IMG/VR virus record: IMGVR_UViG_3300044692_000019
Location: 1 to 40,365 of that record
DNA from: a virus
DNA: 40,365 nucleotides
Direction: 5' to 3' (one strand)
Part shown: positions 1-40,365 of the stretch, piece after piece
Numbering within the stretch: position 1 is the first letter of the stretch
How the letters are laid out: the number at the start of each line of letters is the position of its first letter
Position numbers and translations under genes: made by a program
Notes under the pieces: model-generated
Database searches by the model: none
Seen by the model: the letters and a program-made list of their open reading frames with translations, nothing else
Told to the model about the DNA's origin: nothing

Positions 1-18
1 TCTTGCAATGGATCGCGC

Positions 19-201
19 TCACAGCGATTCCTCCCCCAAACCCCGCCGGCAAGCGTCATCGAGACGCTGGCGGAAGGCTGTGTGATCTTGTGAAAGCCGG
101 TCGAACCTCGCGTCCCACTCGCGTTCAAGGCGGTGGTATTCGGCGAAGGGATCAACCGGTTCGGCGAGGAACGCGGCTACGTGACGAGCGCGGACGGTCA
201 T
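19..201 (-). CDS. Hypothetical protein, 60 aa, last gene of the left-end operon
   Basis: A small charged protein (starts MTVRARHVAAFLAEP) that I do not recognise. It is mostly predicted helix, rich in Arg, Glu and Asp, with no Cys motif or membrane segment. The ATG overlaps the stop of the upstream 51-aa gene in an ATGA junction, so translation is probably coupled. It is the fourth gene of an operon transcribed leftward from about 1390. The stop lies 19 bases from the window edge. If the window is circular, the next minus-strand genes are those at 40306-38860. Confidence 0.6.
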   Translation of the reverse strand: MTVRARHVAAFLAEPVDPFAEYHRLEREWDARFDRLSQDHTAFRQRLDDACRRGLGEESL

Positions 202-353
202 GGCGCGGCCCTTTCAGCTTGAGCGCGCGTCCAGAACGATCCACGCATTTCCCACACGCCATCGGGCCGCCGATGCCATGCCGTGAACAGCGTTGCCGAG
301 CCGTGCTCGACAGCTCCCCGACCAGAGACGATGGTTTCCCAAATCTCGGTCAT
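198..353 (-). CDS. Hypothetical protein, 51 aa
   Basis: Begins MTEIWETIVSGRGAVEHG and ends RAQAERAAP. Its ATG overlaps the stop of the 133-aa gene (ATGA at 353-350) and its stop overlaps the next ATG in the same way (201-198). These two coupled junctions are the main evidence that it is real. It is compact, has several Trp residues and could be a small beta-rich fold. I recognise no family. Confidence 0.6.
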   Translation of the reverse strand: MTEIWETIVSGRGAVEHGSATLFTAWHRRPDGVWEMRGSFWTRAQAERAAP

Positions 354-751
354 GCCGTTTCACCCCGCCGATTGTCGGCGTCGTTGAAAGTGGAACGGGC
401 TGCGGTGTCGTCATTCCAGACCAGCCCAAGGTCGCCGTATTTCGCCTCGCGTTGGCGGCGGACGTAATCGTCACGCACAGCTTTCGGAGCAGTGATACGC
501 GCATGGGCCTGCGCCATTTCCTCGCAGGTGATGTGACCGAAGGGGCCGTAATCCTCGCCGTTCGGGCAGAGGGTCCGACCCTCGGCGAGATAGTCTTCGT
601 AGGTCCAGCCGGCGCGCTTATCACGAGCAACACGGCGCTCGATCAGATCAACGATGCACGGGCGATCGACATTGCGGACGCCAGCTTCGCGCAATTCGGC
701 GCGGAGGGCGGCTTTGCGATCGGCATCCGAGAATTTGGCGGCTGTCGCCAT
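350..751 (-). CDS. Hypothetical protein, 133 aa
   Basis: Starts MATAAKFSDADRKAALRAEL. The protein is soluble and charged, with an N-terminal helical region and a middle segment containing LCPNGEDYGPFGHITCEEMAQAHARI, which has two Cys and one His that could bind a metal, though the spacing matches no motif I know. It is the second gene of the operon, 35 bases after the 180-aa gene, and its stop overlaps the next ATG. The function is unknown. Repressor control of the operon suggests lytic or induction-stage expression. Confidence 0.65.
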   Translation of the reverse strand: MATAAKFSDADRKAALRAELREAGVRNVDRPCIVDLIERRVARDKRAGWTYEDYLAEGRTLCPNGEDYGPFGHITCEEMAQAHARITAPKAVRDDYVRRQREAKYGDLGLVWNDDTAARSTFNDADNRRGETA

Positions 752-786
752 GATCTTCGCTCCTATCGGGGAGGGGGTGTCTGGGT

Positions 787-1329
787 TCAGGCGGCTTGCT
801 TTTGCTCGGCGCGAAGCCGCTCAATCTCGGGAAGCGCGCTCAAGAGGTAGAGCGCGTCCTCGATCTCATGATCCTCAAGATGCGGGCCGGTGCGGACGCG
901 CTCGCGAAGCTCGTAAGTCAGGCCGATGCTGAACACGATCGAGCCGTGGCGCGGCCCCAAGCCGTATTCGCAATCACACCGCTGATCGCCGAAACCGTCG
1001 TAATTCTTAACGCCAAAATACTCTCGACCAATCTGATCGCCGCCGTTAGCAAGATCAGCCTTTGCATCAGCGAGCGCTTGTAGTCGGACGCCTGATCCCG
1101 TTCGATCAAATCCGCGAACGCACTTGCTTACTTCGCCGGTGACTGCGATGATCTTGCGGGCACGCTCCAATTTGTCGTGGTCGATGCCGCCGACGATCAG
1201 GGCTTCATCTTCCCGCAGCCGAGCCAATTCGGTGTCGGTCGCTTTCAGGAAGGCGGCGTGTTCCGTCACGCGAGCGGCGCGATCTTCATTCAGGATCGAA
1301 CGACGCTGGATGATTTGCTTAAGCTGCAC
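787..1329 (-). CDS. Hypothetical protein, 180 aa, first gene of the left-end operon
   Basis: Starts at GTG (1329-1327) with a GGAG ribosome-binding site seven bases upstream. The N-terminal half (MQLKQIIQRRSILNEDRAAR...) is a long helical, coiled-coil-like stretch ending near LERARKIIAVTGEVSK. The C-terminal half has CDCEYGLGPRHGSIVFSIGL and an acidic helical tail. I recognise no domain. The operon promoter (TTGACA, 17-bp spacer, CACATA) lies about 60 bases upstream and contains a repressor-operator match, so this gene should be silent in a lysogen. Confidence 0.7.
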   Translation of the reverse strand: MQLKQIIQRRSILNEDRAARVTEHAAFLKATDTELARLREDEALIVGGIDHDKLERARKIIAVTGEVSKCVRGFDRTGSGVRLQALADAKADLANGGDQIGREYFGVKNYDGFGDQRCDCEYGLGPRHGSIVFSIGLTYELRERVRTGPHLEDHEIEDALYLLSALPEIERLRAEQKQAA

Positions 1330-1386
1330 CTATCGTCTCCATCAATACCGGCTCTCGCCGTGGCAGGGTGTTGCCTGATGGAGGAA

Positions 1387-1437
1387 TATGTGCGCTATCT
1401 TTTGTAGCGTGTCAACATGAAATGTAGCGTGACGCTA
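1387..1437 (-). promoter_or_regulatory. Leftward promoter with two repressor operators
   Basis: On the minus strand there is a consensus -35 TTGACA (1415-1410), a 17-base spacer (1409-1393) and a weaker -10 CACATA (1392-1387). The spacer is exactly the palindrome CGCTACAAAAGATAGCG. A second site, CGCTACATTTCATGTTG (1429-1413), overlaps the -35 box. Both match the sites in the repressor/cro intergenic region at 15 of 17 positions each. An extra TAGCG-TGA-CGCTA inverted repeat occupies 1425-1437. Repressor binding here would block the 1329-19 operon. Confidence 0.7.
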
Positions 1438-1440
1438 TGA

Positions 1441-1845
1441 TTATTCGTCGTCGTAGATCGGATCGGGCCAAAATCCGCTGTCATCCGCGCTTTCTGGGTT
1501 TCGCCCAGGTGACGAAATTTTCGTTAGGTCCGGTTGCTCGCCGTCGAATGCGACTCGGATATATGCGCCGAAGCTGGCGTCGCTCTGGAACACCGCCGCT
1601 ACATCGTGACCGTCGCGCATGTATTTGCCTATCAGCGGAGCGCGCTCGGCGGTGAGATAGCCGAGATGGACGCCGCGCTCGCTGAATACGGCGATGGCGT
1701 TCTCATCGGCCGGGTTTTTGGGTTCAGGGCGCAGCTCGATCGGATCGCCGGGGGCGCACAGCGCGATCTCGAAACGGCGGCTAGGACTCTTGCCCTTGTT
1801 GGGGTAATCGGCGCCGACGACGGCGAGGGTTAGCGCATGAGGCAA
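1441..1845 (-). CDS. HIRAN-domain protein
   Basis: 134 aa from a TTG start, the only usable start in this frame, seven bases after the preceding stop. The sequence runs LTLAVVGADYP...GDPIELRPEPKNPADENAIAVFSERGVHLGYLTAERAPLI, the signature of a HIRAN domain (about residues 5-95): PxNPxDxNAIAV followed by a Gly-Tyr-Leu strand. HIRAN domains bind single-stranded 3' DNA ends in HLTF/Rad5-type remodellers and also occur as stand-alone proteins in phages. The acidic C-terminal tail is variable. It is the last gene of the repressor-side transcription unit, so it may be expressed in lysogeny. The substrate is unknown. Confidence 0.7.
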   Translation of the reverse strand: MPHALTLAVVGADYPNKGKSPSRRFEIALCAPGDPIELRPEPKNPADENAIAVFSERGVHLGYLTAERAPLIGKYMRDGHDVAAVFQSDASFGAYIRVAFDGEQPDLTKISSPGRNPESADDSGFWPDPIYDDE

Positions 1846-1852
1846 CCCGTGC

Positions 1853-2284
1853 TTAAGCCGGTTTCGCCAGCGAGAAACGCACGAACCCGGCCAATCGCTC
1901 TTCTCCGTTGATCTTGGCGAACGCGCCGATCAGTCCCTCGCTTGAGATCGGGAAATTAATGCCAACGACCCTGCCGACAGAGCCGACGAGCGGATTACCT
2001 TTCTCGATCGCATCTTTGGAGGACTGTCTCAACCCGGAAACATCGTGGTCAGAATATGCAACCTCGGTTCCGTCGGGAAGTCTCAAAAAAGTCGCCAGCG
2101 ATTCGGGAGGTCTTTCAGGCGAAAAATTCACTCTGATAAAGGCGCAGAACTTTGGAATGGTGGCGGGTATTTCGGCAACTGCCCCGTTGTCCGGAACGAC
2201 CCCGACCAGCGTAACTTGACCCCGCGATTCCTCTCGGATGTCCTCGCAGAAGAGCGCGATCGCGGAGAAATCGTTGTCACTCAT
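1853..2284 (-). CDS. DUF6941-like hypothetical protein
   Basis: 143 aa starting MSDNDFSAIALFCEDIREE. I chose ATG 2284 because it overlaps the stop of the HTH gene (stop 2277), which points to translational coupling. The N-terminal pattern CEDIREE..GQVTLVGVVPDN resembles the DUF6941 family of small phage and bacterial proteins of unknown function. The rest is a predicted beta-rich domain with no obvious catalytic residues. The frame stays open upstream, but that extension lies over the HTH gene and is a shadow. Confidence 0.6.
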   Translation of the reverse strand: MSDNDFSAIALFCEDIREESRGQVTLVGVVPDNGAVAEIPATIPKFCAFIRVNFSPERPPESLATFLRLPDGTEVAYSDHDVSGLRQSSKDAIEKGNPLVGSVGRVVGINFPISSEGLIGAFAKINGEERLAGFVRFSLAKPA

Positions 2285-2651
2285 GAAGTGCGTAAACCTT
2301 AGTTTCTGTTGCGAACGACGTTGCCCGATCACTCGTCTCTGTCTGCGATGAGAATCGGGGCCGCGCCAAAGGTTCATTTGCGCCGTCGGGGGCAACGTCG
2401 CGGACAAGCTTGAATTCGGGATGATAACCAAGAACGCTCGCGATTTCTGCGACGCGCGACAGCGATAGGTCTTTCGATCCCCGAAGCTGCCTGGTGATGA
2501 CCGAGCGATTCACGCCAAGATCGTTTGCGATGTCTGCTTGCGAAATATCAGGGCGATCGAGAAAGGCGGCCTGCAGGCTGCGCCGCACTCCGTTTACAAA
2601 GCGGGCGGCAGTGCGCCTGCTATGAGAAATCTCAATCGGAAATAACGTCAC
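2277..2651 (-). CDS. XRE-type HTH protein, probable antitoxin (HigA-like)
   Basis: The core RPDISQADIANDLGVNRSVITRQLRGSKDLSLSRVAEIASVLGYHPEF is a helix-turn-helix of the XRE/Cro-CI type. It follows a HigB-like gene and overlaps its last 20 bases, the usual order for higBA modules. No ATG lies near. I chose GTG 2651 because GGAG sits nine bases upstream; TTG 2660 in the same frame is an alternative. The C-terminal tail is Thr/Ser/Ala-rich and could be the toxin-contacting or disordered part. The gene probably autoregulates with the toxin at the 3107-3124 palindrome. Confidence 0.65.
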   Translation of the reverse strand: MTLFPIEISHSRRTAARFVNGVRRSLQAAFLDRPDISQADIANDLGVNRSVITRQLRGSKDLSLSRVAEIASVLGYHPEFKLVRDVAPDGANEPLARPRFSSQTETSDRATSFATETKVYALHE

Positions 2652-3114
2652 GGGGTTCAACTCCGGTAAGAAATTTGGGCGCGTCCAGATCCAGCCCATC
2701 ACGAAATGAAATCGCCTCCCGGCAATAATGCGGATACAAGCCCTTCGAGACGACCCTGTTTTTCATATCGACATTAGTCACGAGAAACGCATCCCGCTCT
2801 GGAAACCACCCGAAAATCCTGACATCTGTCGGGCGAAGTTCCCAAATTCCATCCTCGTGACGGCGCAGAACATGGAAATCGTCCGGCCAATCCATCCGGT
2901 GACCAGCAACGAATTGTACAAAAATGTCATAGACCTGTTCGGCCGGCGTCAGTTCGCGGTGCCAGTCCGAAGGCTCGCCTCGAATGTTATTTCGTAGATC
3001 ATCGATTGCCTCCTTCCTCGCATACAGACGCCGCATGATCTGATCGTGCGGTTCAAGCTCGATCCTGAGGCGTTCGATCACGCCTCGATTAGCAAGAGAT
3101 AGAAGCGTTGACAT
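2632..3114 (-). CDS. HigB/Gp49-like toxin candidate
   Basis: 160 aa from ATG 3114; in-frame TTG codons at 3126-3129 are alternatives. The central part, WELRPTDVRIFGWFPERDAFLVTNVDMKNRV, follows the RelE/HigB (phage Gp49-like) pattern: an ELRp...R.f strand pair then a basic stretch. The protein is longer than a usual HigB (about 100 aa), with an extra N-terminal helical domain and a C-terminal tail, so mRNA-interferase activity is inferred only. Context supports it: an HTH gene follows with a 20-base overlap, and an inverted repeat spans the start codon. It sits directly downstream of the repressor, as lysogeny accessory genes often do. Confidence 0.6.
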   Translation of the reverse strand: MSTLLSLANRGVIERLRIELEPHDQIMRRLYARKEAIDDLRNNIRGEPSDWHRELTPAEQVYDIFVQFVAGHRMDWPDDFHVLRRHEDGIWELRPTDVRIFGWFPERDAFLVTNVDMKNRVVSKGLYPHYCREAISFRDGLDLDAPKFLTGVEPRDVISD

Positions 3115-3124
3115 AGAAGTCAAC
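3107..3124. promoter_or_regulatory. Inverted repeat over the toxin start codon
   Basis: GTTGAC-N6-GTCAAC forms a perfect 6-bp stem with a 6-base centre. It contains the toxin ATG (3114-3112) and lies between the repressor stop and the toxin body. This position fits an autoregulatory operator bound by the HTH antitoxin. Its sequence is unrelated to the CGCTA/TAGCG repressor operators. Confidence 0.5.
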
Positions 3125-3154
3125 AACAACCGGTTAATGCGGCGTCAGAGATGG

Positions 3155-3841
3155 TCACAACCCCCTCGCCACCCAGACCGCCCGGCCTTCGATACGCACG
3201 GCGCGCTTGTCGATATCAAAATCCTCGAAGGCCGGATTTTCCGAAATCACCCGCCACATCCCATCGCCGGACGGTCGCAGCCTCTTTAGGCCATGGGCCC
3301 CGTCGATCGTGATCCAGTAATAGCCGTCGAAGCGCGATAGGTCGCGGACGGTCGTGTCGATCAGGAATCGGTCGTTTGACTGAAACACCGGCTCCATGCT
3401 CGTGCCGATGCCACGGATAATACGCAGCCGGTTCGGCGGTGCCAGCGTGATCGATCGCAGCATTGCCGCGTCGAATTTCACCGGCTCGCTTTCGACAAAA
3501 TCCTCGATCTCGGTTCCTGGGCCCATCGAGACGGATAGATCGAGCGCAACGATATCCACTGTCTCGCCAGCATCTGCGGTGCGGGTAGGGGGAGTGTCTG
3601 GTTCTGGCGGAGGCGATTCCACCGGCAGCGGGCCGCCTTCTAACAACCATTCGGCACTGACACCTAGTTTCTTGGCAAACTGAGCCGCCAATTTCGCAAA
3701 GCCATTCTGGCCATTTTCGTATGCCCGATACGTCGTCGGGTGGACTCCGACCACCTGCGCGAATTGCGCCTTGTCCCGGTAGCCCGCGCGGACGCGGGCC
3801 CATTCAAGGCGCTCATGCGCGGAATCAAGGCGATCAGACAT
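3155..3841 (-). CDS. Prophage repressor: XRE HTH plus S24 LexA/CI-type peptidase domain
   Basis: 228 aa. N-terminal HTH (about residues 8-65: RVRAGYRDKAQFAQVVGVHPTTYRAYENG), a Pro/Glu-rich linker (70-95), then an S24 domain with the serine in GIGTSMEP (Ser148) and the lysine in GLKRLRP (Lys187). The usual Ala-Gly cleavage site of these repressors reads VSMGPG here (Met106-Gly107); an Ala-Gly pair also exists at 91-92. The start at ATG 3841 gives the normal HTH N-terminus; in-frame codons further upstream reach into the operators. It is divergent from the Cro-like gene and should bind CGCTA-N7-TAGCG sites. RecA-stimulated self-cleavage is plausible but less certain given the altered site. Confidence 0.88.
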   Translation of the reverse strand: MSDRLDSAHERLEWARVRAGYRDKAQFAQVVGVHPTTYRAYENGQNGFAKLAAQFAKKLGVSAEWLLEGGPLPVESPPPEPDTPPTRTADAGETVDIVALDLSVSMGPGTEIEDFVESEPVKFDAAMLRSITLAPPNRLRIIRGIGTSMEPVFQSNDRFLIDTTVRDLSRFDGYYWITIDGAHGLKRLRPSGDGMWRVISENPAFEDFDIDKRAVRIEGRAVWVARGL

Positions 3842-3864
3842 AAGAACCGCTTCGCACGGCATGG

Positions 3865-3927
3865 CGCTACAAATCATGTTGCAATATGGCGCTACGAATG
3901 ATAGCGTCTGCGCTATGGATCATACCG
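3865..3927 (+). promoter_or_regulatory. Repressor/cro switch: three operator-like sites and the rightward promoter
   Basis: Site 1 is CGCTACAAATCATGTTG (3865-3881), site 2 the near-perfect palindrome CGCTACGAATGATAGCG (3890-3906), and site 3 CGCTATGGATCATACCG (3911-3927). Site 3 contains the Cro-like ATG at 3915. A -35-like TTGCAA (3879-3884) overlaps site 1, and a weak -10 (TAGCGT, 3902-3907) lies in site 2 at 17-base spacing. That promoter would start transcription at or next to the ATG, giving a leaderless or nearly leaderless mRNA. TTGCAA is its own complement, so it could also serve a leftward repressor promoter. Confidence 0.7.
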
Positions 3928-4133
3928 ATATCATCAAGACGCTTGGTGGGGCGAAGGTTGTAGCCGACGCGCTGCGCGAGCGCGGGGTCATCGTCGCTGA
4001 TGTGACGGTGCGGTCGTGGACGCTCGCGGGAAGGTTGATCCCGGCGAAATATTGGAGCCACATCGCGGCAATCGGTCGCGATCAAGGGCATTCCGTTTCG
4101 TTCGAAGCGCTCGCACAGGCGGCAGCAGCATGA
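3915..4133 (+). CDS. Cro-like small regulatory protein
   Basis: 72 aa starting MDHTDIIKTLGGAKVVADAL. The pattern LGGAKVVADALRERG..VADVTVRSWTLAGRLIPAKYW is a helix-turn-helix like those of YdaS/Cro-type early regulators, with recognition-helix-like VTVRSW. The frame extends upstream to 3861, but that part crosses the operators. ATG 3915 gives the family-like N-terminus and sits at the predicted transcription start. It is the first gene of the rightward early operon, and its stop overlaps the next ATG (ATGA at 4130). It probably competes with the repressor for the same sites. Confidence 0.8.
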   Translation: MDHTDIIKTLGGAKVVADALRERGVIVADVTVRSWTLAGRLIPAKYWSHIAAIGRDQGHSVSFEALAQAAAA

Positions 4134-4420
4134 GCGCGTGGCAGCCAATCGAAACCGCGCCGCGTGATGGGACGTCTGTTGATCTTTGGGTCGATGGGGA
4201 ATTTCCGCACCGTATCGCCAACGCCGAATTTCGGGAGCCTACTGACGGCGAATGGTGGGCGCATGGCGGCGACACGATCGACACTCCGGACGCCACTTGG
4301 TGCGACATGTTCGGCCCGCTCGGCAAGGAGGAGCAGCCCACTCATTGGCAGCCACTCCCCGAAGCTCCCGTCTCCCACCCCTCTGACACACAGTCTGAAC
4401 CAGCAAGGAGGGTGGGGTGA
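4130..4420 (+). CDS. DUF551-like protein
   Basis: 96 aa starting MSAWQPIETAPRDGTSVDLWV. The opening WQPIETAPRDGT followed by C-terminal HWQPLPEAP is the hallmark of the DUF551 family of small phage and proteobacterial proteins of unknown function. ATG 4130 overlaps the stop of the Cro-like gene. A C-terminal tail (SHPSDTQSEPARRVG) extends beyond the family core and overlaps the next start in a GTGA junction. Confidence 0.75.
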   Translation: MSAWQPIETAPRDGTSVDLWVDGEFPHRIANAEFREPTDGEWWAHGGDTIDTPDATWCDMFGPLGKEEQPTHWQPLPEAPVSHPSDTQSEPARRVG

Positions 4421-4656
4421 GCAAGCGCATCGCAAATTGTTTGTTCATGGCCGTGCTCGTCATCGGACTGCTGCTTGTCCTCGGCTTGGTGCTGGCCGGA
4501 GTCCGCCTCTGCGCCGCTTTGCTCGGGCTCGGCACCTATTGGCAGGGCATCATCGTCGGCATGGGCGCGGTGATGATCCCGGAGGGCTTCTTTAAGCTCG
4601 CTGATCATGCGGACACAGCCGCCTCTCCCAGCCTCACTGAGAGGGAGGGGGAATGA
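4417..4656 (+). CDS. Small membrane protein, two transmembrane segments
   Basis: 79 aa from GTG 4417, overlapping the preceding stop. Residues about 8-32 (LFMAVLVIGLLLVLGLVLAGVRLCA) and 36-58 (LGLGTYWQGIIVGMGAVMIPEGFF) are hydrophobic segments, followed by a short charged tail. The role is unknown. Its place in the early operon argues against a holin. The stop overlaps the next start at 4653. Confidence 0.6.
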   Translation: MSKRIANCLFMAVLVIGLLLVLGLVLAGVRLCAALLGLGTYWQGIIVGMGAVMIPEGFFKLADHADTAASPSLTEREGE

Positions 4657-5048
4657 TGGAGACCGGGCGCGTCGAGGTCCTCCGCGTTCAGGACGCCGAG
4701 GGCAGGGGGCCGTATCGTCCCGGCTTCTCGCATCGCTGGTCCGACCCGAACGGCTTCGACTGCCCGCCATGGTGGGAGGAACTTGGCCTTGGCATGGCGG
4801 AAGCCCATGCGCGCTGTGTCAGCGGCTATCATTGGGGCTGCGCCTTCACGTCGCGCAAACAGCTTGAGGCTTGGTTCAACGCCAAGGAGCGGCGCGCGCT
4901 GGATCGGCTCGGGTATCGCGTCGCTTTCATCCTGCCAAGCATCATCGCCGCCGAGACGCCGCGACAAATCGTAATCGGCACACGCGCCCCGCTGTCGTCA
5001 TTCCGATACGCCCGCATCGAAAGCGCGGCGGGAAGGCTGGCAGCATGA
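4653..5048 (+). CDS. Hypothetical protein, 131 aa
   Basis: Starts MMETGRVEVLRVQDAEGRGPYRPG. It is a soluble protein rich in Trp and aromatics around WSDPNGFDCPPWWEELGLGMAEAHARCVSGYHWGCAFTSRKQLEAWF. That middle region resembles phage proteins that describe or modify another protein, but I cannot assign a family. Three Cys and one His there could bind a metal. It is coupled by overlap to both neighbours. Confidence 0.65.
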   Translation: MMETGRVEVLRVQDAEGRGPYRPGFSHRWSDPNGFDCPPWWEELGLGMAEAHARCVSGYHWGCAFTSRKQLEAWFNAKERRALDRLGYRVAFILPSIIAAETPRQIVIGTRAPLSSFRYARIESAAGRLAA

Positions 5049-5263
5049 CGAAATGCCGCACCTGCCACAAGCCCATCTGCGGACACAGCGATGCCGAATA
5101 CGCTGGGATCGTAGCCGACATGGCTCGCGCCGAACTTGCGTTCATGCGCCGCGAGTCCGCCCCCTTCACCGAGTCCTCCCGTCCGGTCTCCCCCCTTACC
5201 GACCGGACTTCCTCTGGCGGGACGGCACAGCGCCGCCCCGCCAGCGTTGTGGGGGAGAGGTAG
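5045..5263 (+). CDS. Small protein with N-terminal Cys/His cluster, 72 aa
   Basis: Starts MTKCRTCHKPICGHSDAEYAG. The C-x2-C-H-x3-C-x-H cluster in the first 15 residues may bind zinc. A helical segment follows (AGIVADMARAELAFMRRES), then a low-complexity Ser/Thr/Pro-rich tail. ATG 5045 overlaps the previous stop. The tail's codon pattern is less convincing than the head, but no other frame is better. Confidence 0.55.
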   Translation: MTKCRTCHKPICGHSDAEYAGIVADMARAELAFMRRESAPFTESSRPVSPLTDRTSSGGTAQRRPASVVGER

Positions 5264-5266
5264 GGC

Positions 5267-6538
5267 ATGCGCTACCTCGACGTATGCAGCGGCATCAGCG
5301 CCCCCACGATGGCTTGGAAGCCGCTTGGCTGGAAAGCCGCGTGCTTCGCCGAGATTGAGGCCGCGCCCCGCGCCGTTCTCGCGCATCACTATCCCGACGT
5401 GCCGCTGCGTGGCGACTTCACCGAAATCGAAGGCACCGAATATGGACCAATTGACCTTCTTGTCGGAGGCACGCCCTGTCAATCCTTCAGCATCGCCGGT
5501 CTCAGAGGCGGATTGGGCGACGACCGTGGCAACCTGGCCCTCGAATTTGCACGCCTTGCTGATCGCGCACGGCCCCGCTGGCTGGTGTGGGAGAACGTCC
5601 CCGGTGTCCTGTCCATCGACGAAGGACGGGCGTTTGGCTCCATCCTCGGGGCGATGGCAGAACTCGGGTATGGGACCGCCTACCGCGTTCTCGACGCTCA
5701 GCACTTCGGAGTTCCACAGCGCCGCCGTCGTGTGTTCGTTGTCGGATATCTTGGAGATTGGCGATGTGCCGCCGCGGTTCTTTTTGAGCGCCACAGCCTG
5801 TCGGGGCATTCTGCGCCGAGCCGAGAAGCGGGGAAAGTCGCTCCCACCATCCCTAGCCGAAGCGCTGCGGGCGGCGACCTCGGGACTGACTTCGACTGCG
5901 ATGGCGGGCTGATCGCCTCGACAGGCAATGTGGCACTTTGCCTGAACGCCGACGGGATGGGGCGGCAGGATTATGAGACCGAAACGCTGATCGCCCACAG
6001 CCTGCGCGGCGAAGGCTTCGACGCCAGCGAGGAAGGGACGGGGAGCGGGACGCCAATCATCCCGATAGACATGCGGCAAGCGAGCCGCGGCGCGACTATG
6101 ACAAACAATCGTGCCGAAGGGTCGAGCGGCGGGGCGCCGGGAACGGGCATCGGCGAACCCGGTGATCCAGCGCCGACGGTTTCGACCAGCCACGTCTCGG
6201 CGATCGCCTTCGACATGCGTGGTCGCGAGGGCGGCGCACAGATGGAGGGGCCGCACGAGACGGTCAATATTCGCGCCGGTCATGGCGGTGCGTCCCGTTC
6301 GTTCATCGTGTCGAGCGCTGTCCGCCGTCTGACCCCGCGTGAATGCGAACGCCTTCAAGGCTTCCCCGACGACTTTACTCTCGTTCCCTATCGCGGGCGC
6401 ACGATGGCCGATGGTCCGCGCTATAAGATGCTCGGCAACAGCATGGCTGTCCCGGTGCTGCGCTGGATCGGCGAGCGTATCGCGATGGTCGAGAGACTGC
6501 CTCAACGCACCACCTCTACGGAGGCAGCGGCGGCATGA
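5267..6538 (+). CDS. DNA (cytosine-5) methyltransferase
   Basis: 423 aa. C5-MTase motifs appear in order: motif I LDVCSGISAP (residues 4-13); motif IV GGTPCQSFSIAG with catalytic Cys71; motif VI WENVPG (ENV 109-111); motif VIII QRRRRVF (151-157); then a long variable target-recognition region (about 165-365). Motifs IX-X follow as RRLTPRECERLQGFPDDF and YKMLGNSMAVPVL. All catalytic elements look intact. No cognate restriction gene adjoins it, so it is probably an orphan phage methylase that protects phage DNA or alters regulation. It lies in the early operon four bases after the previous stop, with GGGGGAGAGG-type sequence as ribosome-binding site. Confidence 0.93.
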   Translation: MRYLDVCSGISAPTMAWKPLGWKAACFAEIEAAPRAVLAHHYPDVPLRGDFTEIEGTEYGPIDLLVGGTPCQSFSIAGLRGGLGDDRGNLALEFARLADRARPRWLVWENVPGVLSIDEGRAFGSILGAMAELGYGTAYRVLDAQHFGVPQRRRRVFVVGYLGDWRCAAAVLFERHSLSGHSAPSREAGKVAPTIPSRSAAGGDLGTDFDCDGGLIASTGNVALCLNADGMGRQDYETETLIAHSLRGEGFDASEEGTGSGTPIIPIDMRQASRGATMTNNRAEGSSGGAPGTGIGEPGDPAPTVSTSHVSAIAFDMRGREGGAQMEGPHETVNIRAGHGGASRSFIVSSAVRRLTPRECERLQGFPDDFTLVPYRGRTMADGPRYKMLGNSMAVPVLRWIGERIAMVERLPQRTTSTEAAAA

Positions 6539-6708
6539 TCCTCACCATCGCCAAGCTGCTCGCCATCTGGACGCTCGCCAGCATCATCGCAGCGTTTGTG
6601 CTCGCTCGCTTTTTCCACGCGGCGAGCCAAGGCCAACGCAACGGCCAAGCGCACGAACCGCGGCGCGGTGGCGAAGTCGATTTCATCCAACATGGGGAGG
6701 CCCAATAA
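6535..6708 (+). CDS. Small single-pass membrane protein, 57 aa
   Basis: Starts MILTIAKLLAIWTLASIIAA. One hydrophobic segment spans about residues 2-27, followed by a hydrophilic tail rich in Gln, Arg and Gly. The ATG overlaps the methyltransferase stop (ATGA). The function is unknown; an early membrane protein could affect host envelope or superinfection, but nothing in the sequence proves it. Confidence 0.55.
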   Translation: MILTIAKLLAIWTLASIIAAFVLARFFHAASQGQRNGQAHEPRRGGEVDFIQHGEAQ

Positions 6709-6710
6709 TC

Positions 6711-7169
6711 ATGGCTTCGAGCAATGTCCGCCCGCCATTCATTCCGCTCACGGAACTAGACGCCCGTGAAATTCTCGCGCGACCGCTGCTTGCGGCGTGT
6801 TCAGCGCACGGTCCTACCCGCGTCGGCGCGGCGATCGGCTGCGACGAAAAGACCGTGCGCAATGCGAGGGATGAGAAATCGACCCTCTCGCTGCACTCGG
6901 CGGCAAACCTACTTGGTCTCGACGGAACCGCGCTTGACGGCTTTCTGGCGAAGGTGGGCCGCACATCGGTTCCGGTGAGCGATGACGGCGACGACCGCGA
7001 TCGTGAACGCGAAAGCCATGTGCTGAAAGCCGCGCTCGCGCTGTCGATCGCCCTCGCCGACGACGATCAGATTACGCCCGCCGAAGTTCGCGCCAACCGC
7101 GAGACGATCGAGGCCGCGCGCGACGCGCTCGATGGCCTGTTGCGCAAGCTTGTGAGGGCTGCGGCATGA
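6711..7169 (+). CDS. HTH-containing phage regulatory protein, 152 aa
   Basis: Starts MASSNVRPPFIPLTELDARE. The segment LLAACSAHGPTRVGAAIGCDEKTVRNARDEKSTLSLHSAANLLGLD fits a helix-turn-helix (AAIGCDEKTVRNAR), followed by an acidic linker (DDGDDRDRERE) and a C-terminal helical region. The N-terminal domain is comparable with phage XRE/CII-like early regulators, but the family is not certain. It follows two bases after the preceding stop and overlaps the next ATG. GGGGAGG at 6694-6700 provides the ribosome-binding site. Confidence 0.65.
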   Translation: MASSNVRPPFIPLTELDAREILARPLLAACSAHGPTRVGAAIGCDEKTVRNARDEKSTLSLHSAANLLGLDGTALDGFLAKVGRTSVPVSDDGDDRDRERESHVLKAALALSIALADDDQITPAEVRANRETIEAARDALDGLLRKLVRAAA

Positions 7170-7315
7170 ACGCCACCCTTCGCCAGACTCTCCAACGTCC
7201 CTGCCTCATCGAGCGCACAGAGGGCGTGATTGTCGTCGAGCCGCTGCAGTTCATCCCGCTTCGTCACGTCCGCGGATTCAACAAGGACGACCGCCAGCGC
7301 AGGGGGCGCTCATGA
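7166..7315 (+). CDS. Hypothetical protein, 49 aa
   Basis: Starts MNATLRQTLQRPCLIERTEG and ends basic (DDRQRRGRS). Overlaps at both ends (ATGA with the HTH gene; its stop over the next ATG) support translation. A short beta-hairpin-like core (CLIERTEGVIVVEPLQFIPL) is seen. I recognise no family. Confidence 0.5.
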   Translation: MNATLRQTLQRPCLIERTEGVIVVEPLQFIPLRHVRGFNKDDRQRRGRS

Positions 7316-7488
7316 TGGTCCTAGAACTGACCCCCGACATGATGGTTCGGCACGGTGACAAGGTAATCGCCTCTCGCGTCGAAAGCCAACGCGCTCGGGA
7401 CGCCCACGCGCGCCGGGTTCATCGCCAATTCCTCAACGATCCTGTCCGGGAAGCGGCGTTGAAGGGGAGAGCTTCCCATGCGCGTTGA
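7312..7488 (+). CDS. Hypothetical protein, 58 aa
   Basis: Starts MMVLELTPDMMVRHGDKVIA and continues as a basic helical stretch (RVESQRARDAHARRVHRQF). The start at 7312 overlaps the previous stop; ATG 7315 is an alternative. The end overlaps the methyltransferase start by 11 bases. The function is unknown. Confidence 0.5.
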   Translation: MMVLELTPDMMVRHGDKVIASRVESQRARDAHARRVHRQFLNDPVREAALKGRASHAR

Positions 7489-8212
7489 GACGATCGGGAA
7501 TGCTCGGCTGCACCTTGGCGATGCGCGAGAGATTGTGCCTACGCTCGGCGATTGCGATCATCTGATCACGGATCCACCTTACGAGTCCATTATGCACGCC
7601 AGCAAGAGCGGCATGAAGGGCTTGGTGCGCCCCGATGGCTCGCACCACTGGAAGCCGCTCGACTTCGCGCCCATCGACGATATTCGAGCCGAGGTTGTCG
7701 GGTGGGGCAAGTCCGTTGCAGGCTGGTTCATCGCCTTTTGCACGTCTGAGGGCGTCGGGCGGTGGGCCGACACGATCAATGCCAGCCCGATCAAATACAA
7801 GCGCGCCTGCGTCTGGATCAAACCGGACAGCACGCCACAGATGAACGGGCAGGGGCCGGCTCAGGGCGCCGAACACTTCGTCTGCGCATGGGCCGGATCG
7901 GGCTTTGCTCGTTGGAATGGCGGCGGCAAGCGCGGCGTCTACACGCATTGCGTCAACAACCCTGAGCGCGAGGGAACGCACCCGACCGAAAAGCCGCGCC
8001 GGTTGATGAGCGAGATCGTCGCCGACTTCACCAATGCTGGCGACCTGATCCTCGATCCGTTCATGGGAAGCGGCACTACTGGCGTTAGCGCAGTCATGGC
8101 CGATCGCCGCTTCATCGGGATCGAGCAGAACGAAACCTATTTCGACATAGCCTGCCGCAGAATCGAGGATGCTCAACGCCAAGGTCAGCTCTTCACGGAG
8201 CAGGCCGCATGA
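7478..8212 (+). CDS. Site-specific DNA methyltransferase (N6-adenine or N4-cytosine, beta-class order)
   Basis: 244 aa. Motif IV DPPY (residues 32-35) comes first and the AdoMet-binding motif I (LDPFMGSGTTG, 192-202) near the C-terminus, with HPTEKP (168-173) before it. This order is that of beta-class amino-methyltransferases such as M.HinfI or CcrM-like enzymes. The domain between (WGKSVAGWFIAFCTSEG... to ...GGGKRGVYTHC) is the likely target-recognition region and looks small. There is no restriction partner. ATG 7478 lies within the end of the previous gene. In alphaproteobacteria such enzymes often methylate GANTC, but the target cannot be read from sequence here. Confidence 0.9.
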   Translation: MRVETIGNARLHLGDAREIVPTLGDCDHLITDPPYESIMHASKSGMKGLVRPDGSHHWKPLDFAPIDDIRAEVVGWGKSVAGWFIAFCTSEGVGRWADTINASPIKYKRACVWIKPDSTPQMNGQGPAQGAEHFVCAWAGSGFARWNGGGKRGVYTHCVNNPEREGTHPTEKPRRLMSEIVADFTNAGDLILDPFMGSGTTGVSAVMADRRFIGIEQNETYFDIACRRIEDAQRQGQLFTEQAA

Positions 8213-8655
8213 GGGGGGAGACAGCCTCGATCGGCGGTTCGCAACAGCAACGTCTCTACCGCATCGCGCGCCGTGATGGCGCGATGATCGAGGACGCCTG
8301 CGCAGCATCCGGTATCGGGTTCGCCGAAGCGAAACTGATCGAGGCGGAGGACGCGAAGAACCCGCCGTCCGACGACGCATACGAACTTCTGGGTCACAAT
8401 TCGAAAGGAGCCAACATGGCTGAGGATTCCAGCGCGGAACAACTGCGTCTGCTGGTTGAGCGCGTTGAGCGGCTCACCGAAGAAAAGAAGGGTATTGCCG
8501 AGGACATCAAGGATGTGTTCGCCGAGGCCAAATCTCGCGGCTTCGACGTGCCGGCGCTGCGCGAGGTCATCAAGCTTCGCGCGATCGACAAGCAGAAGCG
8601 CGAGGAAAAGCAGGCGATCGTCGAAATCTACGGCGTGCAGCTCGGGCTGTTCTGA
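8209..8655 (+). CDS. gapR: GapR-like (DUF2312) DNA-binding protein with N-terminal extension
   Basis: The C-terminal 79 residues, MAEDSSAEQLRLLVERVERLTEEKKGIAEDIKDVFAEAKSRGFDV..., match GapR/DUF2312, a coiled-coil dimer that clamps overtwisted DNA ahead of replication forks in Caulobacter. An ATG at 8416 with AGGAG five bases upstream would start a GapR of normal length. The open frame continues without a stop to ATG 8209, adding 69 residues (RLYRIARRDGAMIEDACAASGIGFAEAKLIE) that look like a helix-turn-helix. Both a long and a short product may be made. ATG 8209 overlaps the methyltransferase stop. Confidence 0.85.
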   Translation: MRGETASIGGSQQQRLYRIARRDGAMIEDACAASGIGFAEAKLIEAEDAKNPPSDDAYELLGHNSKGANMAEDSSAEQLRLLVERVERLTEEKKGIAEDIKDVFAEAKSRGFDVPALREVIKLRAIDKQKREEKQAIVEIYGVQLGLF

Positions 8656-9056
8656 TGATCCGCTTCACCGTCCCCGGCAAGCCTGTGGCGAAAGGCCGTC
8701 CCCGTCTCTCGACGCGGGGCGGCTTCGCTCGCGCCTACACGCCGGCAAAGACGGTTGCTTATGAAGGGCTGGTAGCGATGGCGGGGCAGGAGGCTATGGC
8801 CGGTGCCGCGCCATATACCGGTCCTGTCGCCGTCTCGCTGACAGCCGTATTCCCAATCCCCTCGAGCTGGCCGAAGAAGCGCCGCGCCGAAGCGCATTGG
8901 CACACCGGCAAGCCCGATGGCGACAATCTCGCCAAGAGCGTCGGAGACGGGCTCAACGGCGTCTGCTGGCGCGATGACAGCCAGGTCGCATCTTGGCGCG
9001 TGCTCAAGACTTACGGAGAGACGCCGGGCCTTCATGTGGAGGTGACGGCGCTATGA
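8655..9056 (+). CDS. rusA: RusA-family Holliday-junction resolvase
   Basis: 133 aa. The N-terminus VPGKPVAKGRPRLSTRGGFARAYTP and the acidic motif GKPDGDNLAKSVGDGLNGVCWRDDSQV are typical of RusA/endodeoxyribonuclease RUS. Asp88, Asp90 and Asp107/108 are the likely metal ligands. It cleaves branched DNA arising in phage recombination and replication. The first base of the ATG is the last base of the GapR stop. Length is normal for the family. Confidence 0.92.
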   Translation: MIRFTVPGKPVAKGRPRLSTRGGFARAYTPAKTVAYEGLVAMAGQEAMAGAAPYTGPVAVSLTAVFPIPSSWPKKRRAEAHWHTGKPDGDNLAKSVGDGLNGVCWRDDSQVASWRVLKTYGETPGLHVEVTAL

Positions 9057-9331
9057 GCCGCGGCATCACCTCCCGGAGCGTTTTACTGTCAGAATCGCCT
9101 ATCGATGAGTTCGACGGCTGCACGATCGAGCAAGTCGGACGCGCGCTGAATAAGTCTCGCGCCAACGCCTATGGGTGGCTGGTCAGCCACGGCTACCGCC
9201 TGCGCGACGGCTACGCGCGCCAGATCAAGACCGTCAACGAGATTGAGGATGAGATCAACGCTCGCTCGGTCAATTACGGCCCCTGCTTCCGCTGCGGCTG
9301 TCGTATCTGTGGATGCGGGAGGCGCGGGTGA
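9053..9331 (+). CDS. Small HTH-like protein with C-terminal Cys cluster, 92 aa
   Basis: Starts MSRGITSRSVLLSESPIDEF. Residues about 25-45 (TIEQVGRALNKSRANAYGWLVSHGYRLRDGYAR) look like a helix-turn-helix. The tail CFRCGCRICGCG has five Cys in eleven residues and may bind zinc. ATG 9053 overlaps the rusA stop. The pairing suggests a nucleic-acid-binding role, not a known family. Confidence 0.6.
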   Translation: MSRGITSRSVLLSESPIDEFDGCTIEQVGRALNKSRANAYGWLVSHGYRLRDGYARQIKTVNEIEDEINARSVNYGPCFRCGCRICGCGRRG

Positions 9332-9873
9332 GCAAGCCTAGGAGAACACGGATGGCAAAGGATGCCACGCAAGCGAAGATCGATGAGATTTTCGAGGAAT
9401 CGAAAGCGTCGATAATCGATGATCTAGAGCACGATTTCGCTTTGGGTCTATCCTCTTGCGAGAGCCCAATTGAGCGGCTGTTTATGGCCGCCCTTCTTAA
9501 CCCAGACACCATTCGGCAATTTGATATCACGACGCGCTCGATCATGCGCCCGCCGTCGAGGTTGATTGCTCACGCCTCTCCGCCGCCGATGGTCGGCCTA
9601 TATATATATCCCCAGATTATAATTGGGGATTACCGCGTCGATTTCTATCTTTCTCTTGTCGAGCACGACAAGCACCATGCCTTGATAGTCGAATGCGACG
9701 GCCACGACTTCCACGAAAAAACGAAGGAGCAAGCTCGGAGGGATAAAGCGCGCGATCGGTATCTCGTTGGGCAGGGCTATCGGTTGATCCGGTTTACCGG
9801 GGCCGAGATTTTCGCCGACCCTATCGGGACCGCGTACGAGTCGCTGACTGTTTTGCAGGACTTGCGACTGTGA
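9328..9873 (+). CDS. DUF559/Vsr-like PD-(D/E)XK nuclease
   Basis: 181 aa from GTG 9328, which overlaps the previous stop and has GGAGG just upstream; the frame also contains ATG 9313. The segment YRVDFYLSL...ALIVECDGHDFHEKTKEQARRDKARDRYLVGQGYRLIRFTGAEIF carries the PD-(D/E)XK arrangement (Asp of VDFY, then E-x-D in IVECDGHDFH) of DUF559/Vsr-like endonucleases. The N-terminal 50 residues include SPIERLFMAALL, also common in this family. The region has lower GC and a run of TATATATAT near 9600, so it may be a later acquisition. It could be a stand-alone nicking nuclease. Confidence 0.75.
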   Translation: MSKPRRTRMAKDATQAKIDEIFEESKASIIDDLEHDFALGLSSCESPIERLFMAALLNPDTIRQFDITTRSIMRPPSRLIAHASPPPMVGLYIYPQIIIGDYRVDFYLSLVEHDKHHALIVECDGHDFHEKTKEQARRDKARDRYLVGQGYRLIRFTGAEIFADPIGTAYESLTVLQDLRL

Positions 9874-10781
9874 GCCGCATCCGATCGATCCATCCCGGTC
9901 TATGGACAGACGAGGCGTTCGTCACGCTGACGCCGATCGCTCGCCTATTCTTCATGGGCATCTGGAATGAGTGCGACGACGCCGGATCGTTCGAGTGGTC
10001 TCCGCTCAAGCTCAAGATGCGCATCCTGCCGGCCGACAATGCCGACGCCGCCGAACTGCTTGCTGAATTACTCGGCGCCGACACCGTGATGCAATATGAG
10101 GTTGGCGGCAAGCGCTACGGCGCTGTGCGTAATTTCTGTCAGTATCAGCGCCCAAAAAAACCGAACTCGACATATCCTCAGACCGACGAAGTTCGGAAAT
10201 GGGTGAACACCGAGGCCCGCTCAACTCGCGATGGTTCGGGAGAGGTGGGGAAGGAGTTACCCACCGGTGGGGAAAATCCCCGCCAGATGGAGGATGGAGG
10301 AGATAAGGGGAAGAGGGAAGACCCCCCTAAGCCCCCCCGCAAGCGGAGGGGCGGCGAAGGGAAAACCTATCTCCCTGATGATTGGACGCCTCCCCCGATC
10401 GCCGATCTGACGCCGAAGGCAAGGGCCTGTGCCGAGCTATGGGAGAGGGCCAGCTACGAGACCGTGGCCGAAGCCTTCGTTCTATACTGGAGACGGGTTC
10501 ACAAGCCGATGAGCGATTGGCCGGCCACATGGTGCGGTTGGATCATCCGGGAACACGCCAAGGTCATGCGCGATCAGAAATTCGGGAACGCGCCGCCCGC
10601 CGCCAATGATACGCCCGCCAAGCCCATGACTGACGCCGATCGCGCCGCATACCTGGCCAAGCTGGAATCGAGCCCGTGGGCGAACGGCGGCACGCCGCGC
10701 GCCGAGCAGCCCCGAGCCAATGGAGGACGGGTTCGATCCTTCGGCCAACTCGCGGCCGGAATAGCGGAGAGCGTCCAGTGA
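9870..10781 (+). CDS. Phage replication-initiator-like protein (O/DnaT-like)
   Basis: 303 aa from GTG 9870, overlapping the previous stop. The N-terminus SRIRSIHPGLWTDEAFVTLTPIARLFFMGIWNECDDAGSFEWSPLKLKMRILPADNADAAELLAELL is the conserved winged-helix-like start of many phage replication proteins. A low-complexity charged linker (about 110-170, rich in Gly, Lys, Pro) follows, then a C-terminal domain with AELWERASYETVAEAFVLYWRRVHKPMSDWPATWCGWIIREHAK. No helicase or helicase-loader gene is seen next to it, so the host helicase is probably recruited. The linker DNA could contain an origin, as in lambda O, but I see no clear iterons. Confidence 0.8.
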   Translation: MSRIRSIHPGLWTDEAFVTLTPIARLFFMGIWNECDDAGSFEWSPLKLKMRILPADNADAAELLAELLGADTVMQYEVGGKRYGAVRNFCQYQRPKKPNSTYPQTDEVRKWVNTEARSTRDGSGEVGKELPTGGENPRQMEDGGDKGKREDPPKPPRKRRGGEGKTYLPDDWTPPPIADLTPKARACAELWERASYETVAEAFVLYWRRVHKPMSDWPATWCGWIIREHAKVMRDQKFGNAPPAANDTPAKPMTDADRAAYLAKLESSPWANGGTPRAEQPRANGGRVRSFGQLAAGIAESVQ

Positions 10782-10782
10782 C

Positions 10783-10947
10783 ATGCCAAAGAACCTCGGC
10801 ACCGCTCCCGCCATCGATCGCTGCGACATCCGCCTCTCCAATGGCTGGATCATCCGCAACGTCGATCCTCGCAAATACCGGTGGGAGCTCGGCGAGAAGT
10901 GTCCGGGGATACCGATCGAAAGCTGGCAAAAAGCAGGAAAGGGCTAG
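10783..10947 (+). CDS. Hypothetical protein, 54 aa
   Basis: Starts MPKNLGTAPAIDRCDIRLSN, then GWIIRNVDPRKYRWELGEKCPGIPIESW. It follows the replication gene after one spacer base (stop 10781) and precedes the 75-aa gene by three. It has two Cys and many aromatic residues. I recognise no family. Confidence 0.5.
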   Translation: MPKNLGTAPAIDRCDIRLSNGWIIRNVDPRKYRWELGEKCPGIPIESWQKAGKG

Positions 10948-10950
10948 GTC

Positions 10951-11178
10951 ATGACCGAAACAATCGACCGCGTGATGATCGACGCCGGCATGGTGATGGA
11001 TGACCTGGAGAACCTGTCCGCCGAGCTGCGCGCCAAGGCCAACGCGTGCCGATGGTGGCAGCGCCGCCGCCGCGCCAATGCGATCGCCGCCGCCTGTGCG
11101 TTCGATGTCTACGCAGAGACTCTACTCGATCAGATGGCGGCTCAATTCGGGCTGGGTGAATGGAAGGGGCGTAAGTGA
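10951..11178 (+). CDS. Hypothetical helical protein, 75 aa
   Basis: Starts MTETIDRVMIDAGMVMDDLE. The predicted structure is all helix with a basic patch CRWWQRRRRANAIAAACAF. AGGAAAGGG at 10935-10943 serves as the ribosome-binding site. The stop overlaps the next ATG (TGATG at 11176). The function is unknown. Confidence 0.55.
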   Translation: MTETIDRVMIDAGMVMDDLENLSAELRAKANACRWWQRRRRANAIAAACAFDVYAETLLDQMAAQFGLGEWKGRK

Positions 11179-11741
11179 TGGGGAAGAGCACGCGAGCACG
11201 CGCGATGACTGCACCGAAGATCGAGGGCCGCGATGCCACGCCAGAGCGCCTCTCGCACAACGAGCACGGGGTGACGCCAGCCTTGCGTGTCGGCCGAGAG
11301 AAGATGGGCTATGCCCGAAAGATCATCCCGCCGATCGACACGATGCTTTCGCGTGGCCAGCTCAACGATCGTCAATATACCGCGCTCGCCTTTTATCGTG
11401 ACCAAGCTGGGCTAGCTGAGCGGTCGCCGGTCAAGTCATGTCTGGATCGCAGCGAATCCGGTGGCGGCGATATCCCTTTGGCCGCGGCGGTCATCTCGGC
11501 GCGGATCACGGTCGGGCGCATCGAGAAGGACCTTGGAAGCTTGCTCCCCATCGCCCGCGCGATCGCAGTGGACGACAAGAGCCTGGCGCAATGGTGCATC
11601 GACAAGCACGGCGGCCGAGAGCGCTATGACGGCCGGGGAAGGTTCGTCGCGATCGTGCCGAACAACGAGGTGAAGGTGAAGGCGATGGCGCTTATGGAAT
11701 TGCGGATGGCGGCTGCGCGCATCGTGCCGATTGCCGCTTGA
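11178..11741 (+). CDS. Hypothetical protein at the end of the early operon, 187 aa
   Basis: ATG 11178 overlaps the previous stop. The segment IDTMLSRGQLNDRQYTALAFYRDQAGLAER and the C-terminal VKVKAMALMELRMAAARI weakly resemble the DUF6456-type helical proteins of alphaproteobacteria and their phages. Position as the last early gene, before the hairpin at 11780 and the packaging genes, is where a late-gene activator or antiterminator often sits, but the sequence does not prove that role. Confidence 0.6.
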   Translation: MGKSTRARAMTAPKIEGRDATPERLSHNEHGVTPALRVGREKMGYARKIIPPIDTMLSRGQLNDRQYTALAFYRDQAGLAERSPVKSCLDRSESGGGDIPLAAAVISARITVGRIEKDLGSLLPIARAIAVDDKSLAQWCIDKHGGRERYDGRGRFVAIVPNNEVKVKAMALMELRMAAARIVPIAA

Positions 11742-11779
11742 TCTTTCGCGGTAAATATCGTAAGGGAAAGGCAATCTAC

Positions 11780-11812
11780 GAAAGCCGCGTCCAGAGATGG
11801 TCAGCGGCTTTC
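11780..11812. terminator. Hairpin after the early operon
   Basis: GAAAGCCGC (11780-11788) and GCGGCTTTC (11804-11812) form a perfect 9-bp stem with a 15-base loop, 39 bases after the last early gene. The right arm ends in TTTC-TTG, a weak U-rich tract. It may be an early terminator or a site for antitermination between early and late genes. Confidence 0.45.
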
Positions 11813-12072
11813 TTGCTATCTGGCGCATTCCCCTTTCTGCGCCAGCCCGCCACGTCGATCATCCGACGCACTCACAGGCTAGCCACTGGCGCACGCGGGC
11901 GGCATCTGTTCGCGTGGCGGGAAGAATTGAGCCCTATTCCATCCACCTCCCATTTGTACGTGTGGGAATCCACTGGCGCGATTATTCGGCGGGCACCCTA
12001 GACCGCAGAGTGGATGGCCGTTGGATCATAGCACGAGGCCTCGCCAATGGGAACGCTGTCGAGCAAGGGTAA
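11797..12072 (+). CDS. Doubtful ORF, 91 aa, in the early/late gap
   Basis: An ATG-started frame (MVSGFLAIWRIPLSAP...) fills the interval between the last early gene and the HNH gene, overlapping the latter by 26 bases. It starts inside the 11780-11812 hairpin and has no clear ribosome-binding site. Its residues are plausible (HLPFVRVGIHWRDYSAGTLDRRVDGRWII), and it is the best frame in this stretch. The interval may instead hold non-coding packaging or regulatory DNA. Confidence 0.3.
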   Translation: MVSGFLAIWRIPLSAPARHVDHPTHSQASHWRTRAASVRVAGRIEPYSIHLPFVRVGIHWRDYSAGTLDRRVDGRWIIARGLANGNAVEQG

Positions 12073-12331
12073 GCGCATCCGAGGCAGCGTAGGCGTCGCG
12101 CTACGCCAAAAGCGATTGGCGCGCACTGGCGGACTGTGTGAGCACTGCCTAGCCAAGGGCATCGTGAAGCTGGCTACGGTGGTGAATCACAAGACGCCGC
12201 TCGCTCATGGCGGCGAGGACGAGGACGCTAACACCGAGAATCTTTGTTCATCGTGTGATGAGGCGGAAACCGCTCGGGTGTTCGGGCATCGCAAGCGAGT
12301 GACGATAGGAGCGGACGGATGGCCCGCCTAG
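12047..12331 (+). CDS. HNH endonuclease
   Basis: 94 aa. The core RTGGLCEHCLAKGIVKLATVVNHKTPLAHGGEDEDANTENLCSSC is an HNH fold: two CxxC pairs as zinc ligands, the NH of VVNHKTPL, and the Asn of ANTENLCSSC. It sits immediately upstream of the terminase genes. In HK97-like cos phages an HNH protein at this place works with the terminase in cutting the cos site, so cohesive-end packaging is likely (inference). Confidence 0.85.
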   Translation: MGTLSSKGKRIRGSVGVALRQKRLARTGGLCEHCLAKGIVKLATVVNHKTPLAHGGEDEDANTENLCSSCDEAETARVFGHRKRVTIGADGWPA

Positions 12332-12444
12332 AGAACCTGAACCTGAAGGTCAGCGTCACGCTTGACGATCAGACGAAGGCAGAGATCGCGACCTTCGTTC
12401 GCGACGAACTGGCCAAGCAAGCGCCCGCATCCTTGCCGAGATAA
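12319..12444 (+). CDS. Hypothetical protein, 41 aa
   Basis: Starts MARLENLNLKVSVTLDDQTK and ends LAKQAPASLPR. An AGGAG ribosome-binding site (12307-12311) lies seven bases before the ATG. It overlaps the HNH stop by 13 bases. It is helical and charged. The 127 bases after it (12445-12571), before the small terminase, hold no gene that I can support and are a candidate place for a cos site. Confidence 0.45.
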   Translation: MARLENLNLKVSVTLDDQTKAEIATFVRDELAKQAPASLPR

Positions 12445-12571
12445 GCAAGGGTGAGAGGCTGACCAACAGCGCAGGGGCGGGGGGACGGAAGAAGCTTGGG
12501 GCCTGACCGGCTCGACACCGCCGCCAACAGAATCTTTCGCAAAGCCACATTGATGTTCTGGAGTGCGCAAC

Positions 12572-12964
12572 ATGGCTAGCCGCGGAGCGAAGCCGAAGCC
12601 GGCCCATTTGCGGATCGTAGATGGCACGCACCGTCCTACGCGGCATGGCCCCGAAGCGAAGGCGCGGGAAGCGGTTGAAAACGCCGATCGCTCGTTCGGC
12701 TCGATCGAGATGCCGAAGGGCTTCAAGGGTGAGCAGGCGAAGGCGTGGAAACGCTACATCGTGCCCGCGTCATGGCTGGACGGTTCGCGCGAGGCCGCGG
12801 CGATCGCGTTCTGCGAATTGTGGGCGGAGTTCCGCTTCAACCCAACCGGCTTCCCGGCGGCAAAGCACGGCCAGATGCGCGCTTACATGAGCGAGCTCGG
12901 CCTCACCGACGAGCGCAATCGGATCAAGGATGACGACAGCGGAAAAGACGAGTTCTTCGACTGA
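12572..12964 (+). CDS. terS: Terminase small subunit, P27 family
   Basis: 130 aa starting MASRGAKPKPAHLRIVDGTHRPTRHG, the typical basic opening of P27-type small terminases (GRKPKP..L...G). The helical remainder (FKGEQAKAWKRYIVPASWLDGSREAAAIAFCELWAEF) is consistent. GGAG lies eight bases before the ATG. It binds the packaging site and regulates the large subunit. Its end overlaps the large-subunit start by 35 bases. Confidence 0.85.
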   Translation: MASRGAKPKPAHLRIVDGTHRPTRHGPEAKAREAVENADRSFGSIEMPKGFKGEQAKAWKRYIVPASWLDGSREAAAIAFCELWAEFRFNPTGFPAAKHGQMRAYMSELGLTDERNRIKDDDSGKDEFFD

Positions 12965-14807
12965 TCGGGCGCTGGCATATGCCGAGCGGGTTCTGTCGGG
13001 GGCAGTCGTCGCGGGTCCCCATGTTCGCAATGCCTGTCGCCGCCATCTGGACGATCTGGCAAACGGGGTGGATCGGGGGCTGCGCTTCAACGAGGAAGCC
13101 GCAGCCCGCGCCATCCGGTTCTTTGAGGAACGGTTGAGGCTCAGCGAGGGCCAGTTCGAAGGCGAGCCGCTGATCCTGCACGAAAGTCAGGCGTTCATCG
13201 TCGGATCGCTTTTCGGATGGCAGCAGAACAGCGCAAAGCATGGTTGGGTTCGGCGATTTCGCCGAGCCTATATTGAGCAGGGTAAGGGCAACGGGAAATC
13301 ACCGCTCGCGGGCGGAATCGGGCTTTACGGGTTGACGGCTGATGGAGAGGCTGGCGCCGAGGTCTATTCGGCCGGCGCGACGAAGGATCAGGCGGCGATC
13401 CTGTTTCGCGATGCCGTTAAGATGGTTCGCAAGTCGCCGAAGCTGAACGAACGCCTGAAGTTCAGCGGCGGCGAGGGGCGCGAATACAACATCGCCTATT
13501 TGGCCAAGGGATCATTCTTCCGGCCAGTCTCGAGGGAGACAAAGAAAACAGGATCGGGTCCGCGCCCGCATTTCGCGCTGTGTGACGAGGTGCATGAGCA
13601 CCCCGACCGCGGCACGATGGAGATGTTGGAGCGCGGCTTCAAGTTTCGCCGCCAGCCGCTGTTGCTGATGATTACGAACAGCGGGACCGATCGCAACTCG
13701 ATCTGTTGGGAAGAGCACGAGCACGCGATCAGGGTGGCGGCCGGCAACGCACTCGCGAAGGACGATGACGCGGCGTATCTCGGCGAGGTCATCGACGACA
13801 GCACTTTCTCCTACGTCTGTGCTTTGGATAAGGACGATCGGCCGCTCGCCGACCCGAGTTGCTGGCCGAAAGCGAACCCGCTGCTCGGGATCACGATCGA
13901 GGAGGAATATCTCGCTGGCGTCGTGAAGCAGGCGCAGCAGATGCCGGGCAAGCTGAACGGCATCCTGCGGCTTCATTTCTGCCAGTGGACGGATGCTGAG
14001 ACGGCATGGATCACGCGCGAGGTGTTGGAGCCGTGTCTCGCTGATTTTGATCCGATTGAGCTTCACGCCGGCAAGTGGGTGGCGATCGGTATCGACCTTT
14101 CGCAGAGCCGGGACATTACCGCCAAGGCCAACGTGGTCGAGACGGGCAGCATCGACGTTGAAGTTGAGGTGGACGGCGAAAAAAAGATCGTCGCCAAGCC
14201 GACCTATGATGCCTGGATCGAGGCATGGACGCCAGGCGACACGATTGCTGCCCGCGCGACCCGGGACAAGGCTCCATACGAGACATGGGCCGAGCAGGGC
14301 TTCATCTACGCGCCCAAGGGGCAGAGCATTCGCTTCGATCACGTCGCCCAGGCGCTCGCCGACGATGACCGAACCTATGAGATCGGGGCGGTGGGATATG
14401 ACCGCTACGCCTTCCGAAAATTCGAGGAAGAGGTCGGCAAGCTCGGCCTGTCGATCCCGTTCGTCGAGCACCCGCAGGGCGGCACGAAGAAGGGTAAGCC
14501 GACCGAGGACATGAAGGCCGCGGCCGAGGCGGAAGGACGCGAGCCGGAAGGCTTGTGGATGCCGGGTTCGGTGCGCGAGTTGGAAGATGCGATGCTGGAG
14601 GGGCGCATTCGTCTGCGTCGGAATCCGGTGCTGATTTCGGCGATGATGAGCGCGGTCACGGATGAGGATCGCTGGGGCAATCACTGGCTCGCCAAGGAGC
14701 GAGCCGTCAACAAGATCGACTGCGCCGTTGCGCTAGCGATGGCCGTGGGCGTCGCAAGAGCGATGCCGTCTGAATCGGCCCGCCGTTACGAAATGATGAT
14801 CCTCTAG
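12930..14807 (+). CDS. terL: Terminase large subunit (HK97/Terminase_1 type)
   Basis: 625 aa. N-terminal ATPase domain with Walker A QGKGNGKSPLAGG (residues 117-129), Walker B HFALCDE with Asp219-Glu220, and a coupling motif near LLLMITNSG (245-253). C-terminal RNase H-like nuclease domain with IGIDLSQSRDIT (Asp389), GYDRYAF and a final DCAVALAMAVG segment carrying a further acidic ligand. It drives DNA translocation into the prohead and cuts the genome. Length is slightly above the usual 500-570; the excess lies in the nuclease domain around VEVEVDGEKKIVAKPTYDAW, a probable small insertion. Confidence 0.95.
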   Translation: MTTAEKTSSSTDRALAYAERVLSGAVVAGPHVRNACRRHLDDLANGVDRGLRFNEEAAARAIRFFEERLRLSEGQFEGEPLILHESQAFIVGSLFGWQQNSAKHGWVRRFRRAYIEQGKGNGKSPLAGGIGLYGLTADGEAGAEVYSAGATKDQAAILFRDAVKMVRKSPKLNERLKFSGGEGREYNIAYLAKGSFFRPVSRETKKTGSGPRPHFALCDEVHEHPDRGTMEMLERGFKFRRQPLLLMITNSGTDRNSICWEEHEHAIRVAAGNALAKDDDAAYLGEVIDDSTFSYVCALDKDDRPLADPSCWPKANPLLGITIEEEYLAGVVKQAQQMPGKLNGILRLHFCQWTDAETAWITREVLEPCLADFDPIELHAGKWVAIGIDLSQSRDITAKANVVETGSIDVEVEVDGEKKIVAKPTYDAWIEAWTPGDTIAARATRDKAPYETWAEQGFIYAPKGQSIRFDHVAQALADDDRTYEIGAVGYDRYAFRKFEEEVGKLGLSIPFVEHPQGGTKKGKPTEDMKAAAEAEGREPEGLWMPGSVRELEDAMLEGRIRLRRNPVLISAMMSAVTDEDRWGNHWLAKERAVNKIDCAVALAMAVGVARAMPSESARRYEMMIL

Positions 14808-14819
14808 GAGGAATCCGAA

Positions 14820-15479
14820 ATGCAGAATCGCGCTTATTCCGCCTTGGAGATCAAGGCGGTTGACGATGCCACGCGCGTAATCCGCGGCATCGCGACCACA
14901 CCCTCAGTCGATCGCGTCGGCGACATCATCGATCCGATGGGTGTCAAGTTCACCAATCCGATGCCGTTCCTTTGGCAGCATGACCATGAATCCCCGGTCG
15001 GCGAATGCACCTTCTCGAACCCGACCGCGAAGGGCATCGAGTTCGAGGCCCGCTTCGTTGATCCGGCCACCGTCGATTCTGTAACCCTGAAGGACCGCCT
15101 GCAACTGGCCTGGGACTCGGTCAAGACCGGCCTCGTTAAGGCCGTGTCCATTGGCTTTCGCCCTATCGAATATGCCTTCATGGATGCGGGAGGTATCCGC
15201 TACGTCGAGTGCGAGGTGTTCGAGCTTTCCGGCGTCACGATCCCAGCGAATGCTGATGCCCTGATTACCGAAATCAAATCGATGGGCGACGCCGCGTTCA
15301 TGCGCGCGATCAAGGCTCTCGATGCCGAGGCGCGCCACGAAGCCGGCGTGCCCGACCCCGAAATTCCCGCCGCCCCCGAACCTGCCGCGTCCGGCAAATC
15401 GGTTCGGGTTGTTCGGCTGGATGACCCTGCCCGCGATCGGGCGCCCCCCTTCGTAATCCGCCGCATCGTGCGGACCTGA
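14820..15479 (+). CDS. HK97-family prohead protease (peptidase U35/S78)
   Basis: 219 aa. RVGDIIDPMGV, then LWQHDHESPVG (His54/56), AVSIGF with the likely nucleophile Ser110, and ECEVFELSGVTIPANADA (acidic residue near 133) follow the herpesvirus-assemblin-like protease fold. It processes the capsid protein's scaffold domain. The C-terminal 60 residues are Pro/Ala/Glu-rich and probably not catalytic. GGAGG just after the terminase stop serves as ribosome-binding site. Confidence 0.92.
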   Translation: MQNRAYSALEIKAVDDATRVIRGIATTPSVDRVGDIIDPMGVKFTNPMPFLWQHDHESPVGECTFSNPTAKGIEFEARFVDPATVDSVTLKDRLQLAWDSVKTGLVKAVSIGFRPIEYAFMDAGGIRYVECEVFELSGVTIPANADALITEIKSMGDAAFMRAIKALDAEARHEAGVPDPEIPAAPEPAASGKSVRVVRLDDPARDRAPPFVIRRIVRT

Positions 15480-15494
15480 TCGAGGACAGACATC

Positions 15495-16889
15495 ATGAAT
15501 TATGCTGAGCAGATCAGCGCCTTCGAGACGAAGCGCGCTGGGCTGGTGGCTGCGAATGCCGCCATCATGGAAAAGGCTGCCGCCGATGGCGCGACGCTCG
15601 ACGCCGCCCAAAAGGAAGAGTTCGACGGCAACGAAGCCGACATCGCCGAGATCGACGATCACCTGAAGCGCCTGCGCGCGATGGAGAAGTCGGCGGCGGA
15701 CAAGGCCAAGCCGGTCGATGGCAAATCTGCCGAAGGCGCCAGTGCGTCGCGCGGCGGTCAGCGGATCGAGGTCAAGGGCGTCAACCTGCCCAAGGGCACG
15801 GCGTTCACTCGTTATGCGATGGCGCTCGCCCGCTCGAAGGGCAACCTGATGCAGGCTGCCGAAATCTCGAAGGGCTGGCACGACAGCACGCCCGAAGTCG
15901 AGACGGTGCTGAAGGCTGCTGTCGCCGCCGGCACGACCACGGACACGAATTGGGCCAAGCCGCTCGTCGAATACGAGAACATGGCTGGCGAGTTCGCGGA
16001 ACTGCTTCGTCCAGCGACGATCATCGGCCGCATTCCGGGGCTGCGCCGGGTGCCCTTCAACATCAAGATTCCGCGCCAGACCGGCGGTTCGTCGGTCGGC
16101 TGGGTCGGCGAGGGCAAGCCGAAGCCGGTGAGCGCGCTGGCGTTCGACCAGATCACGCTCGGCATGGCCAAGGCCGCGGGCATTGTCGTCATTACCGACG
16201 AATTGGCCCGTTCCTCGTCCCCGGCTGCCGAGGGTGTGGTTCGTGACGATCTGGTCGCGCAGACTGCGCAGTTCCTCGATAGCCAGTTCGTCGATCCGGC
16301 GAAGGCGGCGAGCGCGAACGTCTCGCCGGCGTCGATCACCAATGGCGTGACTCCTGTTACTGCCAGCGGAACCGATGCCGACGCGGTTCGCGCGGACGTG
16401 CAGGAACTGATGGGCAAGTTCATCACCGCGAACCTGTCTCTGGCGGGCGCGGTGTGGATCATGACCGAGATGCAGGCTTTGGGGCTCGCCCTGATGCTCA
16501 ATCCGCTCGGCCAGCCCGAGTTTCCGGGGCTCCAGATCAACGGCAACAGCGGCGGAACGTTCTTCGGCCTCCCGGTCGTTCTGTCGGAGAATATCCCGGC
16601 GAACGCGGGAACCGGCGATCCGGTCGTCGGGGCTGGCGCGCGCATCATCCTGGCCAAGGCGAGCGAGATTCTTCTCGCGGACGATGGGCAGACGATGCTC
16701 GATGTCAGCAGCGAAGCGTCGTTGCAGATGGACAGCGCGCCCGACGCGCCGCCCACTGCCACGACCGTGTTCGTGTCTCTCTGGCAGCAGAACATGATCG
16801 GCATCCGCGCCGAGCGCTATATCAACTGGTCGAAGCGCCGCTCCGGCGCGGTCCAGTATATCGACAGCGCAAACTACGGCACCGCCTGA
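15495..16889 (+). CDS. Major capsid protein, HK97 fold
   Basis: 464 aa. The first roughly 110 residues are a coiled-coil delta/scaffold domain (NYAEQISAFETKRAGLVAANAAIMEKAAADGATLDAAQKEEFDG). The mature shell domain follows: EYENMAGEFAELLRPATIIGRIPGLRRVPFNIKIPRQTGG (N-arm and E-loop), WVGEGKPKPVSALAFDQITLGMAKAAGIVVITDELARSSSPAAE, and a C-terminal ERYINWSKRRSGAVQYIDSANY. This is the usual size of an unprocessed HK97-type protein. It lies 15 bases after the protease, and a hairpin follows it. Confidence 0.94.
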   Translation: MNYAEQISAFETKRAGLVAANAAIMEKAAADGATLDAAQKEEFDGNEADIAEIDDHLKRLRAMEKSAADKAKPVDGKSAEGASASRGGQRIEVKGVNLPKGTAFTRYAMALARSKGNLMQAAEISKGWHDSTPEVETVLKAAVAAGTTTDTNWAKPLVEYENMAGEFAELLRPATIIGRIPGLRRVPFNIKIPRQTGGSSVGWVGEGKPKPVSALAFDQITLGMAKAAGIVVITDELARSSSPAAEGVVRDDLVAQTAQFLDSQFVDPAKAASANVSPASITNGVTPVTASGTDADAVRADVQELMGKFITANLSLAGAVWIMTEMQALGLALMLNPLGQPEFPGLQINGNSGGTFFGLPVVLSENIPANAGTGDPVVGAGARIILAKASEILLADDGQTMLDVSSEASLQMDSAPDAPPTATTVFVSLWQQNMIGIRAERYINWSKRRSGAVQYIDSANYGTA

Positions 16890-16900
16890 TCGGCAACATG

Positions 16901-16939
16901 GCGCCCGGCTACCTAGAGTGGTCGGGCGCTCACTTTTTA
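16901..16939 (+). terminator. Terminator-like hairpin after the capsid gene
   Basis: GCGCCCG (16901-16907) and CGGGCGC (16923-16929) pair with a 15-base loop, followed by TCACTTTTTA. This resembles a Rho-independent terminator. Placed right after the major capsid gene, it may reduce read-through and keep capsid mRNA above portal mRNA. Confidence 0.55.
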
Positions 16940-16953
16940 CGGAGGCTCGCTCG

Positions 16954-17196
16954 ATGAAGCACCAAGGCTATTTCACGCGCGCGCTTCGGGCCAAAGACCG
17001 ACGCTATGCGCGCATTTTCGGCAAGCTCGGATATGACACGACCGCACTGGTTGCCGACGACAGCGCCCCCGATCAGCGGGCGCTCGATATCAGCGAACTG
17101 CGTGAGACCTATCTGAAGGTGGTCGGCAAGCGTCCGTTCAACGGATGGGACGCCGAGACCCTGCTCGCCAAGATCGCCGAGCATCGGGAAGCCTGA
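16954..17196 (+). CDS. Hypothetical protein between capsid and portal, 80 aa
   Basis: Starts MKHQGYFTRALRAKDRRYARI with GGAGG eight bases upstream (16941-16945). The frame begins earlier (16918), but that part overlaps the hairpin. The C-terminal half (LDISELRETYLKVVGKRPFNGWDAETLLAKIAEH) resembles short Rho-N/LEM-like helical modules found in phage head proteins. Its stop overlaps the portal ATG (TGATG). Confidence 0.65.
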   Translation: MKHQGYFTRALRAKDRRYARIFGKLGYDTTALVADDSAPDQRALDISELRETYLKVVGKRPFNGWDAETLLAKIAEHREA

Positions 17197-18539
17197 TGCA
17201 ATTTCTAGGCTTCACCGTCGCGCGATCGAAGGCGCTGAATAGCGTCGATGATCGCCGCGGATGGTGGCCCGTCATTCGAGAGGCGTTCACCGGCGCTTGG
17301 CAGCGCAATGTTGAGGTGAAGCAGGGCGAGGTTCTCGCGTATCATGCCGTCTTTTCGTGCATGACGCTGATCGCCTCCGATGTGTCGAAACTTCGCGTTA
17401 AGCTGGTGGCTCAAGACAGCGACGGCATCTGGAGTGAGACGGCAAGCCCGTCCTATTCGCCGATCCTGAAGAAGCCAAACCAGATCCAGAACCGAATTCA
17501 GTTTTGGGAGAGCTGGATTCTCTCGAAGCTGTCGCGCGGCAACACCTACGTCCTCAAGCGCCGGGATAACCGGAATGTGGTGGTCGGGCTGTATGTGCTC
17601 GATCCCTGCCGTGTTCGTCCGCTGGTGAGCGATGACGGGCAGGTTTTTTACGAACTGAGCACCGACAACCTCGCCGGCCTGCCCGAGCAAGTGACGGTCC
17701 CGGCGCGCGAGATCATTCACGATCGCTTCAATTGCCTGTTCCATCCGTTGGTCGGTATCTCGCCCATCTACGCGTGCGGACTCGCGGCGACGCAGGGTTT
17801 GCGCATCCAGAACAATTCGACGCGGTTCTTCGAGAATGGTTCGCGTCCCGGAGGCATCCTGTCGACACCTGGTCGCATCGACCCCGAGAACGCCAAGCGT
17901 CTTAAGGAATATTGGGACGGCAATTTCACCGGTGAGAATAGCGGCAAGATTGCCGTGCTCGGCGATGGCCTGAAATTCGAGGCGATGGGCGTCACGCCGG
18001 AAGACGCGCAGATGATCGATCAGTTGAAGCTGACGGCGGAAATCGTCTGCTCGACGTTCCACGTTCCGCCTTACAAGCTCGGCATGGGGCAGCTTCCGAC
18101 GAACAGCAACGTCGAAAGCCTGAACCTCGAATATTACACGCAATGCTTGCAATCGCTGATCGAGGCCGCTGAGCTTTGCCTGGATGAAGGGCTGGAGGTG
18201 AAGGGCAACCTCGGGACCGAGTTTGACCTTGACGGCTTGCTCCGCATGGACAGCGTTAGCCAGATAGCCGCGCTGAAGGATGCGGTTGGCTCGGGTATCA
18301 TGGCCCCCGATGAGGCGCGGCGGAAGATCGACCTCAGGCCGACGCCGGGTGGCGCGACGCCGTATCTCCAACAGCAGAATTATTCGCTGGAAGCGCTGGC
18401 GAAACGCGATGCGCAGGCCGACCCCTTCAATCCGGCTCAACCGGCGCCCACAGCACCGGCGAACGACAATCCGGCGGAACAGCAAGCCGCATCGCTCGCG
18501 CTGTTCGAAAAGCGCCTTCGGGAGGCTATGAATGCTTGA
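17196..18539 (+). CDS. Portal protein, HK97 family
   Basis: 447 aa. The segments VLAYHAVFSCMTLIASDVSKL, FWESWILSKLSRGNTYVLKRRDNR, LGDGLKFEAMGVTPEDAQMIDQLKLTAEIVCSTFHVPPYKLGM and QCLQSLIEAAELCLDEGL are characteristic of HK97-type portals (clip, stem, wing, crown). The dodecameric ring is the DNA gateway and connector base. ATG 17196 overlaps the previous stop; the frame upstream of it is spurious. In most HK97-like phages portal comes before protease and capsid; here it comes after. Confidence 0.93.
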   Translation: MQFLGFTVARSKALNSVDDRRGWWPVIREAFTGAWQRNVEVKQGEVLAYHAVFSCMTLIASDVSKLRVKLVAQDSDGIWSETASPSYSPILKKPNQIQNRIQFWESWILSKLSRGNTYVLKRRDNRNVVVGLYVLDPCRVRPLVSDDGQVFYELSTDNLAGLPEQVTVPAREIIHDRFNCLFHPLVGISPIYACGLAATQGLRIQNNSTRFFENGSRPGGILSTPGRIDPENAKRLKEYWDGNFTGENSGKIAVLGDGLKFEAMGVTPEDAQMIDQLKLTAEIVCSTFHVPPYKLGMGQLPTNSNVESLNLEYYTQCLQSLIEAAELCLDEGLEVKGNLGTEFDLDGLLRMDSVSQIAALKDAVGSGIMAPDEARRKIDLRPTPGGATPYLQQQNYSLEALAKRDAQADPFNPAQPAPTAPANDNPAEQQAASLALFEKRLREAMNA

Positions 18540-19248
18540 TACGAAGGCGCTCGCCGAAGCAACCGCGGCGATCATCAAGGAGCATACCGCGCCGCTGATC
18601 GCGCGCCTTGATGCCGCCGAAAAGACGATCGCCGAATTGCGCGAACGCCAGCCCGAGAAGGGCGATCCCGGTGAACCGGGCAAGCCGGGTGAAAAGGGCG
18701 CGGACGGAAAGGATGGTGAGCCCGGCAAAGATGGGCGCGACGGTATCGACGGCAAGGATGGCGCGGACGGCAAAGACGGCGCTGACGGCCGCGACGGGAA
18801 GGACGGTGAAAAGGGCGCGGACGGCAAAGACGGCGCTGGCATTGCCGATCTGGTAATCGACCGCGACGGCGGGCTTGTCGTCACCTTCACCGATGGGCGC
18901 ATGAAGAATCTTGGCGGCATTGTCGGGAAAGATGGGCGCGACGGCAAGGATGGTGCCGATGCGCCGCCGTTCACGCTCGACGATTTTGACATCGTGCCGA
19001 CCAGCGAACGCACGATCGAGATGTCTTTCACCCGCGGCGAGACCAGGCATACCTTTGAGCTCGAATTTCCGGTCATCATCGATCAAGGCGTGTTCAAGGA
19101 GGGCGAAGCCTATGTGCGCGGTGATGCCGTGACGTGGGGTGGAAGCCTTTGGATTGCGCAGCGCGCGACCGAGGCCAAGCCGGACAGCCCTGATAGCGGG
19201 TGGCGGCTAGCAGTGAAAAAGGGTCGCGACGGGAAATCGGCGAAATGA
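18532..19248 (+). CDS. Collagen-like head-associated protein
   Basis: 238 aa. An N-terminal helical coiled coil (residues 1-42) is followed by about 20 uninterrupted Gly-X-Y triplets (44-103, mostly GxDGKD/GADG) and a globular insert. Another short collagen stretch (132-143) and a C-terminal beta domain containing VFKEGEAYVRGDAVTWGGSLWIAQRATEAKPDSPDSGWR come next. That last motif is like the chitin/carbohydrate-binding module 5/12. A trimeric head fibre or surface decoration that binds sugars is likely. The start overlaps the portal end by eight bases. Confidence 0.85.
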   Translation: MLDTKALAEATAAIIKEHTAPLIARLDAAEKTIAELRERQPEKGDPGEPGKPGEKGADGKDGEPGKDGRDGIDGKDGADGKDGADGRDGKDGEKGADGKDGAGIADLVIDRDGGLVVTFTDGRMKNLGGIVGKDGRDGKDGADAPPFTLDDFDIVPTSERTIEMSFTRGETRHTFELEFPVIIDQGVFKEGEAYVRGDAVTWGGSLWIAQRATEAKPDSPDSGWRLAVKKGRDGKSAK

Positions 19249-19772
19249 CCGCGCTGACGCTAGACGATCTCAAGAATTATTTGAGGTATGAGATCGACGA
19301 CACCGATCAGGATGTGGCGCTCAACCTCATCCTCAAAGGTGGGCAAAGCTGGATCGAACGCTATACCGGATTGCTGCTCACGCAGCGCGAGGTGACGCAA
19401 TCCTCGGCCGCGTTCGGCGATTACATCGATCTTCGCTATGGCCCCTATCTCGCGGATAGCCTGACGATCGGCTATCTCGATGCGGCCGGCGCGACACAGA
19501 CCTTGGATGCGTTTCAAGCGTCGGTCAGCAATGGCGCAACGCGCATCTATCCTGCGGTCGGTGCAACATGGCCCGATGTCGGGACACCTGCCGGGATCAC
19601 GCTGACCTACACCGCAGGCTATGCCGATCCTGACGATGCTCCCGAAGTGCTGCTTTACGCGCTCGGTATCTTCGCTGCGATGGGCGATGACGAGCGCGCG
19701 GGCGGCGACAGCACATCATGGGGCGCGATCAAAGCGCTGCTTGAGGATTTTCATTGCCCGGTGATCGCATGA
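19245..19772 (+). CDS. Head-tail connector protein (gp6/adaptor-like)
   Basis: 175 aa starting MTALTLDDLKNYLRYEIDDTDQDVAL. The opening LDDLKNYLR.....D..L..IL..G..WIERYTG is typical of the DnaB-like helical adaptor (gp6/gp15-like) that rings the portal. The C-terminal YTAGYADPDDAPEVLLYALGIFAAMGDDE also fits. ATG 19245 overlaps the collagen-like gene's stop. Confidence 0.8.
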   Translation: MTALTLDDLKNYLRYEIDDTDQDVALNLILKGGQSWIERYTGLLLTQREVTQSSAAFGDYIDLRYGPYLADSLTIGYLDAAGATQTLDAFQASVSNGATRIYPAVGATWPDVGTPAGITLTYTAGYADPDDAPEVLLYALGIFAAMGDDERAGGDSTSWGAIKALLEDFHCPVIA

Positions 19773-20116
19773 CCGGCGACGACTTCGCGAGCCGCGCCCG
19801 ATACCGCGTCATGCCGCAGCGATACGCCACGGTCGAATTGCCGAGCGGCGAAGAACAGAAAACGTGGAGCGACCTGTTCGCCAAGCCGATCGCCGCCGCC
19901 ATTAACTTCGGCACGGGCCGGGAGCGGCGCGAAGCGGCTCAGGAAACGGCGAGCACGACCGCGACATTCCAGATTCGCCGTAACACCATCACCGCGACAC
20001 TTACACCGGCTGACCAGCTCGTTTTCGATGGCGGTTCTTGGGACATCATCGACGCTGTGCGGTCGAAGGACTTCAATCGCTACATGGACATCACCGCCAC
20101 CCGAAGGACCGCGTGA
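19769..20116 (+). CDS. Head-closure / head-tail joining protein
   Basis: 115 aa starting MTGDDFASRARYRVMPQRYATVELPSGEEQKTWSDLFAKPIAAAI. The beta-rich pattern with ATFQIRRNTITATLTPADQLVFDGGSWDIIDAVRSKDFNRYMDITATRR is that of the SPP1 gp16/HK97 gp7-type stopper. ATG 19769 overlaps the connector's stop. Confidence 0.8.
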   Translation: MTGDDFASRARYRVMPQRYATVELPSGEEQKTWSDLFAKPIAAAINFGTGRERREAAQETASTTATFQIRRNTITATLTPADQLVFDGGSWDIIDAVRSKDFNRYMDITATRRTA

Positions 20117-20292
20117 TGCGGTGCGGATATTGCGGCTCGCGGTCTCATCCAAACGGATATTGCCCGCGCACCGCTGGCGGGCAGGCCGCAAGAAACCGGC
20201 TGAAATGCTCATACTGCGGAAGCGTGAAGCATAATCGCGACGGATGCTCGAAGGCGTGGCCGGGATCGACGTCTATCCTATTGTTAGACTGA
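20116..20292 (+). CDS. Small protein with two CCHC zinc knuckles
   Basis: 58 aa. Two copies of C-x2-C-x4-H-x4-C are visible: residues 3-16 (CGYCGSRSHPNGYC) and 31-44 (CSYCGSVKHNRDGC), joined by a basic linker (RTAGGQAARNRLK). This is the spacing of retroviral nucleocapsid zinc knuckles, which bind single-stranded nucleic acid. It starts with TGATG overlap after the stopper gene. The role in virion assembly is unknown. Confidence 0.75.
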   Translation: MRCGYCGSRSHPNGYCPRTAGGQAARNRLKCSYCGSVKHNRDGCSKAWPGSTSILLLD

Positions 20293-20307
20293 CGCGAGGG
20301 AACTCTT

Positions 20308-20547
20308 ATGATCCGTTGGGTCAAATCACTCTTCGCGTGGCGCGTCGTTCATGAGGCAGGCGTTTGGGCCTATTCGGTCAATGCTGTCACAGGCCGCCGG
20401 GCCGCCGATCGGATCAACAGCGGCGGTTATTCGCCCCTTGATTGGCATTGGCTGCTCGCTGGCGAGGGGATGCCACTCATCGGTGGAATCGCGGCTTGGC
20501 GAAGCGCCTACCGGAATAGCTTACCCGATGGGTTGTTTTGGTCGTGA
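20308..20547 (+). CDS. Hypothetical protein, 79 aa
   Basis: Starts MIRWVKSLFAWRVVHEAGVW with GAGGGA (20297-20302) as ribosome-binding site. It is Trp-rich and possibly partly membrane-associated (WHWLLAGEGMPLIGGIAAW). Its stop overlaps the next ATG. No family is recognised. Like the zinc-knuckle gene, it is an extra gene inserted between head closure and tail terminator. Confidence 0.55.
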   Translation: MIRWVKSLFAWRVVHEAGVWAYSVNAVTGRRAADRINSGGYSPLDWHWLLAGEGMPLIGGIAAWRSAYRNSLPDGLFWS

Positions 20548-20942
20548 TGGAAGAGGCCCTTCGCGCGAAGCTGCTCGCCAACCCGGCGATCGCGGCGATG
20601 GCAAAGAAGATCGTTTGGGGTGCGCGGCCCGATGCATCGTTGCTGCCCTCGATCACGCTGCAACAGGTCGGTGCGGGGCGAAACTACACGCATGGCGGCG
20701 CGGACGATCTTACCGACCCGCTGATCCAGTTTGACTATTGGGCAACGTCTCAATTCGAGGCGTGGACGCTTGAACGCCTTGTGACTTCGGAAATGGAGAC
20801 GCCCGGCACGATCGGCGGCGTCTCGTTCCCCGCTGCCTTTCTTGAATCGCAACAGGATTTCGACCCCGAGGATATTGACGGGGGCGGAACGGTTTACCGC
20901 CGGATTGCCGACTGGCGGGTCTATTCTCAACCGGCAGACTGA
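20547..20942 (+). CDS. Tail terminator / completion protein (DUF3168-like)
   Basis: 131 aa starting MEEALRAKLLANPAIAAMAKKIVWGARPDASLLPSITLQQVG. The pattern of an L..NP.I..L opening, a P.ITL strand and a FDYWATSQFEAWTLERLV helix is the DUF3168 tail-completion fold (gpU/GTA gp8-like). ATG 20547 overlaps the previous stop; the frame's earlier starts are not needed. Confidence 0.8.
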   Translation: MEEALRAKLLANPAIAAMAKKIVWGARPDASLLPSITLQQVGAGRNYTHGGADDLTDPLIQFDYWATSQFEAWTLERLVTSEMETPGTIGGVSFPAAFLESQQDFDPEDIDGGGTVYRRIADWRVYSQPAD

Positions 20943-20953
20943 GGAACAGCAAA

Positions 20954-21394
20954 ATGACGGTAGCAGCGAAAACCGCCTTCGGGGCGGAACTGTGGATGGC
21001 GCCCAGCGGAACCGATCCGCTCGTCAAGGTCGGCGAATTGCTGACGATCACTCCCCCGACCCAATCGCGCACGACGATCGATGCGACGACGCACGACAGC
21101 CCTGCGGGTGCGCAGGAATACATCGTCGAAGGCACGTTCGATCCCGGTCAGATTCAGGGCCAGGTCAACTATATCGCGGGCTCGGCGGGCGATACGGCGA
21201 TGGTGACGGCCCTGACCGGCGGCGCATTGCAGGACTTCAAGATCGTCGAGAAGGGCGCAGCGGGAACCTATGACACGACGTTCTCGGGTTTCCTGACCAG
21301 CTATGGCCCCGACGCCATGCCGACCAGCGGCAAGCAGACTGCCAGCTTCCAGGCCAAGGTTTCGGGTGCGGTAGCGAAGGCGGCGTCCGCATGA
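20954..21394 (+). CDS. Major tail (tube) protein
   Basis: 146 aa starting MTVAAKTAFGAELWMAPSGTDPLVKVGELLTITPPTQSRTTIDATTHDSPAGAQEYIVEG. This beta-rich sequence with SFQAKVSG near its end is typical of siphovirus and GTA tail-tube subunits. GAGGAACAGC upstream holds the ribosome-binding site. The end overlaps the chaperone start by four bases. Confidence 0.88.
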   Translation: MTVAAKTAFGAELWMAPSGTDPLVKVGELLTITPPTQSRTTIDATTHDSPAGAQEYIVEGTFDPGQIQGQVNYIAGSAGDTAMVTALTGGALQDFKIVEKGAAGTYDTTFSGFLTSYGPDAMPTSGKQTASFQAKVSGAVAKAASA

Positions 21395-21783
21395 CGGCGA
21401 ATCCTCTACGTGGTGAAGCCACCGCTCAGCTTGGCGATCGCACGCTTACGCTGGTGCTCGATAATGAGCGCTGGTGGCAAATCGAAGAGCTGCTCGACAC
21501 CTCGATGTATGATATCCGCGCGCGTCTGCACTTGGACGCCGCCGCCCAGCGCTCTCCGAAAAACCATACGGCCAGTGCGCTGCTGTGGGGCGCGACGCGA
21601 GAACATCACGGCGATTTGACGATGGTCGATTGTGGCAATCTGCTCATCACGAACCCGAAGCTGCACGATGCCCTATTTCAGGCCGTCCTCGATTCCACAA
21701 CCTCGCAGGAGCCTGCTGAGCCGGGGGAAGCGAAGCCGGCGAAGGAGCCGGCGAACCGAAAGAGGAAATCAGCCGAAAGCTGA
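21391..21783 (+). CDS. Tail assembly chaperone, GTA gp10-like (lambda gpG analogue)
   Basis: 130 aa starting MTANPLRGEATAQLGDRTLTLVLDNERWWQIEELLDTSMYDIRARLHLDA. This N-terminal pattern matches the GTA gp10/tail tube chaperone type. The C-terminus (TTSQEPAEPGEAKPAKEPANRKRKSAES) is low complexity. It lies between tube and tape measure, where chaperone pairs occur. The -1 frame is open across its last 64 bases and continues into the next gene. Confidence 0.75.
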   Translation: MTANPLRGEATAQLGDRTLTLVLDNERWWQIEELLDTSMYDIRARLHLDAAAQRSPKNHTASALLWGATREHHGDLTMVDCGNLLITNPKLHDALFQAVLDSTTSQEPAEPGEAKPAKEPANRKRKSAES

Positions 21784-21797
21784 GGTGGGAGCGCCTG

Positions 21798-22082
21798 TTG
21801 AGGGCGTATCAGGAAGCCGGTGGAAGGACGGCGGATTTCTGGCGCGAGACGCCGCTTACGACCTCTACCATGATCGAGGGATATCAACGCCGGCGCGGTT
21901 GGCTCGCTTGGAATACCGCAGCTTTGGGTCGCTTCGAGTTTGAGCAGGGCTATCCCTCGCTGGAAAGCATCCAAGGCATTCCTGAGCGGCAGACAGAGGA
22001 GCGCCGACAGACGATGTTGGCGCACAATCTGCGGCTCTGGCGGTCGGTGCTGAACCGGAAGGAGGCGGCGGGTGAGTGTTGA
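21798..22082 (+). CDS. Second tail chaperone (lambda gpT / GTA gp10.1-like), possibly a -1 frameshift extension
   Basis: The product contains RWERLLRAYQEAGGRTADFWRETPLTTSTMIEGYQRRRGWLAW, similar to small GTA/tail chaperone proteins (LLR-A...PxDFWRxTPxEL). The similarity begins upstream of the first usual start (TTG 21798, with GGGAG seven bases before), at codons overlapping the end of the previous gene. The -1 frame is open from 21720. Either a TTG start or a fused G-GT product by frameshifting near 21757-21770 is possible. I see no textbook heptamer. Confidence 0.65.
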   Translation: MRAYQEAGGRTADFWRETPLTTSTMIEGYQRRRGWLAWNTAALGRFEFEQGYPSLESIQGIPERQTEERRQTMLAHNLRLWRSVLNRKEAAGEC

Positions 22083-22515
22083 AGCGATGAAGGTGAGCGG
22101 CTTCAAGGAATTGGATGATCAATTGAAGGCGCTCGCCAATCCGCAAACTGCATACCGTATCGGGCTTGCCGCGGTTAAGGCCTCTGCCGAACTCTTGAAG
22201 GATGCTTGGGTTGCCGGTGCACCATATTCTGAACGCGCAAGCACGACCAAATACTGGAATGGCGGTCGGGCTGATTATGGTCATCTGCGGACCAACATCA
22301 CGATCGGCCCGGTGAGAGCGCAGAATGTGAACGCCGTGGTCTATAAGACCTTCACCGGGAACGCTTTCTGGGGTTACTTTCTCGAGTATGGCACAGTGCG
22401 AATGCGACCGCATCCGTGGGCGCGGTCCATCGTTGAACGGCTCAAGGGGGAGTTCGTCAACGTCCAGCGCGAAGCGATCAATGCTGGTCTAGAAGAAGCG
22501 CTCGCAAGGCGGTAG
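22072..22515 (+). CDS. HK97 gp10-like tail component
   Basis: 147 aa from GTG 22072, overlapping the chaperone end by 11 bases. VSGFKELDDQLKALANPQTAYRIGLAAVKASAELLKDAWVAGAPY and the C-terminal GYFLEYGTVRMRPHPWARSIVER match the HK97-gp10_like family (minor tail/neck). In many phages this gene precedes the tail terminator. Here it lies between chaperones and tape measure. Confidence 0.82.
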   Translation: MSVEAMKVSGFKELDDQLKALANPQTAYRIGLAAVKASAELLKDAWVAGAPYSERASTTKYWNGGRADYGHLRTNITIGPVRAQNVNAVVYKTFTGNAFWGYFLEYGTVRMRPHPWARSIVERLKGEFVNVQREAINAGLEEALARR

Positions 22516-22525
22516 AACTCGCCGG

Positions 22526-22783
22526 ATGAAATTCGCCGCCGCTCTCGCTTGCTTCATTGCTCTCTCTTCGTGCAGAGGTCATAGCCGAGGCCAAGACGAG
22601 GAAAAGCGGTATTCGATCGTCTCGCAAAGCGGCACTGCGGACCAGCTTTGCGATGAAGCCCAGAGGGTTCAAGCCGCATATTTGCAGGACGGTGATCAAC
22701 CCAACTACGAGCGGTGGCGCGGGAACGCGAAGCGCGATTGCGCGATGGCTCGACTGCATGATTATTCGGCGCTGCCGGACTGA
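22526..22783 (+). CDS. Putative lipoprotein, 85 aa
   Basis: The signal peptide MKFAAALACFIALSSC ends in a lipobox-like LSSC (Cys16), suggesting lipid anchoring. The mature part is short, hydrophilic and contains two more Cys (QLCDEAQRV, AKRDCAMAR). It sits in the tail operon, ten bases after the gp10-like gene, and is convergent with the antisense frame at 22762. A superinfection-exclusion role is possible for a phage lipoprotein but is not shown. Confidence 0.6.
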   Translation: MKFAAALACFIALSSCRGHSRGQDEEKRYSIVSQSGTADQLCDEAQRVQAAYLQDGDQPNYERWRGNAKRDCAMARLHDYSALPD

Positions 22784-23025
22784 TCCTCTCCGAAGAGAAT
22801 GCGATTTGCCTGATCTACGGCCCGGCCGTGAGCTTCCATAATTTGAGCAATGTTCTCATCTGTAAAGCGGTCCTTATGCCCGCACTTCGGACAGACGAAC
22901 TCTATCGTTTCTAGCTCAATTTCTCCAATCGGAACGGTAAATGTCCCACCGCAGCCGCAGGTAATATCTACCGTCGTTCGTTCGGGGTTAGCCTTCGGCC
23001 GATCCTGACAATTTTGCTGACAGCA
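22762..23025 (-). CDS. Antisense zinc-ribbon frame with no clear start
   Basis: An 87-codon minus-strand open frame reads ...NPERTTVDITCGCGGTFTV then a strand-helix region, FVCPKCGHKDRFTDENIAQIMEAHGRAVDQANRIL. CxC (codons 23-25) and CPKC (45-48) form a zinc ribbon. The composition is lower in GC than the tail genes. No ATG, GTG or TTG exists before the ribbon: a TGA precedes the frame at 23028. A +1 shift from an ATG-started frame (ATG 23030-23028 and the next codon) would supply a start. It may be a moron with an unusual start or one broken by a frameshift. Confidence 0.45.
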   Translation of the reverse strand, partial: CCQQNCQDRPKANPERTTVDITCGCGGTFTVPIGEIELETIEFVCPKCGHKDRFTDENIAQIMEAHGRAVDQANRILFGEDQSGSAE

Positions 23026-23074
23026 TCATAGATTTGGTCGCGCCGGTGTCTACCCGGTGCGCGAGGAGCCGCGC

Positions 23075-25303
23075 ATGGGCAATCTTGCCAATCTGACGAC
23101 GACTTTTGCGATGGAAAGCGCGGCGTTCGTCAACGGCGCGGAAGTTTCGCGGGCCGCTTTGGGCCGGCTCACGCGACAGCTCGATCCCGCAGGGACGGCG
23201 CAGGCGAAGTTCAATCAGCAGACACGCGAGTTGAAGTCTGCGCTCGACGCTGGCGCCATCTCTCTCGACAAATATAGCGTTATGCTTAGCAACGCTGAGC
23301 GTCGCTTGGAGACCGTGATCGCGCGCCAGCAGACCGGAGTTCAATCGACCGGACAAATGCGCTCCGCGATGACCAACCTCTCTTACCAGGCGCAGGACAC
23401 CTTCACGCAGCTCAGCATGGGCGCGAACGTGTTCCAGGTGATCGCTATTCAGGGCGGCCAGGCGGCTGGTGCCTTTGCTACCGTAGAAGGTGCGGCAGGA
23501 AGCGTAGCTCGGTTCATGATCGGCCCTTGGGGATTGGCGATCACGGGCGCGATCCTGCTGCTCGGCGCGTTGACGAAGGATCACAAGGACGCCGCCGACG
23601 CCACAAAGAAGCATTCCGAAGCCGAGGACGCGCTGAAACAGGCTATGGACCGCCTGCACAATGCATCGGCGACGCAGCATCATGATACGCGTCAAGGGAT
23701 TCAAGACGACTTGGACGCTGCCGAGGCTGCGCGGAAACACGAATTGCGAGTGCGTGGCCTTCTCGCGGCGTGGTTGGAACGGGCGAAATTCAATCTTCAG
23801 CAACAGCGCGAGGCTGAGCGGGCAACCGGGGTGGTTCCGGCGTTTGGGCAACCGGCATCGCAGGATTTTGAGGGCCAGATTGCCGCCATCGAAGGCGCTC
23901 AGAAACTTAACGCCGCGAAGATTGCCCAAGCCAACGCCGATCTGGCGGCCGGAACGGCAAAACTTGCCCTTCGCGATGTGGCGGCGGCAACCGACAAAGC
24001 AACAGCGGCGACGCAGCAATACGAAGACGCCATCGATCGGTTGCAGCGCAAGTTCGAGAGCGGCGGCTTCGGAGACCCGCGCAGCTCCTCAGCGGTTGCC
24101 GCCTTCAAGGCCGCTGCCGAGGCGGCTACTCGGGCGAAAGACGCCACCCTCGCCGCGCTCGACGCAACCAAAAAAGCGGCAAACGACAACCGCCAGACGG
24201 GTCGCCAGATCAGCCTGCCCGAGGCCGAGGCGATCGTCAAAAGCATCGGCGGGACGATTACCAGCGCCACGCGGACGTTCGATCAGCAGGCGAAGCTCTA
24301 TCGGGCCTATCTGAATGGAACCGGCTCGCTCGCCGCAAAGCCCGGTCACAGCGATCACGAACTCGGCAACGCGCTCGATATCGCCAAGACGCCGGGCATG
24401 TCGCTCGCCAAAATCCGCGCGGCCTTCACCGAGGCGGGCGTCTCAATCAAGCAGCTTCTGGATGAGGGTAACCATTTTCATGTCGCGTGGAAGGCTGGCG
24501 CTGATCCCGCCATTCAGGCTTCGAAGGACGAAGCGGCGGCGATTCGGTTAATCGGCTTCGCGGCAAAGGGCACTAGTGATGCGCTCGCCGATATCAACAA
24601 GCACTTCAAACAATTGAACGATAACAGCAACGGGTTTGACGATATCGCCAAGGGCGCGGCAACTGCATTCGGGTCGGGGCAAGACATCGCCATCCAAAAT
24701 GAGCGCGATTTGCAGCAAGTCCGCGAAGGCCACATTCGGCAACTCGGAGACATCTACTACGATCTGTTTGACGGCGGAACGCGTCGAATTTGGCAGGATT
24801 TCGAGCGGATCGGGATGGATATAATCTCGAGGCTGCTCTCCGAGTGGACGATGAACGCGCTCATGCCGACTGCGGCGCAGCGGCGCGCCGGACAGAGCGG
24901 CGGTATCGGAAATATCTTTGGGGCAATCGGCCGCTTGTTCGGCGGCGGCGGTCCCGCCGTCGATATCGGCGCGGCCCGTGCCGGTGCGGATGCGGCCCTT
25001 GCGAGCATCCCGCATTTCGCGAACGGCGGGTCATTCCAGTTTGGTGGCCGGGGCGGAATCGACAAGAACATCCTGTCGCTGAATGGTTCGCCGATCGCGG
25101 CGGTCAGCCGCGGTGAGACGGCGACGATCGGCAACGGCCGGCGTGCTGCAAACGATCAGCCGATCGTGATCCACATCGTCGGCGAGGAAGGGGCAGCATT
25201 CGTTCCGCGGGTTGCGGCGATCAGCGGCATCACCTCGTCACAGTCGATCCAGATCGCGCAGAAAACGCAGATGAAGAAGGCGACGCGGAGACTCGGCCGG
25301 TGA
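23075..25303 (+). CDS. Tail tape measure protein with embedded M15 peptidase domain
   Basis: 742 aa from ATG 23075, with GAGGAG eight bases upstream; GTG 23057 is in frame. The N-terminal third is coiled coil, followed by MTNLSYQAQDTFTQLSMGANVFQVIAIQGGQAAGAF and a hydrophobic segment GPWGLAITGAILLLGALT, both typical of tape measures. A D-alanyl-D-alanine carboxypeptidase-like M15 domain follows: TITSATRTFDQQAKLY, GHSDHELGNALDI (His/Asp zinc ligands, about residues 425-435) and NHFHVAW (about 465). The C-terminal part is Gly-rich. It sets tail length and probably opens peptidoglycan during DNA entry. Confidence 0.92.
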   Translation: MGNLANLTTTFAMESAAFVNGAEVSRAALGRLTRQLDPAGTAQAKFNQQTRELKSALDAGAISLDKYSVMLSNAERRLETVIARQQTGVQSTGQMRSAMTNLSYQAQDTFTQLSMGANVFQVIAIQGGQAAGAFATVEGAAGSVARFMIGPWGLAITGAILLLGALTKDHKDAADATKKHSEAEDALKQAMDRLHNASATQHHDTRQGIQDDLDAAEAARKHELRVRGLLAAWLERAKFNLQQQREAERATGVVPAFGQPASQDFEGQIAAIEGAQKLNAAKIAQANADLAAGTAKLALRDVAAATDKATAATQQYEDAIDRLQRKFESGGFGDPRSSSAVAAFKAAAEAATRAKDATLAALDATKKAANDNRQTGRQISLPEAEAIVKSIGGTITSATRTFDQQAKLYRAYLNGTGSLAAKPGHSDHELGNALDIAKTPGMSLAKIRAAFTEAGVSIKQLLDEGNHFHVAWKAGADPAIQASKDEAAAIRLIGFAAKGTSDALADINKHFKQLNDNSNGFDDIAKGAATAFGSGQDIAIQNERDLQQVREGHIRQLGDIYYDLFDGGTRRIWQDFERIGMDIISRLLSEWTMNALMPTAAQRRAGQSGGIGNIFGAIGRLFGGGGPAVDIGAARAGADAALASIPHFANGGSFQFGGRGGIDKNILSLNGSPIAAVSRGETATIGNGRRAANDQPIVIHIVGEEGAAFVPRVAAISGITSSQSIQIAQKTQMKKATRRLGR

Positions 25304-25902
25304 TCGATCTTACCTATGCGCGCCAGCGCTGCCCCGCGCCGTCGCTGATCGACAATGGCAGCGAGTTGACGCCATTCCTCGGCGGCGTGTCGCAGCGGCT
25401 CGATCGTGGCGGTTCGCGTCATTCGGTGAAGGTGACGTTTCCGACGATGCCGATCGAGCCGGATGGGCGGCGCTGGATCAGCCGATTGGTGCGCGCGAAG
25501 CAGGAAGGTGGGATCGTCGCCTTTCCGCAAGTCAATTTCGACGTGGGCGCGCCGGGATCGCCGAACGTGGCGACGGCGACGGGCGGTGGGCGATCGTTGC
25601 CGATCACGGGCGGCACGCCGGGCTATGCGATCCGCGAGGGACAGGCATTGACGCTGACGAGCGGCGGGCGGGGCTATTTCTACCTCGCCGCGGCGCAGAC
25701 GATCCTTGATGCGAGCGGGGCAGGCACGATCACGCTAGACGTTCCGCTGCGCCTCGCCGCGGCTGTGGGCGATAGCGTCAACCTGGCGCGGCCGACGATC
25801 GAAGGGTGGATCAGCGGCGATGGCGGTGACACCGGGTTCGGGTGGACCGTGGGGGATAACCGCACGGTGGCGCTGGCCTTCACGGTGACGGAGCGGGCGT
25901 GA
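25300..25902 (+). CDS. Tail-tip protein, lambda gpM-like position
   Basis: 200 aa from GTG 25300, overlapping the tape-measure stop. It is beta-rich: GGVSQRLDRGGSRHSVKVTFPTMP, LTLTSGGRGYFYLAAAQTI, GWISGDGGDTGFGWTVGDNRTVALAFTVTERA. By order (tape measure, this gene, next gene, peptidase, J) it corresponds to lambda M. No specific family is recognised beyond that. Confidence 0.72.
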   Translation: MIDLTYARQRCPAPSLIDNGSELTPFLGGVSQRLDRGGSRHSVKVTFPTMPIEPDGRRWISRLVRAKQEGGIVAFPQVNFDVGAPGSPNVATATGGGRSLPITGGTPGYAIREGQALTLTSGGRGYFYLAAAQTILDASGAGTITLDVPLRLAAAVGDSVNLARPTIEGWISGDGGDTGFGWTVGDNRTVALAFTVTERA

Positions 25903-25913
25903 TGGTCGAGCAA

Positions 25914-25944
25914 GAACGGCCCTTCGACAGGCTCAGGGCGAACG
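25914..25944. repeat. Sphingomonadales-type short interspersed repeat
   Basis: The core GCCCTTCGACAGGCTCAGGG (25919-25938), flanked by GAACG and CGAACGGG, matches a repeat I know to be very common in Sphingomonadales genomes. Its reverse reading gives the well-known spurious peptide FALSLSKGRS. It can fold through GCCCT...AGGGC. It lies in the only sizeable gap of the tail-tip genes (25903-25963), probably copied from a host chromosome. Confidence 0.7.
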
Positions 25945-25963
25945 GGTCGGGGGACCGCGCGGC

Positions 25964-26560
25964 GTGACTATCCTGTCTCCGGCGCTCGACGCCGAGCTGG
26001 CCAAGGATCGGGCAACGATCTTTGTCGCGATCGAGCTCGACCTCGCGGCGGCGTCGATCAAGCTGCTCGATGCTTCGATGGCCTTGCTGACGCCGTTCGA
26101 TGGGTTTGTCGGCGAGGATGCGACCTATGGTGTGCTGGCGAGCCTCGACGATTTCGAGGACGGCAGCGGTGACGAAGCGCCGGGGCTGTCGTTCACGATT
26201 AACCCGCCGACGATCGAAGCCGCGCTGGCGATGTCGCTGGAGAGCGATCAGGGCGCGCGGACGCGGCTCTGGCTGGGCGCGGCGAACCCGGACACCGGGG
26301 AGGTGATCGGATCGCTGCTGCTGTTCGATGGCGGGATGGACGTGCCGACGCTCGGCATCGGGCCGAACGAGCAATCTGTGGAATATGACGCGGTGAGCGC
26401 GATGGAGGCGTATTTCGAGGTGGAGGAAGGGATCACGCTCTCACCGACCTCGCACAAGACCTACTGGCCCGGCGAGCTTGGTCTCGATTTCGTCACCGGG
26501 GTCACCGAGCCGGTCTATTGGGGCATGAACCATTCCAGCGCGATCCAGGTGGGGCGATGA
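25964..26560 (+). CDS. Tail-tip protein, lambda gpL-like position
   Basis: 198 aa from GTG 25964. It starts MTILSPALDAELAKDRATIFVAIELDL and is beta-rich, with ANPDTGEVIGSLLLFDGGMDVPTL. In the lambda-like order it occupies the L position, next to the peptidase. Unlike lambda L it has no obvious Fe-S cysteines. An interspersed repeat precedes it, and its stop overlaps the next ATG. Confidence 0.7.
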   Translation: MTILSPALDAELAKDRATIFVAIELDLAAASIKLLDASMALLTPFDGFVGEDATYGVLASLDDFEDGSGDEAPGLSFTINPPTIEAALAMSLESDQGARTRLWLGAANPDTGEVIGSLLLFDGGMDVPTLGIGPNEQSVEYDAVSAMEAYFEVEEGITLSPTSHKTYWPGELGLDFVTGVTEPVYWGMNHSSAIQVGR

Positions 26561-26973
26561 GCGCAATGCTGAAGCGCGTCGCCGTCACCAAGGCGACGCT
26601 CGACCATTTTGCTGCGAAGCCGTTCAGCTGGAGCACGGGCGCGACGTGCGTTCACCTCGTGCGCAAGCAGCTGATCGGCATGGGCCATCGTCCGCCGCCG
26701 ATGAAGGCGTTTCGGAGCGCGCTCACCGCGAAGAAGGCGCTGCAATCGAAAGGCTGGGCCGATCTGGCGGCGATGATGGACAGCCTGTTGCCGGCCATCC
26801 CGCCGGCGCGGGCGATTGTCGGCGACGTGATCGAGATGCCGAGCGACGACGAGGTGTTCGGGGCGCTCGCCGTCGTCGTCGGGAACGGGCGAGTGATGGG
26901 CTATCTTGGGGAGGGTAACGCATTGACCGTGATGCAGCCCAAGGTCGTGCCTCTCGGGGCGTGGCGGACCTGA
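26557..26973 (+). CDS. DUF6950 / NlpC-P60-like tail peptidase (lambda gpK analogue)
   Basis: 138 aa starting MSAMLKRVAVTKATLDHFAAKPFSWSTGATCVHLVRKQLIGMGHRPP. The FSWSTGATCVHLVRKQL motif with Cys as candidate nucleophile and the later DVIEMPSDDEVFGALAVVVGNGRVMGYLGEG fit the DUF6950 branch of NlpC/P60-like proteins, which take the lambda gpK place in sphingomonad and GTA tails. It may cut peptidoglycan at the tail tip. ATG 26557 overlaps the previous stop. Confidence 0.78.
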   Translation: MSAMLKRVAVTKATLDHFAAKPFSWSTGATCVHLVRKQLIGMGHRPPPMKAFRSALTAKKALQSKGWADLAAMMDSLLPAIPPARAIVGDVIEMPSDDEVFGALAVVVGNGRVMGYLGEGNALTVMQPKVVPLGAWRT

Positions 26974-26976
26974 ACG

Positions 26977-29250
26977 ATGGCAAAGGTCGCTCAATACGCT
27001 GCAATCGCCATCTCGATTGCGGCGGCGATCCCGACTGGCGGCGGCTCGACGCTCTTGGCGGGCGCGCTCGGCGTGTCGGCGAGCACCGCCGGCACGATCG
27101 CCGCGGGCTTCACGGTTGCCACGAGTCTTGCCACCAGTCTGCTCGCCAAGAAGCCGAGCGGCGGCGGCTCGCAAACCAGTTGGTCAGCCGATCCGAACGC
27201 GAATATCCCGCTCGTTTTCGGGCGGACGGGCGTTGGCGGCAACGTCGTCTATCGCAAGGGCAGCGGAGACGCCGACAAGAACAAATATGAGACGGTGACG
27301 ACCGCTCTCTCGCTCGGCCCGATCGACGCTTACGAGACGCTGCTCTGCGATCGCAAAGCGGTGTCGTTCAGCGGGGCAAATGCCTCGACGAGTCCCTATA
27401 GCAATCGCCTGTGGATGGTGAAGCAGCTCGGCGCCTGCCCCGAGGCGGCGGCGCTGAACACGGGCGTCGGCACGAAGCCCGGGTGGACGAGCGCGCACAA
27501 GTTGTCTGGCCTCGCCGCCGATCAGGTGACGATGCTCTATGACGCCAAGGGCAAGAACACCTTCACGACCGAGCCGCAGATGCTGCGGATCATCCGCGGC
27601 CTGCTCTGCTATGACCCGCGGGAGGACAGCACCTATCCCGGCGGCTCGGGGCTGCAACGGGCCAACGATCAATCGACCTGGGCGTTCACCAAGAACCCTT
27701 ATATTCAGGGCCTGACCTTCGCGCTCGGCTGGTATCAGAACGGCAAGCGCCGCGGCGGCGCCGGGCAGCCGATCGACACGATCGACGTGGGCAGCTTCGT
27801 CGAATGCGCGAACATCGCCGATCTGAACGGCTGGACGAGCGGCGGCGGGCAATACACGACGGGCGACGACAAGTGGGAGGTGCTGAAGGCCATCCTTCAG
27901 GCTGGTGGCGGCGAGCCGATCCGCGATGGCGCGATGCTGTCGTGCATCATTCAGGCGCCGCGCGTATCGATCGCGACGATCGGCGCCGGCGATTTGATCG
28001 GCAAAGCCTCTGTGCCGCGGAGCCGCCCGCGCAAAGACCGACTGAACGGCGTCGTGCCGAAATATCGGACGGAACAGAATAATTGGGAGCAGGTATCCGG
28101 CACGGTGGCGCGGATCACCGATTTCGTGACGGCGGACGGCGGCGAGCGCACCAAGGAAATCGAGTATCCGCTGGTGCAGGTGGAGAGCGGCGGCACGGCC
28201 GATCAGCCGACGCAGCTCGCCGGCTATGATGTGGAAGCCTCGCGCGAGTGGATGCCGATCACGCTGCTGCTGAAACTACGCTGGATCGGATGCCGGACTG
28301 GCGATTGCATCGATTGTGGGGCCGATGATCTGGGGTTGGCGGAGAAGCTGCTCGTCATCGTCAAGCGCTCGCTCGACCCGAGCACGGGCGCGGTGACATT
28401 GACGGCGCGAACCGAGGACCCAGGCAAGCATGATCGGGTTTTCGCGCTGACGGGTGATTTGCCACCGACGACGACCTTCAATCGGCCCGATTATCCCGGC
28501 GATATCGCGCTCGGCGAGCAGGATGTCAGCACGGTCATCGCCAACAGTTTCCCGATCGGACTGACGATCACGGCCAGCGACGATGGTAGCGTTGTCATCA
28601 GCGATCACACGCGCCGCTACACGGATGGCTGGCCCGATGTTGCGGTGACGGGTGCGACGATCGCCAGCGGCGGCGCGGCGGGTGATTTCTTCGCGATCGG
28701 CTATGACGATCCTGATCGGCTTGGCGGCGCGGTGACGTATCAATTGTTCAGCGACGACATCGACGCGCGCGTCTCGCCGGATCATCCGGGGCGGCATTAT
28801 GTGGGCTATTTCACTGTGCCGACCGCAGGCAGCCCGCCGTCGAGCGGTGGCGGGGCGACGCCGCCCGGCGGGGCGTGCGTGACGACGGATACGCCGATCA
28901 TGATGGCGGATGGCTCGACCAAGCCAGCGGGAGAGATCGCCGTCGGTGATTTGATCCGCACCCGCCACGAAGCGCGGCTGACAGCGCCCGGCGGCGGCTG
29001 GGGCGTCTATCCGGTCGAAGCGGTGGCGATCGTGCCGGATCAACCGCTTTATTCGACGACGATCGGCGGGAAGGCGCTGCGCGGCACCGAAGATCACCAA
29101 GTCTATGTCGAGGGCGGCTGGATGCGGCTGGGCGATATCGGCGCGGCGGCGGGTAGCGGCGACGTAGTGAAGATGACCGTCACTGGCGCGCACACCTATG
29201 TCTCGAACGGAATCCTCTCGCACAACCTGAAGCAGAACGAGCCGGTCTAG
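26977..29250 (+). CDS. Tail-tip (J-like) host-specificity protein with C-terminal Hint domain
   Basis: 757 aa. Residues about 1-50 form an Ala/Gly-rich hydrophobic start, followed by SWSADPNANIPLVFGRTGVGGNVVYRKGSGD and the tip-attachment region typical of gpJ-like hub proteins. The last about 120 residues form an intein-like Hint fold: block A GGACVTTDTPIMMADGS (Cys634), block B LRGTEDHQVYV (Thr704, His707), block F AHTYVSNG, and ending SHN (His749-Asn750) followed by LKQNEPV. The residue after Asn750 is Leu rather than Cys, Ser or Thr, so ordinary splicing is not expected. C-terminal or N-terminal cleavage, as in bacterial intein-like domains, is possible. Confidence 0.85.
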   Translation: MAKVAQYAAIAISIAAAIPTGGGSTLLAGALGVSASTAGTIAAGFTVATSLATSLLAKKPSGGGSQTSWSADPNANIPLVFGRTGVGGNVVYRKGSGDADKNKYETVTTALSLGPIDAYETLLCDRKAVSFSGANASTSPYSNRLWMVKQLGACPEAAALNTGVGTKPGWTSAHKLSGLAADQVTMLYDAKGKNTFTTEPQMLRIIRGLLCYDPREDSTYPGGSGLQRANDQSTWAFTKNPYIQGLTFALGWYQNGKRRGGAGQPIDTIDVGSFVECANIADLNGWTSGGGQYTTGDDKWEVLKAILQAGGGEPIRDGAMLSCIIQAPRVSIATIGAGDLIGKASVPRSRPRKDRLNGVVPKYRTEQNNWEQVSGTVARITDFVTADGGERTKEIEYPLVQVESGGTADQPTQLAGYDVEASREWMPITLLLKLRWIGCRTGDCIDCGADDLGLAEKLLVIVKRSLDPSTGAVTLTARTEDPGKHDRVFALTGDLPPTTTFNRPDYPGDIALGEQDVSTVIANSFPIGLTITASDDGSVVISDHTRRYTDGWPDVAVTGATIASGGAAGDFFAIGYDDPDRLGGAVTYQLFSDDIDARVSPDHPGRHYVGYFTVPTAGSPPSSGGGATPPGGACVTTDTPIMMADGSTKPAGEIAVGDLIRTRHEARLTAPGGGWGVYPVEAVAIVPDQPLYSTTIGGKALRGTEDHQVYVEGGWMRLGDIGAAAGSGDVVKMTVTGAHTYVSNGILSHNLKQNEPV

Positions 29251-29275
29251 GCTCACCTTTCGGAGAATAGCAGCA

Positions 29276-32134
29276 ATGGCACTTTCGGCGTGTCTGCCCC
29301 TTGCGGTGGACCGATACGGCGCGGCTGTCCGCACGGTCATTATTCGCGGCCTCGATCTGACGGGCGTGACGATGCGGGCGCAAGTGCGGCTTCGGCCCGA
29401 CACGCCCGGCGATCCGCTGATCGATTTGGAGATGGGTGCGAACACCAGCGCGGAAGGGCTCTACCTCGTTTCGGCGGTGGCGGACGACACCTATGGAACG
29501 ATCTCGACCGTTCAGATCAGGATCAACGAGACGACTCTCGAAGGCCTGCCCTACGCGGGCGAGCTCGGTGACTCTTCGACGTTCGCCTGGGATTGGCAGG
29601 CCACGATCGGGGGGGATAAGCGGCGTCTAGTTTATGGCGATTTCGTCGTTCTTCCCGGTGTCACCGGCGCAGATAGCGCGCCAGCGGATCGTCCGGCTGG
29701 AACCGGCACCCCGTCGAGCCCGACGACGTGGAGCACCGCGGTGCTCACGTTCGGGACCGAGACGGTCGAGATTACGATCGACGGCGCGGACATCCTCGCG
29801 CGCGCCGAGACGGCTGCCGTGCAGGCCGAAGCCGCCGCGGAAGCAATTCCGACCTCCAGCTCGCAGAACCGCTGGTATGACGCGTGTTTCCGCGCGCTGC
29901 GCGACGCCAACCCGTCCAACACGGCCGCCGCCAGCCTGAGCCTCGCTGGCAAGGTGCGGGTGGGATCGGGCGCGGCGGACCTGACCTGGGACGCGCCCGC
30001 TGCGCCGTTCAACGCGCCCGCGGTAATCATCGACGCGATTGCTGATTTCTATCACTATTACAGCGATGGCGCTTTCCTCGCCGGCAAGTCGCTAACGCCT
30101 TCAGTAGGCGTGAACATCCCGACCGGCACAACCTACACGGCCGAGCTTTTCATTCGCGTCGGCTATGCCGGATCGGTAGTGGCTTCGGGCGCCGTCGTGA
30201 CGGTCGTCGGGACCGGGGCATATCAGCAGGTCGACCTTCCATCGATCGTCAACGTGGCGAGCGGACAAGCGCTATCGATTCGCCTCCTTCGCACCGTCGG
30301 CACTGGCAAGGCGAAGGTGCTGGCGCTTCAGGCAGTGCCGGGCACGCTGGCGCGGCCGATCGCCGAGGACGTGGCGAGCCGCTACCTCGTCGACAAGGCG
30401 AATACGGCGGCGGGCGCGGCGAACGCGGCGGCGACGACCGCCAGCGGTAAGGCCGATGCAGCGTCCACGCTGGCGAACCGGATCGGCGTCAACCTGCTCA
30501 GCGACCCGACGCTCAAGCAGGCGAGCCGTGGCCGGGTGACATATGGCGCGCCGCTCGATCTCGACCCGGCCAACCCGCTCGGCGGCGGATCGGTCACCTC
30601 GGTCGGCACACTAATTCGCTACGATGTCGATCTGGCCGACACCCCGTTCAAACCGGGAGACACGATCAACATCCGCGCGCTGGTCAATGCGGCGGTGACG
30701 GTGAGCTTGACGATCGAGTGGTATAACGGGGCCACTTATCTCGGCAACGTCGCAACGACCGCGAACGGCCTCACCGACAAGACGCTGAACACGACGATCC
30801 CGGCCACCGCCACCAAATGGCGGGTCGATGTCTCGGGCGGTGACAGCGTGCTTTATGGCGTTGCGGCCTATTATGCGCCGGTGACGCCGGCCTTCGTTGA
30901 CGCGCCGGTCCTCAAGGATCGCCGCGAGATCAACGGCCGCGTCGTCGGGCGCAAGATCGTGGTGTTCGGTGACAGCATCCCGGCTGACACGATCGACCTC
31001 TCGACGCTGCCCTACCAGACCTATGACACGATCCTCGCGCGGCTGCTCGACGCCACGGTCGTCAACGGTGCGATCGGCGGCACGACGCTTTCGCTGCGCG
31101 CCGACGATGCCAATTATTCGGCCGTCTCCACATCGTCGATCGTCTCCGCCATCGCGGCGGCGGCATCGGGTGATGCGAATGCATGGGATGACATCGACAC
31201 GGCCGCGACCGCGCTCGGCTATCCGGTGCCGGACAAGATCGCCGCGATCAAGGCCATCGACTGGAGCACGGTCGATACGTTGCTCATCAAGCATGGCACC
31301 AACGATTTCGGCGCGGCGAATGCCGGCAACGGCGTGCCGCTCGGCGCCGATACCGACGCGACCGGCGCGACGGTCAAGGGCGCGGTCAACCAGGTCGTTC
31401 GCGACGTGCACGAATGGTATCCGCACCTGAAGATCGTCTTTGCGACGCCGCTGTTCCGCGGCCGTTTCGCCGGCAAGGGATCGGGCTTCGCGACGATCGA
31501 CGGCACGCTGCTCACGGTATCCAGCTACGCCGGCGATCCGATTGCGTTGGGGCAGTCGATCCTGATGGCTGGCGTGTCTCGGCGGGCGCTCATTTCGGGG
31601 ATCGGAACGGGCACTGGCGGCGTCGGCACCTATGCGCTCGACAAAGACTGCGGCGTGGTCGGCGGAACCTCGACGGCCTCATCGATCGCCGGGACGGTGT
31701 TGACGATCGGCGGCACGGTCGGGGGTGCGTTCGCCGTCGGCGATCAGATCACGGGCACTGGCGTGACATTCGGCACCCGGATCGCCGCGCAGCTCAGCGG
31801 CACGGCCGGCGGCGCGGGCACCTATCGTGTCTATCCCGATCAGACGGTCGCCTCGACCGCGATCAGCAGCGGGCACTTCATCAACTATGATCCGACGACG
31901 AACAGCGACGCACACCCCAACAATGCCGGGCTGAAGCTCGCCGATTATGCCGCAGCCATCCGTGACCGCGCGGCGGCGAACCATGCGCCGGTGATCGATG
32001 CGTTCGCCAAGGCCGGCTGGAACGAGATGACCGTGACGCGCCTCTCCGAAGATGGGCTGCACCCCTCGCCGCGGGTCGGGCTCTACCAGGACGCGGAGTT
32101 CGACGCGGCCGAGCTGGCGCGGCTGAGCTACTGA
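29276..32134 (+). CDS. Large receptor-binding tail protein with SGNH-hydrolase domain
   Basis: 952 aa. The N-terminal roughly 130 residues are a beta domain, probably attaching to the tip (VRTVIIRGLDLTGVTMRAQVRLRPDT). A long beta-rich/coiled-coil stalk follows. An SGNH/GDSL esterase domain begins near residue 555: block I VVFGDSIPAD (Ser567), block II NGAIGGTT, block III KHGTNDFG (Asn676), block V EDGLHPSPR (Asp926, His929). About 170 residues inserted between blocks III and V carry two related repeats (GTLLTVSSYAG... and GTVLTIGGTVGG...), likely carbohydrate binding. It probably deacylates a surface polysaccharide at adsorption. Confidence 0.88.
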   Translation: MALSACLPLAVDRYGAAVRTVIIRGLDLTGVTMRAQVRLRPDTPGDPLIDLEMGANTSAEGLYLVSAVADDTYGTISTVQIRINETTLEGLPYAGELGDSSTFAWDWQATIGGDKRRLVYGDFVVLPGVTGADSAPADRPAGTGTPSSPTTWSTAVLTFGTETVEITIDGADILARAETAAVQAEAAAEAIPTSSSQNRWYDACFRALRDANPSNTAAASLSLAGKVRVGSGAADLTWDAPAAPFNAPAVIIDAIADFYHYYSDGAFLAGKSLTPSVGVNIPTGTTYTAELFIRVGYAGSVVASGAVVTVVGTGAYQQVDLPSIVNVASGQALSIRLLRTVGTGKAKVLALQAVPGTLARPIAEDVASRYLVDKANTAAGAANAAATTASGKADAASTLANRIGVNLLSDPTLKQASRGRVTYGAPLDLDPANPLGGGSVTSVGTLIRYDVDLADTPFKPGDTINIRALVNAAVTVSLTIEWYNGATYLGNVATTANGLTDKTLNTTIPATATKWRVDVSGGDSVLYGVAAYYAPVTPAFVDAPVLKDRREINGRVVGRKIVVFGDSIPADTIDLSTLPYQTYDTILARLLDATVVNGAIGGTTLSLRADDANYSAVSTSSIVSAIAAAASGDANAWDDIDTAATALGYPVPDKIAAIKAIDWSTVDTLLIKHGTNDFGAANAGNGVPLGADTDATGATVKGAVNQVVRDVHEWYPHLKIVFATPLFRGRFAGKGSGFATIDGTLLTVSSYAGDPIALGQSILMAGVSRRALISGIGTGTGGVGTYALDKDCGVVGGTSTASSIAGTVLTIGGTVGGAFAVGDQITGTGVTFGTRIAAQLSGTAGGAGTYRVYPDQTVASTAISSGHFINYDPTTNSDAHPNNAGLKLADYAAAIRDRAAANHAPVIDAFAKAGWNEMTVTRLSEDGLHPSPRVGLYQDAEFDAAELARLSY

Positions 32135-32171
32135 TGGCCAGCCTCGGCAACGAATCCCGGAGGGCGCGGTG

Positions 32172-32468
32172 ATGCGCGCGTTGACGGTTGATTACACCGG
32201 GCAGCAGGGCGGCTTGATGGCGATGGCTTTCGCCGCGGGCTGGGCCGTCGCATCGGCGCTCTGGATCGGCATCGGCGGGATCATCTGGAAGATGTTCGTC
32301 GAGCCGCGCATTCGCACGCTGGAATCGGACATCGAAAGCTACAAGCGCCGGATCGATCAACTTGAGACCGTGCTGTTGCTGCACGGGCCGCAACAGCTTC
32401 GCCAGGCCATGCAGGCTGCGATCTCTGAGACGCATATCGACATCGAGGAAGTGAAGGCGGGGCAATGA
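32172..32468 (+). CDS. Membrane-anchored coiled-coil protein, holin-cassette candidate
   Basis: 98 aa from ATG 32172 with GGAGG nine bases upstream. One hydrophobic segment (residues about 15-42, MAMAFAAGWAVASALWIGIGGIIWKMFV) is followed by a charged coiled coil (IRTLESDIESYKRRIDQLETVLLL). It is the first gene of the lysis cassette and overlaps the endolysin start. It could be a holin, antiholin or anchor; the single segment cannot decide. Confidence 0.6.
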   Translation: MRALTVDYTGQQGGLMAMAFAAGWAVASALWIGIGGIIWKMFVEPRIRTLESDIESYKRRIDQLETVLLLHGPQQLRQAMQAAISETHIDIEEVKAGQ

Positions 32469-33028
32469 ATACCGATGAATTCTTCGATCAAGTCCGCGCG
32501 TCGTTCGGCCGTCTGTCGCAGCTTCAAGTGGACGGCTTCAACGCCGTTCTCGCCGCGACCGATGCGGAGCCTCTCGCCTATCGTTCCTACGAACTGGCGA
32601 CGGCATGGCACGAGACCAACGGCACGATGCAGCCGGTGCGCGAAGCCTATTGGCTATCGGAGGCATGGCGCAAGGCGAACCTGCGCTATTACCCTTGGTA
32701 TGGCAGGGGCCTCGTTCAGCTAACGTGGGAGCCGAACTATGCCAAGGCGGACGCGGAAGCGGCCAAGGCCGGGCTGATTGAATCTGGCCAGTTGCTCGCC
32801 GATCCCGATCTTGCCATGCGGCCGGACATTGCCGGATTCGTGCTGCGGCGGGGCATGGATGAGGGCTGGTTCAGCACCAAGAAGCTGGCGGACTATCTTC
32901 CCGCCGATGCCATCGCCTCGATCGGTCAGTTTACGTCCGCACGAGCAATCATCAACGGCACCGACCGCGCGTTGATGGTAGCCGGCTATGCGCTGAATTT
33001 CCAGCGGGCATTGGGGGCGGCGGCATGA
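32465..33028 (+). CDS. Endolysin, GH19/chitinase-like lysozyme fold
   Basis: 187 aa. AWHETNGTMQPVREAYW (Glu50 as acid catalyst, Glu60 second) and YYPWYGRGLVQLTWEPNYAKA (75-95) are typical of GH19-like phage lysozymes. There is no signal peptide, so release should depend on a holin. The ATG overlaps the previous stop, and the gene ends in a GGCGGCATGA overlap with the following gene. Confidence 0.85.
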   Translation: MNTDEFFDQVRASFGRLSQLQVDGFNAVLAATDAEPLAYRSYELATAWHETNGTMQPVREAYWLSEAWRKANLRYYPWYGRGLVQLTWEPNYAKADAEAAKAGLIESGQLLADPDLAMRPDIAGFVLRRGMDEGWFSTKKLADYLPADAIASIGQFTSARAIINGTDRALMVAGYALNFQRALGAAA

Positions 33029-33414
33029 CCCGCCCTCGCATCTCATGGAAACACATCGGCGTTTTCGTCTGCATCTACACCGCGCTCGGCTTCGTCGCAT
33101 GGATCATCTGGATTCTGTCCCGTCCGGCCAAATGGTGCGGTGTTGTCGTCGGCGCTGGCAAGGCCGCGGGCGTCAAGCCGCTCGTTCAGGACTGCGGCCC
33201 CATCCTTCTCGCCCTGATCGACAAGCTCGGCACGCTCGGCTTCGTCATGGTGATTGCCGCTGCGATCGGGCTGTTGACATGGGTTGTTATCGCGCTCGGG
33301 GCGAACCTGTCGTTTCGCGGGCCTGCGGGCATCGGCGGCGATGTTCACGGCGAGACCGCCGCGACCGTTACGACGACGACGAGGGCCGTAACCACTCCGA
33401 CAAAGGAAAGCTGA
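33025..33414 (+). CDS. Two-pass membrane protein, best holin candidate
   Basis: 129 aa starting MTRPRISWKHIGVFVCIYTAL. Hydrophobic segments are about residues 11-31 (IGVFVCIYTALGFVAWIIWIL) and 70-95 (LGFVMVIAAAIGLLTWVVIALGA). A Thr-rich tail follows (TAATVTTTTRAVTTPTKES). It overlaps the endolysin end and lies directly before the spanins, fitting a holin. The long inter-segment loop (WCGVVVGAGKAAGVKPLVQDCG) with two Cys is unusual. Confidence 0.6.
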   Translation: MTRPRISWKHIGVFVCIYTALGFVAWIIWILSRPAKWCGVVVGAGKAAGVKPLVQDCGPILLALIDKLGTLGFVMVIAAAIGLLTWVVIALGANLSFRGPAGIGGDVHGETAATVTTTTRAVTTPTKES

Positions 33415-33417
33415 CCT

Positions 33418-33894
33418 ATGTTTTCTTGGCTCACCGGCAAGGTATCGGCCTATATCGGCGGGGGTATGCTCGTCGTCATGATCGGGCTGGCGATTGCGCT
33501 GACGATCACGCGGGGCACGCTGGCGAAAGCGCGAGCGGAAAACAAGAAGCTCACCGATTGGCAGGCCGACGTTCGCGGCGTCACTTCGCACGCGGCCGGG
33601 CTCAACGGCTTACTGCGGCTCGACCAAGTGCCGATCCAGATCAGCTATCTCGGGCAGGCCGTCAGCGACCTCAACGCGCATGTGGCCGAACAGAATCGGG
33701 CGATCGACGACATGGCCGCTTCGTCGGCCGCGAAGATCGCAGCGGGCAACGAGGCGCTGGCACAGGTCGAGAAGGGCCGTGCGGCGGCGGAGAAGGCCGC
33801 TGGAGCGCTTCGGGCGTCCGCGGCGTCCAACACAGGCAATGACGGTTCATGCACGCCCAGCGCCGCTTTCCTTGCCAATTCGGGGGTGCTGTAA
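33418..33894 (+). CDS. Inner-membrane spanin (Rz-like)
   Basis: 158 aa. An N-terminal membrane segment (residues about 10-32, AYIGGGMLVVMIGLAIALTITRG) precedes a long periplasmic helical/coiled-coil part (LAKARAENKKLTDWQADVR... AAAEKAAGALRASAA). This is the architecture of a type II signal-anchor i-spanin. Its stop overlaps the o-spanin ATG by one base, a typical two-gene arrangement. Confidence 0.75.
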   Translation: MFSWLTGKVSAYIGGGMLVVMIGLAIALTITRGTLAKARAENKKLTDWQADVRGVTSHAAGLNGLLRLDQVPIQISYLGQAVSDLNAHVAEQNRAIDDMAASSAAKIAAGNEALAQVEKGRAAAEKAAGALRASAASNTGNDGSCTPSAAFLANSGVL

Positions 33895-34199
33895 TGCTCG
33901 ACCGTATGCTATCTCGCCTGCTCGCCGGATCAATGCTTTCCGGTGCAGCCCTAATGTTCAGCGGCTGCTCGACCACGCCAACCGCGCGCCCGGTGGCGGA
34001 GAAGATCGTTACGGTCGAGAAGCCGATCCCTGTGGCCTGTGTGGACAAAGCCAAAGTGCCCGCCGAGCCGCGTCACGTTGCCGTCGATCTGAACGGACAG
34101 GCGAAGCACGATCTGGATATCGTCAGCGCCAGCGCGATCGAGCTGCGCGGCTGGGGCGAGAGGCTAGCAGCGCTGATCCAGCCCTGCACGAAGCCCTAG
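33894..34199 (+). CDS. Outer-membrane lipoprotein spanin (Rz1-like)
   Basis: 101 aa from ATG 33894 (TAATG overlap with the Rz-like gene). The signal peptide LLAGSMLSGAALMFSGCSTTP ends in a lipobox (FSGC), followed by Pro-containing mature protein with PIPVACVDKAKVPAEP. Length and position fit an o-spanin. Together with the i-spanin it joins inner and outer membranes to complete lysis. Confidence 0.78.
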   Translation: MLDRMLSRLLAGSMLSGAALMFSGCSTTPTARPVAEKIVTVEKPIPVACVDKAKVPAEPRHVAVDLNGQAKHDLDIVSASAIELRGWGERLAALIQPCTKP

Positions 34200-34232
34200 C
34201 GAATCGCCGCGATCCGTTCCACATTCGTTCGC

Positions 34233-34430
34233 ATGGACGAATCACAGAAACGAGCCGCTGGATCGCTGTTTCATATACTCCGATCTGCGTCGAAGAAGGC
34301 GAACCCCGACGCCGATCGCGCATCGGATCGGATTGCCGCCGTTATGCTGAGGCGCGCCGGCCGGCACGATCTTGCGGATGAACTGGACCGCAAATGGGGA
34401 CTTACCAGCGCCCCTCGATCGCAGCGATGA
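34233..34430 (+). CDS. Hypothetical protein, 65 aa
   Basis: Starts MDESQKRAAGSLFHILRSASKKANPDADRASDRIAAVML. A small helical basic protein at the end of the lysis operon. The 3' end overlaps the convergent 41-aa gene by 29 bases. Coding is plausible by composition only. Confidence 0.45.
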   Translation: MDESQKRAAGSLFHILRSASKKANPDADRASDRIAAVMLRRAGRHDLADELDRKWGLTSAPRSQR

Positions 34431-34527
34431 CCATCATCACCGCGAAGAACCCGATCCCGAACCATAGCAGAGCACGGAACCAGGGTGGATCGGGCTTGTC
34501 GTCGCGTTCGGTGAACTCGCGGAGCAT
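34402..34527 (-). CDS. Small single-pass membrane protein, 41 aa
   Basis: Starts MLREFTERDDKPDPPWFRAL, with one hydrophobic segment (residues about 19-36, ALLWFGIGFFAVMMVIAA). AGGAGGAG overlaps the end of the upstream gene and gives a strong ribosome-binding site four to five bases before the ATG. It begins two bases after the preceding stop. No family is recognised. Confidence 0.6.
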   Translation of the reverse strand: MLREFTERDDKPDPPWFRALLWFGIGFFAVMMVIAAIEGRW

Positions 34528-34529
34528 CG

Positions 34530-34724
34530 TTACTCCTCCTGTAGGGCATCAAATTTTGCCAAATCGGCTCGAGCCCTAGCAGACGCACAATCAGCTTCCG
34601 TGCATCCGTGGTAGCCACATGCGAGAGCAGTTGATTCCAACCAAGGGCGAGCGATCGCCAGCGCCTCACGATACCGACGAAGGCGATCGGCGGCTTGCGA
34701 TGCTAGATTGCTTTCCTTCGCCAT
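34530..34724 (-). CDS. Hypothetical protein, 64 aa
   Basis: Starts MAKESNLASQAADRLRRYRE and contains ALACGYHGCTEADCASARARADLAK, with three Cys and one His in twelve residues that may bind a metal. The first two bases of the ATG lie in the left 30-bp inverted repeat (34723-34752), so the insertion border is also this gene's 5' end. It is followed directly by the 41-aa membrane protein. Confidence 0.55.
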   Translation of the reverse strand: MAKESNLASQAADRLRRYREALAIARPWLESTALACGYHGCTEADCASARARADLAKFDALQEE

Positions 34725-34752
34725 AAATAGGCGATTACGTAGTTTACAAACC
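34723..34752 (+). repeat. Left copy of the 30-bp inverted repeat
   Basis: Starts ATAAATAGGCGATTACG and ends ACAAACC. It is the exact reverse complement of 37049-37078. Sequence similarity stops abruptly on both sides, as at transposon ends. Confidence 0.75.
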
Positions 34753-34754
34753 AG

Positions 34755-34937
34755 TCATCCTTCGATGACCAATTCCGTGTGCGGTGCGCGAGGTGAACTA
34801 TGATGAATTACGCCCACGACCGTGGCGACGCCGTTGAAACCCTCTAGCGCTAATTGATGGCCGATGGCTGGGAGCACGTCGAAGGTGAAATAGCCGAGCC
34901 GCTCACCGGACTTCATTGACACGACTACCTCAATCAC
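34755..34937 (-). CDS. Hypothetical protein, 60 aa
   Basis: Starts at GTG 34937 (MIEVVVSMKSGERLGYFTFD), overlapping the stop of the upstream 50-aa gene in a GTGA junction; GAGAAGCCGG in that gene can serve as ribosome-binding site. Beta-hairpin-like core. It ends three bases from the left inverted repeat, so it is the outermost gene of the putative element on this side. Confidence 0.5.
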   Translation of the reverse strand: MIEVVVSMKSGERLGYFTFDVLPAIGHQLALEGFNGVATVVGVIHHSSPRAPHTELVIEG

Positions 34938-35086
34938 TCCGGCTTCTCCACTGGCTTATGCCTCACCAGCTTCGCCAGACGCTCCTTGAAACGCTCGGGA
35001 TCGTCGTCGGTTTCGAGGTCGCGCGCAGCCTGCTTGAACTTGTCGAGTTGACTCTGTGACACGTCATCTGCCTTTCTGTCCGACAT
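34934..35086 (-). CDS. Small charged helical protein, 50 aa
   Basis: Starts MSDRKADDVSQSQLDKFKQA and ends RHKPVEKPE. A GAGG ribosome-binding site lies nine bases upstream. Similar short, very charged proteins are common in alphaproteobacteria, but I know no function. Its ATG shares bases with the ATG of the divergent DUF3800 gene (CATG at 35084-35087). Confidence 0.6.
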   Translation of the reverse strand: MSDRKADDVSQSQLDKFKQAARDLETDDDPERFKERLAKLVRHKPVEKPE

Positions 35087-35897
35087 GGCCCGCCCTCAGT
35101 TTAGCATGTTCATCGACGACACCGGCGATGTGACTAACAGTACCACAAATGCGCCACAGAATCGCTATGCCAGCATTACCGGCGTAATCATCGACCGGGC
35201 ATATCTCGCGACCACGTTCGAACCTAGTTTTCAAAAGATTGTTCGCCGTCATTTTGGTGCGAGAGACGATGGCTCCCCTATTGTCCTTCACAGACGACAG
35301 ATGATATCTCCGCCCCAAAAAGGTCCGTTCTCGTGCCTCAAAGATGATGCCAAACGGGCCGCGTGGGATGCGTCCTGCCTCGATATGATGACGCGGGCCA
35401 GCTACACCGTCATCACCGCATGCCTGGATAAAGTTGCCTTCTATTACCACCACCCGAAGGCGACACTCGATGTTTACGAGACGCTTATTCAGAACGCTGT
35501 TGAGCGATACTTCTACTTCTTGCGCTCCAACGGGGCAGGCGATGTGGTTGTTGAATCGCAAAATCCCGGCACGGACCGTGCTATTAAGGAGCGGTTTCGG
35601 CACGTTCTGGAGCACGGCACTGAGCACATCAACGCTGCTAAATTGCAGTCCGTCTTCACTTCGAAAGAGATCAATATAGAGCCGAAAAAAGCGGGTTATG
35701 CCGGGCTACAATTCGCCGATCTTATTGCTAGGCCAGCGTTCGCGCACTGCCGCGCCGTGTATGTCAAGGACACCAGCGATCTGACCGCGTTTGCTAGGCA
35801 AATTGCCCCGATCCTTGAAGATTATAAATTCTATCGGAGCAAAGAGGGAAATCCAGACGGCTATGGCCGAGTTTGGCGCCCACCCCTCAAACGCTAA
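35085..35897 (+). CDS. DUF3800-domain protein
   Basis: 270 aa starting MARPQFSMFIDDTGDVTNST; ATG 35106 (MFIDDTGD) is an alternative start. The FIDDTGD strand with acidic residues, GVIIDRAYL, and the C-terminal GLQFADLIARPAF are the hallmarks of DUF3800, an RNase H-like-fold family of unknown function often found with mobile elements and defence loci. All acidic positions seem kept. GC is lower than in the tail genes. It stops just before a perfect hairpin (35898). It is the main cargo of the putative element. Confidence 0.8.
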   Translation: MARPQFSMFIDDTGDVTNSTTNAPQNRYASITGVIIDRAYLATTFEPSFQKIVRRHFGARDDGSPIVLHRRQMISPPQKGPFSCLKDDAKRAAWDASCLDMMTRASYTVITACLDKVAFYYHHPKATLDVYETLIQNAVERYFYFLRSNGAGDVVVESQNPGTDRAIKERFRHVLEHGTEHINAAKLQSVFTSKEINIEPKKAGYAGLQFADLIARPAFAHCRAVYVKDTSDLTAFARQIAPILEDYKFYRSKEGNPDGYGRVWRPPLKR

Positions 35898-35920
35898 ACG
35901 GCCCCTGATTCAGGGGCCGT
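35898..35920. terminator. Perfect hairpin after DUF3800
   Basis: ACGGCCCCTG (35898-35907) pairs with CAGGGGCCGT (35911-35920), a 10-bp stem with a 3-base loop. On the minus strand it is followed by TTTAGCGTTT, so it may stop transcripts from the transposase as well as from DUF3800. Confidence 0.65.
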
Positions 35921-35958
35921 CCAAGCGTACTGGCTTGTGCCTCCGGTCAAGCCGGATT

Positions 35959-35984
35959 GCCATATAAATGAGTCTTTATATGGC
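35959..35984. repeat. Perfect 10-bp inverted repeat downstream of the transposase
   Basis: GCCATATAAA and TTTATATGGC with a 6-base centre. GATTGTCAACG follows at 35985-35995; CATTGTCAACG recurs at 38582-38592 beside the second transposase. It may be a transposon sub-terminal structure or a terminator. The 147 bases 35898-36044 hold no gene. Confidence 0.5.
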
Positions 35985-36044
35985 GATTGTCAACGCCTCT
36001 TATATCGGGGCTTCAGGCCCGGAAGCCATAACTGCTCGGGTCGT

Positions 36045-37007
36045 TTAGGCGTTTGCGTGAGGCCATTGGTAAGTCAGCCGTTTGCCCACGATACCCATAA
36101 GCGCGTTGTCGGCGCGCTGGCGATCATCCACGCCGTTCGCAACGCGGTTATTATAGCGGAACTCATATTCAGCGAGATAGCGGTGCAGATGCTGCTCGCC
36201 ACAGTGCTGGTAGATGCCTTTCATGCCGCGCTTGAAGATGCTGAAATAGCCTTCCACGGTGTTGCTGTGGATCGTGCGGTCAGCCAGATCGACATACTGA
36301 CCAGCGCCGTGAGACGTGGTGCCGTGACCGGCGAAATGCAGCTTCATATCGCGATAGCCGCTGTGCTCGTCCGTCATCACGCGCGCTTCGCGGGCGACAT
36401 TGGCGATGACGATCGGCATAAGCGTCTCGGCCCGGACATTATCAATGACCATCGTGCGAGCCTTACCGCTGTCGCGATCGACCAGCGCCAGCACCTTCAT
36501 CTTGTGGTGAAAGGCGCGCTTCTTGGGAGCGCCTTTGAGGTTGCCGATGAAGGTTTCGTCCACCTCGACAATGCCACCGCCGGAACCAAACGGCGCGAGG
36601 TCGCCAGAGCGCATCGCCTCGCGGATACGGTGCGAAAGGAACCAAGCCGTGTTGTATTGCACCTCTAGGACGCGCGCGAGTTGGTGCGAGCTAATGCCCT
36701 TCTTGCTGCTCATCATCAGGTGGACGGCTTGCAGCATCAGGTGAAGCGGCATACGGGCGTGCTCGAACACGGTGCCAACCTTGACCGTGAACTGCTTGCG
36801 GCACTCGCCACACTTTTTCAGGCCGTGGCGGATAGCGCCTTCCGGGTTCTTCTTGCTCGGCTTGCCGCGAACATCCGTCAGATCATAGACGCGACCGCCG
36901 ACCACGCCGCAATGCGGGCACGTCACACCGTCAGCCCAAACGATGCTTTCGAGGTATTCGAACGCCTTGGCTTCATCGTGGAAATGCGGCTGCGATAAAA
37001 CGGACAT
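36045..37007 (-). CDS. IS1595/ISXO2-family transposase (first copy)
   Basis: 320 aa starting MSVLSQPHFHDEAKAFEYLESIVWADGVTCPHCG. The N-terminal zinc ribbon (CPHCG, then CGECRKQF) is followed by TVKVGTVFEHARMPLHLMLQAVHLMMSSKKGISSHQLARVLEVQYNTAWFLSHRIREAM and a DDE-type core with IVEVDETFIGN, VMTDEHSGY (second Asp) and HSNTVEGYFSIFKRGMKGIYQH (third acidic residue Glu). All look intact. GGGAG lies eight bases before the ATG. This domain order is standard for IS1595 family members, which can carry passenger genes. Confidence 0.9.
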   Translation of the reverse strand: MSVLSQPHFHDEAKAFEYLESIVWADGVTCPHCGVVGGRVYDLTDVRGKPSKKNPEGAIRHGLKKCGECRKQFTVKVGTVFEHARMPLHLMLQAVHLMMSSKKGISSHQLARVLEVQYNTAWFLSHRIREAMRSGDLAPFGSGGGIVEVDETFIGNLKGAPKKRAFHHKMKVLALVDRDSGKARTMVIDNVRAETLMPIVIANVAREARVMTDEHSGYRDMKLHFAGHGTTSHGAGQYVDLADRTIHSNTVEGYFSIFKRGMKGIYQHCGEQHLHRYLAEYEFRYNNRVANGVDDRQRADNALMGIVGKRLTYQWPHANA

Positions 37008-37048
37008 TGCTGTAACTCCCTGTAGGAGCTTTCTAGCAAATTCGGTTG

Positions 37049-37078
37049 GGTTTGTAAACTACGTAATCGCCTATTTAT
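37049..37078 (-). repeat. Right copy of the 30-bp inverted repeat
   Basis: The exact reverse complement of 34723-34752, ending CGCCTATTTAT. It falls inside the reading frame of the P63C-like gene, marking the insertion point. Confidence 0.75.
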
Positions 37079-37354
37079 AGCCATAAAGGCCACATTGTCG
37101 TCAGCGCCTTGCTGCCTTACCAATTCCCGAATCTTCTGCTCGCGAGGCTTCAAGGGTTCGGCGATCCAATCGCTGGTTATGCGAACGACCATGGAGTGAT
37201 CGACCCCGCACATTTCGGCCAATCCTCTGATATTGAGGTAGGGAGTGCCGTCACTCAGGACACCCATCCCAATGCCGTTGACCTCGCGCTCAACAGCGAT
37301 TTCAAGATCAAGACGAAGTTGCTCGCCGGTGCTGGGGACTAAGGAATTTGCCAT
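37079..37354 (-). pseudogene. P63C-like phage regulatory gene truncated by the element
   Basis: Reads MANSLVPSTGEQLRLDLEIAVEREVNGIGMGVLSDGTPYLNIRGLAEMCGVDHSMVVRITSDW, the N-terminal pattern of P63C-domain phage proteins (GVL.DGTPYL..RGLA.LCGV). Family members are much longer. Here about 92 native codons remain before the right inverted repeat, after which the frame continues with unrelated residues to 36923. ATG 37354 is preceded by AAGG; ATG 37372 is an alternative start. It is probably inactive. Confidence 0.6.
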
Positions 37355-37402
37355 AATATCTAGCCTTATCATGCAGTTGACGTGGTGCTCAACTCGGCTA
37401 GA

Positions 37403-37431
37403 CGCTATCTTTCCTGTTTCCTAAAAACAGG
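37403..37431 (-). promoter_or_regulatory. Partial repressor-operator match and adjoining hairpin upstream of the P63C-like gene
   Basis: On the minus strand AAAGATAGCGTCT (37415 downward) matches the right half of the strong operators; GATAGCGTCT is identical to the cro region. The left half is not conserved. It overlaps a small hairpin, CCTGTTT-N5-AAACAGG (37413-37431). The stretch 37432-37577 holds no supported gene; a single half-site TTCGTAGCG is at 37545-37553. Confidence 0.35.
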
Positions 37432-37577
37432 CTTGCACAAAGAGGGCGGCTCAACCGAGCTTGTCCGGGGCGTTATTCGATGATTCGATTAGCGCTCCGG
37501 ACTGCCCATCCTACAGCAATTCGTTCCACCTACGGAATTTAATTTTCGTAGCGTCGATGAATCGTTCTGTAGATGCG

Positions 37578-38534
37578 TTATGCGGCCCGCTGCCAATACC
37601 CTGCCCACTTACGCGATATCGGCGCGTCCATAGCGGCCTCTAGCACCATGCCCGCTTGCGCGCCGTTCGATGCGCGACGGTTATCCTCGCGCCAAGCCAT
37701 TTCACCGGCATAGGCGGCGAGATACGGTCCGGCGATATGGTGGTGCGTCCCGACCTCGGCGCGGCGCAGCCGCGAGAAGAACGACTCCGCCATGTTGGTG
37801 CAAGCGCCGTTGAGCGAATAGGCTTCGCTGTGATTGATGCGGTAGGCCTCATAGCGAGCGTGTAGAACGTCCCAATGTGAAGCCTCGTCAGCATGGACGG
37901 TCGCGCCGGCCTCGACCACGGCATTGACCGCGGCAACACCCTCGGCTTCGCTTTTGCCAACGAACGTCAGCATGTCGCCATCACGTTCGCGGATCACGAC
38001 GACGTTCTGGCGCTTGCCCGATTGGTGCAGCTTGAAGCGACGGTCGCGGCGATCGGCCTTGACGTTGGCGGGCTTCACATAGCCACCGAAATAGGCGCCA
38101 TCGACCTCGACAACGCCCGCCAGCTTTTGCGCGGCATCCTCTAGCGCCATCGCCTCGCGCAGCTTGTGCGAGAGAACGAACGCGGTCTTGTATTGAACGT
38201 CCAGATCGCGGCTGACCTGGAGCGCGGAAACGCCCTTCGCGCCGTTCACAAAGATCACGATCGCAGCGAGCAAGTCGGTGAACGACAGCTTGCGCGAGGC
38301 GAAGATCGTCCCGCTCGTCACGCTAAACTGGTGATGACAGGCAACGCACTTGAAGCGGCGACGCGACGTGATGTTGTAGGTCTCCGTGCAGCCGCAACGC
38401 GGGCACACGGCCTCGCCATCGTTCTCCGCCCAACGCATTTCGCAGAACGTCTCGTAAGCCTTGTCCTCGCCCATTTTGAACACGGCCTTGAGGCTCAATG
38501 TGCGGGCGGCGGCGGAGAGGAGAAAGTGTTGCAT
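37578..38534 (-). CDS. IS1595/ISPna2-like transposase (second, divergent copy)
   Basis: 318 aa starting MQHFLLSAAARTLSLKAVFKMGEDKAYETFCEMRWAENDGEAVCPRCG. Zinc ribbon (CPRCG, then CVACHHQF), TSGTIFASRKLSFTDLLAAIVIFVNGAKGVSALQVSRDLDVQYKTAFVLSHKLREAM, then the catalytic core GVVEVDGAYFGGY, VHADEASHWD and CTNMAESFFSRLRRAEVGTHHH. The acidic triad looks complete. It is only distantly similar to the first transposase, so the two arrived separately. I find no clear terminal inverted repeats around it. Its promoter overlaps that of the divergent DUF6471 gene. Confidence 0.88.
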   Translation of the reverse strand: MQHFLLSAAARTLSLKAVFKMGEDKAYETFCEMRWAENDGEAVCPRCGCTETYNITSRRRFKCVACHHQFSVTSGTIFASRKLSFTDLLAAIVIFVNGAKGVSALQVSRDLDVQYKTAFVLSHKLREAMALEDAAQKLAGVVEVDGAYFGGYVKPANVKADRRDRRFKLHQSGKRQNVVVIRERDGDMLTFVGKSEAEGVAAVNAVVEAGATVHADEASHWDVLHARYEAYRINHSEAYSLNGACTNMAESFFSRLRRAEVGTHHHIAGPYLAAYAGEMAWREDNRRASNGAQAGMVLEAAMDAPISRKWAGYWQRAA

Positions 38535-38547
38535 GCCATCGTTTCCA

Positions 38548-38627
38548 GTGCTTATGCACTATATATGATGGCATCATGCACCATTGTCAACGACAATCGT
38601 ATCGCGTATGATGACATTTTACATCAT
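38548..38627. promoter_or_regulatory. Back-to-back promoters with clustered palindromes
   Basis: Plus strand: TTGTCA (38584-38589), 17 bases, TATGAT (38607-38612), towards DUF6471. Minus strand: TTGACA (38590-38585), 17 bases, CATATA (38567-38562), towards the transposase. The two -35 boxes overlap. Palindromes: GTGCTTATGCAC (38548-38559), TGATGGCATCA (38566-38576), ATTGT-N5-ACAAT (38583-38597) and ATGATG-N8-CATCAT (38608-38627). These are good candidates for mutual regulation by the DUF6471 protein. Confidence 0.7.
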
Positions 38628-38641
38628 CGGAGTGACGCGAC

Positions 38642-38863
38642 GTGAAAGAGCCGAAGGATTGGGAAACGCAGGTCAAAGCGCTGTTGAAGGCAGAGCTGGT
38701 CCGCCGGGGCGTCACCTACGCGCAGCTTGTCGAAAAGCTGGCGGCGATCGGGGTTGTGGACTCTGAGCCGAATATCAGGAACAAACTCAGCCGGGGAAAA
38801 TTCACAGCGGTGTTCTTGATACAATGCCTAGAGGCTATCGGAGCGAACGAAGTCCGGCTTTAG
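38642..38863 (+). CDS. DUF6471 protein, likely DNA-binding regulator
   Basis: 73 aa from GTG 38642 with GGAG (38629-38632) upstream. KDWETQVKALLKAELVRRGVTYAQLVEKLAAIGVVDSEPNIRNKLSRGKFTAVFLIQCLEAIG matches the DUF6471 family, an HTH-like fold. It is divergent from the second transposase, with overlapping promoters, so it may control that transposase. It converges with the 295-aa gene, overlapping by four bases. Confidence 0.8.
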   Translation: MKEPKDWETQVKALLKAELVRRGVTYAQLVEKLAAIGVVDSEPNIRNKLSRGKFTAVFLIQCLEAIGANEVRL

Positions 38864-39747
38864 CTTCCTAGAAGATCGTCGTCTGCGCTATCCTCAATCA
38901 CGGTATGCACCGCAGTAATGCGATATGCGACCGGACGATCCTTGGTGCTCAATTCGACATTTACGCTCACATCGAAGAGAGCGCGAAATACGTTTCCTTC
39001 TAGCTGCATTTTCTCGTGCAGCATTCGCTCTTCAGCCAGTGTCGATGCGTAAAGGACAGGCAAGGCGCGCTTGGCGATGCTCTCGATCACTCCACGCTCG
39101 CCGCCCTTCTTTCCCGGCTTGCCCGCCTCGACGCTCGGCCGCACAAATTGCAACAGAACACGTTCCTGATTTTCATCAGTTTTTGCTTCTAGTTCTTGGC
39201 GATGTTCGGCAATCTCATACTCTGCCGTTCGCGCTTCTGAACTCGTAAATTTAAATGCAGCGCGAACCTGCCTTTCGCCGTCTTCAAAGACAGCGGCTTC
39301 TAGCCTAGCAGACCCATTCGGGTCGCGAGCTATGGCTTTGGTCGTCTTGAGAAAATCGTTGAGATCGCCCTTTGTCGCGTCGGCGGTGCGACCGCCCTTT
39401 CGGAAATAAGGGACAAGGCGGTCGCGCATGTCGTTGACGAACTTCGTCAGGATTTGCGCCTTGTCGATCTTGTCGATTATCCATGCCGCTGCGGTCAGCC
39501 CGCCACCAGCCCCGACAATCCAAGCGACTAAATCTGCTTCGATGCAGCCTGACCGAACCTCTTGGATGTAGATTTCGCTTTCGGCCTTAAGATCGGGGTG
39601 CTCACGAGCGATGAACTTTTCGAACTGATTGCCGATTCCGACAAACTCGCCGACGAAATCAGATAGGGCGATGGGCTCGGCTGTATCCAGCTTCAAACGG
39701 ATATGCGCGCCATCTTCCCCCATAGCCTCTTTGTAAGTCAGTCGCAT
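38860..39747 (-). CDS. Hypothetical protein with one hydrophobic segment, 295 aa
   Basis: Starts MRLTYKEAMGEDGAHIRLKL with AGGAG upstream, overlapping the stop of the previous gene. The hydrophobic stretch LVAWIVGAGGGLTAAAWII (about residues 72-92) could be a membrane segment. It follows IYIQEVRSGCIEADL and precedes a helical region with DKAQILTKFVNDMRDRLVPYF. The C-terminal 120 residues are beta-rich. I know no family. Size and position at the edge of the accessory block fit a moron, and a defence role cannot be excluded. Confidence 0.7.
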   Translation of the reverse strand: MRLTYKEAMGEDGAHIRLKLDTAEPIALSDFVGEFVGIGNQFEKFIAREHPDLKAESEIYIQEVRSGCIEADLVAWIVGAGGGLTAAAWIIDKIDKAQILTKFVNDMRDRLVPYFRKGGRTADATKGDLNDFLKTTKAIARDPNGSARLEAAVFEDGERQVRAAFKFTSSEARTAEYEIAEHRQELEAKTDENQERVLLQFVRPSVEAGKPGKKGGERGVIESIAKRALPVLYASTLAEERMLHEKMQLEGNVFRALFDVSVNVELSTKDRPVAYRITAVHTVIEDSADDDLLGS

Positions 39748-39944
39748 TGAAGCGCAACTCCTATTGGAGCGGCGTTATGCAGCCTGTCACCATTCGCGAT
39801 ACTTTCGCCATCGCTGGCGCGGATGCGCGTAATCGCCTTGGTGCATTTGCTACATAATGCCGCGCAATCGCAGTCGGGATGATGGCGCTCGCACCATGCG
39901 GCTTGCATTTCGAGCTGGCGGGCAAGACGCTCCCTCTCGCTCAT
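39738..39944 (-). CDS. Small Cys-rich protein, 68 aa
   Basis: Starts MSERERLARQLEMQAAWCER. The cluster WCERHHPDCDCAALCSKC (five Cys and two His) suggests a zinc-binding fold. ATG overlaps the previous stop (ATGA at 39944-39941), and its end overlaps the 295-aa gene. No family is recognised. Confidence 0.6.
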   Translation of the reverse strand: MSERERLARQLEMQAAWCERHHPDCDCAALCSKCTKAITRIRASDGESIANGDRLHNAAPIGVALQCD

Positions 39945-40306
39945 CCTACCCTCTCCTGTGCCGATGTGCCGTTAAACCAGTCGTAGAATCGTGACGGCCC
40001 GCATGTGACGCGCCAGCCATTATCGCGTAAGGTCAGCAGCAAGCGCTTCATCTCGTCTCGCCGCAGATAATAGCGATTCCAGCACCAATTCCCGACCCAT
40101 TCTCGGGCATCAGTGTAGATGAATTTCCGGCGATGGATGCGGATAAAGCCGATCGATCCGTGGTCCAGTTCGGTGAATTTATAGCCGCCGTAAATATCTG
40201 GAGATTCGATCTCGGCATCGCCATACACTGCCATGCCAGTGCGGCCAGAAAACGATCCGTTGTCGGGGTCATTACAAGCAAAATCGATGGCGGACAGCGC
40301 TCGCAT
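39941..40306 (-). CDS. Hypothetical protein, 121 aa
   Basis: Starts MRALSAIDFACNDPDNGSFS. ATG 40306 has GGGAGAGG upstream; GTG 40309 is in the same frame. It contains EWVGNWCWNRYYLRRDEMKRLLLTLRDNGWRVTCGPSRFYDWFNG, with a conserved-looking helical and aromatic region. It is the first gene of the right-edge minus operon. If the window is circular, transcription could arrive from the 1329-19 operon. Confidence 0.6.
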   Translation of the reverse strand: MRALSAIDFACNDPDNGSFSGRTGMAVYGDAEIESPDIYGGYKFTELDHGSIGFIRIHRRKFIYTDAREWVGNWCWNRYYLRRDEMKRLLLTLRDNGWRVTCGPSRFYDWFNGTSAQERVG

Positions 40307-40321
40307 CACCCTCTCCCATCT

Positions 40322-40365
40322 CTATTCATAGACTCGCTCGTTAGCGAAGTGGTGGGGCGGGAAAG
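40322..40365 (-). CDS. Possible small gene crossing the circle junction (partial)
   Basis: The minus frame ending TAG at 40322 is open to the window edge (TFPPHHFANERVYE). Joined to position 1, it continues to a GTG at 20-18 that overlaps the stop of the 60-aa gene, giving a 21-aa product. Its reality depends on the ends being contiguous. Confidence 0.3.
   Translation of the reverse strand, partial: FPPHHFANERVYE

Follow-up and report, generated by a model that had tools for sequence, protein, structure and literature searches.

The described systems that appear closest, by sequence, to the domain reported here are the type A BIL domains, in which the His-Asn pair is kept and the +1 nucleophile is absent; these mostly cleave, and they are also capable of ligation, with the C-fragment supplying its free amine (PMC4031507), cleavage being described as the predominant outcome elsewhere as well (PMC7664689). 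The description of this class gives the +1 residue as variable or non-nucleophilic and does not mention lysine, in contrast to the Hint of phage tail proteins (tail Hint), where a lysine at +1 or +2 is strictly kept. The BIL2 domain of Tetrahymena BUBL1 (6y75, 6tmm) is eukaryotic, is flanked by ubiquitin-like domains and has a Zn-dependent switch; it has been reported to use a Lys epsilon-amine as acceptor, forming an isopeptide (PMC8616854), but its lysine lies in the downstream ubiquitin-like domain, whereas that of the tail Hint stands directly behind the Asn. Class 1 mini-inteins, such as Ssp DnaB, Npu DnaB and gp41-1, share with the tail Hint the fold, the set of Cys1, His and His-Asn, and the occurrence of empty sites in close relatives, although inteins need a Cys, Ser or Thr at +1 and occupy conserved essential sites, while the tail Hint carries Ile, Leu or Lys there and sits in a variable tail. 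Hedgehog Hog domains differ in having no His-Asn C-cleavage and a sterol-binding region behind, unlike the tail Hint with its invariant His-Asn and no further domain. The S74 fold is not known to be related to the Hint fold. The S74 or intramolecular chaperone autocleavage domains of tailspikes resemble the tail Hint in role only, as self-removing C-terminal domains of tail proteins, their Ser-Lys chemistry being unrelated (PMC7824862).

The window, that is, the whole stretch of DNA analysed here (40,365 bases), is an IMG/VR virus record, and the relatives of its phage are prophages of Sphingomonas and its kin. The features to which the following refers, all on the plus strand, are these:

26977 to 29250, plus strand: carrier gene, a J-like tail-tip hub of 757 amino acids, matching phrog_5616 over residues 7-484, and phrog_31
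28525 to 28818, plus strand: beta-rich pre-Hint domain, about residues 517-614 (alignment, scan and AF2 model)
28828 to 28875, plus strand: flexible Gly/Pro linker GSPPSSGGGATPPGGA, residues 618-633 (sequence and low model pLDDT)
28876 to 29226, plus strand: Hint domain, residues 634-750 (profiles, AF2 model and fold search)
28876 to 28878, plus strand: Cys634, the block A nucleophile, invariant (family alignment)
29086 to 29097, plus strand: block B, Thr704-x-x-His707, with the His invariant (family alignment)
29188 to 29211, plus strand: block F, AHTYVSNG, residues 738-745 (family alignment)
29221 to 29226, plus strand: block G, His749-Asn750, both invariant (family alignment)
29227 to 29247, plus strand: C-flank LKQNEPV, with which the host protein ends; Lys752, at +2 (29230-29232), is the conserved lysine (family sequences and comparison with a Hint-less allele)
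29276 to 32134, plus strand: tail fibre downstream of the hub, with a GDSL lipase domain at residues 563-733 (domain match)

The original prediction had read the last 124 residues of this hub as a bacterial intein-like or Hedgehog-type Hint domain, and each of the positions it named, namely Cys634, Thr704 and His707, AHTYVSNG, His749-Asn750-Leu751 and the seven residues that remain, is borne out. The profile search it proposed likewise recovers a Hint, with TIGR01443 (intein_Cterm, NCBIfam) above its cut-off (20.7 bits against 15.6) and TIGR01445 (intein_Nterm, NCBIfam) just below (22.3 against 24.5), while PF05203 and PF14890 match the hub C-terminus weakly and at the right ends. Against solved structures, the family profile finds Tetrahymena BIL2 first (E 4.9e-11), then an intein and then the Clostridium thermocellum BIL, so that the E-values favour BIL2 and 2lwy, among others, with PDB structures as the only reference BILs compared. 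The AlphaFold2 model of the domain (pLDDT 91.4, pTM 0.85) has 6y75 BIL2 as its best PDB match in Foldseek (E 6.6e-9), making BIL2 the best match by both profile and fold, and the best 50 PDB matches are all of the Hint fold, comprising inteins, BIL, Hedgehog and Vint. The fold is accompanied by blocks A, B, F and G, with Cys1, the block B His and the terminal His-Asn, and residues 634-750 are almost certainly a Hint domain whose active site is intact. All 40 representatives (<70% identity) share Cys1, the block B His, Trp715, Tyr741, the penultimate His and the Asn without exception; the Cys, His, Asn and Lys codons of the family vary silently and dN/dS ranges from 0.07 to 0.30 across 14 pairs, indicating that purifying selection acts on the protein. 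The Hint fold, Cys1, the block B His, the terminal His-Asn and the lack of a conserved Cys, Ser or Thr at +1 (Leu751 in the window) are shared with type A BILs such as that of C. thermocellum (2lwy), following the sequence criteria of PMC4031507, so the predicted affinity holds with type A BIL as the closest class, and the tail Hint would be expected to work like one. The difference lies in its setting, on phage tail proteins and mostly at the extreme C-terminus.

The assignment of the carrier as a J-like hub, also made beforehand, agrees with the PHROG profiles of its body (phrog_5616, E 2.5e-78; phrog_31 'central tail fiber J', E 5.5e-15) and with the placement of the gene after the tape measure and distal tail genes. 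The pre-Hint domain is common to the Hint-bearing hubs and some Hint-less ones; queried as a single protein, it gave no match in the scan, whereas the alignment query did. It also ends a set of short proteins of 211-233 amino acids, without a Hint, on unrelated-looking contigs (L157-L162). In an AF2 model of the last 253 residues of the window hub, hub residues 624-631 (model residues 120-127) have a pLDDT below 50 and lie between two folded domains.

At this site, the Hint is a discrete presence/absence element of 348 nt. The hub of L137 lacks the Hint while keeping pre-Hint domain, linker and tail, and ends in PPGGQ-YN-KMNQPEQPSQV, compared with PPGGQ, the Hint and IKMNQPEQPSQV in L003, L005 and L007; the 11-residue tail KMNQPEQPSQV is identical in the Hint-less and Hint-bearing hubs, and therefore the residues behind the Asn belong to the host protein as its C-terminal end. 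In the DNA of L137 exactly 348 nt are missing, from within the Cys1 codon to within the Asn codon, with the T of the former joined to the AC of the latter, and the flanks, 2.8 kb preceding and 0.86 kb following the site, are collinear with those of L005 at 83% identity. An empty allele at the insertion site, as known for class 1 inteins, is therefore found here, exact at the nucleotide level in one hub allele only (L137), and the earlier statement that denied a splicing intein within a host protein was too strong, given an insertion with a real, if short, C-flank. The +1 nucleophile of class 1 inteins is nevertheless missing, with Leu751 in the window and only two Thr among 93 Hints. The hubs closest to that of the window by their core, L112 and L113 (76% and 74%), have neither the pre-Hint domain nor the Hint. 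Close relatives also differ repeatedly in length by about 350-400 nt at another place, the start of the hub or the stretch immediately before it, as between L003 (near 3785) and L004 (near 3378-3769).

The Hint of the window finds 20 loci in IMG/VR, including two ordinary inteins with Thr or Ser at +1 in terminase-like genes (L020, 737-2458; L021, around 6001), which match weakly; an alignment of the Hint finds 154 confirmed loci, of which 80 were kept, and six more come from GTDB genomes (five Sphingomonas, one Stakelama). In the set of 93 extracted sequences, which takes in the podovirus loci, the domain measures 108-131 residues. By PHROG matches, the carriers are J hubs (phrog_5616), the front part of phrog_376 podovirus tail proteins, a phrog_2048 tail protein (L046) and lambda-gpI-like proteins (phrog_32, L070), and the Hint is also internal in large proteins of other phages (phrog_358, phrog_24848); every carrier assignable to a protein family is a tail protein. 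Most copies sit behind a Pro- or Gly-rich tether, and the C-terminal carriers have 4-14 residues behind the Hint, the window hub having seven. A gpI-type phage (L242, 2241-6984) bears two Hints, one on gpI and the other on a 700-residue tail-region protein downstream of J that ends in GGGGGGGSDGSGY, the Hint (C...SHN) and AKPRE, while two large freshwater phages (L015, 5980-6825; L078, 4983-5807) have a tandem pair in one protein, joined by Pro-rich or short linkers. The tree sets a clade of gpI and large-phage Hints apart from one of hub, podovirus and phrog_2048 Hints (98% SH-aLRT) and requires eight carrier changes (minimum four), many of its inner forks being weak. The presence of the Hint on several unrelated tail proteins, together with its clean absence from close relatives, makes it look like a module for protein processing that is widespread among phage tails yet optional. 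In host genomes it is scarce, with four in 301 in the family to which the host of L023 belongs, one of the four being an ordinary toxin-type Hint, and a plasmid search returned no match. In the phage collection this Hint occurs only in the metagenomic record MT835519.1, which carries no annotation, and in none of the isolated, annotated phages; among the PHROGs, no family matches the Hint itself strongly. A description of a Hint family of tail proteins was not found in the open-access literature, though viral database entries named simply 'Hint' do exist.

In the podoviruses, the phrog_376 protein of the nine loci found first is split over two ORFs, with the Hint on the front one; the ORFs overlap by 1 or 4 nt in eight loci, are 3 nt apart in one, and when joined align collinearly with the homologues that BPP-1 (bbp13) and HTVC010P encode as one gene. 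A scan with the front part gives 23 split genes with the Hint, 31 split genes without it and nine unsplit genes, as grouped by eye, since the motif of the script missed seven Hint-bearing rows. The 31 Hint-less split genes indicate that the split is independent of the Hint and rule out the Hint as its cause. The position of the Hint is constant, in the Gly-rich C-terminal tail of the front ORF, where DNA pairs of 65-73% identity show Hint-sized gaps. The split itself has one fixed position, whether a Hint is present or not (L012, 1044-3865; L013, 5329-8138; L163-L233) and is frequent in alphaproteobacterial-type phages, the gene being single in BPP-1 and HTVC010P.

Behind the Asn, the +1 residue of the 93 Hints is Ile in 41, Lys in 23, Leu in 15, Tyr and Ala in five each, and Val and Thr in two each, but of the 92 that can be scored, 91 have a Lys at one of the positions +1 and +2, and none has an Arg instead; the sole exception is the first of the two tandem Hints in L078. 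This position formed no part of the search patterns that yielded the loci, and two genome loci found later (HN followed by VKADG or by IKIVREHEA) have the lysine as well. It holds in all 12 clusters formed at <50% identity, with shared ancestry as a caveat, and the tail beyond it shows no conservation. By composition, the Hint domain has 3.3% Lys and 5.5% Arg, and the last 12 residues of the Hint-less podovirus proteins have 2.1% and 6.9%. A leftover of the hub tail can be dismissed as the origin of the lysine, since Hint-less tails have Arg or neither residue more often than Lys, and since the lysine also occurs on unrelated carriers. The occurrence of Lys, and never of Arg, at either of these two positions behind the Asn would fit a chemically needed amine better than plain charge. 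Tentatively, the lysine may be the acyl acceptor; alternatively, it could assist the cyclisation of the Asn or stabilise the fold. It is possible, with no greater confidence, that the tail Hints constitute a Lys-dependent class on unrelated tail proteins, in which the Lys epsilon-amine replaces the Cys, Ser or Thr at +1 and forms an isopeptide with no external enzyme.

The Hint of the hub probably processes itself at Cys634. The preferred reading, with a probability of about 0.4, is that a type-A-BIL-like Hint, inserted where the C-terminal tail of the hub is flexible, would excise itself and re-join the tail to an amine, a chemistry drawn by analogy from the amine ligation of type A BILs (PMC4031507) and the Lys isopeptide of BIL2 (PMC8616854). 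Cys634 would attack the carbonyl of Ala633 in an N-S acyl shift helped by His707, turning the hub C-terminus into a thioester; Asn750 would then cyclise with the help of His749, cutting off the LKQNEPV tail, and an amine would resolve the thioester, the likeliest candidates being the side-chain epsilon-amine of Lys752 and the alpha-amine freed on Leu751. As a net result, the Hint would leave and the hub would retain a short tail resembling that of the Hint-less alleles. What speaks against the re-joining is that type A BILs mainly cleave (PMC4031507) and that a tail of seven residues, unconserved beyond its lysine, offers no obvious benefit.

Cleavage alone would need only water to resolve the thioester, the mature hub ending at Ala633 and the Hint being a C-terminal domain that can be shed, which might, for instance, aid folding or assembly and resemble S74 in role. 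This is conceivable though on balance doubtful: cleavage predominates in type A BILs (PMC4031507, PMC7664689), and the C-terminal position on tail proteins parallels the S74 domains (PMC7824862), but the strict keeping of the Asn and of the +1/+2 Lys would be left unexplained, and the Hint-less alleles of close relatives speak against a required chaperone.

The hub thioester might instead be attacked by an amine from outside the hub, on a different virion protein or on the host surface, giving a covalent crosslink in assembly or adsorption. BIL2 is reported to dispense its ubiquitin-like domain onto other substrates (PMC8616854), and the flexible tether and the restriction of family-identified carriers to tail proteins would suit such a conjugation; it is nevertheless unlikely, because the adjacent Lys would tend to consume the thioester in cis and the neighbourhood comparison shows no single partner gene conserved beside all carriers. 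An obligate crosslink to the downstream fibre is disfavoured in particular, since the N-terminal portion of the fibre, of about 174 residues, recurs behind hubs with and without a Hint, the latter being L109, L112 and L113, and the downstream fibre therefore does not require the Hint.

The same self-excision could also belong to a neutral or selfish intein-like passenger without benefit to the phage, persisting because it removes itself from a permissive tail. Presence and absence at one site and the movement of the domain between carriers in the tree are consistent with this, yet the domain, of 108-131 residues, has no homing endonuclease, a C-terminal site would need no excision, and tail proteins only, repeatedly, are occupied, all of which makes it rather improbable. 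An inactive Hint fold retained for a structural or binding role in the tail tip, as its fusion to an adsorption protein might suggest, is highly improbable given the complete conservation of Cys1, both His and the Asn despite wide divergence. Toxin release of the PT-HINT kind is rejected, since the C-terminal carriers have neither a toxin nor any other domain behind the Hint, although 13 of 48 members match the Pfam PT-HINT model weakly.

If the tail Hint is active, an intein-like processing module would have been recruited by several unrelated tail proteins in several phage types, alleles of one gene with and without the Hint would serve as natural controls, and small ligation tools without need for an extein nucleophile could result. 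The strict lysine yields a precise chemical prediction, namely resolution through an amide or isopeptide instead of a Cys, Ser or Thr at +1, and the old question of what use BIL-type domains are to their owners becomes testable where virions can be purified and weighed. Two further enzymatic domains are seen in the tail genes of the window: the tape measure protein (23057-25303) has a VanY-type D-Ala-D-Ala carboxypeptidase domain at residues 399-460, and the GDSL lipase domain of the fibre downstream of the hub is possibly a surface-polysaccharide esterase.
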